From: Rhodospirillaceae bacterium
GTDB lineage: Bacteria; Pseudomonadota; Alphaproteobacteria; UBA6615
Length of the DNA: 64,000 nucleotides
Assembly (NCBI GenBank): GCA_018702955.1
Contig: JABJEK010000101.1
Coordinates: 1-64,000 of the forward strand
Direction: 5' to 3'
Shown here: positions 1 through 64,000 of the stretch, in pieces
Numbering within the stretch: the stretch's first letter is position 1
Layout of the letters: every line of letters starts with the position of its first letter
Program-made: the position numbers and the translations under genes
The notes under the pieces: model-generated
What the model saw: the letters and a program-made list of their open reading frames with translations, nothing else
Database searches by the model: none
Told to the model about the DNA's origin: nothing

Positions 1-778
1 GCGCCGCCGCAAAGTCGGGCACGGGCATATCCACGCTGGTCGAATCCTTCGGGTCGTAGCTCGACATGGCCTGCAGCATGAGGGCCGAATCCTCGACCGT
101 CCGGGTGAGCGGCCCTGCCTGATCGAGCGAGCTGGCAAACGCGATCACACCCCAGCGCGAGCAGCGCCCGTATGTGGGTTTCATGCCGACGATGCCGCAG
201 AAGGCCCCCGGCTGACGGATCGATCCGCCCGTGTCCGTGCCGGTCGCGCCGGCCGCGATGCGCGCAGCAACAGCCGCTGCCGATCCACCCGACGAACCTC
301 CGGGCACCAGGTCCTTGCCCGCCGTGTCGCCGGTGTTGGCCTTCCACGGGTTGATCGTCGGCCCGTAATGGCTGGTGATGTTGGCCGAGCCCATGGCGAA
401 CTCGTCCATGTTCACCTTGCCGAGCATGACCGCACCCGCGTCCCAGAGATTCTGGGTAACGGTCGATTCATAACGCGGCTCGAAACCGTCGAGGATGTGG
501 CTGCCCGCCGTGGACAGCACACCCTCGGTACAGAACAGGTCCTTGATCGCCAGCGGAATACCGTCGAGGGGCCCCGCCGACGCGCCCTTGGCACGTCGCG
601 CATCCGAGGCATCGGCCATGTCCTGCGCCCGCTCCGGGGTCTCTGCGGTGTAGGCGTTGAGTGCCTTCGCGTCTGCCATCGCCGAGAGATAGGCGTCGGT
701 GAGCTCGCGGGCGGTGAAATCGCCCTCGGCAAGTGCAGCGCCAGCCTCGGCAATCGTCAGGTCGGTGAGTTCGCCCAT
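1..778 (-). CDS. gatA: Aspartyl/glutamyl-tRNA(Asn/Gln) amidotransferase subunit A (N-terminal part; 3' end outside window)
   Basis: Minus-strand reading from ATG at 778 gives [31 protein letters not shown]... and amidase signature [31 protein letters not shown]; overlaps gatC stop (TAATG). Absent from ORF track because it runs off the window. Confidence 0.95.
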
Positions 779-1065
779 TACTCGACCACCTTCGGCACGG
801 TGAAGAACCCGTCCGCCGGATCTGTCGCATTGGCCAGAACGTCTTCCTGGATATCGCCGTCGTTCATCTCATCGGCGCGCAGCCGCTGCACCATTTCGAC
901 CACGCTGGTCATCGGCGCGACACCGTCGGTGTCGACCTCGTCGAGCTGCTCTATCCAGCCGAGGATGTTGTTGAGTTCGTCGGCGAGCGGCGCCAGTTCC
1001 GCGTCATCGACGTGGATTCTGGCAAGCCGCGCAATGCGACGAACGGTGTCGGTATCGAGCGCCAT
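778..1065 (-). CDS. gatC: Aspartyl/glutamyl-tRNA amidotransferase subunit C
   Basis: 95 aa, [17 protein letters not shown]...[22 protein letters not shown]; next to gatA. Confidence 0.95.
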
Positions 1066-1130
1066 GGAGGACCGGTAAGTTACAGTTCGGAAACGGCGCG
1101 GAAGCTATCACCGCGACGGGAACGCGGCAA

Positions 1131-2864
1131 TCACCTGATTGCAGACCGCGTCCGGATCATTTTTTCGGGTGGGGTTTGCGACGGTGCTGCATCATTCGCC
1201 GGATACACGTCCGGCGACGCAGAAACATCGGTGATATTGGTGCTGTCTGACCTACAGATCGGCAGGCAGACAGTGATCAACGTGCCTTCGTCTGCCGCAC
1301 TTTCAATGATCAAATTTCCGTCGAGATTTTTGACAACCCTGTCCGCGATGGTCAGCCCCAAACCGGCGCCGTCGGCCTCACGGGACAAGCCGCTCCAATT
1401 CGCATGGAACGGCAAGCGCGCCTGCTCGATCTGGTCCTTGGTCATGCCAACGCCGGAGTCTCTGATCTTCACGGACGCGAACCCGGCGGGTGTCGCATCG
1501 AAGGTGACATCCACGGCACCACCCGCCGGGGTAAATCGCGCCGCGTTGGACAACAAATTCTCGAACACCTGCACGAGTTTCTGCCTGTCGCCGACAATGG
1601 GCTCCTGTTTCCCGTCATCATGAACGGACAAGGTCACCAGGCTCTTGTCGAAAGCGGGCTGAACTGTCGTGACGGCCGCGCGCACCACATCGCGCAGATG
1701 CAGAACTTCAAGGTCCAGGTCAAACTCGCCAAGTTCAAGGGCGGTCATATCGAGAATCGACGAAACCACGCGGGTCATGTGCAAGCCGCTGTCGTGAATG
1801 GCATCCGCCCACCCGGCCGTCTCATCATCTTCCGCGTTCCGGCTGCCATCGGAGATCAGCTGGGAAAAGCCGACGATGGCATTGAGTGGTGTGCGCAACT
1901 CGTGGCTCATCAGGGAGAGGAATTCGGACTTCGCCTGGTCGGAGGCCTCGCTCTCGGCCGCGCGCGCCGCGAACTTCGCCGCCTGTCTATCGCGCCGCAT
2001 GATCGTCATATGACCAAATGCCACAAGCGCGACCATCAGCAGGTAAAGGACAAACAGGGGCATGCCGACCACAAGACTTGTCTCCTGCCGTGTGGCAATG
2101 ATCGGCGCAATCAGGCCCGTAACATCCGACTGCACCTCGAGCACACTATCGGAGGCGACCAGATCCGGGGTCAGAACATTCAGCCGGATCATTGTCGACA
2201 GGAGGTCCACATCGCTGCCGCTATGTGAGTGTTCAGCGTCACCCGGACCATGGCCCCCGGGGCCCGTGTGCATCAGCTCACTGAAGGTCCCGTCCACGAG
2301 CACCCGGCCAAAGCACTCGCAAGCCGAGATGTCTTCGCCGAGCGTTTCGGCATCCAGTGAGAAAAGAGTGATGCCCTGACCGTCATAAATTTTGACATTC
2401 ACAACATTCGTATCGTGCAAGCTCGCCTCGATCAGCGGTTGCAACCCCGAACGTCGCAGGGCGATGGGAAGTAGTTCGGGCGCATCGCCGATATCCATCG
2501 CCAGCAGATAGGAAATCGGGTCGGCATGGGCATTCGCCAGTGTCCGCGCGATACCGGCGTTCTGAACTTCGGTGGCCCGAATAAGCGCATTTGTCGCGCC
2601 GTGCTGTTCGGCGCGCAAAACCAGAAGCCCGACAATCAGGAACACCGGCGCGGCAATCAGCGCAAAACCAATCGGAATACCGAATTTCCCCAACCAGATG
2701 CTCGTGGTCAGTTGAACCGGCATGAATCGTGAAAACAAGGTTCCCTGGGACGCCACGGCAGCAGCCTTCTGCACCAACTCGGTTTCAGCGCCTCCCCACA
2801 AGACGCTACGAATGTACCATAAGTATTCTCTTATATTCAACGTATCATTGCGTTTCCTAACCAA
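1131..2864 (-). CDS. Membrane-bound sensor histidine kinase (HisKA + HATPase_c) with N-terminal periplasmic sensor region
   Basis: H-box FLSLMSHELRTPLNAIVGFSQ, N-box VFENLLSNAARFTP, G-boxes RDSGVGM / GLGLTIADRVV; two hydrophobic segments flank a ~200 aa region. Confidence 0.92.
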   Translation of the reverse strand: MVRKRNDTLNIREYLWYIRSVLWGGAETELVQKAAAVASQGTLFSRFMPVQLTTSIWLGKFGIPIGFALIAAPVFLIVGLLVLRAEQHGATNALIRATEVQNAGIARTLANAHADPISYLLAMDIGDAPELLPIALRRSGLQPLIEASLHDTNVVNVKIYDGQGITLFSLDAETLGEDISACECFGRVLVDGTFSELMHTGPGGHGPGDAEHSHSGSDVDLLSTMIRLNVLTPDLVASDSVLEVQSDVTGLIAPIIATRQETSLVVGMPLFVLYLLMVALVAFGHMTIMRRDRQAAKFAARAAESEASDQAKSEFLSLMSHELRTPLNAIVGFSQLISDGSRNAEDDETAGWADAIHDSGLHMTRVVSSILDMTALELGEFDLDLEVLHLRDVVRAAVTTVQPAFDKSLVTLSVHDDGKQEPIVGDRQKLVQVFENLLSNAARFTPAGGAVDVTFDATPAGFASVKIRDSGVGMTKDQIEQARLPFHANWSGLSREADGAGLGLTIADRVVKNLDGNLIIESAADEGTLITVCLPICRSDSTNITDVSASPDVYPANDAAPSQTPPEKMIRTRSAIR

Positions 2865-2976
2865 TGATTAAGGGCCGTCGAGAGCCCTGGGGATAAGCGG
2901 GACCGTCCGGTCAGCCCGTCCGTTGCCATTCGGGCATCCGATGGACACGCCCGCGCACGACGCCTAAACAGGTTCC

Positions 2977-3444
2977 ATGCCGATCGTCGAACCCAGCGAA
3001 ATGAAATCAGCCCTGCCCCCCCGCGGACGCTTGCTAGGCTTTGATCTCGGGACCAAGACCATCGGCCTCGCGGTGTCGGATTCCATGCTGATGGTCTCCT
3101 CGCCGCTGGAGACCCTGCGGCGCACCAAATTCACCGCCGATGCCGAAAAACTGCTCGCGCTGATCGCGGAAAAAGGAGTCGGCGGCCTGGTACTCGGCCT
3201 GCCGCGCAACATGGATGGCTCCGAAGGCCCCCGCGCCCAGTCGACGCGCGCGTTTGCCAACAACATGGCCGGCAAGGTCGATCTACCGATCACCTTCTGG
3301 GATGAACGTCTGACCACCGCCGAGGCCGAGCGGGTGCTGATCGATCAGGCGGACATGAACCGCAAGCGACGCGGCGAGGTCATCGACAAGATGGCCGCAT
3401 CGATTATCCTCCAGAACTACCTCGATTTTTTGCGGAACAGCTGA
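2977..3444 (+). CDS. ruvX: Putative pre-16S rRNA nuclease / Holliday junction resolvase-like RuvX (YqgF)
   Basis: GFDLGTKTIGLAVSD, LPRNMDGSEGPRAQ, FWDERLTTAEA motifs. Confidence 0.95.
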   Translation: MPIVEPSEMKSALPPRGRLLGFDLGTKTIGLAVSDSMLMVSSPLETLRRTKFTADAEKLLALIAEKGVGGLVLGLPRNMDGSEGPRAQSTRAFANNMAGKVDLPITFWDERLTTAEAERVLIDQADMNRKRRGEVIDKMAASIILQNYLDFLRNS

Positions 3445-3998
3445 TGAACGACGAAACGGATATCAACGAATTCCCGGAGATCCTGATCGGCCCGTCGGGC
3501 GCAAAATTTGCCATCACGATGGCAATCATGTGCGCCATGATAGGCGGGGCATACTGGGTCGTGTTTCGCATCCTGACTGGCGCCACGGCGGGCGGGCTGC
3601 AGGCTCTGCCGCTGCTCATCTGCGGCGGTGGCGCGCTCATCGCCACATTCTGGCTGCTGTTGAGCCTGCATGCGCGGCTTTATGGGCAGCCGCGTCTGAG
3701 AATCGATGAGACCGGCATTTCCGATCCCTCCGGCCGGTTCAGCCTTGGGACCATCACCTGGGACCAAATCCGCGACGTGCGTGGCATGCCCCACAAGCAG
3801 GTGGTCTGGGTGCTGGTCGACGACAAGAAGGCCGTCCTTGGGCAGATGCACCCGCTGCGCCGCGCGCTGATCTGGTTCGATTCCGCCTTCGCCAAGAACA
3901 TCATCAAGCTCAACACGTGGCGCCTGGATATCAACCGCGATCACCTGCTCGGGATACTTGCGCATTATCATCGCAAGTTTGGAAACCCGAGAAAATGA
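3444..3998 (+). CDS. Small two-TM membrane protein, STM3941-like / PH-like fold
   Basis: Two hydrophobic segments, then LRIDETGISDPSGRFSLGTITWDQIRDVR; overlaps next ORF by ATGA; paralogous layout to the following gene. Confidence 0.6.
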   Translation: MNDETDINEFPEILIGPSGAKFAITMAIMCAMIGGAYWVVFRILTGATAGGLQALPLLICGGGALIATFWLLLSLHARLYGQPRLRIDETGISDPSGRFSLGTITWDQIRDVRGMPHKQVVWVLVDDKKAVLGQMHPLRRALIWFDSAFAKNIIKLNTWRLDINRDHLLGILAHYHRKFGNPRK

Positions 3999-4510
3999 GC
4001 CAGGGCGGTGACTTCCCGGAGGTCGTGATCCATCCGACCCGGTCGAAGACTCTCGCGAATATCTTCGGCTCGACCATGTTCGCTGTGGCGGCGGTGTTCT
4101 TCATCCTCACGCCAGATACCGCAGCCCGCCTGATCGGAGTCGCGGCCTTCACCGCCTTCTCCGCCAGTGCGATCTACTCCACCTACCGCCTGATCTCGAA
4201 CGCCCCGGTCGTCGTGGTCAATGCAGAAGGGATCTACGACAACGCCTCGCCCTTCGCGGTCGGCTGGGTGGACTGGTCGGAGATCGAACGGATCGAGCCA
4301 AGACGCAATTACCTCACGCGGTTGATCGGGATCCGGCCCCATGACCGCGACGCGGTTTTCGCCCGCGTGCCGCAGCACCGGCGCTGGATGGTACGCGCGC
4401 TGGCCGTGATGTCCCATTCGCCGATCAATATCCCCGCAGCACTCCTTGGTCGACGCCTGGACGAGACCCAACGCATGATCGAGCGTTACCACGACCGGTT
4501 CGGCCACTAG
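3995..4510 (+). CDS. Small two-TM membrane protein, STM3941-like / PH-like fold (paralogue of preceding gene)
   Basis: MSQGGDFPEVVIHPTRSKTLANI..., VVVNAEGIYDNASPFAVGWVDWSEIERIE; ATG at 3995 coupled to the upstream stop. Confidence 0.65.
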   Translation: MSQGGDFPEVVIHPTRSKTLANIFGSTMFAVAAVFFILTPDTAARLIGVAAFTAFSASAIYSTYRLISNAPVVVVNAEGIYDNASPFAVGWVDWSEIERIEPRRNYLTRLIGIRPHDRDAVFARVPQHRRWMVRALAVMSHSPINIPAALLGRRLDETQRMIERYHDRFGH

Positions 4511-4512
4511 CC

Positions 4513-5250
4513 ATGATCCGCGCAGCGGTGCTTTCGTTTCTGGGCGTTGTCGTATTCGCAGCACCCGCGCTCGCGAACCAATGCACAAACCCCGACATCA
4601 CGATCAGCGCGCCGCCCCTGTCGGGGAGCGATCAACGGGCATTCGTAGAGAAATTCCGAACCGAACTGACAAAGGTCTGCACCTGGTGGGACGGCGATTT
4701 TACCGGCCCTTACCGGATCGAGATCGAGGACAGCCGGGGCACGTCGATGGCATTGATCCCCGCATGGCGGGGCAATCGCGGTCAGGTGATCTTCCGGATG
4801 CGCACGATCCGGCAGGGAAATTCGCCGATCACCCATGAGATCGTCCACGCCGTCGCGCCGAACGGGAACAGGTTCCTCGCCGAGGGCCTCGCGAGCCATG
4901 CGCACGACGCGCTGGGCGGACAAGCCGCGTTTCCCAACTTCGGCAATGACCTTCACACCAGCGCCAGAAAATTCGCCGCCGACGCAGACATGCCCGCGCT
5001 CGACCGGCTGGCGACACCAACCCGGCTTCAGCTGCCCGATCTCCAACCACAAGGTGCCTACCTCGTGGCGGGATCATTCGTCCGGTATCTGATCGAGACC
5101 CACGGCATGGAAAAATTCCGCGCGCTCTACGCCATAACGCCGCTGGTGGAACGCGGGCGCTTCGCGGGCCTGCCCAGGCGGTGGAATGATATCTACGGCA
5201 TGAGCTTCGAGGAACTGGTGGACGCCTGGCGTACCCGGATTACCGGCTAA
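4513..5250 (+). CDS. Secreted putative gluzincin-type metallopeptidase
   Basis: Signal peptide MIRAAVLSFLGVVVFAAPALA; ITHEIVH...FLAEGLASH (HExxH plus downstream Glu). Confidence 0.65.
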   Translation: MIRAAVLSFLGVVVFAAPALANQCTNPDITISAPPLSGSDQRAFVEKFRTELTKVCTWWDGDFTGPYRIEIEDSRGTSMALIPAWRGNRGQVIFRMRTIRQGNSPITHEIVHAVAPNGNRFLAEGLASHAHDALGGQAAFPNFGNDLHTSARKFAADADMPALDRLATPTRLQLPDLQPQGAYLVAGSFVRYLIETHGMEKFRALYAITPLVERGRFAGLPRRWNDIYGMSFEELVDAWRTRITG

Positions 5251-5927
5251 GCACCGGTATTCAGGCCGCGCACGTCGGCCAGATGGCCGAGCTTCACATA
5301 GATGACGCAGCCCGTGTCGCTGAACGGCGCGTGGCGCGACCCTCCCGGGCTACGCACCCAGGTGCCTTGCGGATACTTACCGTGTTCGTCGGCCAACTCG
5401 CCCTCAAGGACCAGGATTTCCTCGCCGCCTGCATGACCATGCAGGGGCGTCGACGTGCCCGGTGCCATGCGGAACAACATCACCCGCTCCGGGCCGTATT
5501 CGTGCAGCGGCAGGGTATCGACCCCTTCGATGTCGGTCGACTGCCAGTCGCCGTTGCGCGTATCGGCACGCACAAAAGTCTGATCCTCAGGGTCCATCTG
5601 CCAGAGTTTGACCAGGATGGTACAACCGCCTTCGCTCGACGGCGTGTGAGCCGACCCCACCGGGTTTCGCACATAAAAGCCGGGGCCGTAGTCGCCATGC
5701 TCGTCGGAGAAGACACCTTCCAGCACGAAGAACTCCTCGCCGCCGGTATGGGTGTGGGGCGAGAAGGCGCTGCCCGGCGCATAGCGCACGATGCTCGTCG
5801 CGCGGGCCACCTCATCTCCGACCCGGTCGAGCATGCGCCGGTCCACGCCGGCGAGCGGGGACGGAATCCAGTCGAGCGCATTGGTGTCGATCAGCACGCG
5901 CTGGGAGAAATCGGCGTTCACTTCCAT
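5247..5927 (-). CDS. Double-cupin protein (ChrR-type cupin family)
   Basis: Two cupin motifs: FSPHTHTGGEEFFVLEGVFSDEHGDYGPGFYVRNPVGSAH and TPLHGHAGGEEILVLEGELADEHGKYPQGTWVRSPGGSRH. Confidence 0.85.
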   Translation of the reverse strand: MEVNADFSQRVLIDTNALDWIPSPLAGVDRRMLDRVGDEVARATSIVRYAPGSAFSPHTHTGGEEFFVLEGVFSDEHGDYGPGFYVRNPVGSAHTPSSEGGCTILVKLWQMDPEDQTFVRADTRNGDWQSTDIEGVDTLPLHEYGPERVMLFRMAPGTSTPLHGHAGGEEILVLEGELADEHGKYPQGTWVRSPGGSRHAPFSDTGCVIYVKLGHLADVRGLNTGA

Positions 5928-5970
5928 CTGCAAAGCTCCTGACAGGGACCTATGCGTGGTCCGCGCAAAT

Positions 5971-6741
5971 TCAATCCCAGACTTTCCACGGCGCGTCACC
6001 CGCGTCCCATAACGCCTCTAGCTGGTTCTTCTCGCGCAGCGTGTCCATCGGCTGCCAGAACCCGTCATGGCGCCACGCCGCAAGCTCGCCGGCCTCGGCC
6101 ATGCTGTTGAGAGGCGCCTGCTCCCAAACGACCCCATCCCCGTCGATCAGGTCAAGCACGCTCGCCTCGCAGACGAAAAACCCGCCATTGATGGTGCCGC
6201 CGTCGCCGCGTGGTTTCTCGGCAAATCGCGTCACGCGACCGCCATCGATCTCGGCCGCTCCGAAGCGTCCGGGCGGGCGTACCGCCGTCATGGTGCAGCG
6301 CGCGCCGCTCTCTTTGTGAAAGGCCACGCTGGCGGCCACGTCGATATCCGCGACGCCATCCCCGTAGGTCAGGCAAAAAGGCTCGCCATCCAGATGCTCG
6401 GCCACGCGCGCAATGCGCCCGCCGGTCTGCGTGTCGTCGCCGGTATCGACCAGCGTCACGGTCCAGGGCTCCGCGGCCATGTTGTGATAGCGGATTTCAT
6501 TCGTCGCGAGATCGACCGTGACATCCGAGGAATGGAGCACGTAGTTCGCGAAATATTCCTTGATCAGGTAGCCCTTGTAGCCGAGGCAAATCACGAAATC
6601 CGTGATCCCGTGATGCCCGTAGATCTTCATGATGTGCCACAGGATCGGGCGCCCGCCGATCTCGATCATCGGCTTGGGCCGAAGCTCTGTTTCCTCGGCA
6701 AGGCGCGTCCCGCGCCCGCCAGCCAGTATTACCGCTTTCAT
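5971..6741 (-). CDS. rfbF: Glucose-1-phosphate cytidylyltransferase
   Basis: MKAVILAGGRGTRLAEETELRPKPMIEIGGRPILWHIMKIYGHHG...GFWQPMDTLREKNQLE. Confidence 0.9.
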   Translation of the reverse strand: MKAVILAGGRGTRLAEETELRPKPMIEIGGRPILWHIMKIYGHHGITDFVICLGYKGYLIKEYFANYVLHSSDVTVDLATNEIRYHNMAAEPWTVTLVDTGDDTQTGGRIARVAEHLDGEPFCLTYGDGVADIDVAASVAFHKESGARCTMTAVRPPGRFGAAEIDGGRVTRFAEKPRGDGGTINGGFFVCEASVLDLIDGDGVVWEQAPLNSMAEAGELAAWRHDGFWQPMDTLREKNQLEALWDAGDAPWKVWD

Positions 6742-6907
6742 TTCCCGGTCTCCCACTTGGCCGCCCGGTTCCATCTTCGACCGCCCGGTTCCGTCTTCGC
6801 CTTCTAGCAGAGCGGGGGGTGCGTCGCCAGAAATCGACATCATTCTTGCGCCGGTGCATAACAACGCCTTGCAATAGCGTGAGTCTCGTCCCTATATTCC
6901 CGCTTTA

Positions 6908-7894
6908 ATGACTGCAGCCACTACAGGCCTATCCGCTCAAGACCAGCCGGCGGAATTCCCGTTTCCACATCGTCATCTATTGGGCATCCAGGATCTGTCT
7001 CCGGACGAGATCACCTATCTGCTCGATTTGTCGAACAGCTACGCGGAACACAACCGCGCGCGCGGGCCGAAATTCGACCTGATGCGCGACAAGACATTGA
7101 TCAATCTCTTCTTCGAAGATTCAACGCGCACCCGCACCAGTTTTGAACTGGCGGGCATGCGGCTCGGCGCCGATGTCATCAACATCGCGGTCGCCAACTC
7201 CTCCATCAAGAAGGGAGAGACCATCGTCGACACGGCGATGACCCTGAACGCCATGCATGCCGATGCGCTTGTTGTCCGGCACTCCAACGCGGGCGCGGTG
7301 AAGCTCCTGTCGGAGAAGGTGAACTGCGCCGTCATCAATGGCGGCGACGGCAGCCACGAGCACCCGACCCAGGCGCTGCTCGACGCGCTGACCATCCGGC
7401 GCCACAAGGGAAGCCTGCAGGGGCTTTTGGTGGCGCTGTGCGGCGATGTCGCCCACAGCCGGGTCGCGCGATCGAACATCTACCTGCTGCAGACCATGGG
7501 CGCGCGGGTGCGGGTCATCGCGCCGCCGACGCTGATCCCGGCGGCGATGGAGCGGCTCGGTGTCGAGGTTTTCCATGACATGCGCGCCGGCTTGGAAGGC
7601 TGCGACATCGTGATGATGCTGCGGCTCCAGCGCGAACGGATGGAGGGCTCCTTCGTGCCCTCCGTGCATGAATATTTCCAGTTCTACGGCCTCGACTACG
7701 ACAAGCTTCAACATGCCAAGCCTGACGCGCTGATCATGCACCCCGGGCCCATGAACCGGGGCGTCGAAATAGACTCCGACGTGGCCGATGATCTCGACCG
7801 CTCCCTGATCCGCGAGCAGGTCGAAATGGGCGTCGCGGTGCGCATGGCCTGTCTCGACGTCCTCACGCGCAAAAGGTTTGTGGCCACCCCATGA
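6908..7894 (+). CDS. pyrB: Aspartate carbamoyltransferase catalytic subunit
   Basis: [48 protein letters not shown]. Confidence 0.97.
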
Positions 7895-9198
7895 CCGGCA
7901 AAGTCGCCTATATCAACGCCAGGGTGATCGACCCGGCGTCGGGGCTTGATGCCGCCGCGACGGCCAAGGGCGGTGTTCTGACAGACGGCACCCGCATCAT
8001 GGCGATCGGGCCGGATATATTCGCCACGGGCACACCCGCGGGCACCGAGATCGTCGATTGCGAAGGCGCGGTTCTGACCCCGGGCCTGGTGGATATGCGG
8101 GTCGATTTCTGCGAACCGGGGAACGAGCATAAGGAAGACATCGAGAGCGGCAGCCGCGCAGCCGCCGCCGGCGGCGTCACCGCCGTTGTCACTCTGCCCG
8201 ACACCGATCCCGCGATCGATGATGCCTCGGTCCTCGAATTCGTCGCCCGGCGCGCGCGCGACGTCAAACTCGTCAAGGTGTTCGCCTATGCGACCGTGAC
8301 GCGCAATGCCGACAGCGACGAGATCGTCGAAATGGGCCTGCTGAAGCAGGCCGGCGCGGTCGCCTTCACCAACGGCCGCAGCGCCGTCGCGAACGCCAAG
8401 ACCCTGTCGCGCGCCCTCAAATACGCGCTGGCCTTCGACGCGCTCATCGTTCAGCACCCGGAGGAAGCGAGCCTATCAAATGGCGGCGTGATGCAGTCCG
8501 GCGAACTGGCAACACGGCTTGGCCTTCCCGGCATCCCGCGCGAAGCCGAAACGATCATGATCGACCGGGACCTGGCACTCGTGAAAATGACCGGCGGGCG
8601 ATACCACGCCGCCCATATCTCCACGGCGGAATCCGTCGCGAAGATCCGCGCGGCCAAGGCCGACGGCCTCAGGGTCACCTGCGATACCGCCCCCCCTTAT
8701 TTCGCACTGAACGAGCTGGCGGTCGGCGAGTACCGGACATTCGCCAAGCTTTCGCCGCCGCTGCGCACCGAGGACGACCGACAGGCCATCGTCGCCGGGC
8801 TCGCCGACGGCACCATCGACTGTATTGCGTCGGACCATCTTCCCCAGGACCAGGAATCGAAGCGCCTGCCGTTCGAACAGGCGGAATTCGGCGCCGCCGG
8901 CCTCGAGAGCCTGCTCGCCCTGACCCTGGAACTGGTCCACAACGGCCATCTCGAAATATCGGCGGCACTGGCCAAGGTTACGGCCCGCCCGGCCGAACTT
9001 CTGAACCTGCCGGTCGGCCGGCTGCATGTGGGCGGGGCCGCCGATATCGTCATTTTCGATCCGGAAACACCCAACCGCATCGAGCCGGACAGCTTCAGGT
9101 CCAAATCGAAGAATTCGCCCTTCGACGGACGGCTCGTTCAAGGCCGCGTGATCCGCACCATCGTCGACGGCCGCACCATCTATACTGCTGCGTCGTAA
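7891..9198 (+). CDS. pyrC: Dihydroorotase-like protein (probably non-catalytic PyrC'/PyrX type)
   Basis: Overlaps pyrB by 4 nt; amidohydrolase fold motifs [12 protein letters not shown] and [13 protein letters not shown] retained, but the HxH motif is replaced ([12 protein letters not shown]). Confidence 0.88.
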
Positions 9199-9219
9199 AC
9201 CCAACCGCGGAATCAACGC

Positions 9220-9915
9220 ATGGTCGAAGACGGCGCCAGTCCGATTATCTTCTACTGGAGTATTTTCCAGGCGACGTTCTCCGTCCCCGACTGGAAGAAC
9301 CTGATCTATGGCTGGCAGTTGTTCCTGCCCCCGATCCTTGCCGCCTACATACTGGGAAGCATTCCGTTTGGCCTGATCCTGGCCAAACTGGCCGGCAAGG
9401 GTGACCTTCGCCAGATCGGATCGGGCAATATCGGCGCGACCAATGTCCTGCGCACCGGCAGCAAGAAACTCGCCGCCGCGACGCTGCTTCTGGACGCCGC
9501 AAAGGGATACTTCGCCGTCTTGGTGCCCTACTTCTTCTTCGGTCCCGATGTCGCCTTCTTCACGGCACTCGCGGTCGTCCTTGGCCATCTGTTTCCCATC
9601 TGGCTGGGTTTTCGCGGCGGCAAGGGGGTTGCCACAACCCTGGGCGTCCTCCTCGGCCTGGCCTGGCCGCTCGGGTTGGCGGCGCTGGCCACCTGGATTC
9701 TCGTCGCGGTGATATTTCGATACTCGTCGCTCTCGGCCCTGTTCGCCGTGGCACTGGCGCCGGCCTATGCCTGGTGGCTCGGCGAACCCCAGGCAGGCGG
9801 CATCGCGATCTTCCTGGCCCTGCTGGTCTGGGCCCGCCACGCCGGCAATATCCGCCGGCTCCTGAAGGGCGAGGAATCGCGCATCAAACTCAAGAGTTCC
9901 GGCACTGCGAGTTGA
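9220..9915 (+). CDS. plsY: Acyl-phosphate:glycerol-3-phosphate acyltransferase
   Basis: AYILGSIPFGLILAKLAGKGDLRQIGSGNIGATNVLRTGSKK, GHLFPIWLGFRGGKGVATTLG. Confidence 0.95.
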   Translation: MVEDGASPIIFYWSIFQATFSVPDWKNLIYGWQLFLPPILAAYILGSIPFGLILAKLAGKGDLRQIGSGNIGATNVLRTGSKKLAAATLLLDAAKGYFAVLVPYFFFGPDVAFFTALAVVLGHLFPIWLGFRGGKGVATTLGVLLGLAWPLGLAALATWILVAVIFRYSSLSALFAVALAPAYAWWLGEPQAGGIAIFLALLVWARHAGNIRRLLKGEESRIKLKSSGTAS

Positions 9916-9948
9916 CCGTTCCGCTTTTCGAGGGTCATCCTCACACGC

Positions 9949-11070
9949 GTGAACTATGAAACGATTTCACAATCCGAGCGTCGCGACCGGCTGCGCCTGA
10001 TCCGGACCGAGAGCATCGGGCCCGTGACATGGCGCCAGCTGATGGATCATTTCGGGTCCGCAGAAGACGCGATCGCGGCCTTGCCCGACTTCGCCGGCCG
10101 CGCCGGCAAACGGGACATCAGGATCGCGAGCGCCGCCGACGCGGAAAAGGAACTGGCGCAGCTCGGTGAACTCGACGCGCAGACCGTGACACTGGGTGAA
10201 CCCGACTACCCAACAACACTCGCCGCCATCGATGACGCGCCGCCTGTCATCTCCGTCCGCGGCAACATCTCGGCACTCGCCAAAACCGGCATTGCCATCG
10301 TCGGCGCGCGAAACGCATCGGCGAACGGCCGGCGGATCGCGGAAGTACTCGCGTCCGAACTGTCCGTCGATCCGGGCGTCGCCATCGTTTCCGGTCTGGC
10401 CCGCGGCATCGATACGGCGGCGCATGCCGGTTCGATCGCCGGAAATGGCACGACAATCGCCGTCATGGCGGGCGGGATCGAAATCGTCTATCCGCCGGAA
10501 AACGAAGACCTCTACCAAAATATTATCGAGACCGGCGCTATCGTCAGTGAAATGCCGCCCGGCCTGAAACCGCAGGCCCGCCATTTTCCCCGCCGCAATC
10601 GTATCGTGTCGGGATTGTCCCTGGCGGTCATCGTGGTTGAGGCTGCGCAGCGATCAGGCTCGCTCATCACCGCCCGTCTGGCCGGCGAGCAAGGCCGTAC
10701 GGTGCTCGCCGTCCCCGGCTCTCCGCTTGATCCGCGCGCTTTTGGCGCCAACCATCTGATCCGCGAAGGCGCCATCCTGGTCCGCAATGCCGAAGACGTG
10801 TTCGAGGCTGTTCAGCCGATGGTCACACCGGCGACACCCCGCACCGAAACACCGTCGCCGCGCTCCCGCGCACCGGTTCTCGATCTCGATTCTGCCGGCG
10901 CCGACAGCCGCGAAACCGTGATTTCATGTTTGTCGCCTGAGCCCGTCGCGGTTGACGAAATCGTGCGGCGGTGCCAATTAACCGCCCCTGTCGTCCGGAC
11001 AATCCTGCTCGAACTCGAATTGGCGGGACGTTTGGAACGGCATCCGGGCAACCGTGTTGCGGCCTGCTGA
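9949..11070 (+). CDS. dprA: DNA processing protein DprA (Smf)
   Basis: AIVGARNASANGRRIAEVLA, VSGLARGIDTAAHAGSI, AGGIEIVYPPENEDLY, FPRRNRIVSGLS. Confidence 0.95.
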   Translation: MNYETISQSERRDRLRLIRTESIGPVTWRQLMDHFGSAEDAIAALPDFAGRAGKRDIRIASAADAEKELAQLGELDAQTVTLGEPDYPTTLAAIDDAPPVISVRGNISALAKTGIAIVGARNASANGRRIAEVLASELSVDPGVAIVSGLARGIDTAAHAGSIAGNGTTIAVMAGGIEIVYPPENEDLYQNIIETGAIVSEMPPGLKPQARHFPRRNRIVSGLSLAVIVVEAAQRSGSLITARLAGEQGRTVLAVPGSPLDPRAFGANHLIREGAILVRNAEDVFEAVQPMVTPATPRTETPSPRSRAPVLDLDSAGADSRETVISCLSPEPVAVDEIVRRCQLTAPVVRTILLELELAGRLERHPGNRVAAC

Positions 11071-11134
11071 CGATCGCTAGACCGCACGCAAATGTCGTTG
11101 TTAGTGAACGAAGAACAAGCGGAATCCTCTCTGC

Positions 11135-13813
11135 ATGAACGTCGTCGTCGTTGAATCGCCCTCCAAGGCCAAGACCATCAACAAGTATCTCGGTGATGCT
11201 TACACCGTGCTGGCCTCTTATGGACATGTGCGTGACCTGCCACCGAAAGATGGCTCGGTCCGGCCGGATGAGGATTTCGAAATGGACTGGGCGATCGACG
11301 CCCGTTCCGAAAAACAGGTCAGCGCCATCGTCGACGCCCTCGACGGCGCCGAGACCCTTTATCTCGCGACCGATCCGGATCGCGAGGGAGAGGCGATCTC
11401 CTGGCATATCGAGCAATTGCTGCGCGACCGCGGGCTTCTCGACGGCATCGACGTCAAACGCGTGGTGTTCAACGAAATCACAAAGGGCGCGGTCCAGGAT
11501 GCCTTTAACCATCCGCGCAGCCTGAACAACGAACTCGTCGAGGCCTATCTCGCGCGGCGTGCACTCGATTACCTGGTCGGCTTCAACCTCTCGCCCGTGC
11601 TCTGGCGCAAACTTCCCGGTTCCCGCTCTGCCGGCCGCGTGCAGTCGGTGGCGTTACGTCTCATCTGCGAGCGCGAGGCCGAGATCGAGGCCTTCAAGGC
11701 CCGTGAGTACTGGTCCATCGAAGTCGGCTTGAACAGCGCCCGGAATGCGCCCTACCAGGCGCGCCTTGTCGAACGGAACGGACAGAAGCTCGAACGTTTC
11801 GACATCGCCGACGAAGGCGCGGCCAATGCCGCGAAAAGCGACGTCGAGGCGGCGAATTTCAAGATCGCGTCGATCGAGAAGAAACGCACCCGGCGCAATC
11901 CCCAACCGCCCTTCACGACATCGACCCTGCAGCAGGAAGCCTCGCGCAAGCTCGGGTTCGGCACATCCCAGACCATGCGGGTCGCCCAGCGTCTATACGA
12001 AGGTATCGAGATCGACGGCGAGACCGTCGGCCTCATCACCTACATGCGAACCGATAGTGTCACCCTGAGCCAGGAAGCCATCGCGTCCTGTCGTGATTTG
12101 ATCGATCAGGATTTCGGCGGCGAGTATCTGCCCGAAAAGCCGCGCGTTTACCGCACCAAGGCGAAAAACGCCCAGGAAGCCCATGAAGCGGTGCGGCCGA
12201 CGGACCTGTTCCGCCGCCCGGCCAGCTTGAAGAACACCCTCGATGGTGATCTGTTCCGCCTCTATGAACTGATCTGGCGCCGCACGATGGCATCTGAAAT
12301 GGCCGAGGCCCAGATCGACCGCGTCGCCGTGGAACTGCGATCGGCCGACGCACAGCTGGCCCTGCGCGCCAACGGCCAGACAATCGCGTTCGACGGCTTC
12401 CTGAAGCTGTACCGGGAAGACAAGGACGAGCCGACAAACGGCGAAGGCGAGAACACCGAGAACGACGACGAACGCCGTCTGCCGCCGCTCGACGAAGGCG
12501 AGGACGCAGCGGTCCGCGACATCTCACCGGAACAGCATTTCACCCAGCCGCCGCCGCGATACTCCGAGGCGAGCCTGGTCAAGTCGATGGAAGAGCTGGG
12601 GATCGGTCGCCCGTCCACCTACGCGTCGATCATCCAGGTCCTGCAGGACCGCAATTATGTGCAGCTCGAACGCAAACGGTTCACGCCGGAGGATCAGGGA
12701 CGCCTCGTCACCAGTTTCCTGAGCAGTTTCTTCGAGCGTTATGTGCAGTATGACTTTACGGCCAGCATGGAAGAGCGCCTCGACGACATTTCCGGCGGTC
12801 GCATCGACTGGAAGGCCGTTTTGCGCGAATTCTGGCAGGATTTCTCCGCCGCCATCGAAGGCACGGCAGAGCTTCGTGTTCGCTCGGTACTGGATACACT
12901 TGATGAAGAACTTGGACCCCATTTCTTCCCGACCCGCGAAGACGGCACCGACGCGCGTGTCTGCCCGGCCTGCAACGAGGGTCGGCTCGGATTGCGTCTC
13001 GGCAAACACGGCCCGTTTGTAGGTTGCTCGAACTATCCCGAGTGTAAATACACCCGTAAGCTCGCGGTCGACGGCGGTGATGACGAGACAGCGGACCTGG
13101 CCAACGGCCCGCGCGAACTCGGCAAGGATCCGGAGTCCGGCAAGGACGTGACCCTGCGCAAGGGCCCCTACGGCTTGTATGTGCAGCTGGGTGAGCCCGA
13201 AGGTGAAGGCAAGAAGGCGACCAAGCCGAAGCGGACTTCAATCCCCGACGGCTACACCCTCGATGAAATCGAACTGGAGCTCGCGCTGGGCCTGCTGGCC
13301 TTGCCGCGCGATATCGGCCCCCATCCCGAAGATGCGGTGGTCATCCAGGCCGGGATCGGCCGCTACGGGCCCTATGTGAAGCATGGCACGGTCTATGCGT
13401 CGTTGCCCGACCCGCGGGAAGTCCTGACGGTTGGCCTCAACCGCGCCGTCACGGTGTTGGCGGAAAAGGGCAAGGGACGGCGCGGCCGCGCCGCACCGCT
13501 CAAGGAGCTGGGCAACCATCCGGACGACGAGAAGCCGGTCACCGTGCATGACGGCCGATACGGCCCCTATGTGAAGCACGGGAAGATCAACGCGACGATC
13601 CCCAAGGAAGTCGATCCTCAGGACATGACGCTTGAGCGTGCCGTTGAGCTGATCGCGGCCCGGGCGGCGAAAGCCAAGACGGCACCGGCCAAGAAGAAGG
13701 CGGCGAAGAAGCCCGCCAAGAAAAAGACGGCTGCAAAGAAGAAGACTGCGAAAAAACCAGCCGCCAAGAAAGCCGCCGCCAAAGAAGCAGACGCCGCGCC
13801 TAGCGCGGACTAG
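11135..13813 (+). CDS. topA: DNA topoisomerase I
   Basis: [41 protein letters not shown], zinc finger [28 protein letters not shown], Lys-rich tail. Confidence 0.98.
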
Positions 13814-13822
13814 CCAACCGGC

Positions 13823-16069
13823 TTGGCCAAGCGCAAATCAGGCGAGGCGGAAGCGGGCAGCTTGCCCGACGCGGAAGCGATTCTGGATTTACTCCGTGCG
13901 GCTACCGACGCCCCGCCCACCCGCGAAATCGCCCGCGCCTTTGCGCTGAAGGGCGGCCAGCGTACGGAACTTCGCCACCGTCTGCGCGAACTCGAGGACG
14001 CAGGTCGAATCGAACGCGTGCAGGGACGTCGCTGGCGGCTTGCCGACGCCCTGCCCCCGGTCGCGGTGCTCGAAGTCGTGGCCGTCGATTCCGATGGCGA
14101 GTTGCGGGTCAAACCCGTCGATCACGCAGCGGATGCACCCTTGCCCGAGATCGAGGTTCTTCGCGCGCCACGCAGCATGTCTGCACCCGGCCTCGGCGAC
14201 CGCTTCCTGGCCCGCCTTTCGCCGCGCGGCGACAACCATTACACCGCCCAGCCCCTGCGCGCGGCCGAGAGCGAGGCCGAGACAATCGTCGGTCAGTATC
14301 GGACCGGCAACGATGGCGGGCGTGTTGTTCCGCTCGAGCGCGGCCGCCGCGACGAGTTCGCCGTCGCCCCGACGAACAATGTCGCGGTGCAGGACGGGGA
14401 TCTGGTTGTGGTCGAGATTCTCCCCGCCCGCCGTCAGAGCATGACCCAGGCGCGCATCGTTGAGAATATCGGCGCGGGTGATGCACCCGGTGCCATCAGC
14501 CGGATCGCCATCCATCGCGCCGGCATTCCGGTGCGGTTCCCCGACGCCGTCGTTGCCGATGCCGACGCGGCTCTGCCGCCGGTTCTGGGCGAGCGCGTGG
14601 ATTTACGCGACCTGCCGCTGGTCACCATCGACGGTGCAGACGCACGCGATTTCGACGACGCGGTCTTCGCCGAGCCGGACACGACCCGAAGCACGGATGG
14701 CGGGTGGCACATCGTCGTCGCGATCGCGGACGTCGCCGCCTATGTCACGCCGGACAGTCCGCTCGACCGCGAGGCATACAAACGCGGCAACTCCGCCTAC
14801 TTCCCTGATCTAGTCGTCCCCATGCTGCCGGAGGCGCTTTCGAACGGTTTGTGTTCGCTCCGCCCCGACGAAGACCGCGCGTGTATGACCGCCGACCTCT
14901 GGATTGGTCCGGATGGCAACCTGCGGTCGTTTCAATTCCGCCGCGCCCTCATGCGGTCGGTTGCACGCCTGACTTATGAGGAGGTGCAGGCCGCCCGTGA
15001 TGCCAACACGGACCCCGTCGCGCCGGGCCATCTCGCCAACCTTTACGGTGCCTATAAATCCCTGTCCGAAGCGCGGCGCGTCCGTGGCGCGCTGGATCTC
15101 GAACTGCCCGAGCGTCGGGTTGTCCTCGATGACGCGGGCCAGGTTACGGATATCGTGCCGGTGATCCGGCTCGACAGCCATCGCCTGATCGAGGAATTCA
15201 TGATCGCTGCGAACGTGGCCGCAGCACGCGAACTTGGAAAGCGCGGACAGCCCGTGATGTTCCGCGTCCATGATGAACCGTCGCTCGAGAAGCTTGAGGA
15301 TCTGCGCGAGGCCCTGGCCGGCTTCGGAATCAAAATCGCTCGTGGTGGGATATCACGGCCGGGAGACTTCAACGGCATCCTCGCCCGGGTCCGCGGCGAA
15401 GCATATGAAGGCTCGGTCAACGAGCTCATTCTGCGCGCGCAGATGCAGGCCGCCTACAGTCCCGACAATCTCGGTCATTTCGGGCTCGGTTTGCGTGACT
15501 ACGCCCATTTCACATCGCCGATCCGCCGCTATGCCGACCTGCTGGTCCACCGTGCCCTGATACGAGGTCTGGGGCTGGGCGAAGGCGGGCTGGAAGATCA
15601 TCAGGCCAGTCGGTTCGAGGAACTCGGTAGTCATATTTCGAAGACCGAGCGCCAAGCGGTGGTCGCAGAGCGTGACGCTAACGATCGCTACACGGCCGCA
15701 TACCTCGCCGGCCATATCGGATCCAACTTCACCGGTACAATTCGTGGCGTCACACGATCCGGCCTTTTCGTCGCGATCGACGACAAGGGCGCGGAGGGTT
15801 TTGTTCCAGCATCACGACTTCCGGGCGGGCGGCCCCGCTTCGATGCGCGCACACAGACGATCGAATCGCCTGGTGGCGGCACCTACCGGCTGGGCGATGC
15901 AGTTGAAATCCGGGTCGCCGAAGCCGACGGTTTGCGCGGCTCTTCCATTTTCGACCTGATGGATGGCGGCTCGTCTTCAAACGAGAAAAAGCAGCACGCC
16001 CCGCGGAAAGGTCGGTCCGGCCGCAAACGCCCGGACAAACGGCACAAAAAACGACAGCAACGGCGTTAA
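13823..16069 (+). CDS. rnr: Ribonuclease R (TTG start)
   Basis: TIDGADARDFDDAV, HFTSPIRRYADLLVHR, C-terminal S1 region and basic tail. Confidence 0.95.
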   Translation: MAKRKSGEAEAGSLPDAEAILDLLRAATDAPPTREIARAFALKGGQRTELRHRLRELEDAGRIERVQGRRWRLADALPPVAVLEVVAVDSDGELRVKPVDHAADAPLPEIEVLRAPRSMSAPGLGDRFLARLSPRGDNHYTAQPLRAAESEAETIVGQYRTGNDGGRVVPLERGRRDEFAVAPTNNVAVQDGDLVVVEILPARRQSMTQARIVENIGAGDAPGAISRIAIHRAGIPVRFPDAVVADADAALPPVLGERVDLRDLPLVTIDGADARDFDDAVFAEPDTTRSTDGGWHIVVAIADVAAYVTPDSPLDREAYKRGNSAYFPDLVVPMLPEALSNGLCSLRPDEDRACMTADLWIGPDGNLRSFQFRRALMRSVARLTYEEVQAARDANTDPVAPGHLANLYGAYKSLSEARRVRGALDLELPERRVVLDDAGQVTDIVPVIRLDSHRLIEEFMIAANVAAARELGKRGQPVMFRVHDEPSLEKLEDLREALAGFGIKIARGGISRPGDFNGILARVRGEAYEGSVNELILRAQMQAAYSPDNLGHFGLGLRDYAHFTSPIRRYADLLVHRALIRGLGLGEGGLEDHQASRFEELGSHISKTERQAVVAERDANDRYTAAYLAGHIGSNFTGTIRGVTRSGLFVAIDDKGAEGFVPASRLPGGRPRFDARTQTIESPGGGTYRLGDAVEIRVAEADGLRGSSIFDLMDGGSSSNEKKQHAPRKGRSGRKRPDKRHKKRQQRR

Positions 16070-16153
16070 CCATTTGGTACCGCTTTCCGATACCATGTGG
16101 CCCATCGACATCCGACCTTTACCCGAGCGCCGCACGCGCGATATGTGAAGTAT

Positions 16154-17725
16154 ATGAATGACTTGAAGAAGCGATTCTCATTGATCCGCCGGACCGCATT
16201 GCTTGCCGCAGTACTCATACTGGCATCGTGCGTGCAAATCGGCTCGAAGGTCGATGCAGAGTATTCGGACATCTACAGCCGCGAGATGTTTGACACGGGC
16301 TACAGGTTTATCAATGACCGCTATATCTCCGCCGTTTCGCTGCGGGACCTGAGCATCAGTGGACTGGCGGGATTGCATCAGATTGATTCGAATCTCGATG
16401 TACGCCCTGCCAACGATAACATCGAAGTTCGCTATCGAAACCGAACGGTTGGGCGCCTCGCCACACCGCGAAACGACGAGCCGGAGGCCTGGAGTCAGGC
16501 AACGGTCGATGTGATCTCGATCGCACGCGCGGCCTCGCCCTCTCTCGCGGATGCGCGCGCCGAGACCGTTTTCAAGGCTGTTTTCGACGGCGTCCTGTCG
16601 CCACTGGACAAATTTTCCCGCTATGACGACGCCGAGACCGCCAGCGAAAAACGCGCCTACCGTGACGGATTTGGCGGCATCGGAGTCACAATCGCCAAGG
16701 AAGACACCGACGCGGTCATCCTCTCTGTTACCGAGGGCGGCCCGGCCGCCGTGGCCGGTGTAATCGAGCAGGACCGGATCACCCATATCGAAGGCGAGAC
16801 GATTGCCCCCTGGACCCAGCGCCGGTTGGTCGAGGCCCTGCGGGGGCCGATCAATAGCGCGGTGTCCTTTACCGTTGCCCGCGCCGGCGCACCGGCGCCG
16901 GTGGTTATCGCACTGACGCGGCAACATGTGGTGCCCGAGACCGTGGAGGCGCGGCGCGAAAACGGGATCGCGATCGTTCGCCTGATCGGATTCAACGTCG
17001 ATTCCGCCAAGGACCTTCGGCGGATCGTGCAGCGCCAGATGCGCAGCCCGGAAGGACCGCCGACAGGCTTCGTTCTCGACCTGCGCTCGAACCCGGGCGG
17101 CCGTCTCGATGTATCCATTGATGTGGCGGACATATTCATGGACGCCGGCGACATCACCGTAACCCGCGGTCGACATCCTGGAAGTCAGCAGGCATTCGCG
17201 GCATCACGGGGCGACGAGACGGCCCAGCGACCTATCGTCATCCTGATCAACGGTAACTCGGCATCCGCGGCCGAAATCGTGACGGCAGCACTACAGGACC
17301 ATGGCAGAGCCGTGGTCATCGGGACCAATTCATTCGGTAAGGGTACGGTGCAATCGGTACTTCGCCTTCCCAACAATGGCGAGATCACACTCACCTGGTC
17401 GCGTTTCCTCGCGCCGTCGGGTTATCGGCTTCATGAGCTGGGTGTGTTGCCAACGGTGTGTACCCACGGGGGTGGCGATCTGAAATCGGCCGATGCGCTC
17501 GTCCCGGCCGTGCGGGATGGACAGAATGTCCTCGCGGGGCAATTCGGAAACTGGCGCGCGACCGGTAACACCGATACTGCCGACCGGGCCGGGCTACGGC
17601 AAATTTGCCCATCCGATGGCGGTTCGCCGGATGTTGATGTCGCGCTGGCGAGCGCGATCATCACGGATCAGGGGCTTTATTCCTCCCTGCTACGCCAGGC
17701 CGACACATCTGTCGCGCACCGCTAA
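16154..17725 (+). CDS. S41 family (C-terminal processing) peptidase, predicted lipoprotein with PDZ domain
   Basis: Lipobox LILASC; PDZ GIGVTIAKEDTDAVILSVTEGGPAAVAGV; catalytic region LINGNSASAAEIVTAALQDHGRAVVIGTNSFGKGTVQ. Confidence 0.9.
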   Translation: MNDLKKRFSLIRRTALLAAVLILASCVQIGSKVDAEYSDIYSREMFDTGYRFINDRYISAVSLRDLSISGLAGLHQIDSNLDVRPANDNIEVRYRNRTVGRLATPRNDEPEAWSQATVDVISIARAASPSLADARAETVFKAVFDGVLSPLDKFSRYDDAETASEKRAYRDGFGGIGVTIAKEDTDAVILSVTEGGPAAVAGVIEQDRITHIEGETIAPWTQRRLVEALRGPINSAVSFTVARAGAPAPVVIALTRQHVVPETVEARRENGIAIVRLIGFNVDSAKDLRRIVQRQMRSPEGPPTGFVLDLRSNPGGRLDVSIDVADIFMDAGDITVTRGRHPGSQQAFAASRGDETAQRPIVILINGNSASAAEIVTAALQDHGRAVVIGTNSFGKGTVQSVLRLPNNGEITLTWSRFLAPSGYRLHELGVLPTVCTHGGGDLKSADALVPAVRDGQNVLAGQFGNWRATGNTDTADRAGLRQICPSDGGSPDVDVALASAIITDQGLYSSLLRQADTSVAHR

Positions 17726-17799
17726 TTGCCTTCACCGCTTGACTTGCGCGGGTTGCACGGTATCTTCCCGGCCAGATTTCAAGCCTCAGGACAAAAACC

Positions 17800-17967
17800 A
17801 TGGCGAAACCCGCTACCATCCTTGTGAAACTCGTCAGTTCGGCGGACACCGGCTACTACTACGTCACGAAGAAGAATCCGCGACAGAAGCCGGAGAAGCT
17901 CGAGATGCGCAAATACGACCCGGTCGTGCGCAAGCATGTGACGTTCAAGGAAGAAAAAATGAAATAG
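17800..17967 (+). CDS. rpmG: 50S ribosomal protein L33 (55 aa; below ORF-track cutoff)
   Basis: [55 protein letters not shown]. Confidence 0.95.
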
Positions 17968-18006
17968 CGAATTGGCACACCCGGCCGAGCTGGGGGTCAA
18001 CACGCA

Positions 18007-18033
18007 AAAGCCGCCCATCGGGCGGCTTTTTTC
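18007..18033 (+). terminator. Rho-independent terminator after rpmG
   Basis: aaaaGCCGCCCatcGGGCGGCttttttc: GC stem followed by T-run. Confidence 0.9.
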
Positions 18034-18044
18034 ATGGAAAGTGG

Positions 18045-18088
18045 ATGGTCGCGTTACGCGACGGAAATTGATGGTCGCGTTACGCGAC
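18045..18088. repeat. Two direct copies (26-bp period) of ATGGTCGCGTTACGCGAC, each containing palindrome GTCGCGT-T-ACGCGAC
   Basis: Identical 18-mers at 18045-18062 and 18071-18088, between the rpmG terminator and the divK stop. Confidence 0.9.
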
Positions 18089-18095
18089 CGCCGCA

Positions 18096-18464
18096 CTAGG
18101 CGTCGATGAATTTCTGCACAGTTTCCAGGAACTCGGAGACCGAGATAGGCTTGGCGATATACGCCTCGCATCCACCCTGCCGGATCTTTTCCTCGTCGCC
18201 CTTCATAGCAAAAGCGGTTACGGCGATCACCGGAATATCGCGAAGGTTTTCGTCCTCCTTGATCCATTTCGTGACCTCAAGCCCCGAGACCTCCGGCAAC
18301 TGGATATCCATCAGAACGAGGTCAGGGTGATGTTCGCGGGCCAATTGCAGCGCTTCGCGCCCATCCTTGGTCTGGAGCGTGTCATACCCCTGAGCTTCCA
18401 GCAGATCGTGGAAGAGCTTCATGTTCAGTTCATTGTCTTCGACAATGAGTACGGTCTTGGACAT
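18096..18464 (-). CDS. divK: Single-domain response regulator DivK
   Basis: [35 protein letters not shown]...[24 protein letters not shown]...[17 protein letters not shown]...[12 protein letters not shown]; 122 aa. Confidence 0.92.
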
Positions 18465-18613
18465 GCCCAGCCTGACATTGTTTGTGAAATAGGCCGGGCC
18501 ATCCCCCACAGTCACCCCCATGAGCCGTCCGTCCCCCGACCTGGCGCGGACTCGCTGAGGAAAATGGATAATAATGCTGCAAATGTCCACAGCTAGCCTC
18601 GACCTCCATCGAC

Positions 18614-19525
18614 ATGCGCATCGGAATTGACCTCGGCGGCACGAAAATCGAAGGAATCGTCCTCGACGATTCCGGCGTCGAGATCGCACGCGCGCGCCTC
18701 GGGGCACCGCGGGGCGACTACGAAGCAACCCTGAACGCAATCGCGCAACTCATTGAGCAGATCGACCCCGCGGCGGATGACGCCACGTCTGTCGGGATCG
18801 GCATACCCGGGACGATCTCTCCTGTCACCGGATTGATCAAGAATGCGAACTCGACCTGGCTCACCGGCCAGCCCTTTGATCGCGACCTCGCAAACCGTCT
18901 CGGCCGCGCAGTGCGGGTCGCGAACGATGCGAACTGTTTTGCCATTTCGGAAGCGACGGACGGTGCGGCCGAGGGTGCAGAAACGGTTTTCGGCGTGATC
19001 ATCGGCACCGGCGTTGGCGGCGGTCTTGTGAACCGGGGCCGGATCCTGGTTGGCGGCAACGCCATCGCCGGCGAATGGGGGCACACCCCCCTGCCCTGGA
19101 TGACGGCTGACGAGTATCCCGGACGCGACTGCTTCTGCGGCCGGCGCGGCTGTATCGAGACCTTTGTCTCCGGGCCCGCGTTCGAACGCGATCATGCGGA
19201 ACAGACCGGGACGCCGCTTTCAGCTGCCGACATCGCTGCCGCATCCGGCGCCGGCGATGCAGGCGCTGCCGCATCCCTCGCGCGCCTCGAGAGCCGGCTG
19301 GCACGCAGCCTTGCGATGATCATCAACATCATCGATCCCGATGTGATCGTCCTCGGCGGCGGATTGTCGAACATGGACCGCCTTTACGCGCATCTGCCCG
19401 GCCTGATCGACGATCATATTTTCTCGGATTCGATCTCGACCCCGATCCGCAAGGCCAAACATGGCGATTCCAGTGGCGTACGGGGTGCAGCGTGGCTCTG
19501 GCCCTCGATTGGCGCCCCGACATGA
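18614..19525 (+). CDS. ROK family sugar kinase (fructokinase-like)
   Basis: [36 protein letters not shown], CxCGxxGCIE ([15 protein letters not shown]). Confidence 0.92.
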
Positions 19526-20844
19526 CCGAAAGCAGCCAGGACGCGCACACGGGGCTCTGCCGCGATTGTGCGGCCTCTGTTCCGCCCGGTTCGCGACATT
19601 GCCCTGCCTGCGCCGCGCCGCGGATTTTGTCTCACCGTGAACTCGATACCTTGTCGATCGCACATATCGACTGCGATGCGTTCTATGCCAGCGTCGAGAA
19701 ACGCGACGACCCCTCCCTGCGCGACAAGCCGGTGATTGTGGGCGGCCGGCAGCGCGGCGTCGTGTCTGCCGCCTGCTACATCGCCCGCATCAAGGGCGTG
19801 CACTCGGCAATGCCCATGTTCCAGGCGCTCAAACTCTGCCCCGATGCGACGGTGATCCGGCCGGACATGGAAAAATACAGCGTGGTCGGGCGACAAATCC
19901 GCGAATTGATGCGCGAGATCACCCCGCTGGTCGAGCCACTCTCGATCGATGAAGCCTTCCTCGACCTCACAGGCACCCAGAAGCTGCATCATGCGAGCCC
20001 GGCGAAGTCACTTATCCGCCTGGTCAATCAGATCGAGCGTGAGATTGGCGTCACCGCGTCGGTCGGTCTCAGCTACAACAAATTCCTGGCGAAGCTGGCG
20101 TCCGACATCGACAAACCGAGGGGCTTTGCGGTCATCGGCCGGGGAGAAGCCCTGACATTTCTCGATACGCTGCCGGTGACGCGAATATGGGGGGTTGGCA
20201 AGTCCCTGCATCGCAAACTGACCGCCGACGGTCTGCACACCATCGGCCAGTTACGCGCCTATGACGAAGCCCGCCTGATAAAGCGCTACGGCGCAATCGG
20301 CCAGCGCCTGGCGCGCTTCAGCCATGGCGAAGATTCACGGGTCATAACGCCTCACTCGTTGCCCAAGAACCTGTCGAGCGAGACCACCTTCTCTGAAGAC
20401 ATTGCCGATCCCGATACCCTCGGAAAACGCCTGTGGCCGTTGTGCGAAAAGGTCACGGACCGGATGAAGGCCCGCGACCTTGCGGGACGGACCGTCACGC
20501 TCAAACTGAAATCTTCCCAGTTCAAGACCCTGACCAGGTCGCACGCGCTGCCGGCGCCGACCCAGCTGGCCGAGACCCTGTATCGCGCTGCGGTGCCCCT
20601 GCTCGACCGGGCGATCGCGGCGGCCCCATCCGGCAGCACGTTCCGACTGATCGGTATCGGGCTTTCGAATTTCGCCGACCCGCTCGAGGCCGACCCGCCT
20701 GATTTGGCCGACCCCGATGCCGATCACCGCAAGAAGGTCGAGGCGGTCATCGATCAGGTCCGCGGCAAGCTGGGCCGTGATGCCATCGGGAAAGGGCGAT
20801 CCATTCGCGGCGACAAAAGGCAAAAGCCCGACGACAAGCGCTGA
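19522..20844 (+). CDS. dinB: DNA polymerase IV (Y-family) with N-terminal zinc-ribbon-like extension
   Basis: CRDCAASVPPGSRHCPAC then IAHIDCDAFYASVEKRDDP, LSIDEAFLDLTGT, SVGLSYNKFLAKLASDIDKP. Confidence 0.95.
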   Translation: MTESSQDAHTGLCRDCAASVPPGSRHCPACAAPRILSHRELDTLSIAHIDCDAFYASVEKRDDPSLRDKPVIVGGRQRGVVSAACYIARIKGVHSAMPMFQALKLCPDATVIRPDMEKYSVVGRQIRELMREITPLVEPLSIDEAFLDLTGTQKLHHASPAKSLIRLVNQIEREIGVTASVGLSYNKFLAKLASDIDKPRGFAVIGRGEALTFLDTLPVTRIWGVGKSLHRKLTADGLHTIGQLRAYDEARLIKRYGAIGQRLARFSHGEDSRVITPHSLPKNLSSETTFSEDIADPDTLGKRLWPLCEKVTDRMKARDLAGRTVTLKLKSSQFKTLTRSHALPAPTQLAETLYRAAVPLLDRAIAAAPSGSTFRLIGIGLSNFADPLEADPPDLADPDADHRKKVEAVIDQVRGKLGRDAIGKGRSIRGDKRQKPDDKR

Positions 20845-20873
20845 CACCAACCCTGCCGATCAAATTTGAAGAT

Positions 20874-21716
20874 TTAGTTGCAGCGAGGTGGCGCGATTTC
20901 TTCAATCTCGACAAGTGCCGCAACCAAAGAGAACTCGCCGTAATCGAACTCGAACCGGCGTACCACGCCGTTGTCCTGCAGGACCTGGGTCATCTCGAAT
21001 TCCGGCTCCTCGTTAAGCCCCCTGCCGGCGCTGCTGGCGAACATCGCCAGGCGAACCGGCCACCATTTATGAGCACTCAGGTCACCAAAGCTGTTCTCGC
21101 TGCCATCCCCGGCGTCACGCGCCTTGCCCAGAATGAGTGAATTCGCCGCCATGGGCGCATTTTCCGGCTGGGAGCCGTCGAAGTAATGACTGAAGGCCCG
21201 CTTCTGACCCTGCTCGGCGGCTTCGATCACGGCAATCGTGTGCTCGAAGGGAAACACCGTGTCGGCAGGCAGATCCACCGCCACACCGCGCGGCACATTG
21301 TAGGTTGCGCGCCCCGCCTTGCCGGGTCCGGCCCGTTCGGCCGCGCCTTTGACTGCCTCAACAGTCTCACCGCCGATGCGGGTTTCGGAATCAAAGCTGA
21401 ACAGGGTGCCGTCGAGCGCCTCGAAGCTCGTCATCACGACTTCGGAGTTAATCGGCTCGCCCTCGCCGGGGGCCATGCTGACGATAAGACGCTGGCTGGA
21501 TGTCCAGCCGTCACACGCGCGGTTCCATTCCGCCACCATGCGGCCGCGCGCATCAACGATCTGAGAGCCCATGTCCACACGACCGATGCGAATTTCATAG
21601 AAGGCGCGGTGAGACGCGTGGATCACAACCGCCCCGGCGCTATCGGGAATCAACAATGCTGCCAGCAATCCGCCGGCAAGCGCGTTTCGAATGGTCTTGA
21701 TCTGAAAGGTCATCAT
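20874..21716 (-). CDS. eipB: DUF1849 periplasmic protein (EipB family)
   Basis: Signal peptide; HRAFYEIRIG...VDARGRMVAEWNRACDGWTSSQRL; resembles EipB/DUF1849. Confidence 0.75.
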   Translation of the reverse strand: MMTFQIKTIRNALAGGLLAALLIPDSAGAVVIHASHRAFYEIRIGRVDMGSQIVDARGRMVAEWNRACDGWTSSQRLIVSMAPGEGEPINSEVVMTSFEALDGTLFSFDSETRIGGETVEAVKGAAERAGPGKAGRATYNVPRGVAVDLPADTVFPFEHTIAVIEAAEQGQKRAFSHYFDGSQPENAPMAANSLILGKARDAGDGSENSFGDLSAHKWWPVRLAMFASSAGRGLNEEPEFEMTQVLQDNGVVRRFEFDYGEFSLVAALVEIEEIAPPRCN

Positions 21717-21775
21717 GAATCCATTCTAACCGGAAAATTCCGACGGATTCACGTCACACAGTGAGTTGAAGAAGG

Positions 21776-22660
21776 CTAGTTGACCCGAACAGCCCGATCA
21801 TCGACCTGCGGCGCGACAACGCCGGCGCTGGAGACGGTCACCGTGCCGCAAGGCGGCAGCGTGCCGTCGGCGTTGCACACCCGCAGAATCCAGGCATCCA
21901 CCGCGCCCATTTGCCGGACTTTCGACAACGGCGCATCGACCACGACCCGGTGCCAGGTCCGACCGTCAACGCGCATCGAACGCACCTCGGCGCCCACCGA
22001 CGCGTATCGGGCGGCCTGTTTCCAGGCATTGTTGATGGATTGGAAACTACCCACGACCGACATGACATGGGACGGGGCAGATGATGACCCTTCCGGCTGT
22101 CGTGCCGGTACGTCAGGCTGGGACGGCGCCTGCGGCCGGGATAACGCAATGTCGTAGATCGGCATGTTCAAATAGGCCGGTCGGGACTTCGGCGCGGCAT
22201 CGGCAAAACGGCCAGTTGAGGCACTCGTCTCGAGCCACGCAGCCCCCACCGGCGCGAACGCCGCTGCCGTCTGCCGGTCATCCACGACCACGGTACCCGG
22301 GCCGAACCCTTCGACAAACCCAGCCACATCGACCGGGACCACAAACGGATCGTCTAGCGGCGCGATGTCATCGCTGCCCTGCCAATTGTCGCCATCGGGA
22401 GCTGCCGCGACCATAATCTGCGGGCCTTCCGCAGTCTGTGTATCGTCCGGATTCGCTTCGCAGATTTCACGGCCCTGGACCACCCGGAACAACGCACAAT
22501 CCTGTTGTGCAACTTCGGAAATGGCATGGTCCGTGACACTCTTGCCCGAAGCCAGATAACTGACCCCGTCCAGCGCCCAGGACGCCACCGAAAGGGCCGG
22601 CGGCAATCCACATGCGCTCAGTAAAAGCGGTAATCCAATCAAGGCTAAATTTTTTCGCAT
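21776..22660 (-). CDS. Predicted lipoprotein with C-terminal SPOR-like domain
   Basis: MRKNLALIGLPLLLSACG lipobox; C-terminal MSVVGSFQSINNAWKQAARYASVGAEVRSMRVDGRTWHRVVV. Confidence 0.7.
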   Translation of the reverse strand: MRKNLALIGLPLLLSACGLPPALSVASWALDGVSYLASGKSVTDHAISEVAQQDCALFRVVQGREICEANPDDTQTAEGPQIMVAAAPDGDNWQGSDDIAPLDDPFVVPVDVAGFVEGFGPGTVVVDDRQTAAAFAPVGAAWLETSASTGRFADAAPKSRPAYLNMPIYDIALSRPQAPSQPDVPARQPEGSSSAPSHVMSVVGSFQSINNAWKQAARYASVGAEVRSMRVDGRTWHRVVVDAPLSKVRQMGAVDAWILRVCNADGTLPPCGTVTVSSAGVVAPQVDDRAVRVN

Positions 22661-22948
22661 CGCAAGCCTCCCACAGCTCGTCCCGGATACTGGACCGGAG
22701 CGACTCGCGTTGCATAGAGAAAAATCAGAAGATGCCTCTAAAATACTAAATTCATTGAATTTCTTGTCCAAGAAACGTTCGTCAAATTGATCCATTCACC
22801 AATTATATTCAATAATATCAGGGCTCTATACATTACCTGCAGAGAGTCAATTAAGTAAATAATATGTACTATAAATCAATAGGTTATGAGGCATTTCGAG
22901 GAACGTCCAAAACTCAACCTTTCGCGTCAATGCAACATGATCGAGCGT

Positions 22949-23932
22949 CTAGCCGATATCGAGCACCACGTTGCCGATATGTCTGGCGGCCTCCACCATT
23001 TCATGGGCGGCAGCGATCTCCTCCAACGGAAAACGCGCCGCGATGGTCGTCGTCAGGCTGCCATCGGCAAGCATCTTGTTGAGCGCCGCAACCCCCTCGT
23101 CCCGTTCCGCATCGGTGATCGAATAGACGATGAACCATTTGAGGTTCGCACCTTTGACGATGAAATCCTGCGCTGGAACGCTGGCCATGGCATCGACCGT
23201 TCCATAGATGATGACGGTGCCGCGCGGGGCAAGAATCTGGCCGTAACCCGGTGCGTTCGCCGACAGGTTCAACTCAACAATCCGATCCACACCCTTGCCG
23301 TCAGTCATGTCGAGAATCTGCGCCGCCACATCCTCGGTGCGGTAGTTCACCACTTCGTCGGCACCGGCCTGGCGCACATAGTCGGCTTTCTCTTCCGAGC
23401 TGACAGTGGTGATCACCCGCGCACCATTCGCCTTGGCGACCTGGACCGCGTGATCGCCAACCGCGCCCGCACCACCCTGCACCAGGATCGTCTGGCCAGA
23501 CACATCGCCATCGAACATCACGGCCCGGTGGGCGGTAAGGAACGGAATGCCGAAGCAGGCCGCCTCGGCCATGTCGGTCCCGGCCGGCAGGTCGATCACG
23601 TATTTCGCGGGCATGCAGATATACTCCGCTGCCGTACCAAAAGGCCGCTGCCACTGGCCATTCATCAGCCAGACGTCGCGCCCGACGCGGCCGCCATCCA
23701 CACCGTCGCCGACCGCATCGATCGTGCCGGCACCATCGCTTTGGGGAATGATCAGCGGGAAGGGAATGACCCCGCCACGCCCGCGCGCCCGCGCCTTCCA
23801 GTCCGACGGGTTCACCCCTGACGTCGCGAGCCGCACCCGCACCTCGCCCGGCCCCGGCTCCGGCGTTGGCTGTTCACCCACCGTCAGAACGTCGGCGGCT
23901 GAACCCAGTCGATCATAAAATGCTGCGCGCAT
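22949..23932 (-). CDS. Zinc-independent NADPH:quinone oxidoreductase (MDR superfamily)
   Basis: MRAAFYDRLGSAADVLTVGEQPTPEPGPGEVRVR...ILVQGGAGAVGDHAVQVAK. Confidence 0.9.
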   Translation of the reverse strand: MRAAFYDRLGSAADVLTVGEQPTPEPGPGEVRVRLATSGVNPSDWKARARGRGGVIPFPLIIPQSDGAGTIDAVGDGVDGGRVGRDVWLMNGQWQRPFGTAAEYICMPAKYVIDLPAGTDMAEAACFGIPFLTAHRAVMFDGDVSGQTILVQGGAGAVGDHAVQVAKANGARVITTVSSEEKADYVRQAGADEVVNYRTEDVAAQILDMTDGKGVDRIVELNLSANAPGYGQILAPRGTVIIYGTVDAMASVPAQDFIVKGANLKWFIVYSITDAERDEGVAALNKMLADGSLTTTIAARFPLEEIAAAHEMVEAARHIGNVVLDIG

Positions 23933-24093
23933 GTCACTTCCTCCAGAAAAACGTGATTTGCGAGGCATGATACAGGTGTAGCTTCGCGCAACGCCAGCAT
24001 CCGGCGACAATCCGTCGCTTACGGAGATCGGCGGCGAGCGGTACGATACTCGCTAGACAGTTTGTACCGTCAGCAGAAGATCCGGGAACGACC

Positions 24094-25305
24094 ATGTCCG
24101 CATCCGACCACGAACCCGTTCCACGCTACCGGACCTGGCAGGGCTGGCCGGTCCTGTCACAGGGCTTTCGACCCTTCTTCCTGTTCGCGGGGTTGTGGGC
24201 GATTGTCTCTCTCCTAATCTGGGTGCACGCCTTCCTGGGTCTCTTCGAAAGCCCCGGCGCACTCGCACCTCTCGACTGGCACATCCATGAGATGCTTTTC
24301 GGCTATGGCCCGGCCGTCGTGGCCGGTTTCATGCTGACGGCCATTCCCAACTGGACCGGGCGGCTCCCGCTGCAGGGCTGGCCGCTCGCCGGATTGGCCG
24401 GGTTGTGGATCGCAGGGCGTCTCGCCATCTGGTTTTCGGACACGCTCGGCCCGGTTGCGACGGCCCTGATCGATCTCGCCTTCCTGATCTTCTTCTTTGC
24501 CATCGTGTTGCGCGAAATCACGGCCGGCAAGAACTGGCGAAATCTGCCACTCGTCGCGGCCATCGGCGTCCTGATCGCAGCCAACGCGCTGAGCCATGCG
24601 GGACATGCCGGCCTCACAATCGCCGGGCATGATCTCGAACCCATCGGCACACGGTTGGCGCTGGCGTTATTCGCCGCCCTGATCACGCTGATTGGCGGTC
24701 GCGTCGTGCCCAGCTTCACGCGCAACTGGCTGGCCAAGGCAGGTCACACCCGCCTGCCCGCCCCGTTCGGACGCTTCGATAAAATCGCGTTGGCCATCGG
24801 CGTCGCGTCGCTGTTGGCGTGGGTCTTTGCACCAGAGTCACCCGTGACCGCCGGTCTCCTCGCCCTCGCCGCGATCGCGCACGCCGTGCGCCTTTCGCGC
24901 TGGCGCGGCCTGCCAACATGGCGCGAACCGCTGCTCCTGGTGCTGCATGTCGGCTATGGCTGGATTCCCGTCGCCTTCGCGCTGATCGCTGCCGGCATCA
25001 TCTGGCCCGCACAAGTACCGCCGAGCGCGGGCATTCACGCACTCACGGTCGGCGCGATCGCCACCATGACCCTGGCCGTAATGAGCCGGGCCATCCGCGG
25101 TCATTCCGGGCGCTCGCTGACCGCGGGAACGATTGCCACGCTGGTCTTTTTCGCGATCACGATCGCGGCCCTCGTGCGCGTCGGCGTACCATTCCACAGC
25201 GCGACCTACACCGTGCATCTGATGGTCTCGGCGGCTTTTTGGGTGGCGGCCTTCGGCGGCTTCGTTCTGGTCCACGCCGGCGCCATTCTGATGCGGCCGC
25301 GCTAG
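24094..25305 (+). CDS. nnrS: NnrS family haem-copper membrane protein
   Basis: PVLSQGFRPFFLFAGLWA, WHIHEMLFGYGPAVVAGFMLTAIPNWTGRLP, RVVPSFTRNWL; multiple TMs. Confidence 0.88.
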   Translation: MSASDHEPVPRYRTWQGWPVLSQGFRPFFLFAGLWAIVSLLIWVHAFLGLFESPGALAPLDWHIHEMLFGYGPAVVAGFMLTAIPNWTGRLPLQGWPLAGLAGLWIAGRLAIWFSDTLGPVATALIDLAFLIFFFAIVLREITAGKNWRNLPLVAAIGVLIAANALSHAGHAGLTIAGHDLEPIGTRLALALFAALITLIGGRVVPSFTRNWLAKAGHTRLPAPFGRFDKIALAIGVASLLAWVFAPESPVTAGLLALAAIAHAVRLSRWRGLPTWREPLLLVLHVGYGWIPVAFALIAAGIIWPAQVPPSAGIHALTVGAIATMTLAVMSRAIRGHSGRSLTAGTIATLVFFAITIAALVRVGVPFHSATYTVHLMVSAAFWVAAFGGFVLVHAGAILMRPR

Positions 25306-25796
25306 CTGGTAAGGCGCTGCTTTCGGGCCTTGCGCCGGCGCAGCTTCACCTTCACCGGCCACTGGCAGAGCTCCCAGACGAGCAAACCGACAACCAACCC
25401 GGCAACGGCGTAGAGCAGGCTCGCCGCATCGAGCGGCATCGCGGGCGTGAAAGCTTCCGCGACGGCGCCGGCGATCTCCCGGTCACCATGCAGGGCCAGC
25501 GCAACGGGTCGCCAAAGCGGCGTCGCACTCTCTATGGCGCTGCGGGAAACCTCGAGGTCTGAAAGACGCCCCGCAAATGCATCGACAAGGCGGTCATGGG
25601 CTTGGCCGTCGCCGACGATCCGCGCGGCATCGCCACCGGAAAGTTCGTTCAGCGTGCGCCGGGCCTCGTCGATATGGCCGCCGAGACGCTGTAGATAGGC
25701 CTGTACAAACGCCGGCCCCTGGGCAGCGGACGCCGCGCCCAGCGCCGCGATCACAGCACCAATCATTGTCAGAACTTTTGCCCATGCCCACCGCAT
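25302..25796 (-). CDS. DUF2937-like membrane protein
   Basis: 164 aa; N- and C-terminal hydrophobic helices, FVQAYLQRLGGHIDEARRTL; overlaps nnrS stop convergently. Confidence 0.65.
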   Translation of the reverse strand: MRWAWAKVLTMIGAVIAALGAASAAQGPAFVQAYLQRLGGHIDEARRTLNELSGGDAARIVGDGQAHDRLVDAFAGRLSDLEVSRSAIESATPLWRPVALALHGDREIAGAVAEAFTPAMPLDAASLLYAVAGLVVGLLVWELCQWPVKVKLRRRKARKQRLTS

Positions 25797-25846
25797 AGTG
25801 GGAATATAGAACCGGCGAAAAGGCGAAATTATGACCGCCGACGTTC

Positions 25847-27823
25847 CTACCGGCGTTCGAATTCCGGATCGACCGGCCCGTCTGCGGGCGGTGGCGGTGT
25901 CGTCGGGCTCGGTCCGAAGAAGGCCTCGCTCACGGAGTTGACGAAACTGCCGGCGGCGGATTTGGCCGCCGCGACGCCACGGAACACGGTCTTGATCGGC
26001 CCGGGGATCACCGCATCGGCAAGTTCCTTGGGCATGTTCCGCGTGCGGGCAATTGCCGCGTCGATCTGCTCCTGCCCGCCGACGGTATCGCCTTGAAGCT
26101 GACGCGAGATGCCGTCCAGTACACCCGCCGCGTTTTCATACTGACGGCCCGAGGCGGCGACCGTGCGGCGCACCATCGACAGGGGAATCTGCGGCACTCG
26201 CAGCGCCATCGACGTGTTCAGCGCGGCCGCGCCCAACCGGGGGCCGAGAACAGTGAGGTCGGCGAGACGCCCGGCGAAGTAATTCTTCGGGTCGGATTCG
26301 TAGGCCCCCTTCAGGGTCTGATCGATCAGGTTCGAGATCCGGGTGGCGCGTTTGGCAAAGTCCGCAAAGGGCTTGATCGCCTTCACCTTGTCGGCAGCAT
26401 TGGTGAACTTGCCGCTCAGCCCGAGGGCGTCCCCAAGCGTCGTGGCACCGTATCGCAAGGCCTGCTGACCACCCTCCAGAAGCGGCTCCTCGATATCTTC
26501 ATACTGGGCGAGCAGATCCTGGCTGATTTCTCCCGCCCCATTCGCACGTAACATGCCCGAAACCGCACGCGTAGATTCGACCACCGACCTCCAGAGCTCC
26601 TGGCTACCCTCTTCGATGGCGGCATCGCCACCGCCCTCATAGGCCTTCACTGCCGCCTGCAAACGTTCCTGTGCAATTTTCAGCCGACGCACCCCGTTCA
26701 GGAAGAGCACCTTCTCCGCATCGGTCATCTGCGCCCAGGCGGTCTCGCCCTCGCGCTGCGCCCGGTCCTCGACACTTTCGGCGAACAGCTTGTCGATGTC
26801 GGCAGTCTCGAACGCGTCGCCGGTAACCGGCGGCGTGCGGAATGCCGGCGCTTCGAAGGCAGCAATTTCACCGCCGCGCAGGTAGGTTGGATCGAAGCAG
26901 TCGACGGTGTGGAAATAGGCCGAGACGAACGGCGCACCGGACGGAGATTCAGCCTCCTCGCCCGGCCAGGGACCGAACATCACCAACGCGGGGCTACGGG
27001 GCTCGAAACTTCGGCTACGACGACGATCGAATGTGGCCATCGCCGCCTGGACCGCAAACACCGCGCCCGAACCGATGAACTGATCGGCATTCGCATGCGC
27101 CTGAAGCGCGGCCATATCCCGCCGGATCGCGTTGATATGCGCCTCGCTGTCGCGCCACAGCGCCACATAGTCGCGGGAATTATCCGCCAGGACATCCATC
27201 AACAATCGCTCAGCATTCTCGCGCGCGACCGCCTCGTCACGACACGCATCCGCCAATCGTTCAAGTAAATCCGGATGCGGCGCCACTTCCCGCGTCGTGC
27301 GGGGCAGCGGTGCGTCGGCCGCGTAAACGCCCGCACGCGCGGCCGCCACGTCTTGCTGAGCCCTGGTTCGCGCTACGATGAGCTCCCGGCCGATCTGGTT
27401 GTAGGCCCGCACGGAAAGGTAGTCGGCAAACACAGCATCGAAAGCCGGGTACAACATGGCGATGGCCTCGAACAACTCGGTCCGGTTGTCGGTGCCGCCA
27501 ACGCGCGGCGAACCATCGCGCTTGAGAAATTTCAGCGCCTGATCGGCCTGATCCTTCAAATCATCGGCGTCCGTCAGGAAATCGTCGAGGGTATCGTCGA
27601 AGTCGCGGGTTTCGAGCTTCATCTGCTCGAGGACATAACCTTGCCTACGCTGGTCGCCGAGTTCCGCCTTCAGGGCCGCCGCCGTCTTCGTGAAGGTCTC
27701 GAGCGTCTGGGTGAAGTTTGCGTGCAGGATCGCGCCTTGCTCGGACAAGGGCGGATCGTCCTGCGCCTGTGCGGAAACAATCAGGAAGGCGAGCATCAGC
27801 GCTGCCGGAATGAATGCGCGCAT
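25847..27823 (-). CDS. Large exported protein of unknown function
   Basis: Signal peptide MRAFIPAALMLAFLIVSAQAQ at ATG 27823; ~658 aa, helical and Ala/Arg/Glu-rich; 1-nt gap to upstream VWA gene. No family recognised. Confidence 0.75.
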   Translation of the reverse strand: MRAFIPAALMLAFLIVSAQAQDDPPLSEQGAILHANFTQTLETFTKTAAALKAELGDQRRQGYVLEQMKLETRDFDDTLDDFLTDADDLKDQADQALKFLKRDGSPRVGGTDNRTELFEAIAMLYPAFDAVFADYLSVRAYNQIGRELIVARTRAQQDVAAARAGVYAADAPLPRTTREVAPHPDLLERLADACRDEAVARENAERLLMDVLADNSRDYVALWRDSEAHINAIRRDMAALQAHANADQFIGSGAVFAVQAAMATFDRRRSRSFEPRSPALVMFGPWPGEEAESPSGAPFVSAYFHTVDCFDPTYLRGGEIAAFEAPAFRTPPVTGDAFETADIDKLFAESVEDRAQREGETAWAQMTDAEKVLFLNGVRRLKIAQERLQAAVKAYEGGGDAAIEEGSQELWRSVVESTRAVSGMLRANGAGEISQDLLAQYEDIEEPLLEGGQQALRYGATTLGDALGLSGKFTNAADKVKAIKPFADFAKRATRISNLIDQTLKGAYESDPKNYFAGRLADLTVLGPRLGAAALNTSMALRVPQIPLSMVRRTVAASGRQYENAAGVLDGISRQLQGDTVGGQEQIDAAIARTRNMPKELADAVIPGPIKTVFRGVAAAKSAAGSFVNSVSEAFFGPSPTTPPPPADGPVDPEFERR

Positions 27824-27824
27824 T

Positions 27825-28649
27825 CTATTTCTCCAGTATGACGTCGACCCGCGTGGTCTCGCCCGCGACCACGGTGAATGGCGCCCGACGCACATCGTTG
27901 AACCCGATTTCCGCCTCCGCCACATAATCCCCGGCGGCAAACGACCATTTGTTGCCGGGGTAGAGTACCGTCGACAGCTTGCGGCCGAGCGAGCCGTCGG
28001 GTTTGCGCCGGTAGAAGTTGGTGCGGAACTCGCGCACCGGGTCTGCCCCTACCTTCGGCCGCACCAGCACCTGGGCGACGCCCATCTCGAGAGAGAATGG
28101 ATGGTCGATGCTCACCCCGGCCTCGAACACCGGGCGTTCGAACTTGTGATAGGTGCCGCCGATCGTGATCTCGATCGAATGCTCGCCCGAGGGTGCACGA
28201 AACGATGCCCCGCGACCGACTTCCGCCGGGCCCCGGCTCCATTTGTTCTCGCTGCCCGGCGGGTTGCGTATCCACAATTGCCAGCGCGCCTCCCCGGCGA
28301 AGGCAGCACCACCCGCGACCACGCTCGGTTGCAAGCGCACGGTCCCGACACCCAGGCTCACTGTCACAGCCTTGGTCTCGCCCGACGCCAGCGCGACCGC
28401 CCGGTGCGCCTTGGCCCCGCCGGCCTCAACCGTGACGATATGGGTCCCGGCATTCACGGCATAGGAGGTGCGCGGTGCCACCGTCTGCCAGGCCGCCGGG
28501 GTCACAGCGACGCCGTCCTTGTTCGTCGGGAAGACCGCCCAGCGGGCGTCTCCGGTCTCCGCCGGCTTGTCCTTGGCCAGCGTGTAATCGGCGCGCACCG
28601 TCGCAAAGCCGAGCGTCACCTCGTGGGTCTTCGGCGCGCCCTCAATCAC
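27825..28649 (-). CDS. C-terminal part of VWA protein (repeated beta-rich units), apparently separated by a frameshift
   Basis: ORF begins GTG overlapping the upstream stop by 4 nt; internal repeated units YAVNAGTHIVTVEAGG / FRAPSGEHSIEITIGG; upstream out-of-frame FALAPGGAARAEAIVEVIEG matches the same unit. Confidence 0.7.
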   Translation of the reverse strand: MIEGAPKTHEVTLGFATVRADYTLAKDKPAETGDARWAVFPTNKDGVAVTPAAWQTVAPRTSYAVNAGTHIVTVEAGGAKAHRAVALASGETKAVTVSLGVGTVRLQPSVVAGGAAFAGEARWQLWIRNPPGSENKWSRGPAEVGRGASFRAPSGEHSIEITIGGTYHKFERPVFEAGVSIDHPFSLEMGVAQVLVRPKVGADPVREFRTNFYRRKPDGSLGRKLSTVLYPGNKWSFAAGDYVAEAEIGFNDVRRAPFTVVAGETTRVDVILEK

Positions 28650-29488
28650 CTCGACGATCGCCTCGGCGCGGGCGGCACCTCCAGGCGCAAGCGCGAATCA
28701 ATCGTCTCGGCGACCATCGGTCCGGCCCGTGAGCCGTCGGCGGCGGCCGGGAACACCTGCCAGCGCAGGAACGCGTTCTTGTAGGGTGCACCGCCCTCGG
28801 TCAGCACGCCCACCAGCTTGTCGGCGCTAACGGATTTGACGGCGGTGGTGGTCACTGCGGTGAGTGCGGTTTGCAACTCCGCGGCACTACTCGCATCGTG
28901 ATAGGACCCGCCGGTTTCCGTCGCCATGCATTCGAGGCTGGCCCGCTCAGCGGGCTTGATGTCGAAGCCGACGACATGGGTGACGAACTCAACACCCGTC
29001 TGGGCGAGGTCTCGCGCCACGGCGCAGGGGTCGGCGTTACACGTCTCGAGCCCGTCGCTGACCAGGATCACGGTCGCGGGCTGATTGGTGTGATCGAGCG
29101 CCTTCGCCGCCGTGACAACCGCATCCGACAACGGCGTCTTGCCCTTCGGGTTCAGGCCGTTGACCCGAGTGGCGATCTCGCCGACGGGTGCCGCACCAGG
29201 CTCAAGCAGCACCTCGATGTCCGCGCAATCACCTTTGCGCCGGTGGCCGTAGGCGGTCAGCCCCAGACTGAGCTTCGGGTCCCAATTGCCCACGAGGTCG
29301 GCAATGGTCTCGCGCGCGATGACGATCTTGTTCACCCCGTCGATCTGGCCCCACATGCTGCCCGATGCATCCAGCACCAGCATCGCCCGGCCCAACGGTT
29401 CTTGCGCCGAGGCGCTTGATGTCGCCGCGACAGTTGAAAGTGTTGCGGCGAGGGCCGTGAGTGCAATGGAAACGGGTTTCAAACGCAT
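28646..29488 (-). CDS. Exported von Willebrand factor type A domain protein (N-terminal part)
   Basis: Signal peptide; MIDAS motif AMLVLDASGSMWGQIDG; GKTPLSDAV; LVSDGLETC. Confidence 0.88.
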   Translation of the reverse strand: MRLKPVSIALTALAATLSTVAATSSASAQEPLGRAMLVLDASGSMWGQIDGVNKIVIARETIADLVGNWDPKLSLGLTAYGHRRKGDCADIEVLLEPGAAPVGEIATRVNGLNPKGKTPLSDAVVTAAKALDHTNQPATVILVSDGLETCNADPCAVARDLAQTGVEFVTHVVGFDIKPAERASLECMATETGGSYHDASSAAELQTALTAVTTTAVKSVSADKLVGVLTEGGAPYKNAFLRWQVFPAAADGSRAGPMVAETIDSRLRLEVPPAPRRSSR

Positions 29489-29578
29489 GGTGGGAACTCC
29501 AACGGCGATAAACCTTGCCGTCAGCCTAGCCCAGCCCTCATACGTGGTGAAACCCCATCCGACGCTCAACCCATTACA

Positions 29579-31255
29579 TCAGCCCGTCGTCGCGAGCTGC
29601 GTCTCCACCCGGCCGAGCAGAAAGCGCGCCCGCTCCTGCCCCTGGTCCAGCGCCGCGCGCAGCCAGCGCCGCGCCTGCGCCAGGTCCTGGCGCACGCCGC
29701 GTCCCTCGAAATACAACGCGCCCAGATGAAATTGCGCGCTCGCCTCCCCCGCCGCGGCCAACGGCTGCCAGACCTCGTAGGCGCGAGCATAATTCTTCGT
29801 CTCATAGGCCCGGATGCCCGCCAGCACGGAGCCGGTACGGATCACCGGCGCGGCCGGCACGGGGGGATGTTCCAGTGATGGTTGGGCCAAAACGGGAATC
29901 TCCAGCGCCGGGGGCACCATTGCGATCATCTCGACACTCTCATCTTCCGCAGATGCGGTCACCGGCGCCATGACGTCGTAGGTTTCCTGATCGTGCATGG
30001 GGTCGGCAGCCTCGGTCGAGGGCATCTCGAAATCACGGGCCGGTTTCAAACCGGCCCCTACACCTATCGAGGATAAATTTTCCGTAGGGGCGGGTTTCAA
30101 ACCCGCCCGCGCCAACCCACCAATATCCTCAAGCGCCGCCGTCGCGGCCGCCAGATCACGCGCGATCCGATCGATCTCCCGGCGCAGCGCCACACGTTCG
30201 CCCGCATGCCGGGCGCGCAGGGTGAGGTTGCGGGTCTGCTCCGCCTCCAGCCGCGCACGCAACCCATCGCGCGATTGTACCGCCGTCAGGTCCCGGGCCA
30301 GGGTCGGCAGGCTTCCGGCGAGCAACACCGGCCGGGCATCCAGGCGCGCGAGCGGCACGACGTCGGGCGACGGATTGGCTGCCAAATCAGTCCCCAGCGC
30401 CGCCATCGCCTCACCCGCCGACGCAAACTCTCGCGCCAAACCCGTGATCTCACGCATCAGCGCCGCGCGGGCAAGATCGTGACGCACCTCGGCAACCCGC
30501 AGGGCTTCGACCTCGGCGCGGGTGTCCTCGTCCGGCGTCTGATTTGTCACCTGCAGTGTCAGACGTTCGATCGCCCCTTCGAGGGACAGGCGCAACGCCG
30601 CCGCGTCCTCCACGGCGCGCTCCTGTGCCACCCGCGCGCGCGTACGCTCCGTATCGAGGCGCCGGTGCAGGCTCTCGATCTCGTCTTTCGCCGCCGCCAG
30701 CGCATCCTCGGCCTTGTTCGGCTCGCGCGACACCGACGTGATCGGTGCGCTTTGCGGTGCCTGCACGCCCAGACCGGGATCGGCGGGCGGCCGGGCGCCC
30801 GTCATGATCGCCTCGATCCGCGCCCGCAAGACCCGGTCATGTTCTGCCCTCGATGCGATGGCCTCATAGGTCTCGATGGTCAGGCCCGTGGCGTCGATGG
30901 CGTCATGCATGCGCGCGCGCATCTCGTCGAACAGGGCCTCGGCCCGGTCCGGCCGCCCGGCGATGTTGGCCACCGCGATCTTGGGTGAGTATTCATTGCG
31001 CAACGCCCCCACGATCCGTGTGGCCCGGGCGAACGCATCGAGGGTACGGCCGTCATAGGTTCCGGTGGCGGCGCCGGGTACGCCTGCCGCAGACACGTTT
31101 GGCGGTGCCACGCGTGCCTGCTGCGCATTCTCGGTCGTGGTTTGCTGCGCCAGCCCCTGTGCCAGCGCGGCGGGCGCGCTCAGCGCCGTCATGGCCGCCA
31201 GCATGGCGCCTGCGCCGGCAAGCACGGCCAGCCAGCCTGTGACCCGATCGGTCAT
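29579..31255 (-). CDS. Exported protein with coiled-coil region and C-terminal Sel1-like repeats
   Basis: Signal peptide/TM at MTDRVTGWLAVLAGAGAMLAAMTALSAPAALAQ; C-term AGEASAQFHLGALYFEGRGVRQDLAQARRWLRAALDQG; contains AGLKPAPT...GAGLKPAR insertion. Confidence 0.8.
   Translation of the reverse strand: MTDRVTGWLAVLAGAGAMLAAMTALSAPAALAQGLAQQTTTENAQQARVAPPNVSAAGVPGAATGTYDGRTLDAFARATRIVGALRNEYSPKIAVANIAGRPDRAEALFDEMRARMHDAIDATGLTIETYEAIASRAEHDRVLRARIEAIMTGARPPADPGLGVQAPQSAPITSVSREPNKAEDALAAAKDEIESLHRRLDTERTRARVAQERAVEDAAALRLSLEGAIERLTLQVTNQTPDEDTRAEVEALRVAEVRHDLARAALMREITGLAREFASAGEAMAALGTDLAANPSPDVVPLARLDARPVLLAGSLPTLARDLTAVQSRDGLRARLEAEQTRNLTLRARHAGERVALRREIDRIARDLAAATAALEDIGGLARAGLKPAPTENLSSIGVGAGLKPARDFEMPSTEAADPMHDQETYDVMAPVTASAEDESVEMIAMVPPALEIPVLAQPSLEHPPVPAAPVIRTGSVLAGIRAYETKNYARAYEVWQPLAAAGEASAQFHLGALYFEGRGVRQDLAQARRWLRAALDQGQERARFLLGRVETQLATTG
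30036..30110. repeat. Nested palindromic element, copy 1 (inside CDS 29579..31255)
   Basis: GGGCCGGTTTCAAACCGGCCCCTAC - 22 nt - GTAGGGGCGGGTTTCAAACCCGCCC. Confidence 0.9.
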
Positions 31256-31455
31256 GAACCTGTCTCCCCTGTTTCTTCCTTGCGTGGAAAAACCACGCGA
31301 CATCGCAGGGCACAGCCTCACGCAGGCAGGCTTAGAGGAGCGTTAAGAATTCAGAAAGTTTTAGATGATTGGCGTTGCACCTGCCGGTCGAAAGAGGTCG
31401 AAACCCATTGATCCGCCTCAATCGCCGCGCCGCGTGCGGTGTTATGCTGCGCGTC

Positions 31456-33027
31456 ATGGTTCGCAGCCTTTTCTTCTCTACCCTCCTCGTCGCGACTGTC
31501 TTGCTGGCCGCCGGCGATCTATCGGCCGCAACGCGCGACGGGCTGCCCAATACCGGCGATCCCGGCTTCCGCTTCGAGGGCAAGGGCGCGCCGGAACTAT
31601 CGACCGATTTCGAAAAGCGCCGCAGCGAGGCCATCGCCGGTGATGCCGAGGCGGCCAATCTTCTGGGCTTCCTCCACGCCCGCGGGCGCGGCGTCGCGCA
31701 GGACTATACGAAGGCGTTGCGCTGGTACGGGCTGGCGGCACAACGGGGCCACACCGAGGCCCAGTTCAACCTCGCTCTGTTACACCAGTTCGGGCTCGGC
31801 ACCCCGCCCGACCCGGACAAGGCAATCGTTTGGTATCGCCGCGCGGCCGATGGGGGGAACCCCTTCGCCCGCTTCAACCTCGGCCAGGTCTATTTGTTCG
31901 GAACCGGGGTCGCGATCGACCATGCCATGGCGGCGAAGTGGTTCCGGTTGGCGGCGGATCAGGGCCACGCCACCGCCCAGCTCAACCTGGGCTTCCTCCA
32001 TTTTGTGGGTCGCGGGGTCGCGCGGGACATCCCCACCGCGCTGTCCTGGTACCGCCGGGCCGCACAGCAAGGCGAACCCGACGCCCAGCTCAACCTGGCC
32101 AACCTGCTCTACAGCGGCGCGCCCGATATCGCGGCCGACGAAGCTGATGACGACGACGCATCCGATGGAACAACGGGCACACCGGCAACCACACAGTCCG
32201 GCGTCACCATCGATCACGACGCGGCAGCAAGCTGGTACCGGCGCGCCGCCGAAAGCGGTCACCCCGAGGCCCAACTGAATCTGGGCGCGCTTTATCTTCG
32301 CGGGCACGGCGTCGAAAAGGATGCGAGCCAGGCCCTGAATTGGTTCCAGCGCGCCGCCGCCCGGGACAACGCGGCCGCGCAATACAATATCGGCTTGCTG
32401 TACGAGGCTGGACGGGGCGTCGCCCAGAGCGATGCGGAGGCCGCGATCTGGTATCGCCGTGCCGCCGAGGGCGGAAACCACGAGGCCCGCTTCAACCTGG
32501 GAGTTCTGTATGAATACGGGCGCGGCGTGTCCCGCGATGCGGCGGCGGCGCGCGACCTGTACCGCCAATCCGCCGACCAGGGGAACACCAGCGCCCGCTA
32601 CAATCTCGGCAACCTTTTATACAAGGGGGCACCCGGCGTGCCCGCCGACGCCGAGGCCGGGGCGAACTGGCTCCAGGCCGCCGCCGATCAGGGCCATGCC
32701 CGCGCGCAATTCAATCTCGGCGTGCTCTACGCGCGCGGCCATGGCCGACCGCAGGACCCGGCGCAGGCGACTGCCTGGTACCGGAAATCCGCCGATCAGG
32801 GCTATGACGCCGCACAGCTCGCCCTGGGTATCGCCCACGCGACGGGCGAAGGCGCGCCAAGAGATTTCATCGAGGCCTATCGCTGGTTCGCCATCGCCGC
32901 CCGGACAGGCAACCCCCAGGCGGTGCGCAATCGCGACCGCGCGGGCAAGGCGCTTTCACCCGATGAACTGCTCCAGGGCCAGGAACTGGTGCGCGACTGG
33001 CTGACAACGCACGGCGTGTCCGAATAG
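31456..33027 (+). CDS. Exported Sel1-repeat (TPR-like) protein
   Basis: Signal peptide MVRSLFFSTLLVATVLLAAGDLSA; ~10 Sel1 repeats such as AEAANLLGFLHARGRGVAQDYTKALRWYGLAAQRGH. Confidence 0.9.
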   Translation: MVRSLFFSTLLVATVLLAAGDLSAATRDGLPNTGDPGFRFEGKGAPELSTDFEKRRSEAIAGDAEAANLLGFLHARGRGVAQDYTKALRWYGLAAQRGHTEAQFNLALLHQFGLGTPPDPDKAIVWYRRAADGGNPFARFNLGQVYLFGTGVAIDHAMAAKWFRLAADQGHATAQLNLGFLHFVGRGVARDIPTALSWYRRAAQQGEPDAQLNLANLLYSGAPDIAADEADDDDASDGTTGTPATTQSGVTIDHDAAASWYRRAAESGHPEAQLNLGALYLRGHGVEKDASQALNWFQRAAARDNAAAQYNIGLLYEAGRGVAQSDAEAAIWYRRAAEGGNHEARFNLGVLYEYGRGVSRDAAAARDLYRQSADQGNTSARYNLGNLLYKGAPGVPADAEAGANWLQAAADQGHARAQFNLGVLYARGHGRPQDPAQATAWYRKSADQGYDAAQLALGIAHATGEGAPRDFIEAYRWFAIAARTGNPQAVRNRDRAGKALSPDELLQGQELVRDWLTTHGVSE

Positions 33028-33038
33028 GCTCAAGGCGT

Positions 33039-33064
33039 CCTGCCCGGGCCTGTTCCGGGCATCC
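33039..33064. repeat. Short REP-like inverted repeat (TGCCCGGGCCTGTTCCGGGCA)
   Basis: Imperfect palindrome, similar to that at 34606-34632; both are followed by CACG(T/C)CTATC(G/C)GTCACGCAG and a nested palindrome. Confidence 0.7.
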
Positions 33065-33092
33065 ACGTCTATCGGTCACGCAGAATCGGTAG

Positions 33093-33162
33093 CCGGGTGG
33101 GTTTAAAACCCACCCCTACCTAGCGTAACGGGGTTGTAGGGGCGGATTTCAAACCCGCCCGC
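33093..33162. repeat. Nested palindromic element, copy 2
   Basis: CGGGTGGGTTTAAAACCCACCCCTAC - 16 nt - GTAGGGGCGGATTTCAAACCCGCCCGC; ends 2 nt from VOC stop. Confidence 0.9.
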
Positions 33163-33164
33163 GT

Positions 33165-33716
33165 CTACGCCCCGCCACCCATCTCCGCAGCCATCATCTT
33201 TTCCCGTTCATCCGCCGCCATGAAGCCCGCATCCTCGCGGCAATGGGCCTCGGTCATGGCCATGATCTCATCATTGGGCAGGGTGAGGTCGAACGGGTGG
33301 GCATGGCGCTGGGGCACATGCCAGGGCGTGTGAACATAGATCTCGATGCGGTTGCCCTCGGGATCATTGAAATAGAACGACCAGGCGTTGCCGTGGGTGA
33401 TCATCCGGTTCACGTCGCGCCCCGCCGCAATAACCCGCTCATACAGGACCCGTTGCTCGTCGAGTGAGCCGAGCAGGAAGGATATCTGCTGGGCGAAGGC
33501 CGAGGCGTCCTGCCCGCCCGGTGCGTCGATCAGCACAAACTCATGATGTTCGCCCGGGTCGCTCGACATGAAGATGATCCGCGAGGGCGGGTCGCCGAAC
33601 GTGCCCCGGTCCGTGACCGTCAGCCCCATGACGTCGGTATAGAACGCCAGCATCGTGTCCATATCGTTGGTGTACAGGCCCAGATGCCGGAGTTTGGGCT
33701 TCGGGGTGATGGTCAT
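33165..33716 (-). CDS. VOC (glyoxalase/bleomycin resistance/extradiol dioxygenase) family protein
   Basis: LRHLGLYTNDMDTMLAFYTDVMGLTVTDRG, ITHGNAWSFYFNDPEGNRIEIYVHTPW. Confidence 0.9.
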   Translation of the reverse strand: MTITPKPKLRHLGLYTNDMDTMLAFYTDVMGLTVTDRGTFGDPPSRIIFMSSDPGEHHEFVLIDAPGGQDASAFAQQISFLLGSLDEQRVLYERVIAAGRDVNRMITHGNAWSFYFNDPEGNRIEIYVHTPWHVPQRHAHPFDLTLPNDEIMAMTEAHCREDAGFMAADEREKMMAAEMGGGA

Positions 33717-33902
33717 GGCAGGCTCCCGCTGTCGATCGTGCGAATAAACACAATTGCGGGATGCCCGAATTCAGCGCGAGCCCCCGCAGCATGGAGTTTT
33801 CAACGCCGCAGCACAGCGGTCGATGATCTGGATCAAATCGAAATCGGCGGAAATCACCAAGCCTCGGCGGAAACACCAAACCACGTCATGGCGAATCGGC
33901 AA

Positions 33903-33972
33903 CCGGGTGGGTTTAAAACCCACCCCTACGGGGAATGACGCGATTGTAGGGGCGGGTTTCAAACCCGCCCGC
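33903..33972. repeat. Nested palindromic element, copy 3
   Basis: CGGGTGGGTTTAAAACCCACCCCTAC - 16 nt - GTAGGGGCGGGTTTCAAACCCGCCCGC; ends 2 nt from VOC paralogue stop. Confidence 0.92.
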
Positions 33973-33974
33973 GC

Positions 33975-34520
33975 CTACGCCGTAGCGCCCATCTTCGCGG
34001 CCATCTTCTTTTCCCAGTCGGCCGCCATCATGAAGCCCGCATCCTCGCGGCAATGGGCCTCGGTCATGGCCATGATCTCGTCGTTGGACTGGGACAGATC
34101 GAATGGGTGCCCGTGAGGCTGGGTCACGTACCACGGCGTGTGGACGTAGCACTCGACGCGGTTGCCGTTCGGGTCCTGGAAATAGATCGACCAGGCGTTG
34201 CCGTGGGTCAGCATGCGGTCGATGTTGATCCCCGCGCCGACCACCCGGCCATGCATCTCGCGCAGATCGTCGAGATTATCGAGCAGGAACGACATCTGCT
34301 GCACATGCACCGTCTCGCCGTCGCCCGCCGGCGGGTCGGCCAGCACGAATTCATGATGTTCGGTCGGGTCGCTCGACAGGAACACGATCCGCTGTTCCGG
34401 GTCGCCATACCGGCCGTCGTCGGTGACGGTCAGGCCCATGATGCCGGTATAGAAATCCAGCATCGCGTCCATGTCATGGGTGTACAGGCCGACGTGACGA
34501 AGCCGCAGTTTGAAGCTCAT
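33975..34520 (-). CDS. VOC family protein, tandem paralogue
   Basis: LRHVGLYTHDMDAMLDFYTGIMGLTVTDDG, LTHGNAWSIYFQDPNGNRVECYVHTPW; shares C-terminal NDEIMAMTEAHCREDAGFM with preceding VOC gene. Confidence 0.9.
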   Translation of the reverse strand: MSFKLRLRHVGLYTHDMDAMLDFYTGIMGLTVTDDGRYGDPEQRIVFLSSDPTEHHEFVLADPPAGDGETVHVQQMSFLLDNLDDLREMHGRVVGAGINIDRMLTHGNAWSIYFQDPNGNRVECYVHTPWYVTQPHGHPFDLSQSNDEIMAMTEAHCREDAGFMMAADWEKKMAAKMGATA

Positions 34521-34605
34521 GGGTCTCTCCGGTGGCGGGGAAGCAGTTTGCGGGACGATGATAAGCCCGCACCGACCTCCCGTCATGCCTGCATTTTCAA
34601 AGATC

Positions 34606-34632
34606 GTCATGCCCGGACTTGATCCGGGCATT
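34606..34632. repeat. Short REP-like inverted repeat (GTCATGCCCGGACTTGATCCGGGCATTC)
   Basis: ATGCCCGGA-CTTGA-TCCGGGCAT palindrome. Confidence 0.8.
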
Positions 34633-34661
34633 CACGCCTATCCGTCACGCAGGACCGGCAA

Positions 34662-34730
34662 CCGGGTGGGTTTGAAACCCACCCCTACGGGGATTTCCAG
34701 GGTTGTAGGGGCGGGTTTCAAACCCGCCCG
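34662..34730. repeat. Nested palindromic element, copy 4
   Basis: CGGGTGGGTTTGAAACCCACCCCTAC - 16 nt - GTAGGGGCGGGTTTCAAACCCGCCCG; abuts hydrolase stop codon at 34731. Confidence 0.92.
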
Positions 34731-35531
34731 TCAGGCAACCGCCGCCTCGATATGGGCAAACAGCGCCGCATCGAATGCCGCCGGGTTCTCCATATTCGAG
34801 ATGTGCGAGGCCGGGTCCAGGATCACGCATTGGGAACCCGCCACGGCGGCATGCATCTGCCGGGACGCCGCAGGCGGCGTGCTGCCGTCGGACGCGCCCG
34901 TCATGAACAGGCTCGGCACCGTGATCTCGCCCAGCCGGGGCAGATAGTTGAGGCCCTGCAGCGCACCGGCACAGCCCATGTAGCCCTCGACCGAGGTCTC
35001 GCGGATCATCTTTCGCACATGATCGAGCACCGGCGCGTTCGCCGCCTCGGCCTGGAAGTCCTCGGTGAACCAGCGCGCCACGGTGGGCTCCACTAGCGCC
35101 GCCATGCCCTTGTCGCGGGCCAGCGCGATGCGGTCGACCCAGGGTGCGGCCCATTCCGGGTCCGCGAACGGCCGCGCGTCACATGCCGCCAGGCTAATCA
35201 GCCGGTCGCCATGCTCGATCGCCATGCCGAGCCCGGCCATCCCGCCGAGCGACAGTCCCACATAATGGGCGCGGTCGACGCCGACGGCGTCCATCAGCGC
35301 GATGATGTCGGAGACCAGCAATTCGAAACTGTAGGGCCCTTCCGGGGCGGAGGATTGGCCGTGGCCACGCGTGTCGTAGCGCAGGATGCGGTAGCGATCA
35401 GCCAGCTGGGCCACCTCGCCGTCCCACATGGTGACGTCGGTCGTCAGCGAGTTCGAAAACACGATCCACGGCGCGCCTTCGGGCCCGTCGAGTTCGTAGC
35501 GGAAGTTGATGCCGTTGAGGGTGATGTTCAT
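34731..35531 (-). CDS. Alpha/beta hydrolase, 3-oxoadipate enol-lactonase-like
   Basis: MNITLNGINFRYELDGPEGAPWIVFSNSLTTDVTMWDGEV, YDTRGHGQSSAP, YVGLSLGGMAGLGMAIEHGDRL. Confidence 0.88.
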   Translation of the reverse strand: MNITLNGINFRYELDGPEGAPWIVFSNSLTTDVTMWDGEVAQLADRYRILRYDTRGHGQSSAPEGPYSFELLVSDIIALMDAVGVDRAHYVGLSLGGMAGLGMAIEHGDRLISLAACDARPFADPEWAAPWVDRIALARDKGMAALVEPTVARWFTEDFQAEAANAPVLDHVRKMIRETSVEGYMGCAGALQGLNYLPRLGEITVPSLFMTGASDGSTPPAASRQMHAAVAGSQCVILDPASHISNMENPAAFDAALFAHIEAAVA

Positions 35532-35534
35532 TTG

Positions 35535-37340
35535 TTACTTCTCCGCCTTCTCGCCTTTCGGCAGCACCTTCTTCAGGTGCAGTTCGCGCAGCCTTGTGTC
35601 GTCCACCTCGGCCGGGGCGCCCATCATCAGGTCTTCGGCGCGCTGGTTCATCGGGAAGGCGATGACCTCGCGGATGTTGGGCTCGTCGGCGATCAGCATG
35701 ACGATGCGGTCGATGCCGGGTGCCGACCCGCCATGAGGCGGCGCGCCGTAGCGGAAGGCGTTGAACATGCCGGCGAACTCGCGCTCGACCGTCTCGCGGT
35801 CATAGCCCGCGATCTCGAAGGCCTTGAGCATGATGTCGGGCCGGTGATTCCGGATCGCGCCGGATGACAGCTCCACGCCGTTGCAGATGATGTCGTACTG
35901 GTAGGCGAGGATATCGAGCGGGTCTTCGGCATCGAGTGCGGCCATCTCGCCCTGGGGCATCGAGAACGGGTTGTGCGAAAACTCGATCGCACCCGTGTCC
36001 TTGTCCTTCTCGTACATCGGGTAATCGACGATCCAGCAGAAGTCGTAGCGGCCGGTCGGGATCAGATCGAGATCCTCGCCAATCTTGGTGCGCGCCTTGC
36101 CGGCCAGATCGGCCGCCTCGCCCGGGTCACCGGCGGAGAAGAACACGGCGTCGCCGTCTTTCAGGCCCGCGAGTTCCTTGAGTTTCTCGAGCCGCTCACC
36201 GGCGACGAACTTGGCGATCGGGCCCTTGCCCTCGCCGTTCTCCAGAATGATGTAACCCAGCCCGGGCGCGCCCTCTTCGCGGGCCCAGTCGTTGAGCTTG
36301 TCGAACCAGCTGCGCGGCTGCGACCCGCCGCCCGGTGCGGGAATGGCGCGCACGGTACCGCCCTTGGCCACCAGACCGGCGAAAATCTTGAAATCCGAGC
36401 CGGCAAACACATCGGCCACGTCGGCGATCTCGATCGGGTTGCGCAGGTCGGGCTTGTCGTTGCCGTATTTCAGCATCGATTCCGCAAACGGAATGCGCGG
36501 GAACGGCGTCGGGGTCACGGTCCAGGGCTCATCCCGGTTGAACCCGGCGAATTCCTCGAACACGCCCGCGATCACCGGCTCGATGGCGTCGAACACGTCG
36601 TCCTGGGTGGCGTAGGCCATCTCGAAATCGAGCTGGTAGAACTCGCCCGGCGAGCGGTCGGCGCGGGCATCTTCATCGCGAAAACACGGCGCGATCTGGA
36701 AATACTTGTCGAAGCCCGCGACCATCAGCAGCTGCTTGAACTGCTGCGGCGCCTGGGGCAACGCATAGAATTTGCCCGGATGCAGGCGCGACGGCACCAG
36801 ATAATCGCGCGCACCCTCGGGCGACGACGCGGTCAGGATTGGTGTCTGGAATTCCTTGAAGTGGGCATCGATCATCCGCCGGCGGATCGACGCGATAACG
36901 TCGTTGCGCAGCAGGATGTTGCGCGCGACCTTCTCGCGCCGCAGATCGAGATAGCGGTATCGCAGGCGAATTTCCTCGCCCGTATCCTCGTCCGAATTCA
37001 CCTGCAGGGGCAGCTGGTCGGCGGCGTTCTCGACATGCACCTCGGCCATGCCGACCTCGACCGACCCGGTCGGGAGGATCGCGTTGATCGTGTCTTCGGA
37101 GCGGGAGACGACAGGTCCGGTGACCGTGATCACCGATTCCAGCCGCGCGTCCTCGACGGCCGCGAAAATCGGGCTCGACGTGTCGATCACGCACTGGGTG
37201 ATGCCATACTGGTCGCGCAGATCGACGAACAGAAGATTGCCATGGTCGCGCTTGCGGTGGATCCAGCCCGACAGGCGCACGGTATCGCCCGCATTCTCGT
37301 CGCGCAGTTCACCACAGGTATGAGTTCGATAGGGATGCAT
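35535..37340 (-). CDS. aspS: Aspartyl-tRNA synthetase (probably non-discriminating, given gatCA)
   Basis: [85 protein letters not shown]. Confidence 0.97.
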
Positions 37341-37458
37341 GTTTCGTCCCGGAAAAGCTGGAAATCGGCCCGTTTTTGCTCACGGGCGGGCTATCGGGCC
37401 AATGGCCACGGATCGACCGCGCCTGTCAAGGCCGCACCGGTTGGTCGGCGAGGCTTCG

Positions 37459-37556
37459 AGCGGGTTTCAAACCCGCCCCTACGGTCGATGACGGATCAGT
37501 CGAATACCCGGGTACAGCATATGCCTGATGTAGGGGCGGGTTTTCAACCCGCCCGC
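37459..37556. repeat. Nested palindromic element, copy 5 (long spacer)
   Basis: GCGGGTTTCAAACCCGCCCCTAC - 47 nt - GTAGGGGCGGGTTTTCAACCCGCCCGC; between divergent aspS and rnd. Confidence 0.88.
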
Positions 37557-37601
37557 TTCGCGCCTTCCCCACCCGCAAGAATCCCTGTAGAACCGCCCTC
37601 C

Positions 37602-38786
37602 ATGAACGTTATATCCGACACCGAAGCGCTCACCGCCTTCTGCGATGCGCTGTCCACCGCCGAATACATCACCGTCGACACCGAGTTCATGCGCGAGAGC
37701 ACGTTCTGGCCGATCCTGTGCCTGGTGCAGGTCGCGGGGCCCGAGGACGAGGCCATCATCGACCCGCTGGCCGACGGGATCGACCTGACGCCGCTGTATG
37801 ACCTGATCGCCGACGAGAGCGTGCTCAAGGTGATGCACGCGGCCAAGCAGGACATCGAGATTTTCCATCACGAGGGCGGCGTCACACCCGTGCCCCTGTT
37901 CGACACCCAGATCGCGGCCATGGTCGCGGGCTTCGGAGACCAGGTCGGCTACGAGACCTTAATCGCCAAGCTGACGAAATTCCGCCCGGACAAGGGCAGC
38001 CGCTTCACCGACTGGTCCCACCGGCCGCTGACCGACGCCCAGATGGACTACGCGCTGGCGGATGTGACCCATCTGCGGCCCGCCTATGAAAAGCTGCGCC
38101 GCCGGATCGAAGAGAATGGCCGCCTCACCTGGGTCGAGGAAGAGATGGTCAAGCTCGCGGATCCTGCACTTTATGAGGTTGTCCCGACTGAAGGCTGGCG
38201 GCGCCTCAAGCCCAAGCGTAACCAGCCGAAGTATCTGGCCATGCTGCAGGCCGTCGCCGCGTGGCGCGACCGCGAGGCCATGGCGCGCGACTTGCCGCGT
38301 AATCGGCTGATGCGCGACGACGTGCTGGCCCAGATCGCAGCCCGCCCGCCCGAAGACGAACATTCCCTGCAGCGGGTGCGCGGCATACCTAAAAATTTCG
38401 CCAGCGGCCGGCTCGGCCAGGGGTTGATGGCGGCGATCGCCGAAGGTCAGGCCAAACCCGCCGACCAGGCGCCGACGATCCCCGAACCGGTGGACCTGCC
38501 GCCGGGCGCGGGGGCGTTGATGGACCTGCTCAAGGTGTTGCTCAAATTCAAATGCGACACCAACCAGGTCGCGCAGAAACTCATCGCGACCGTGCCGGAT
38601 CTCGAAGCGATCGCGGCCGACGACAACGCCGACGTGGCCGCTCTCAAGGGCTGGCGCCGGGATATCTTCGGCGACGAAGCGTTGCGTCTCAAGGCCGGTG
38701 AAATCGCGCTGGCCGCAGGGCATGGCAAGGTGCGGATCGTCGAAGTCGGGCCGGCAAACGAAGACAGCGAAGAAGCGGCGGAATAG
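37602..38786 (+). CDS. rnd: Ribonuclease D
   Basis: MNVISDTEALTAFCDALSTAEYITVDTEFMRESTFWPILCLVQVAG...DWSHRPLTDAQMDYALADVTHL; HRDC domain follows. Start placed at ATG 37602, not at the ORF-track start. Confidence 0.95.
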   Translation: MNVISDTEALTAFCDALSTAEYITVDTEFMRESTFWPILCLVQVAGPEDEAIIDPLADGIDLTPLYDLIADESVLKVMHAAKQDIEIFHHEGGVTPVPLFDTQIAAMVAGFGDQVGYETLIAKLTKFRPDKGSRFTDWSHRPLTDAQMDYALADVTHLRPAYEKLRRRIEENGRLTWVEEEMVKLADPALYEVVPTEGWRRLKPKRNQPKYLAMLQAVAAWRDREAMARDLPRNRLMRDDVLAQIAARPPEDEHSLQRVRGIPKNFASGRLGQGLMAAIAEGQAKPADQAPTIPEPVDLPPGAGALMDLLKVLLKFKCDTNQVAQKLIATVPDLEAIAADDNADVAALKGWRRDIFGDEALRLKAGEIALAAGHGKVRIVEVGPANEDSEEAAE

Positions 38787-38808
38787 TCCGAACCGTCGGA
38801 GCGCCGTT

Positions 38809-40317
38809 CTAGCCGACCACCTCGCGCAAGCCCTCACCCTCGATCACGCCGGACACCCCGAACTGCTTTGCCAGGGCGCCGAACCGGCTGCGCACCAGAT
38901 CGCCGAACAGATCGGCCTGCCCCGGCCCGAGCGTCAGGACGAGCTGTTTGGCATCGAGCTTCAGCCCCGCCCCCTTGAGCAGCGCGGTGTTGCCGCCGGT
39001 AAAGGTCTCGGCCAGGCGCAGGGCCGCGCCCAGGCGGCTTGACCATTCGGTTTCCTCGGGCCCGAGCAATGCGTTGGCGACCCGCAACGTCGCGCCGCGC
39101 TTGGCGCCGCTGTAGCGCCGGAACACCGCCAGCGCGATCATGGTTTTGTCCAAGTGGCTGAGCGCGACCAGCGGCAGGCGCAGGATACGGAAATAGACCT
39201 GTTCGGCCCGGTAATCCGGGTGCTCATGCCAGCCGATATCGGCCAGCAGACAGGCCGCCCGGCGCAGGCGGCGCAGATTTTCGTCCTCACCCTCGAACAG
39301 CGGCGAAACCCAGTCGAATAGCGCGGTGCCCGTGCCCAGTGCGCGGCTCTCGCGCGCGGCGAGATGCTCACACGCGACAATCAGCGGGTCTTGCGCGCGG
39401 GTGTCCGCATCGAGCGCATCGAATTGGGAGCCTTCGCGAATACCGTTGGCGGAAAACACCACGCTGTCGGCCTTGGATGCCTGGATCAGGCGCTCCAGCA
39501 CCAATGCGGCGGTCGACAGGGTGGCGACGCGCGCGCGCGGCACCACGCTGATCCGCGACAGGCTCTCGGTGCCCAGCCCCGCGACGATATCGCAGAAATC
39601 GGCGGTATCGCGCCCCGACATTTGATAATTGTGGATCACCCGCAGGGGATATTTGGTCTGCACCATGTGCAGCCGCGCCAGGGCGCGCCAGGCGCCGCCG
39701 ACCGCGTAGATCGCGCCCCCGTCCAGCGCGTCACCAATCCAGGAGAAACGCGACAGCACATCGTCGATGTGGTCCGCCAATTCGTCGCCGTCGATGCCGG
39801 TCGCGGCCAGGCGCAGGGGCCCCAGAGGCAGGCTGCCATGATCACCGACCTTGCCGCCTGCGATGCCCGCCAGCTCCAGGCTACCGCCACCCAGATCCGC
39901 CGCCATGCCGTGCGCGTTGGGTAGCCCGCTGATCACACCGCAGGCGGCGAGCCGAGCCTCCTGATTTCCATCCAGCTGCGCCACGGCGCGTCCGAAAATC
40001 TCTTCGACCCGCGCGAGAAAATCTGCGCCATCCGCGGCTTCGCGGGTTGCCGCGGTCGCCACCAGCATCGTGTCCTCGATATCCATCGTCCGCACGATCG
40101 CCGCGAAGCGCGGCAGGTTCGCCAGGGCCTGGGTCACGCCGTCCGCATGGAGCCGGCCTGTCGCAGCCAGTTCCCGGCCAATCCCGCACGTGACCCGCTC
40201 GTTGAACACCACCGGCGCGGCGCGCGAACGGTCGCGAAAGACCACCAGCCGGATCGAGTTCGACCCGATATCGACAACCGCCGCCGGTCCGCCAACAGAA
40301 GGCGAACGGCTAGGCAT
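38809..40317 (-). CDS. ppx: Exopolyphosphatase / Ppx-GppA phosphatase
   Basis: AAVVDIGSNSIRLVVFRD, LVATAATREAADG, GMAADLGGGSLELAG. Confidence 0.93.
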   Translation of the reverse strand: MPSRSPSVGGPAAVVDIGSNSIRLVVFRDRSRAAPVVFNERVTCGIGRELAATGRLHADGVTQALANLPRFAAIVRTMDIEDTMLVATAATREAADGADFLARVEEIFGRAVAQLDGNQEARLAACGVISGLPNAHGMAADLGGGSLELAGIAGGKVGDHGSLPLGPLRLAATGIDGDELADHIDDVLSRFSWIGDALDGGAIYAVGGAWRALARLHMVQTKYPLRVIHNYQMSGRDTADFCDIVAGLGTESLSRISVVPRARVATLSTAALVLERLIQASKADSVVFSANGIREGSQFDALDADTRAQDPLIVACEHLAARESRALGTGTALFDWVSPLFEGEDENLRRLRRAACLLADIGWHEHPDYRAEQVYFRILRLPLVALSHLDKTMIALAVFRRYSGAKRGATLRVANALLGPEETEWSSRLGAALRLAETFTGGNTALLKGAGLKLDAKQLVLTLGPGQADLFGDLVRSRFGALAKQFGVSGVIEGEGLREVVG

Positions 40318-40350
40318 CGTGCACGCGGGAAATTTCGGTGCGCAGAAAAT

Positions 40351-42522
40351 CTAGTCCGGATGGGCAAGCAGTTGCGGTGCGCTGCCGGGGGTTTTCAGTG
40401 CGCTGCCACGCCCGGACAGGCTGGGATTGGTCATGAAATATTTGTGCGCGTTGAATGGGTCCTGCTCGCCACTCGTATCGATCCGGGTATAGGTGCCATC
40501 GGGCTCCATATCCCAGCTTTGGGCGCGATCCAGCAGATTCGCAACCAAGATTTGGTCGAGAATTTGCTGATGCACGGTACCGCTTTCGATGGGTACCAGA
40601 AGCTCCACCCGACGGTCGAGATTTCGCGGCATCCAGTCCGCCGACGAAATGAAAAGCTTGGCCTGTGGCGACGGCAATTCCGCGCCCGAACCGAAGGCCA
40701 TGATCCGCGAATGCTCGAGGAACCGGCCGATGATGCTCTTGACCTCGATATTCTCGCTCAGGCCCGGAACACCGGGACGCAGGCAGCAAATACCGCGAAT
40801 GGCCAGGCGGATCAGGACACCGGCCTGGGACGCGCGATAGAGCGCATCGATAATGTCGCCGTCGACGAGGCTGTTGAATTTTGCCCATATCTCGGCGGGT
40901 CGGCCGGCCCGGGCATGCTCGATTTCTTCCTCGATGCAGGCCATCAGTGTTTCACGCAGGTTGACCGGCGCGACCGCGACCTTCTCCAGTCCCTCGGGCC
41001 GGGCATAGCCGGTCATGTAGTTAAACACCCGAGAGGCGTCCTGACACAGTTTCGGGTTCTGGGTCAGGTAGCTGATGTCGGTATAAATCCGCGCCGTAAT
41101 CGGATGATAATTCCCGGTCCCGAAATGCGCGTAGGTCCTCAGATCACCACCCTCGCGCCGGTGCACGAGGCTGATCTTGGCGTGGGTCTTGAGATCAATG
41201 AACCCGTAGACGATCTGCACACCGGCCCGTTCGAGTTCACGCGCCCAGCGGATATTCGCCTCTTCGTCGAAACGCGCCTTGAGCTCGACCAGCGCCGTCA
41301 CCGACTTGCCGGCCTCGGCCGCCTCGATCAGGGCGCTGACAATCGGCGAGTCCTCCGACGTGCGATACAGCGTCTGCTTGATCGCAACCACCTGTGGGTC
41401 GCGCGCGGCCTGGCGCAGGAACTGCACGACCACATCGAAGGATTCGAACGGGTGGTGGACAACGATATCCTTGGCCCGGATCGCCGCGAAACAATCGCCC
41501 GCAAAGTCCCTAATTCGCTCGGGAAACCGCGCGTTGAAAGGGTCGAAGAGAAGATCGCGACGTCCGTCGACGATGAGTTCCTTGGTCCGGTCGAGACCGG
41601 GCATCCCGTCGAGGACAAATACATCTTCCTCATCGACGCCAATTTCTTCCGTCACGAAGCGGCGCAGCTCTGCCGGCATCTCGGCATCGAAGGTCAACCT
41701 GATGACCGAGCCTCGGCGCCGACGCTTGAGCGCGGATTCAAACAATCGAACCAGATCTTCCGCTTCCTCGAGAACCTCGATGTCGCTGTCGCGGATGACC
41801 CGGAATGTCCCCATCCCGCGCAATTCGAATCCTGGAAATATTCGACCGAGAAACATCGTGACGCATTTTTCGAGCAGGATGAAACGCGGTCGATCACCCG
41901 GCAGACGAATGAAACGCTCGATCTGTCCAGGCAAAGGCAACAGGCCGATCATCAGCCGGTTGTCGCTTGGCCGATAAAGCTCCATCGCCCCGGCCAGCCC
42001 AAAGTTCGGGATGAACGGGAACGGATGGGCCGGATCAACCGCGAGCGGCGTGAGCACCGGGAATATCGTGGTCATGAACCGGTTTTCGAGCCAGTCCGCC
42101 TCTTCACGCGTCAGCTCGTCGGGCTCGACAACGGCGATATCACTGGCCCGCAACTCTTCAACGAGGGTCAGCCAGATTTTTTGCTGTGCTGCCATCAGCG
42201 CATCGGCACGCGCGTTGATCGCCACCAATTGTTCGTTCGGCGACAGGCCTTCCTGAGACAATGTTGAAATTCCGGCTTCGACCTGTCCTTTGAGGCCCGC
42301 GACCCGGACCATGTAAAATTCGTCCAGGTTCGACGCAGAGATCGACAAAAACCGCACCCGCTCAAGCAACGGATGGTTGCGGTTCTCGGCCTCTTCAAGC
42401 ACGCGTTCATTGAACGCCAGCCACGACAGCTCGCGGTTGATGAACCGTTCGGAAGAATCCAGCCCGATCCCGGGGACCGGGTCAGGGATCAATGCAGTGT
42501 CTTCAGCGACCACGGGGACCAT
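40351..42522 (-). CDS. ppk1: Polyphosphate kinase 1
   Basis: [88 protein letters not shown]. Confidence 0.97.
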
Positions 42523-42623
42523 TTTTTGTTAGGAATTACAGACGCATGCGCGCCGCATAGCCGTCTAGGCTAGCGATATCGCATCATGTCTGCAATTTAT
42601 GACGGATCGATGGCAGATCGAGG

Positions 42624-43301
42624 TCAGGCAAAATCGCCGAGAATTTCCCGCGCGAGCGGCACCGTGACCGGCCGCCCGCGTTCAAGCGCGGCGGAATCAA
42701 TCGCGGCGACAATATCGGCCACGGCCGCGAAAGAGCGCTCCATGCGCGCCATCAGGTAAAGCACCACATCTTCGCCCACGCGCAGCTGGCGGTCGCGAAA
42801 CAACTTGACCATCAACGCCGCCAACAAGTCATCGTCAGGTGCCGAAATACCGGCCCCGGACAGAGCCTTCAGCCGCGACGCCAGGTCGGCCAGACCCACG
42901 TTCCAGCGCGCCGGTGCTTCGCGCCCCGCGAGCAACAACGCACCGTCCGTCTCCAGCACGTAATTATAGAGATGCAGCAGCGCCTCCTCACCGTCCCGAT
43001 CGCCGGCAAGCTGGTCCGCGTCATCGACGAAGAGGTATCTGTTGCGCGCGCGCAGCTCCGATCCGTCAGACCGACGCACGTCATCCGGTCCGATCAGGGC
43101 ACCGCCGCTCACCCCGCACCAGACATGCCCCAGATGGGTCTTGCCCGACGCGGCCGGCCCCCAAATCGCGAGCGCGCGCGCGGGCCATTCCGGCCAGCGG
43201 TCCATCCACTCAACCGCTTCGGCATTACTGCTGGAGACCAGGAAATCCAATCGCCCCCGGGCAGTTCGATGTCCCAAATCCAAGACGAGTTGCCGGCTCA
43301 C
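42624..43301 (-). CDS. hdaA: DnaA-related regulatory ATPase HdaA
   Basis: WPARALAIWGPAASGKTHLGHVW, YLFVDDADQLAGD, LPLAREIL-like C-term; 225 aa DnaA domain III-like. Confidence 0.88.
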   Translation of the reverse strand: MSRQLVLDLGHRTARGRLDFLVSSSNAEAVEWMDRWPEWPARALAIWGPAASGKTHLGHVWCGVSGGALIGPDDVRRSDGSELRARNRYLFVDDADQLAGDRDGEEALLHLYNYVLETDGALLLAGREAPARWNVGLADLASRLKALSGAGISAPDDDLLAALMVKLFRDRQLRVGEDVVLYLMARMERSFAAVADIVAAIDSAALERGRPVTVPLAREILGDFA

Positions 43302-43313
43302 GGATCGATCGAC

Positions 43314-44495
43314 TCAGTTGACCGCAAGGCGAACGACATGGGTGACCAGCGCCCGGAGACCCGTCTGAAGATTCCCGGACGGGCGCCCGACATCCTGACC
43401 GAGGCCGGTACTTTCGAGGATCAGATCGAATCGCTCAAAGGCTCGGATCAGCCGCGCCTCATCACCACGGTGATTGATCACGATCTCCGCCGACGTAGCC
43501 GTCAGCGCGATGACCTGAATATTGGTGACGGCCGGCACCCGCGAAATACGCGCGCGAATATCGATCCAGTTCTTCAGGCTGGTAATGGGCACCGCGGCCC
43601 GCAGTTGCGCGATGTCACCCGAGGCAAGCGCACTCGCCGCCTTCCATTCATCCTCGATGATTTCACGAACCTCACCGACCGCACGCGCGAAGATATCCAG
43701 CTCGGTCTCGGCTTCCCGTCCGGCGACGGAAATACTGAACGTGCTCATCTCCGGCAAACCAACGGGCACGCTGACGATGTCGCTGCGCAAAATGCCCGGT
43801 TCGGTCTCGAAAATATTGGCGATCGTCACCACCACACCGCGCGCGCCATAGCGTTGGGCGAAGCGTGCCAGAATATCGGGGTCACCATCGATCGCCTGGT
43901 CGACCGTCAGTCCCGACAGATCCTCCAGATCCCCGATGGGTGCCAGCATGGGCACGAGACCGGTGCCCCCGGGGTGGTTTCGCCATGCCTCGCGCCACGG
44001 GTTGGGATCATCCCAGAGCAGGTAGCGCGCCGGGGTCGCCAGGACGGGCACAACCGTCAGCGGCCGGCTGCGCAGTTCCGCAAACGGCACCCCGGACTGG
44101 CGGAACAGATTTTTCACCGCCTCCGGTTTGAAGGTCACCGTCAAATTCGCGAGATAGCGCACGTCCGAGGTCTTCTCGCCATCGATCTGGATGGCATCGA
44201 CGAGGAATCGCAGCGTGTCGGCATCGACGTTCGCCGCCAGGCCGCGATGCACGCTGCGTGTCAGCCGCGCCTCAAGCTGCGCAAACGCCTGGCGCTGTCC
44301 CTTTGCGAGCGCGCGCGCACGGGCCGCCGCAGCGGTCTGGGCGCTCTCGTCCAGCGCCACATCGCGCACGACGAATATATCCTCGAGCGCGGATTGCTGC
44401 GCCGAAAGGGTCGACGATCCGACAACGGAAAAGACACCCGCGGCAAGCAACCACATGGCGAGAGCGAGACTGAATTTTTGCAGCGCGCGACACAT
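43314..44495 (-). CDS. DUF2066 domain-containing exported protein
   Basis: Signal peptide, VRDVALDESAQTAAAARARALAKGQRQAFAQLEARL; upstream of hdaA in the same orientation. Confidence 0.75.
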   Translation of the reverse strand: MCRALQKFSLALAMWLLAAGVFSVVGSSTLSAQQSALEDIFVVRDVALDESAQTAAAARARALAKGQRQAFAQLEARLTRSVHRGLAANVDADTLRFLVDAIQIDGEKTSDVRYLANLTVTFKPEAVKNLFRQSGVPFAELRSRPLTVVPVLATPARYLLWDDPNPWREAWRNHPGGTGLVPMLAPIGDLEDLSGLTVDQAIDGDPDILARFAQRYGARGVVVTIANIFETEPGILRSDIVSVPVGLPEMSTFSISVAGREAETELDIFARAVGEVREIIEDEWKAASALASGDIAQLRAAVPITSLKNWIDIRARISRVPAVTNIQVIALTATSAEIVINHRGDEARLIRAFERFDLILESTGLGQDVGRPSGNLQTGLRALVTHVVRLAVN

Positions 44496-44625
44496 TGCAA
44501 ATGACCTTGAAACACCTATTCTGACGAGCCGACACGGCGTGATTCGCGGTCTACAAGAACACTGCGCCGCGAATGTGGCAATGCCATAGCACGAATAATG
44601 CGCGAAGCGCGCGAGGAGACGGACA

Positions 44626-45714
44626 CTGGGGCTTTCCTACAAAGATGCCGGCGTGGATATCGCGGCCGGCAACGCCCTCGTCGAGACCATCAAACCGTTG
44701 GCCGCGGCGACGCAACGCGCCGGGTCGGTCGACGGACTGGGTGGCTTCGGCGCCCTGTTCGACCCCAAGGCGGCCGGGTTCAAGGACCCCATCCTCGTCG
44801 CGGCGACCGATGGTGTCGGCACCAAGCTCAAGCTCGCCTTCGAAACGGGCCGGTTTGATACGCTCGGCATTGATCTGGTCGCGATGTGTGTCAACGATCT
44901 CGTCGTGCAAGGCGCGGAACCGCTCTTCTTTCTCGATTATTTCGCGACCGGCGGGCTCGACCCCGAGGTTGCGGCCGCGGTCGTGACGGGTATCGCGGAT
45001 GGCTGCAAGCAGGCCGGCTGCGCCCTGATCGGTGGCGAGACGGCCGAAATGCCGGGGCTCTATGCCAGCGGCGAGTTCGACCTGGCCGGTTTTTCCGTCG
45101 GCGCCATGGAACGCGGCACGGCATTCCCGCGGGCCGACCGCCCGATCGAGGCCGGCGACCTTGTGATCGGTCTCGCCTCCAGCGGTGTCCACTCGAACGG
45201 CTATTCCCTGGTGCGAAAAATTGTCGACCGCGCGGGCTGCAAACTGACCGACCCGGCACCATTCAATGCGGAACAGGAGCTCGGTGCCGCACTCCTCACC
45301 CCGACACGCATTTATGTGCGCACCTGTCTCGCCGTCACCGGCCTGCCCGCCCTCAAGGGGTTTGCCCACATCACCGGCGGCGGCCTGCTGGAGAATATTC
45401 CGCGCGCCCTGCCCGATGGCCTGGGCGCCACGCTCGACGGCACGTGCTGGGCCGCACCGCCCGTCTTCGAATGGCTTCGCCAGGCCGGCGGCGTCGACGA
45501 CATGGAGATGGCCCGGACATTCAACTGCGGCATCGGCATGATCGCGTTGGCCGGGTCAGACGGCGCCGAGGACATCGTCAACGCCCTCAACGCCGCCGGC
45601 GAGCAGGCAAGCGTCATTGGCGAGATTGTGCCCAATGATGACGGCGAGATCACGATTTCCGACATCGACGCGGCCTTCACCGGCACACACGTTACGGGCA
45701 GCGCGACAGAATGA
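44626..45714 (+). CDS. purM: Phosphoribosylformylglycinamidine cyclo-ligase (probable CTG start)
   Basis: [24 protein letters not shown]...[47 protein letters not shown]; conserved YKDAGVDI lies upstream of the first ATG/GTG/TTG in frame (GTG 44653). Confidence 0.93.
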
Positions 45715-46364
45715 ATCGGCTAAAGATCGGCGTTCTGATTTCCGGCCGGGGCTCCAACCTGCAGGCGCTGATCGCCGCATGTGCCGCGCCCGATTTTCCG
45801 GCCGAGATCGTGCTGGTCGTTTCCAACAAGCCGGACGCCCAGGGTCTCGACCATGCCAGGGTGGCGGGAATAGACACCGCCGTGGTCGCGCATGGCGAAT
45901 ACCCGGATCGCGAAAGCTTCGACCGGGAAATCGACAGTCACCTCAAATCATCCGGCGCGGAACTTGTCTGCCTGGCCGGCTTCATGCGGCTTCTGTCGAG
46001 CTGGTTTGTCGAGGCATGGCGCGACCGGGTGGTCAATATTCACCCCTCGCTTCTGCCCGCCTTCAAGGGTGTCGACGCCCACGCACAGGCAATCGCGGCA
46101 GGCGTGCGGCTGAGCGGCTGCACCGTGCACATCGTGCGCCCGGAAATGGATGCCGGCCCGATCCTGGTTCAGGCGGCCGTGCCCGTCATGCCTGACGATG
46201 ATGAGGACGCGCTTGCCGCGCGCATCCTCGAGGCCGAACACACATGCTACCCGCTCGCGGTGCGGCTTCTGGCCGAGAATCGCGTGACAATCTTCGACGA
46301 AACCGCAGTCGTCGATATGGAGAATGTGGCCGCCGGACCGCTTATCCACCCACAACCCGGGTAG
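45711..46364 (+). CDS. purN: Phosphoribosylglycinamide formyltransferase
   Basis: [55 protein letters not shown]. Confidence 0.96.
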
Positions 46365-46469
46365 CACGACATACGAATAATGCGAGACCGCGACGCCAAG
46401 GGCTTTGACGCCCCCGGCGGTCGCGTATAAAACTCACATCAAGGCTCAACCGGAAACATGCGAGTGCAC

Positions 46470-46595
46470 ATGTCCGACGAAATCATGGATCTCGACCGAC
46501 GCTGGAAAACCTGGGGTGGTTTTCTCAAGCTGATGGGTTACTCGGGGGCCGCCGTCGCGATCGCCCTGCTCATCATGTGGTGGACGATCATCTAA
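46470..46595 (+). CDS. 41-aa single-TM protein, resembles bacterial aa3-type cytochrome c oxidase subunit IV
   Basis: MSDEIMDLDRRWKTWGGFLKLMGYSGAAVAIALLIMWWTII; below ORF-track cutoff; alternative in-frame ATG at 46458. Confidence 0.65.
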   Translation: MSDEIMDLDRRWKTWGGFLKLMGYSGAAVAIALLIMWWTII

Positions 46596-46627
46596 CGACC
46601 TGCCCCACGCCTGATCGGGCGTGGTGA

Positions 46628-47050
46628 TCAGCCGACGATCTCTTTCTCGTCAAAGAAGAAGGCGATTTCTTCCGCTGCGGTCTCGGGCGCGTCCGAGCCA
46701 TGCACGGAGTTTGCCTCGATCGATTCCGCGAATTCCTTGCGGATCGTGCCGTCTGCCGCGTCAGCTGGGTTGGTGGCGCCCATGATCTCGCGATTGCGCG
46801 CGATGGCATCTTCGCCTTCCAGCACCTGCACGACCACCGGTCCCGACGTCATGAACGCGACCAGGTCGTTGAAGAACGGACGTTCGCGATGGACCCCGTA
46901 GAAGGATTCGGCCTGTTCGCGGCTGAGGTGAATGCGGCGCTGCGCCACAACACGCAATCCGGCGTCCTCGAACTTGGCAATGATCTTGCCGGTGAGGTTC
47001 CGCTTCGTCGCGTCGGGTTTGATGATCGAGAACGTGCGCTCGAGGGCCAT
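46628..47050 (-). CDS. ndk: Nucleoside diphosphate kinase
   Basis: [35 protein letters not shown]...[35 protein letters not shown]. Confidence 0.98.
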
Positions 47051-47157
47051 GGATTTGCTCCGGTCTGGAATGGAATTGAGGGCGCCTTATATCCAGCGCA
47101 GGCGGCGCCGACAAGGCACCGATCGCCGCGCGGATATTCCCGGCATCAATAATTGAA

Positions 47158-47616
47158 CTAACCGGACGCCTTTTGCTCCCAGCCACCGCGTTCGGTTTGC
47201 TGCCAATAGGTCAGATCGTGCCCGGCATCCTTGTAAACCTGCCAACGCGCACGCGCCGCATTCACGACCGCATCGTCGCGCCCGTCAAACAGTTCGCAAA
47301 CGAGGTCAAAACCCCCGGGATCCGCGGACTGGGCGCCGTCCGCCAGAAACAGGACCCGCGCGTCATTGGGGTTTTCATCCTGATCCGTCAGCCACACCGG
47401 CTGCAACGCGGCATGCCCGTCGGCCTTGCTGCCATGCGGCAGGAAAACACGGTCATTGTACGTCCAGAGATGCGCGTTCAGGTCTTCAACCCGTTCGGGT
47501 GAACCCGCGATTACGATCGCGCGGCGTCCATCGCGCACGACGGTCCGCTCAAGCATGACGGGCAACACCTCTTCGAGGGTACGGCGCGTCAAATGATAGA
47601 AGCGGATTTCCGTCAC
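47158..47616 (-). CDS. holC: DNA polymerase III chi subunit (GTG start)
   Basis: (M)TEIRFYHLTRRTLEEVLPVMLERTVVRDGRRAIV...LWTYNDRVFLPHGSKADGHAALQPVWLT. Confidence 0.92.
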   Translation of the reverse strand: MTEIRFYHLTRRTLEEVLPVMLERTVVRDGRRAIVIAGSPERVEDLNAHLWTYNDRVFLPHGSKADGHAALQPVWLTDQDENPNDARVLFLADGAQSADPGGFDLVCELFDGRDDAVVNAARARWQVYKDAGHDLTYWQQTERGGWEQKASG

Positions 47617-47629
47617 GTCGTGATCAGAC

Positions 47630-49120
47630 CTATTTTTCGTAATGGTCGCGAACGAACTGATCGAGCGTGCGCACCGCAAATCCGGTGGCACCGCGTGCCA
47701 TCAGCGGCTGTTCCTTGTCCGACCAAGCGACACCCGCGATATCCATATGCGCCCAGGGCACATCATTGGCGTAGCGCTGCAGGAACTGCGCCGCGGTGAT
47801 GCTGCCGCCCCAGCGCGGCCCGACATTCTTCATATCGGCGCGCGGCGTGTTGATTTGGCGGTCGAAGGCATCGTCGAGCGGCATGCGCCAGACTTTCTCA
47901 CCGACCTCCTTACTCGAAGATACGATGCGTTCCGCCAGGCCATCGTCATTGGCGTATAGGCCACCATATTCGCGGCCGAGCGCCACCATGATCGCGCCCG
48001 TCAGGGTCGCGAAGTCGATCATCACGTCCGGCTTGAAGCGCTTTTGCGTGTACCAGAGCGCGTCCGCCAGAACGAGCCGTCCTTCGGCGTCGGTGTTGAT
48101 CACCTCGATCGTCTGACCCGACATCGAAGTCACAATATCGCCCGGCCGCTGGGCATTGCCGTCGGGCATATTCTCGACCAGACCAACGACGCCGATCACA
48201 TTCGCCTTGGCCTTCCGGCCCGCGATGGCGCGCATGGCGCCAATGACCGTCCCCGCGCCGCCCATATCCCAGATCATGTCTTCCATACCGCCCGCCGGCT
48301 TGATCGAGATGCCGCCAGTGTCGAAGGTGACGCCCTTGCCGATGAAGGATACGGTCTTGGCATCCTTGCCGCCGCCGTTCCAGCGCATCACCACGAGTTG
48401 GGATTCGCGAACGCTGCCCTGCCCCACAGCCAGTAACGCGTTCATCCCCAGCTTGCGCATCTGCGCTTCACCCAGCACTTCGACCTTGACGCCGAGCTTG
48501 GTCAGCTTGCGACACTGCGCCGCCATCCATTTGGGTGATTTCACATTGCTCGGCTCCGACACGAGATCTCGCGCCATGTCGACACCGTCGGCCACCGGAG
48601 CAAGCACCGCGTAGCGCCGGCGTGCATCCGTCGCACCCTTCACCATGATTTGAAGACGCGACAGCTTGCTGGAAGCGCTGCGTCCCTTCGAACCGGTCAG
48701 GTATTTGTCATATTTGTAGGAACGCAAACGCGCGCCGATCGCGATACTCGCTGCCAGTTCACCGCCGCGCGCCTTCGCACCCGTCATTTCCGCGATGATG
48801 GTCGCCGCGCTACCCGATACGGCGCCGATGGCTTTGTAGATCTGAGCGCCTATTTCCTGAGCACGCAGCGCGTCCACGTCCTTGGCATTGCCGGCACCGA
48901 TCAGCAAAATCGTTGCCTTTTCGCGGCCCTGAGGCGCGAGAACAGACAAACTTTCGCCCTTCTTTCCCGCGAAACTCGCTGCTTTCAGGGCTCGCGTCAG
49001 AGCGCCCTTCGTCGCCTTGTCGACAACCTTGGCGCTGGCGCCCAGTCGCGCATCCGCACCGACCAGAAACACAAGGAGGCCGCTCGTGGGAAGCTTCGGT
49101 TCGGCGAACGAAATTTTCAT
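47630..49120 (-). CDS. pepA: Leucyl aminopeptidase
   Basis: FIGKGVTFDTGGISIKPAGGMEDMIWDMGGAG, NTDAEGRLVLADAL. Confidence 0.97.
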   Translation of the reverse strand: MKISFAEPKLPTSGLLVFLVGADARLGASAKVVDKATKGALTRALKAASFAGKKGESLSVLAPQGREKATILLIGAGNAKDVDALRAQEIGAQIYKAIGAVSGSAATIIAEMTGAKARGGELAASIAIGARLRSYKYDKYLTGSKGRSASSKLSRLQIMVKGATDARRRYAVLAPVADGVDMARDLVSEPSNVKSPKWMAAQCRKLTKLGVKVEVLGEAQMRKLGMNALLAVGQGSVRESQLVVMRWNGGGKDAKTVSFIGKGVTFDTGGISIKPAGGMEDMIWDMGGAGTVIGAMRAIAGRKAKANVIGVVGLVENMPDGNAQRPGDIVTSMSGQTIEVINTDAEGRLVLADALWYTQKRFKPDVMIDFATLTGAIMVALGREYGGLYANDDGLAERIVSSSKEVGEKVWRMPLDDAFDRQINTPRADMKNVGPRWGGSITAAQFLQRYANDVPWAHMDIAGVAWSDKEQPLMARGATGFAVRTLDQFVRDHYEK

Positions 49121-49345
49121 GACGATCCATTCCATAAATATGCAGGACACAGGCTGCGACACGCCGTCGAAAGCCTATCGAGATTTAGAGTACGCACGAA
49201 CCGGGCGCAAGACATGCGCCGCCACAGCCGCAAGTGTTTTTCCCGGCCGAACGATCTGTTACAAACAATCCGACAGGCAGGTCTTTGTTTTACGAATCAG
49301 CAACTTGAGAGACGTTTCCGGGGAAACGTCAAACCGGGAGCATCC

Positions 49346-50455
49346 ATGACGTCGATCAGCGGATACATATTCCGGCAACTGGCATTTGCCACGCTGTTCG
49401 TTGCCGGCGCACTCATCTTACTGATTTCGCTGTTCGGCTCCCTCAGGCTGATCGACTTCATCGTCAATCGCGGCCTGCCGATCGCGGTTCTGTTCGAGAT
49501 GACCGCGCTCAACTTGCCAAAATTCATGGCCGTTGTGCTGCCGATCGCGATCTTCGCCGCGATTCTTGTGGTCTACAACAAACTCACGAACGACAGCGAA
49601 CTGGTCGTCATGCGCGCTGCCGGGGTCGGCCAGGTGTCTTTGGCACGGCCGGGTTTGATGCTCGGCGTTCTGGGCGTTCTCATCGGGTACGCCCTGCAGC
49701 TTTATCTGGTTCCCGCCTCTACCCATGCCTTCAAACTGCAGCAATTCAACTATCGCAACAGTTACGGGAGTGTTTTGCTTCAGGAGCAACGCTTCAACAC
49801 GCCGGTCAACGGTTTAACCATCTACGTCCGTGAACGTTCCGGCGAGGGTGAGTTACGCGGCATATTTGCGCATGATTCCCGAGACCCCGAACGCCCGGTC
49901 ACTTACACAGCAGAGCGCGGCACCGCGAGCCAGACAGGCCAGGGAACCCGGGTGGTTCTGTTCAATGGCAGCCAGCAAGAAGTGGATCGGGAGTCAGGGC
50001 GCCTGACCCTGTTCAATTTCGACCAGTATTCGCTCGACCTCAGCCTCCTCAGCCAGGATGTTTCCACCCGCTGGCGGGAGCCGGAGGAACGCTTTCTGGA
50101 TTCGCTCCTATGGCCGGGAGACGGGCTCCACGACCGCACTTATTCCGCCCAACTGATTGCCGAGGGCCATCGACGCCTTACCAGCCCGCTCCACATCCTC
50201 GCCTTCGCCGCCGTCGCCATGGCGGTTTTGTTATCCGGAGACCTGAATCGGCGAGGCCAGACCGGCCGCATATTGCTCGCCATTGCGTTGATTTTCGCTA
50301 TTCAGGTCGCGGCACTCGGATTGTTCAACGTGTCGCGGCGATCTCTGGCGATCGTTCCCTTCAGCTATGGCCTGCCGCTGGGCGCCATCGCACTGTCGGT
50401 CTATTGGCTGGTGCGCAACCCTCGCCGCCGCTCCGTCGCGACCGCAGATGCCTAG
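49346..50455 (+). CDS. lptF: LPS export ABC transporter permease LptF
   Basis: MTSISGYIFRQLAFATLFVAGALILLISLFGSLRLIDFIVNRG...TNDSELVVMRAAGVGQ. Confidence 0.92.
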   Translation: MTSISGYIFRQLAFATLFVAGALILLISLFGSLRLIDFIVNRGLPIAVLFEMTALNLPKFMAVVLPIAIFAAILVVYNKLTNDSELVVMRAAGVGQVSLARPGLMLGVLGVLIGYALQLYLVPASTHAFKLQQFNYRNSYGSVLLQEQRFNTPVNGLTIYVRERSGEGELRGIFAHDSRDPERPVTYTAERGTASQTGQGTRVVLFNGSQQEVDRESGRLTLFNFDQYSLDLSLLSQDVSTRWREPEERFLDSLLWPGDGLHDRTYSAQLIAEGHRRLTSPLHILAFAAVAMAVLLSGDLNRRGQTGRILLAIALIFAIQVAALGLFNVSRRSLAIVPFSYGLPLGAIALSVYWLVRNPRRRSVATADA

Positions 50456-50467
50456 GCCGCCACGCCC

Positions 50468-51568
50468 GTGATCGCTTCGCGCACCATATCCTTTTATATC
50501 CTGCGCCAGTTCCTGATCTGGTTCGTGATCATGTTCGCCACGATTGTCGCGGTGATCATGCTTATCGATGCCGTCGAGCTGTTGCGTCGAGGCAGCGGAC
50601 GCGACGAGGCAACATTCAGCGTCATCACCAGCATGGCGCTACTGCGCACGCCTTTCCTCGCCCAGGAAGCCGTGCCTTTCGCGGTCATGTTCGGCGGCAT
50701 ATTCACGTTTCTGCGCCTGACCCGAAACCACGAACTCGTTGTCCTGCGTGCCGCCGGGGTTTCCGTTTGGCAGTTTCTGACACCGGCCCTGATCGCCGCG
50801 GTCGCGCTCGGCATCATCAACATCTCCGTCATCAACCCCCTTTCTGCTGTCTTGCTGTCTCAATTCGAAGAGCTCGAGGGTAGATATTTCACGGGCCGGT
50901 CCTCGCTTCTGGCTGTCTCGGCGGAGGGCATATGGCTTCGTCAGAACAGCAATGAAGGCGCTGGTCAGACGGTTATTCATGCTGAACGGGTCCAACCCGA
51001 CGAACTCAGGCTGGAAAAGGTCATCGTCTTCCAGTTCGCCGACGACGATAAATTTACGGGCCGGATCGACGCCGAAAGCGCCTTGTTGTTGAACGGGCGG
51101 TGGGAATTGTCCGAGGCATGGCTCACCCGGCCCGGGCGCGCAGGCGTCTTCGTCGCCAAGCAGGAGCTCGCGACCGATCTGACGCCCGACAAAATCCAGG
51201 AAAGCTTCGCAAGCCCCGATACCGTGGCGTTGTGGAATCTGCCCCGGTTCATAAGGGTGCTCGAAGAAACCGGTTTCTCGCCGGTCGCACACCAGCTCCA
51301 GTTCCACGCCCTCCTGGCCGAACCTTTCCTGCTGGCGGCGATGGTGCTGATCGCTGCCGTATTCTCTCTCCGGCTTACCCGGCGCGGCGGCACAATTGTC
51401 CTGGTCGGTGCTGGTGTGCTGGCCGGGTTTTTCTTGTTCCTTCTTACAAACGTCATCCAGGCGCTCGGCCTGGGTGCCAGTGTGCCGGTGATCCTCGCGG
51501 CCTGGACCCCGGCTGGCGTCAGCATGTTGGTTGGCATTACATTCCTTCTCCATCAGGAAGACGGATGA
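50468..51568 (+). CDS. lptG: LPS export ABC transporter permease LptG (GTG start)
   Basis: ISFYILRQFLIWFVIMFATIVAVIMLIDAVELLRR...NHELVVLRAAGVSVWQFLTP; follows lptF. Confidence 0.93.
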   Translation: MIASRTISFYILRQFLIWFVIMFATIVAVIMLIDAVELLRRGSGRDEATFSVITSMALLRTPFLAQEAVPFAVMFGGIFTFLRLTRNHELVVLRAAGVSVWQFLTPALIAAVALGIINISVINPLSAVLLSQFEELEGRYFTGRSSLLAVSAEGIWLRQNSNEGAGQTVIHAERVQPDELRLEKVIVFQFADDDKFTGRIDAESALLLNGRWELSEAWLTRPGRAGVFVAKQELATDLTPDKIQESFASPDTVALWNLPRFIRVLEETGFSPVAHQLQFHALLAEPFLLAAMVLIAAVFSLRLTRRGGTIVLVGAGVLAGFFLFLLTNVIQALGLGASVPVILAAWTPAGVSMLVGITFLLHQEDG

Positions 51569-53697
51569 TGTCGGTGCGCACGCTCACAATTGTATTGGCT
51601 CTGTTTTTTGTGTCGCTGAGCGGCCCGGCGGCCTTCGGGCAACAGGCGAATTCCGAGCAACCGGTTTTGATGACGGCCGACGACCTGTCGTTTGACGAGG
51701 ACCTCGGAACGGCGACGGCACGTGGCAATGTGGAAATCGTCCAGGGCGAACGAATTCTGACGGCTGACGCCGTCACCTATAACCAGCGTGACGATATCGT
51801 CACCGCGACCGGTAACGTGGTGTTGCTCGAGCCGACGGGCGAAGTGTTGTTCGCGGAATTCGCAGAACTAACCTCCGACATGCGCGAAGGTTTCCTACGC
51901 GGATTTCGGATGCTTCTGACTGACGATTCCCGCCTCGCAGCCGTCAGCGCACAACGCCGCGGCGGGGTCGAGACCGAGCTCACACGCGCCGTCTATTCCC
52001 CATGCCGCAACTGCCTTGGGTTTGATGAAGAGCCCCTTTGGCAGATCAAGGCGCGCCGCGTCGTACATGACGCCGATGCCCAGGAAGTCATCTATCGTGA
52101 TGCAACGCTGGAATTACTCGGCTTTCCCGTCGCCTACACACCTTATCTCAGCCACCCGGACCCGACTGTCGAACGCAAATCGGGCATCCTGACACCGACT
52201 TTCGGGGTCTCAAGCCTCCTGGGCTCATCCATTCAGGTTCCGTATTTCTGGGCGATCTCGAATGAAAGCGACCTGACATTCGACCCCATTCTGTCGACCG
52301 ACCAACTTCCAGTGGTGACCGGTGAATACCGACAGCGGTTCGCCGATGGAGAGAACCGCACGCGCCTCTCATTTACCAACGATGATGCCCAAACCGGCGA
52401 AGACCGGTTCCGCGGTCACATCGATTCCGAGACACGGTTCTCGATTGACGAACTCTGGCGCTGGGGCGCGGATATACGCCTCGCCAGCGACGACACATAT
52501 CTCGGACGTTACGGCTTCAAGCGCGACGACACCCTCACCAATCGGCTGTATGTCGAAGGCTTCGGGTCACGCTCCTATGCCGTCGCCGAAGCCCTTTATT
52601 TCCAGGGCCTCCGCGACCAAGATATCCAGAAAGAAACCCCAATCGTCGCCCCGAATCTCAACTACAGCTACATCAGCCCACCCGGCAGCTTCGGTGGCAT
52701 GACGACGCTTGATGCGAATGTGCGCGCCCTCACCCGCGAGGAAGGTGCGTCGAGCCAACGGATCAGCCTGATCCCCGGCTGGCAAATATCCCACACCGAC
52801 AGTTTGGGCTCGATCACCAGTTTTCGGACCTCGATCCAGGGCGACCTGTATAACGTCGACGATGTCGAGACCAACGACGGCCGGGAAAGTGCCGTGGTCG
52901 GGCGCATTTTCCCCCAGGCCGTCGTGAGCTGGCGATACCCATGGGTTCGACGATCTGGTCCGAACAGCCAGATATTTGAGCCCCTCCTGGCGCTCGTCGT
53001 CGCACCGAACGGCGGCAACCCCGAGAAGATTCCCGACGAAGACAGTCAGAGCATAGCCTTCGACGAAACCAATCTGTTCGACCCCAACCGATTTTCCGGC
53101 ACAGACCGCGTCGAGGGTGGCCAGCGTGTCGTCTACGGTATCCGCACCGGCGTCTTTGGTGAATTGGGCGGCGCCTCCACACTGACGGTCGGTCAATCCA
53201 TCCGGTTCCGCGAATCGAGCCCGTTCCCTTCCGGCACCGGACTGGAGGATCAGATATCCGATATTGTCGCAAACCTGCAGATCACACCCAACCGGTTCAT
53301 GAACCTGCTCTACAAGACGCGGTTCGATCATGATTCTCTCCGCGCCCGGCGCACGGAAATAGCCGCTTCCATCGGACCACCTGCTCTGAAGGCCGATCTC
53401 AACTATGTATTTTTCGACCGCACGAGCGGGTTCTCCGATCGCGAAGAAATCACGGCATCACTGAAGTCCAAACTGACCGAGCAATGGTCGGCACAGGTGC
53501 AAACGCAGCGCGATCTCACAGCCGAGGGCGGAACGCTTTCCTATGGCGCATCGCTTGTCTACGAGTGCGATTGCATGGATTTCGAGTTAGTATACGGCCG
53601 CACATTCACAAGCGATCGGGACATTCCGCGAGTTGAATCGCTGTTGTTCCGGGTCACGTTCAAAAGCCTTGGCCAGATTGGGACTTCGGTCTTGTAG
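51565..53697 (+). CDS. lptD: LPS assembly protein LptD
   Basis: Signal peptide; MTADDLSFDEDLGTATARGNVEIVQGERILTADAVTYNQRDDIVTATGNV (OstA domain), RKSGILTPTFGVSSLLGSSIQVPYFWAI. Confidence 0.95.
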   Translation: MMSVRTLTIVLALFFVSLSGPAAFGQQANSEQPVLMTADDLSFDEDLGTATARGNVEIVQGERILTADAVTYNQRDDIVTATGNVVLLEPTGEVLFAEFAELTSDMREGFLRGFRMLLTDDSRLAAVSAQRRGGVETELTRAVYSPCRNCLGFDEEPLWQIKARRVVHDADAQEVIYRDATLELLGFPVAYTPYLSHPDPTVERKSGILTPTFGVSSLLGSSIQVPYFWAISNESDLTFDPILSTDQLPVVTGEYRQRFADGENRTRLSFTNDDAQTGEDRFRGHIDSETRFSIDELWRWGADIRLASDDTYLGRYGFKRDDTLTNRLYVEGFGSRSYAVAEALYFQGLRDQDIQKETPIVAPNLNYSYISPPGSFGGMTTLDANVRALTREEGASSQRISLIPGWQISHTDSLGSITSFRTSIQGDLYNVDDVETNDGRESAVVGRIFPQAVVSWRYPWVRRSGPNSQIFEPLLALVVAPNGGNPEKIPDEDSQSIAFDETNLFDPNRFSGTDRVEGGQRVVYGIRTGVFGELGGASTLTVGQSIRFRESSPFPSGTGLEDQISDIVANLQITPNRFMNLLYKTRFDHDSLRARRTEIAASIGPPALKADLNYVFFDRTSGFSDREEITASLKSKLTEQWSAQVQTQRDLTAEGGTLSYGASLVYECDCMDFELVYGRTFTSDRDIPRVESLLFRVTFKSLGQIGTSVL

Positions 53698-55023
53698 ATG
53701 AAACACGCAGCCAACCATACAAACGCGGTCACCCGCCTGCGCTCGCGACTGCGCGCAAGGCTATTTGGCGGTGTACCAGCCATTGCGATGGCCTGCCTCG
53801 CGGTGACTTTTCTCGCGGCAACGCCCGCACCGGCTCAGGACGTCCAGCGCATCGCGGCCGTGGTCAACGAAAAGGTCATATCAATCTTTGACGTACAGCA
53901 ACGCATGCGTCTGCTGATTAACTCTTCAGGGCTCGCAAAAAACGCCGAGACGCAACGCCGGATCGCGCCCCAGGTGCTGCGAGAACTGATCGATGAAGCC
54001 CTGCAAAACCAGGAAGCGGAGCGCCTGAATATCCGTATCACGCAGGGTGAAATTGACGATGCGATGGGACAGATCGAATCATCGAACGGGCTCCCCGCCG
54101 GTGGTTTTGAATCATTTCTCAATCGCCAGGGAATATCGTTGGAAGCCGCGCTCAGCCAGATCCGATCAAATCTGTCCTGGCAAAAGTTGCTCGCACGAAC
54201 GGTCGTCCCGACCATCGAGATCGGTGATGAGGAGATTGACGCCATCATTGCCCGCATCGAATCAACTGCCGGGGTTACGGAGTACCGGGTTGGGGAGATC
54301 CTTCTTCCGATCGACAGCCCGGCCGACGCGCCGGAGATCCGTAACTTGGCTGAACGGCTCGTGAAACAGCTACGCGAAGGTGCGGACTTCCGAGCCGTGG
54401 CCCAGCAATTCTCGAAAAGTGCGACAGCCGCAACCGGCGGGGATATCGGCTGGGTGCAGCCCGGCGAGCTCGGCCCCGCCGTCGACGGTGTGATCACCAA
54501 CCTCGAGCGCCTGGAAATATCCGACCCGATCGACGTGCCCGAGGGTATTCAGATCGTCATTTTGATCGACCAGCGCACAAACGAGCCGCCGGATCCGAAT
54601 GATCGAACCGTCGCTTTGCGCCAGATGCTGCTGCAGGTCGCGGCGGACGCGCCGCCCGGGTCCATCGACGCCCATCTGCAGACGGCGCGCGCAATTTCTT
54701 CGAGCGTGCGGGGATGCGACGATTTCGCCGCCGCGGCCACCGAGGCCGGCACGCCGCAGCCTGCAGCGCCTGCGTCATTCAAACTCAAGGACCTGAACGC
54801 CGAATTACGCGCACTCGCGGCCGGCTTGGACGTTGGCCAGGCGAGCGAACCCATTCGCGTTCCGTCCGGCGTACAGGTGCTCATGATCTGCGAGCGTCAG
54901 GAAGATATCGGTCCCGACCGGGAAGTCATTCGCAGAACCATCGAGCGCGAGCGCGTTGATATGCTCTCACGACGTTATTTGCGCGACCTGCGACGCTCTG
55001 CCTTCGTCGATTTGCGTGTTTAA
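53698..55023 (+). CDS. surA: Periplasmic peptidyl-prolyl isomerase / chaperone SurA
   Basis: QDVQRIAAVVNEKVISIFDVQQRMRLLI; parvulin segment YRVGEILLPID...GGDIGWVQPGELGPAV. Confidence 0.92.
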   Translation: MKHAANHTNAVTRLRSRLRARLFGGVPAIAMACLAVTFLAATPAPAQDVQRIAAVVNEKVISIFDVQQRMRLLINSSGLAKNAETQRRIAPQVLRELIDEALQNQEAERLNIRITQGEIDDAMGQIESSNGLPAGGFESFLNRQGISLEAALSQIRSNLSWQKLLARTVVPTIEIGDEEIDAIIARIESTAGVTEYRVGEILLPIDSPADAPEIRNLAERLVKQLREGADFRAVAQQFSKSATAATGGDIGWVQPGELGPAVDGVITNLERLEISDPIDVPEGIQIVILIDQRTNEPPDPNDRTVALRQMLLQVAADAPPGSIDAHLQTARAISSSVRGCDDFAAAATEAGTPQPAAPASFKLKDLNAELRALAAGLDVGQASEPIRVPSGVQVLMICERQEDIGPDREVIRRTIERERVDMLSRRYLRDLRRSAFVDLRV

Positions 55024-55855
55024 CGCCGACGCGCTGCCGCCCTTGCGAGAGATCGTGGGGCGCTTCGATATCGCCGCCCAGAAATCCCTCGGGCAGCATT
55101 TTCTGTTCGATCTCAACCTGACACGGCGCATTGTATCCGTCGCGGGTGATCTGACCGGCATCAACGTAATCGAGATCGGTGCCGGCCCGGGCGGCCTGAC
55201 GCGCGCGTTACTCGAATCCAATGCCCAACACGTGTTTGCTGTCGAACGCGACCCACGCGCGGTTGCGGCATTGAACGAATTGGCCGAACACGCCGCGGGA
55301 CGCCTGACCGTCATAGCCGCCGACGCTCTGAAAACGGACCTGACCGACATAACGCCATATCCCCGCCGGATCGTGGCCAACCTTCCCTACAATGTTGGTA
55401 CGCAGTTGCTGATCAACTGGCTCATGCAAGCGGAGGCTTTTCTCGGCTTCACATTGATGTTTCAAAAGGAGGTCGCCGAGCGCATCGTCGCGACCCAGGG
55501 GAGTAAATCCTATGGCCGCCTGTCTGTTCTTGCACGCTGGCTGACCGAACCGAGAACCCAATTTGATGTACCGGCATCGGCCTTCGTGCCGCCGCCAAAT
55601 GTGACCTCCAGCGTGATCGGCCTCGAAGTCCGTTCAACACCGCTCGCGCCCGCCCGACGCGAAGATCTGGAAATCGTCACACGCGCGGCCTTCGGCCAAA
55701 GACGCAAGATGCTTCGGCGCTCGCTCGCACAGATCGGCGGCGCAGATATTCTTGCTGCCGCAAATGTGCCCGATGACGTCCGGGCGGAAGACCTGAACGT
55801 CGAACAATTTTGCGCGATCGCACGCGTTCTCAGCGAACATCCGCTTGCCCGCTAG
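55016..55855 (+). CDS. rsmA: 16S rRNA (adenine1518-N6/adenine1519-N6)-dimethyltransferase (GTG start overlapping surA)
   Basis: AAQKSLGQHFLFDLNLTRRIVSVAGDLTGINVIEIGAGPGGLTRALLE...RRIVANLPYNVGTQLLINWL. Confidence 0.96.
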   Translation: MFNADALPPLREIVGRFDIAAQKSLGQHFLFDLNLTRRIVSVAGDLTGINVIEIGAGPGGLTRALLESNAQHVFAVERDPRAVAALNELAEHAAGRLTVIAADALKTDLTDITPYPRRIVANLPYNVGTQLLINWLMQAEAFLGFTLMFQKEVAERIVATQGSKSYGRLSVLARWLTEPRTQFDVPASAFVPPPNVTSSVIGLEVRSTPLAPARREDLEIVTRAAFGQRRKMLRRSLAQIGGADILAAANVPDDVRAEDLNVEQFCAIARVLSEHPLAR

Positions 55856-56112
55856 ACCCGGCAATGTCAGCGTTATCGGATGCTGAGATTTCTGAATCGC
55901 CAAAAATCAACTGTGGTTGCCACAAACAGCCAGGCTCGCGACGCCTCGGTGCCTGGGTTCCGCCATCGGGTGCATGAACCCGAATATGCGCGCCTGGGCC
56001 TGCCATTCTGTCGGCAGGATTCAATCCGCAAGCTGGCGGTGTTACTGGATGAGGAAGCAGCGCTACGCGGCGCTGATTAGCGCGTGCTGTGCCGCCATGC
56101 TGGCGTTCTGTG

Positions 56113-56766
56113 CTATTGCCCCTGCCGCAACAGGCGCACGAGGTCTGACAGGCCCTCTTGTCGGGGCCGGCGAAGGCGCTCGGCATCAAGAATAGCCATC
56201 ACCTTGGCGACACTGTCTTCAAAGCTCTCATTGACCACCACATAGTCATACTCGGACCAGTGAGTAATCTCGTCTGCAGCCTTCGCCATGCGATCGGCGA
56301 TCACCTCATGACTGTCCTGGGCACGGGATTGCAGCCGCCGCTCAAGCTCGGCCGTCGAGGGTGGCAGGATGAACACGCTCACCAAATCATCGCGGGCGCG
56401 TTCTGCGACCTGCTGCGTGCCTTGCCAGTCGAGATCGAACAGGACGTCGCGGCCTGCCCCCAGCGCCTCATCGACCGGGGCTCGCGGGGTTCCGTAATAA
56501 TTGTCGAAAACCTTGGCGTACTCCAGCAACTCCTGGCGATTCACCATCAGGTCGAATTCGGTCCGATCGACGAAGACATAATGCTCGCCATCCACCTCGC
56601 CCGGGCGGCGTGGTCGGGTCGTCACGGAAATCGACAGGGATATATTCGCGTCCCGCTCCAGGACGGCGCGCGAGATCGACGTCTTGCCTGCGCCCGAGGG
56701 GGACGAGAGCACGAGCATCAGCCCGCGCCGCTTGATCTCAAGCCCACCGGTCGCATCATCGACCAT
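56113..56766 (-). CDS. gmk: Guanylate kinase
   Basis: LMLVLSSPSGAGKTSISRAVLERD, SVTTRPRRPGEVDGEHYVFV, YYGTPRAPVDEAL. Confidence 0.97.
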   Translation of the reverse strand: MVDDATGGLEIKRRGLMLVLSSPSGAGKTSISRAVLERDANISLSISVTTRPRRPGEVDGEHYVFVDRTEFDLMVNRQELLEYAKVFDNYYGTPRAPVDEALGAGRDVLFDLDWQGTQQVAERARDDLVSVFILPPSTAELERRLQSRAQDSHEVIADRMAKAADEITHWSEYDYVVVNESFEDSVAKVMAILDAERLRRPRQEGLSDLVRLLRQGQ

Positions 56767-56774
56767 ATTGCGTC

Positions 56775-57665
56775 CTATTCCACATTCTGCACCTGCTCGC
56801 GAAACTGCTCGATCGTCGCCTTCATTGCCAGGCCGATCCGGGTCAATTCAACATCCGCCGACTTGGAACACAGCGTATTCGCTTCCCGGTTTAACTCCTG
56901 GCACAGAAAATCGAGCCGTCGCCCAACAGCCGCGCCATCATCCAACAGCTCACGCACCGCCGCGACATGCACCGCGAGACGATCCAGCTCTTCACGTATG
57001 TCGGCCTTACCGACCAGCACGGCCGCCTCTTGCGCCAATCGCTCTTCGGGCAACTTCGGTTCGGCACCCAAAAGCTCCTCGACGAGTGCCGCGAGGCGTC
57101 CGCGGATTGCCTCGGGCTGGGTCGCAGCGGCATCGGCCGCCTCTTGCGTCAGGCTTGCAAGAATATCCAGATGGCCCGCCATGATGTCGTCGAGGCGCTG
57201 TCCCTCACCGGCCCGCGCGACCGCCAATGCCGTCAGCATTTCCTGGCCCGATGCGATCATCGCCGTCTCGCGCGCCGTACGTTTCTCCTCATTCTCTGTC
57301 GTGTCGACCGGCTCCAGCATGCCGCGAATTGAAAGCAGCCCTTCGATCGTCGGCGGCGTATCGGCAATCGCGTCGCCCAGTTCTGAGCGCAATGCCTGGA
57401 CCTGGTCGAGTAGATCCCGATTGATCCGGAATCGTGTGCTCGCCTGGTCGACCCTCTCAAGGGACACACCAACGGTGATATTGCCGCGCTGGAACATTTT
57501 CGCCGCCGCCGTTCGCACCGCCCGCTCAACAGCTTCATAGCCATTGGGAACACGGCAGCGCACATCGAGACCGCGCGCGTTTACGCTGCGCGCTTCCCAC
57601 GTCCATGCGTAGAGATCATCCTGCCCGGCCGTACGGGCAAAACCGGTCATGCTTTGAAGGGTCAT
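56775..57665 (-). CDS. yicC: YicC family endoribonuclease-like protein
   Basis: MTLQSMTGFARTAGQDDLYAWTWEARSVNARGLDVRCRVPNGYEAVE...REANTLCSKSADVELTRIGLAMKATIEQFREQVQNVE. Confidence 0.95.
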   Translation of the reverse strand: MTLQSMTGFARTAGQDDLYAWTWEARSVNARGLDVRCRVPNGYEAVERAVRTAAAKMFQRGNITVGVSLERVDQASTRFRINRDLLDQVQALRSELGDAIADTPPTIEGLLSIRGMLEPVDTTENEEKRTARETAMIASGQEMLTALAVARAGEGQRLDDIMAGHLDILASLTQEAADAAATQPEAIRGRLAALVEELLGAEPKLPEERLAQEAAVLVGKADIREELDRLAVHVAAVRELLDDGAAVGRRLDFLCQELNREANTLCSKSADVELTRIGLAMKATIEQFREQVQNVE

Positions 57666-57786
57666 GGCGCGGAGGAGACCAGTTTGAGGCCGCTCAACGC
57701 GACGCGCCGAAGTGCTGCTATCATGCTTTGCCTTATAGCTTGGCGCCGGATCACCAACAACCCGGTGCGCAACTGCGGAAGATCTG

Positions 57787-58512
57787 GTGCCTCCTTTCGA
57801 TAATCCCCGCCATGTTCTTATCACCGGCGCTTCCAGCGGGATCGGCGCAGCCCTGGCGGTTGCCCTTGCGGCACCGGACCGAAGACTGTCGCTCGGCGGG
57901 CGCGACATCACGCGCCTCGACGCGGTGGCGGTTGCCTGCCGGGCAAAGGGCGCGTTGTGTGAAACGCATCAGGCGGACGTCACAGACAAGGAGAGCATGG
58001 CCACATGGCTCGGGGACGCGGATGCGGAACAGGCGCTGGATCTCGTCATCGCCAATGCGGGCATTTCGGGTGGGACAGGCAAACGGGGGAACGCGACCGA
58101 TGTCAGCGACGGGGAGATTTTTGCCACCAACGTCGACGGCGTGGTCAATTCGGTCGAACCGGCCCTCGCCCGCATGCTCGCACGCAACGCCGGGCAGATC
58201 GCCATCATGTCGAGCCTCGCCAGCTTCCGGGCCTTTGGCAGGTCTCCGGCTTATTGTGCCAGCAAGGCTGCCGTTAGATTCTATGGCGAAGGGTTGCAGC
58301 GCGCGCACCGTGACAGCGACGTGAAGATCGGGGTGATTTGCCCCGGTTTCGTGCGATCACCCATAACGGACGCCAATGATTTTTACATGCCGATGCTGAT
58401 GGATACCGATCACGCCGCACGCCGGATCGTGCGCGGATTGGCCGCCGGAAAATCACGGATTGCGTTTCCACTTCCACTCTATCTGGGCATTCGCATGCTC
58501 TCACTCATCTGA
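57787..58512 (+). CDS. Short-chain dehydrogenase/reductase (GTG start)
   Basis: VLITGASSGIGAALAVALA, NAGISGG, SSLASFRAFGRSPAYCASKAAV. Confidence 0.9.
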   Translation: MPPFDNPRHVLITGASSGIGAALAVALAAPDRRLSLGGRDITRLDAVAVACRAKGALCETHQADVTDKESMATWLGDADAEQALDLVIANAGISGGTGKRGNATDVSDGEIFATNVDGVVNSVEPALARMLARNAGQIAIMSSLASFRAFGRSPAYCASKAAVRFYGEGLQRAHRDSDVKIGVICPGFVRSPITDANDFYMPMLMDTDHAARRIVRGLAAGKSRIAFPLPLYLGIRMLSLI

Positions 58513-58525
58513 ACGGGGAAAACTC

Positions 58526-59326
58526 ATGGATCAGAAACTGGCCGGGAAGACAGCGCTGGTAACCGGGGCAAGCAGCGGACAGGGCGCCGCAGAAGCCAGC
58601 CTGTTTGCGCAGGCCGGCGCGCGAGTCATCCTGTCCGATATCGCCGACGAGGCGGGCGAGGCCCAGGCCCAGGCCATACGCGACGGCGGCGGTGAGGCTC
58701 AGTACCGGCATCTCGATGTTGCCAGCGAAGACGAGTGGGCCAACGTGATCGACGGCATCGCGACTGACTTCGGCGCCCTGAATATTCTCGTCAACAATGC
58801 AGGCGTTCCATTGCGCGGTGGCTCGGTTACCAACACCAAGCTGGAAGACTGGAACCGGTTGCTGTCGATCAACCTCACAGGGCCGTTCCTCGGCATCCGC
58901 ACGGCTGCACCGCTGATCCGCGACAGCGGCGGCGGTGCCATCGTGAACACCGGCTCCATCGCCGGACTGACCGGACATTTCGCAACCGCCTACAGCACCA
59001 GCAAATGGGGTATTCGCGGCATCACCAAGAGTGCTGCCATGGAACTGGTCGACTGGAACATTCGCGTGAACGCCGTCCATCCCGGGCTCGTGCATACGCC
59101 GTTGGTCGAGGAGTCAGTAGATTTCGTGCAGGCGCTGGCAGACCAGACACCGATGGAACGGGGTGCGAGTTCCGAGGAAATCGCCAAGGTCGTGCTGTTC
59201 CTGGCATGTGATGATTCGGGCTATATCACCGGCCACGATATCGCCGTCGACGGCGGTTTCACGGATATCGGGGGCTACTGGCGGGTGTTGAAGCAGGTCA
59301 TGGCGCAACCCGATCAGAATATCTGA
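58526..59326 (+). CDS. Short-chain dehydrogenase/reductase
   Basis: KTALVTGASSGQGAAEASLFAQAG, NNAGVPLRGGS, YSTSKWGIRGITKSAA, GHDIAVDGGFTDIGGYW. Confidence 0.92.
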   Translation: MDQKLAGKTALVTGASSGQGAAEASLFAQAGARVILSDIADEAGEAQAQAIRDGGGEAQYRHLDVASEDEWANVIDGIATDFGALNILVNNAGVPLRGGSVTNTKLEDWNRLLSINLTGPFLGIRTAAPLIRDSGGGAIVNTGSIAGLTGHFATAYSTSKWGIRGITKSAAMELVDWNIRVNAVHPGLVHTPLVEESVDFVQALADQTPMERGASSEEIAKVVLFLACDDSGYITGHDIAVDGGFTDIGGYWRVLKQVMAQPDQNI

Positions 59327-59333
59327 GCCGGCC

Positions 59334-60416
59334 CTAGCGCGCCCGTTGCTCGCGCTGTATTCGCCGCCAGCGCGCCACATTGCGGTTGTGTTCCGCCAGC
59401 GTCCGCGCGAACGCGTGTCCGCCGGTCCCATCGGCAACGAAATAAAGGTCTTTCGTTTCCGCCGGGTTGAGGACCGCCGCGATGCTGGCGAGCCCGGGGT
59501 TGGCAATCGGCCCGGGCGGCAGGCCACGGTGAACATAGGTGTTGTAGGGATGGTCGACGGCCAGATCGGCGCGACGCAACGGCCGGTCCAGCGGGACACC
59601 ATTTTCGGCCAGACCATACGCGACCGTCGGGTCGGACTGCAGGCGCATGCCTCTAATTAATCGGTTGATAAATACGCCCGCCACCCGCGCGCGCTCGGCC
59701 GGAACGGCGGTTTCGCGTTCAACGATCGAGGCGAGTATCAGGGCCTCCTCGGGTGAGGCCAGGGGAAGGCCATCCTGCCGCGCTTCCCAGAGGCGTGTGA
59801 GCCCCGCATCCCGCGCCGCCGTCATACGAGCGATCAGCTCGCCACGGGTATCACCGAGGCTGAAATGATACGTCTCCGGAAGCATCGCCCCCTCGCCGAG
59901 TTCGGACACTTCGGGGGTCGGTCCCGAAAGCCCCTCGGCCCCCTCTATAACTGCGAGAATTTCACGGGTCGTCAGGCCTTCTGCGACCGTCACACGGCGC
60001 ACCACGGTGTCGCCTGCCTGCAGCTTTGCGACCGCGTCACGAAGGCTGACCCCGGCGGAAAACGTGTACTCGCCTGCCCGCAACGGCCGTTCCGGCGCCA
60101 GAAATCGTAAGGCAATGGCGAACAGACGCGTATCCGCCGCGACCCCCGCATCAACAAGGGTCGTGGCGATGGATTGCCCGGATGCACCTCGCGGTATGAC
60201 GACAGACGTGTCGGCCGCGAGGGGGCCGGGATCGCTATAGGCCCGGTGCAGCATCACAGTGCCGCCTCCGGCCAGCGTCGCCCCGGCAATCAGTACAAAA
60301 ACAAAGATGGAAACCAGCCACCCAAGGCCGCGACGTGGACGGCGCGCGGGTGGCCCGCCCGGCTGTTCGGCGGTTTGTCCCTCGGAGGGTGTTTCAGCTG
60401 GAGGTTGGTCACTCAT
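59334..60416 (-). CDS. mltG: Endolytic murein transglycosylase
   Basis: One N-terminal TM; ILASIVERETAVPAERARVAGVFINRLIRGMRLQSDPTVAYGL, YNTYVHRGLPPGPIANPGLASIAAVLNPAETKDLYFVADG. Confidence 0.95.
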   Translation of the reverse strand: MSDQPPAETPSEGQTAEQPGGPPARRPRRGLGWLVSIFVFVLIAGATLAGGGTVMLHRAYSDPGPLAADTSVVIPRGASGQSIATTLVDAGVAADTRLFAIALRFLAPERPLRAGEYTFSAGVSLRDAVAKLQAGDTVVRRVTVAEGLTTREILAVIEGAEGLSGPTPEVSELGEGAMLPETYHFSLGDTRGELIARMTAARDAGLTRLWEARQDGLPLASPEEALILASIVERETAVPAERARVAGVFINRLIRGMRLQSDPTVAYGLAENGVPLDRPLRRADLAVDHPYNTYVHRGLPPGPIANPGLASIAAVLNPAETKDLYFVADGTGGHAFARTLAEHNRNVARWRRIQREQRAR

Positions 60417-60471
60417 CGCGCCGGCATGATAGCCGCGGTGGCGAGATTCGCAGGGATCAGCGTCGCAGGCG

Positions 60472-61731
60472 TCAGACTTCGGTGAAAACCAGGCTGGCGT
60501 TGGTCCCGCCAAATCCGAACGAGTTGCTCAACACGTTACGTACCGGCTTATCCTTGGCCACGTGAGGCACCAGATCGATATCGCATGCGTCGGACGGATC
60601 ATCGAGATTGATCGTCGGGGGCACCGTGTTGCTGTTGATCGCCATGATCGAGTAGATCGCCTCGACAGCACCGGCCGCACCAAGCAGATGACCGATCGCC
60701 GATTTGGTCGATGACATGGCCAATGAATAGGCATGATCGCCAAACAGGCGTTTCACCGCGCCCAGTTCGATCTCGTCACCCAGCGGCGTCGAAGTCCCGT
60801 GGGCGTTCACATAATCGATGTCGTCGGGATTGAGCTCGGCCCGCTTGATCGCGGCCTGCATGGACCGGAATCCACCGTTACCGTCTTCCGCCGGTGCCGT
60901 GATGTGGTGCGCATCGCCGGACATGCCGTAGCCGATGATCTCGGCGTAAATCTTGGCACCGCGCGCTTTGGCATGCTCGTATTCCTCGAGCACAACCACG
61001 CCCGCACCCTCCCCCATCACAAACCCGTCACGGCCCTTGTCGTAGGGCCGGGAGGCTGCCTCGGGTGTGTCATTGTAGCCGGTAGATAGCGCCCGGCACG
61101 CCGCGAACCCGGCGATCCCGATACGGCAAATCGCCGCCTCGGCGCCACCCGCGACCATGACATCCGCATCGTCCCACATGATCAGTCGCGCGGCGTCTCC
61201 GATCGCGTGAGCACCGGTCGAACAGGCCGTGACAACGGCGTGGTTCGGTCCCTTGAACCCGTATTTGATCGATACCTGCCCGGAGGCAAGGTTGATCAGT
61301 GCCGACGGGATAAAGAATGGGCCCACTTTGCGCGGACTTTGGGCATTCAGAAGGGTAGAACCCTCGTAGATGGTCTGCAGACCGCCAATGCCCGACCCGA
61401 TCATGACGCCCGTGCGTTCCTGATCCTCTTCGGCTTCCGGCTTCCAGCCTGAATCCTCAACCGCTTCGGTCGCGGCCGAGACCCCGTAGATGATAAATTC
61501 ATCGATCCGGCGCTGGTCCTTGGCCGAAACATAATTATCGGGATTAAACGTGCCGTTCGAGCCGTCGCCGCGCGGAACCTGCGCGGCGATCTTGGCCGGC
61601 AAATCGGACACGTCGAATTTCTGAATCCCCACAGCACCGGATTCACCGTTGGTCAAACGGCCCCAATTATGGTCCAGGCCCACGCCTAACGGCGTGACCA
61701 AACCCATTCCGGTTACGACGACACGTCTCAT
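60472..61731 (-). CDS. fabF: 3-oxoacyl-ACP synthase II
   Basis: MRRVVVTGMGLVTPLGVGLD, VTACSTGAHAIGDAARLI, NAHGTSTPLGD, NSFGFGGTNASLVF. Confidence 0.98.
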   Translation of the reverse strand: MRRVVVTGMGLVTPLGVGLDHNWGRLTNGESGAVGIQKFDVSDLPAKIAAQVPRGDGSNGTFNPDNYVSAKDQRRIDEFIIYGVSAATEAVEDSGWKPEAEEDQERTGVMIGSGIGGLQTIYEGSTLLNAQSPRKVGPFFIPSALINLASGQVSIKYGFKGPNHAVVTACSTGAHAIGDAARLIMWDDADVMVAGGAEAAICRIGIAGFAACRALSTGYNDTPEAASRPYDKGRDGFVMGEGAGVVVLEEYEHAKARGAKIYAEIIGYGMSGDAHHITAPAEDGNGGFRSMQAAIKRAELNPDDIDYVNAHGTSTPLGDEIELGAVKRLFGDHAYSLAMSSTKSAIGHLLGAAGAVEAIYSIMAINSNTVPPTINLDDPSDACDIDLVPHVAKDKPVRNVLSNSFGFGGTNASLVFTEV

Positions 61732-61816
61732 GGGATTCCGATGCGCTGTTGCACGGTCAATGGAAATTCAGCGAAGAACGACCTGCGCAACGTGCGCAGG
61801 GTTCAGTCTAATTGGT

Positions 61817-62053
61817 TCAGCTGGAGGCTGATTCGAGGAACTTGACTGCGTCCCCAACCGTGAGAATCTTCTCAGCGGCATCGTCGGGAATTTCGCATCC
61901 GAATTCTTCTTCGAACGCCATCACAAGCTCGACGGTGTCGAGACTGTCGGCGCCGAGGTCGTCGATGAAACTCGCGCCCTCGGAAACTTTGCCTTCGTCG
62001 ACACCCAGGTGTTCGACAACAATTTTCTGCACGCGCTCAGCGATATCGCTCAT
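61817..62053 (-). CDS. acpP: Acyl carrier protein
   Basis: [58 protein letters not shown]. Confidence 0.98.
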
Positions 62054-62285
62054 GTCTGCCTGCCCTTGCTTCCTTGGTTTCTCGGTATCGTTTCCGACAC
62101 CCTTGGTACGGGATTGATTTAAGACGATTCGGTGTCCGAGTGCCCCCGAAATCAACCGTTCATCCCTATCACAGCGCCGCGCGTCTCGCCATAGGAGGCA
62201 ATGCCAACGCTACACTGTGGCGGCGTTTACCGGCGTTCGCCCGTAACGTCAAGCGCACGCTGGTCCACAGCTCCCATTCTTGCGA

Positions 62286-63023
62286 TCAGAGCATCGCCAT
62301 GCCGCCGTTCACATGGAGCGTCTGCCCGGTGACATACCCTGCTTCATTACTCGCCAGATACGCGGCACCGGCCGCGATATCTTCGGGCAGACCAAGTCGC
62401 CCGGCGGGAATGCGCTCAAGCAAACTCGACTTCTGGTCATCCGACAGAACGTCGGTCATTGGTGTTTCAATGAATCCCGGCGCGATGCAATTGACCGTGA
62501 TGCCGCGGCTTGCGACTTCCTGTGCCAGCGCCTTCGTCATGCCGGTCAGCCCCGCCTTCGATGCGGCATAATTCACCTGTCCGGGATTGCCGGTCGCGCC
62601 AACCACGGATGTGACCGTCACAATGCGTCCCCAGCGGGCCTTCATCATCGCGCGCAGAACCGCGCGGCTTAGACGAAACGCCGCCGAAAGGTTCACGTCG
62701 AGGACCTGCTGCCATTCCTCGTCTTTCATGCGCATGGCGAGATTGTCGCGGGTCAAACCTGCATTGTTGATCAGGATATCGACCCCGCCGGCCGCCTCGG
62801 TCGCTGCCGCGATCAGGGCGTCAGGTGCGGCCGGGTCCGACAGATCCGCGGCCGCGATATGACAGTTGGCGCCCAGATCGGCGGCCAGGGCCTCCAGCCG
62901 CTCCGCACGGGTGCCGCTGATCACCACATTCGCACCGCGCGCGTGCAGGGTCCGTGCGATCGCATCGCCGATGCCGCCGGTCGCGCCGGTGACGAGTGCC
63001 GTCTTTTCATTCAGGTCAAACAT
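62286..63023 (-). CDS. fabG: 3-oxoacyl-ACP reductase
   Basis: KTALVTGATGGIGDAIARTLHARGANVVISGTR, NNAGLTRDNLAMRMKDEEW, NYAASKAGLTGMTKALAQEVA. Confidence 0.97.
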   Translation of the reverse strand: MFDLNEKTALVTGATGGIGDAIARTLHARGANVVISGTRAERLEALAADLGANCHIAAADLSDPAAPDALIAAATEAAGGVDILINNAGLTRDNLAMRMKDEEWQQVLDVNLSAAFRLSRAVLRAMMKARWGRIVTVTSVVGATGNPGQVNYAASKAGLTGMTKALAQEVASRGITVNCIAPGFIETPMTDVLSDDQKSSLLERIPAGRLGLPEDIAAGAAYLASNEAGYVTGQTLHVNGGMAML

Positions 63024-63032
63024 GTCGCCCCC

Positions 63033-63974
63033 TTAAAGCGCGCCGATAAAGGCTTCGATATCTTCCGGTGTTCCAATCGCGCGGCTCGTCATGTCCCGGT
63101 CGATCCGCCGGGTCAGGCCCGACAGAACCTTGCCGGCACCGAGCTCGCATAATTCCTCGACTCCGAGATCGCGCATGGCCAGGACGCCTTCTCTCCAGCG
63201 CACCCGGCTGGTGACCTGCTCGATCAGGAGGTTGCGAATTTCATCGGGTTCCGTGACCGCCGCCGCCGTAACATTCGCGATCACCGGTGGGTTGGGTGCG
63301 GAAATTTCGGCGCTGGCCAGCGCGTATGTCATGACATCCGCGGCCGGATCCAACAGCGAGCAATGGAATGGCGCACTCACCGGCAGCAGAATGGCACGAC
63401 GCGCGCCCCGCTCCTTGGCGATCTCCACGGCGCGTTCAACGGCCTCGGTGTTCCCGCTGACCACGACCTGCCCGTCCGAATTGTCATTGGCCACGTCACA
63501 GACCTGATCTCCGGCCGCTTCGGCCGCGATCGCTTCGACTTCCTCAAGGCTCGGCCCGAGGACCGCCGCCATGGCGCCCACACCGACGGGCACGGCAGCT
63601 TGCATGGCCTCCCCTCGGGTCTGCAACAGACGCGCCGTGTCGGCGATACTCAAGGCACCCGATGCCGCCAGCGCGGAATATTCACCGAGGCTGTGGCCGG
63701 CGACATAGGATGCCGCCTCTGAGACCTTGATACCGCCTTCTTCCTCGAGGACACGCACGACGGCCATGCTCACGGCCATCAACGCCGGCTGCGCGTTCTG
63801 GGTCAGCGTGAGCTCCTCTTGCGGGCCTTCGAAGATGATCCGGCTGAGATGCGTTTCCAGCGCGTCATCGACTTCCTCGAAGACGAGCCGGGCGGCAGGA
63901 AAGGCCTCCGCCAGGCTCTGCCCCATGCCCACTTCCTGGCTTCCCTGTCCGGGAAAGACGAATGCGCGATTCAT
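63033..63974 (-). CDS. fabD: Malonyl-CoA:ACP transacylase
   Basis: MNRAFVFPGQGSQEVGMGQSLAEAFPAARLVFEEVDD, VAGHSLGEYSALAASGALS. Confidence 0.97.
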   Translation of the reverse strand: MNRAFVFPGQGSQEVGMGQSLAEAFPAARLVFEEVDDALETHLSRIIFEGPQEELTLTQNAQPALMAVSMAVVRVLEEEGGIKVSEAASYVAGHSLGEYSALAASGALSIADTARLLQTRGEAMQAAVPVGVGAMAAVLGPSLEEVEAIAAEAAGDQVCDVANDNSDGQVVVSGNTEAVERAVEIAKERGARRAILLPVSAPFHCSLLDPAADVMTYALASAEISAPNPPVIANVTAAAVTEPDEIRNLLIEQVTSRVRWREGVLAMRDLGVEELCELGAGKVLSGLTRRIDRDMTSRAIGTPEDIEAFIGAL

Positions 63975-64000
63975 ATCTGTAACTTTCCTATTTCCACGAT

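Follow-up and report, generated by a model that had tools for sequence, protein, structure and literature searches.

An in-frame GTAG REP dimer in the predicted linker of a coiled coil-Sel1 gene: probably an ancestral insertion that was tolerated

Within a 64,000-nucleotide stretch of contig JABJEK010000101.1 from a Rhodospirillaceae bacterium (the window; the genome is called G000 below), a minus-strand gene holds two REP palindromes with GTAG tags, paired tail to tail. The gene and its parts, in window coordinates, are as follows.

29579..31255, minus strand: host gene, with a signal-peptide-like start, DUF4168, a coiled coil, a disordered linker with the REP dimer, and Sel1 (from Pfam, orthologues, purifying selection and a structure model)
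30815..31045, minus strand: DUF4168 domain (PF13767), Pfam E 5e-09, over the cut-off
30084..30109, plus strand: GTAG REP, arm 1 in the gene's sense, GTAGGGGCGGGTTTCAAACCCGCCCG, the exact family consensus; codes for RAGLKPAPT
30062..30083, no strand: 22-nt spacer of the tail-to-tail dimer, different from all other listed G000 spacers
30036..30061, minus strand: GTAG REP, arm 2 in the gene's sense, of the rarer CCGG stem subtype, GTAGGGGCCGGTTTGAAACCGGCCCG; codes for VGAGLKPAR
29840..30112, minus strand: predicted disordered linker holding the REP dimer, pLDDT below 50, model residues 383-473
29639..29743, minus strand: Sel1 repeat (PF08238), Pfam E 1.1e-07, over the cut-off

The open reading frame spans 29579-31321 on the minus strand, with the likely start at the ATG at 31255 (MTDRV...), and by eye the N-terminus of the protein looks signal-peptide-like. 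Syntenic orthologues of ~75% identity are found in three congeners (G002, G004 and G006), the flanks of the insert have dN/dS values of ~0.2-0.3, and Pfam recognizes DUF4168 and Sel1. On these grounds of sequence, the host gene is real. In G004 (L012 / G004:C36), the gene shifts frame near residue 176-181, upstream of the insert, through either an assembly error or a real change, and the functionality of that copy is therefore uncertain. An AlphaFold model computed from four sequences reached a mean pLDDT of 62 and a pTM of 0.24, so only its confidence profile was used. The REP-coded residues, 384-408, fall where the segment with pLDDT below 50 begins; a long helix precedes this segment and the Sel1 helices follow it, and the insert is predicted to lie in a disordered linker that joins the coiled coil to the Sel1 repeat. 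The host-protein segment across the insert, as predicted, is AGLKPAPTENLSSIGVGAGLKPAR. Beside the host gene, window 25847-29569 carries three genes (an unknown protein of 697 aa, a weak CarboxypepD_reg match and a VWA protein) between otherwise syntenic genes; around this segment, matches in G002, G004 and G006 are confined to the flanking genes 25302-25796 and 29579-31321.

Judged by its sequence, the insert at 30036-30109 is a GTAG REP dimer of an already described kind. Two 26-nt REPs, one on each strand, are set so that their GTAG tags point towards each other over the spacer, for a total length of 74 nt, and GTAGGGGCGGGTTTCAAACCCGCCCG and its variants are palindromes of 20-40 bp with an unpaired GTAG at one end. 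The 25 codons running from 30109 down to 30035 contain no stop and encode RAGLKPAPTENLSSIGVGAGLKPAR. An earlier sequence-only reading had claimed that a copy of a dispersed palindrome lies in frame and stop-free within a coding sequence, and the repeat family, the translation of the reading frame and the orthologues all agree that it does, in a real gene. That reading placed the element at 30036-30110; its 25 stop-free codons stand, but the peptide it gave omitted the first R and the element itself ends at 30109. Its description of the element as exonised does not hold, since the gene has no exons and the event is a plain insertion into an open reading frame. Nor is its description of the protein as exported supported beyond a signal-peptide-like N-terminus.

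The same palindrome is abundant in the genome, well beyond chance expectation. A pattern search with up to 3 mismatches returned 51 + 52 = 103 matches in G000, with some sites counted on both strands because the element is palindromic, and the reversed control returned 0. There are at least 81 REPs at no fewer than 45 dispersed sites, and the listed sites comprise 32 tail-to-tail dimers, 3 head-to-head dimers, 9 single REPs and 1 head-to-tail arrangement. Spacers of the G000 dimers are mostly 11-54 nt long and differ in sequence from site to site. The REP was absent, at up to 1 mismatch, from 398 sampled genomes of other Pseudomonadota and so looks lineage-restricted. Dimers of the family elsewhere in the window include the following.

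33094..33161, no strand: intergenic REP dimer, from the genome REP listing
33904..33971, no strand: intergenic REP dimer, from the genome REP listing
34663..34730, no strand: intergenic REP dimer, with an orthologous dimer in G002
37457..37555, no strand: REP dimer between the Asp-tRNA synthetase and RNase D-like genes, with orthologous dimers in G002, G004 and G006

At window 33036-34730, tandem glyoxalase paralogues form a duplication of ~810 bp with a REP dimer at each boundary. In the dimer at 37457-37555, the G002 and G004 spacers run in the opposite orientation to those of G000 and G006 (inverted z of 13.5 and 8.4 for the pairs with G004 and of 4.9 and 2.3 for those with G002; all direct z values below 0), a pattern that a single inversion on the G002/G004 branch would explain.

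Location within a gene is the exception for this family. Deep insertion into a coding sequence was seen at two of the 129 sites listed for G000, G002, G004 and G006, and both are the present site, in two species; G000 alone has 1 of 46 listed sites deep in a coding sequence, and its REPs are mostly intergenic. This count used a codon-score gene model, under which the transposase gene described below went uncounted, its codon usage scoring as non-coding. Sampled sites in G011, a genome of another genus, included no other dimer inside a called gene. Several candidates were rejected. The dimer at 37457-37555 falls within an open reading frame (35973-38786), yet the RNase D domains of that frame start after the REP and its 5′ part runs antisense to the Asp-tRNA synthetase gene, so the dimer is not intragenic. 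REPs at the 5′ ends of open reading frames were treated as start-codon artefacts, and L051:1953-3977 was dismissed as a shadow frame of better-scoring genes.

A candidate for the enzyme that spreads these repeats is encoded in the same genome. A Y1_Tnp gene at G000:C99:38454-38690 is flanked by REPs at 38197-38222 and 38736-38803, the arrangement of a REPtron. Its best NCBIfam match is REP_Tyr_transpos (REP-associated tyrosine transposase, NF047646) at 75.4 bits against a cut-off of 80, and its identity as a RAYT is borderline on this score. Related genes occur in G002 and G004, and G006 retains a short remnant only. We infer that the RAYT-like gene mobilises the REPs. Separately, the RAYT-like open reading frame itself runs into the flanking REP dimer in three congeners (L064:7319-8320, on G000:C99; L072:6599-7342; L073:6026-6910), so that its C-terminal tail is REP code, as in the one ending ...NPSVTRAGHRPAPTSDSGSVGAGFKPARKTGP; a distant relative in G185 also reads into a REP-like palindrome, in another frame.

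For GTAG REPs, Di Nocera et al. 2013 (PMC3733652) describe tail-to-tail and head-to-head dimers, REPtrons, and dimers internal to open reading frames that code for 20-30 residues. The family studied here resembles what is set out there in its GTAG end tag, its two dimer types, its mostly intergenic location and its REP-flanked RAYT-like gene, and the present insert, at 25 residues, resembles the intragenic dimers. It differs from the cases described there in that the host is an uncultured alphaproteobacterial lineage and that spacers, mostly 11-54 nt, vary by site. The sequence-only reading had also pointed to the Rickettsia palindromic elements (RPEs). According to PMC3733652 and PMC10969869, the CGTC class includes RPE-4 and RPE-6, and RPEs, at ~150 bp, often lie in frame within open reading frames. 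The likeness stands for the behaviour of this one copy, a palindrome in frame in a protein gene and read as an extra peptide. It does not extend to membership: the tag is GTAG rather than CGTC, the dimer is 74 nt rather than ~150 bp, a RAYT-like gene is present in the genome, and copies of the family are overwhelmingly intergenic, with 1 of 46 listed sites deep in a gene in place of many copies. RPE identity was set aside on the basis of tag and gene context. REPINs are head-to-head REP pairs with a conserved spacer. REPIN/RAYT systems (PMC3116915, PMC2817692) and the present family share non-autonomous inverted REP pairs and a RAYT-like gene in the genome, but here tail-to-tail dimers with variable spacers dominate. 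An in-frame REP insertion is a rare, already described event.

The history of the insertion can be followed in the congeners. At the same site G004 carries a dimer whose stem subtypes come in the same order; its arms match those of G000 at 25/26 and 23/26 positions and its spacer at 7/22. G006 has a decayed homologous copy identical to G000 at 47 of 74 positions (20/26, 13/22 and 14/26 by part), a value reached by 0 of 20000 shuffles. G002 has no intact copy, and most or all of the insert is gone. In a tree of two neighbouring genes, G002 groups with G004 (98%), and for this reason the simplest account has one insertion before the split and a later loss in G002. The G002 state is best read as a loss, partial or whole; ATTTATCC is common to G002 and the G000 spacer by eye, and a 48-nt in-frame deletion is a possible cause. 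A test for inversion of the spacer in the intragenic dimer of G004 gave no support (inverted z 0.7, direct z -0.6). The linker diverges fast, and for that reason the orthologues compared yielded no clean empty site; a contig scan of further genomes gave no orthologue closer than those of the whole-genome set. The comparison proposed in the sequence-only reading, with orthologues lacking the insertion, did not refute it: those of G002, G020, G021 and G022 are without these residues.

Whether the peptide has been of any use to the protein was weighed with the substitutions in the insert and with the intergenic dimers. Between G000 and G004, the insert has a dN of 0.353, above its dS of 0.206, values that are rough because they come from only 25 codons; the upstream flank has a dN of 0.134 and a dS of 0.618. 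At orthologous intergenic dimers, the arms are mostly identical at 23-26 of 26 positions and the spacers are often beyond alignment, and the intragenic dimer follows the same pattern, its arms conserved as DNA and its spacer not. Since intergenic arms are conserved just as well, the conservation is a property of REPs and is not evidence of a useful peptide. Co-option of the REP-coded peptide, with selection on the protein keeping it, would fit the similar arm peptides of G000 and G004 (AGLKPAPT is identical) and an insert that leaves the reading frame open in every species. We regard it as very unlikely, given that the arms of G000 and G004 differ at four positions, three of which change the amino acid, that dN exceeds dS, that much of the peptide is altered in G006 and most is gone in G002, and that the segment is predicted to be disordered. 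The insert shows, as far as its substitutions tell, no constraint at the amino-acid level. The dimer might instead work as an RNA or DNA structure within the gene, in mRNA stability, attenuation or supercoiling. The 74-nt dimer does fold as RNA into a strong hairpin (-50.1 kcal/mol, z -4.8), and conservation of the arms but not the spacer would suit such a role; the gene, however, has been kept where the dimer decayed (G006) or was lost (G002), ribosomes open hairpins in translated mRNA, and intergenic sites show the same conservation of the arms, so that we consider this role unlikely. The dimer is best read as a selfish insertion that could be tolerated because the linker is permissive.

A second genus complicates the count of insertions. 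The syntenic orthologue in G011 (L129:6430-7662) carries at that same junction a dimer of its own (L129:7568-7637), with an 18-nt spacer and with the first arm read in a different frame (TGDFETHPY). The G011 protein is without a Sel1 domain and its C-terminal end is VGAGFKPARTADDVAG; an apparent in-frame deletion of Sel1 adjoins the REP dimer. G020, G021 and G022 have no REP at the junction and keep Sel1. An independent insertion into the same linker is the likelier explanation of the G011 dimer, and an old insertion shared by G011 and the genus, with several losses, is less likely. Taken further, the linker could be a preferred target or refuge of REP dimers, hit by repeated independent insertions also within the genus instead of by a single ancestral one. 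The separate G011 dimer and its absence from G020, G021 and G022 speak for this, as do the lack of any other deep intragenic REP among the 129 listed sites or of another dimer within a called gene at the sampled G011 sites, and the G000 and G004 spacers, which cannot be aligned and so leave room for separate insertions. Against it, G000, G004 and G006 have position and spacer length in common, G000 and G004 have the rare stem subtype at the same place in the order, and the G000 and G006 spacers have sequence in common (13/22). These agreements make one insertion simpler within the genus, and we think repeated insertion a possible but somewhat doubtful alternative. Tentatively, the linker may be a recurrent capture site for REP dimers, struck separately in each of two genera; the loss of Sel1 in G011 may have been driven by REP insertion, and the RAYT-like gene is itself REP-tailed.

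Our preferred reading, to which we give a probability of about 0.8, is an ancestral insertion of a GTAG REP dimer that was tolerated as near-neutral filler. A tail-to-tail dimer, probably spread by a RAYT transposase, would have entered the coiled coil-Sel1 linker of a surviving gene in the ancestor of G000, G002, G004 and G006. It would have been tolerated because the frame was kept, no stop was introduced and the linker is disordered. Its later fate would have differed by species, with preservation in G000 and G004, decay in G006 and partial or complete deletion in G002, and the extra peptide, presumably translated, would be carried as neutral or nearly neutral filler. One insertion can be traced in this way across related species through intact, decayed and lost states, together with an apparently independent gain in another genus. 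The orthologous intergenic dimers act as a built-in control, by which conserved REP arms within a gene need not be a sign of selection acting on the protein, and they counsel caution over claims of new protein functions from in-frame palindromic elements. The likely repeat of the event in a second genus offers an opening to ask whether REPs insert at preferred targets or are only tolerated where they land.
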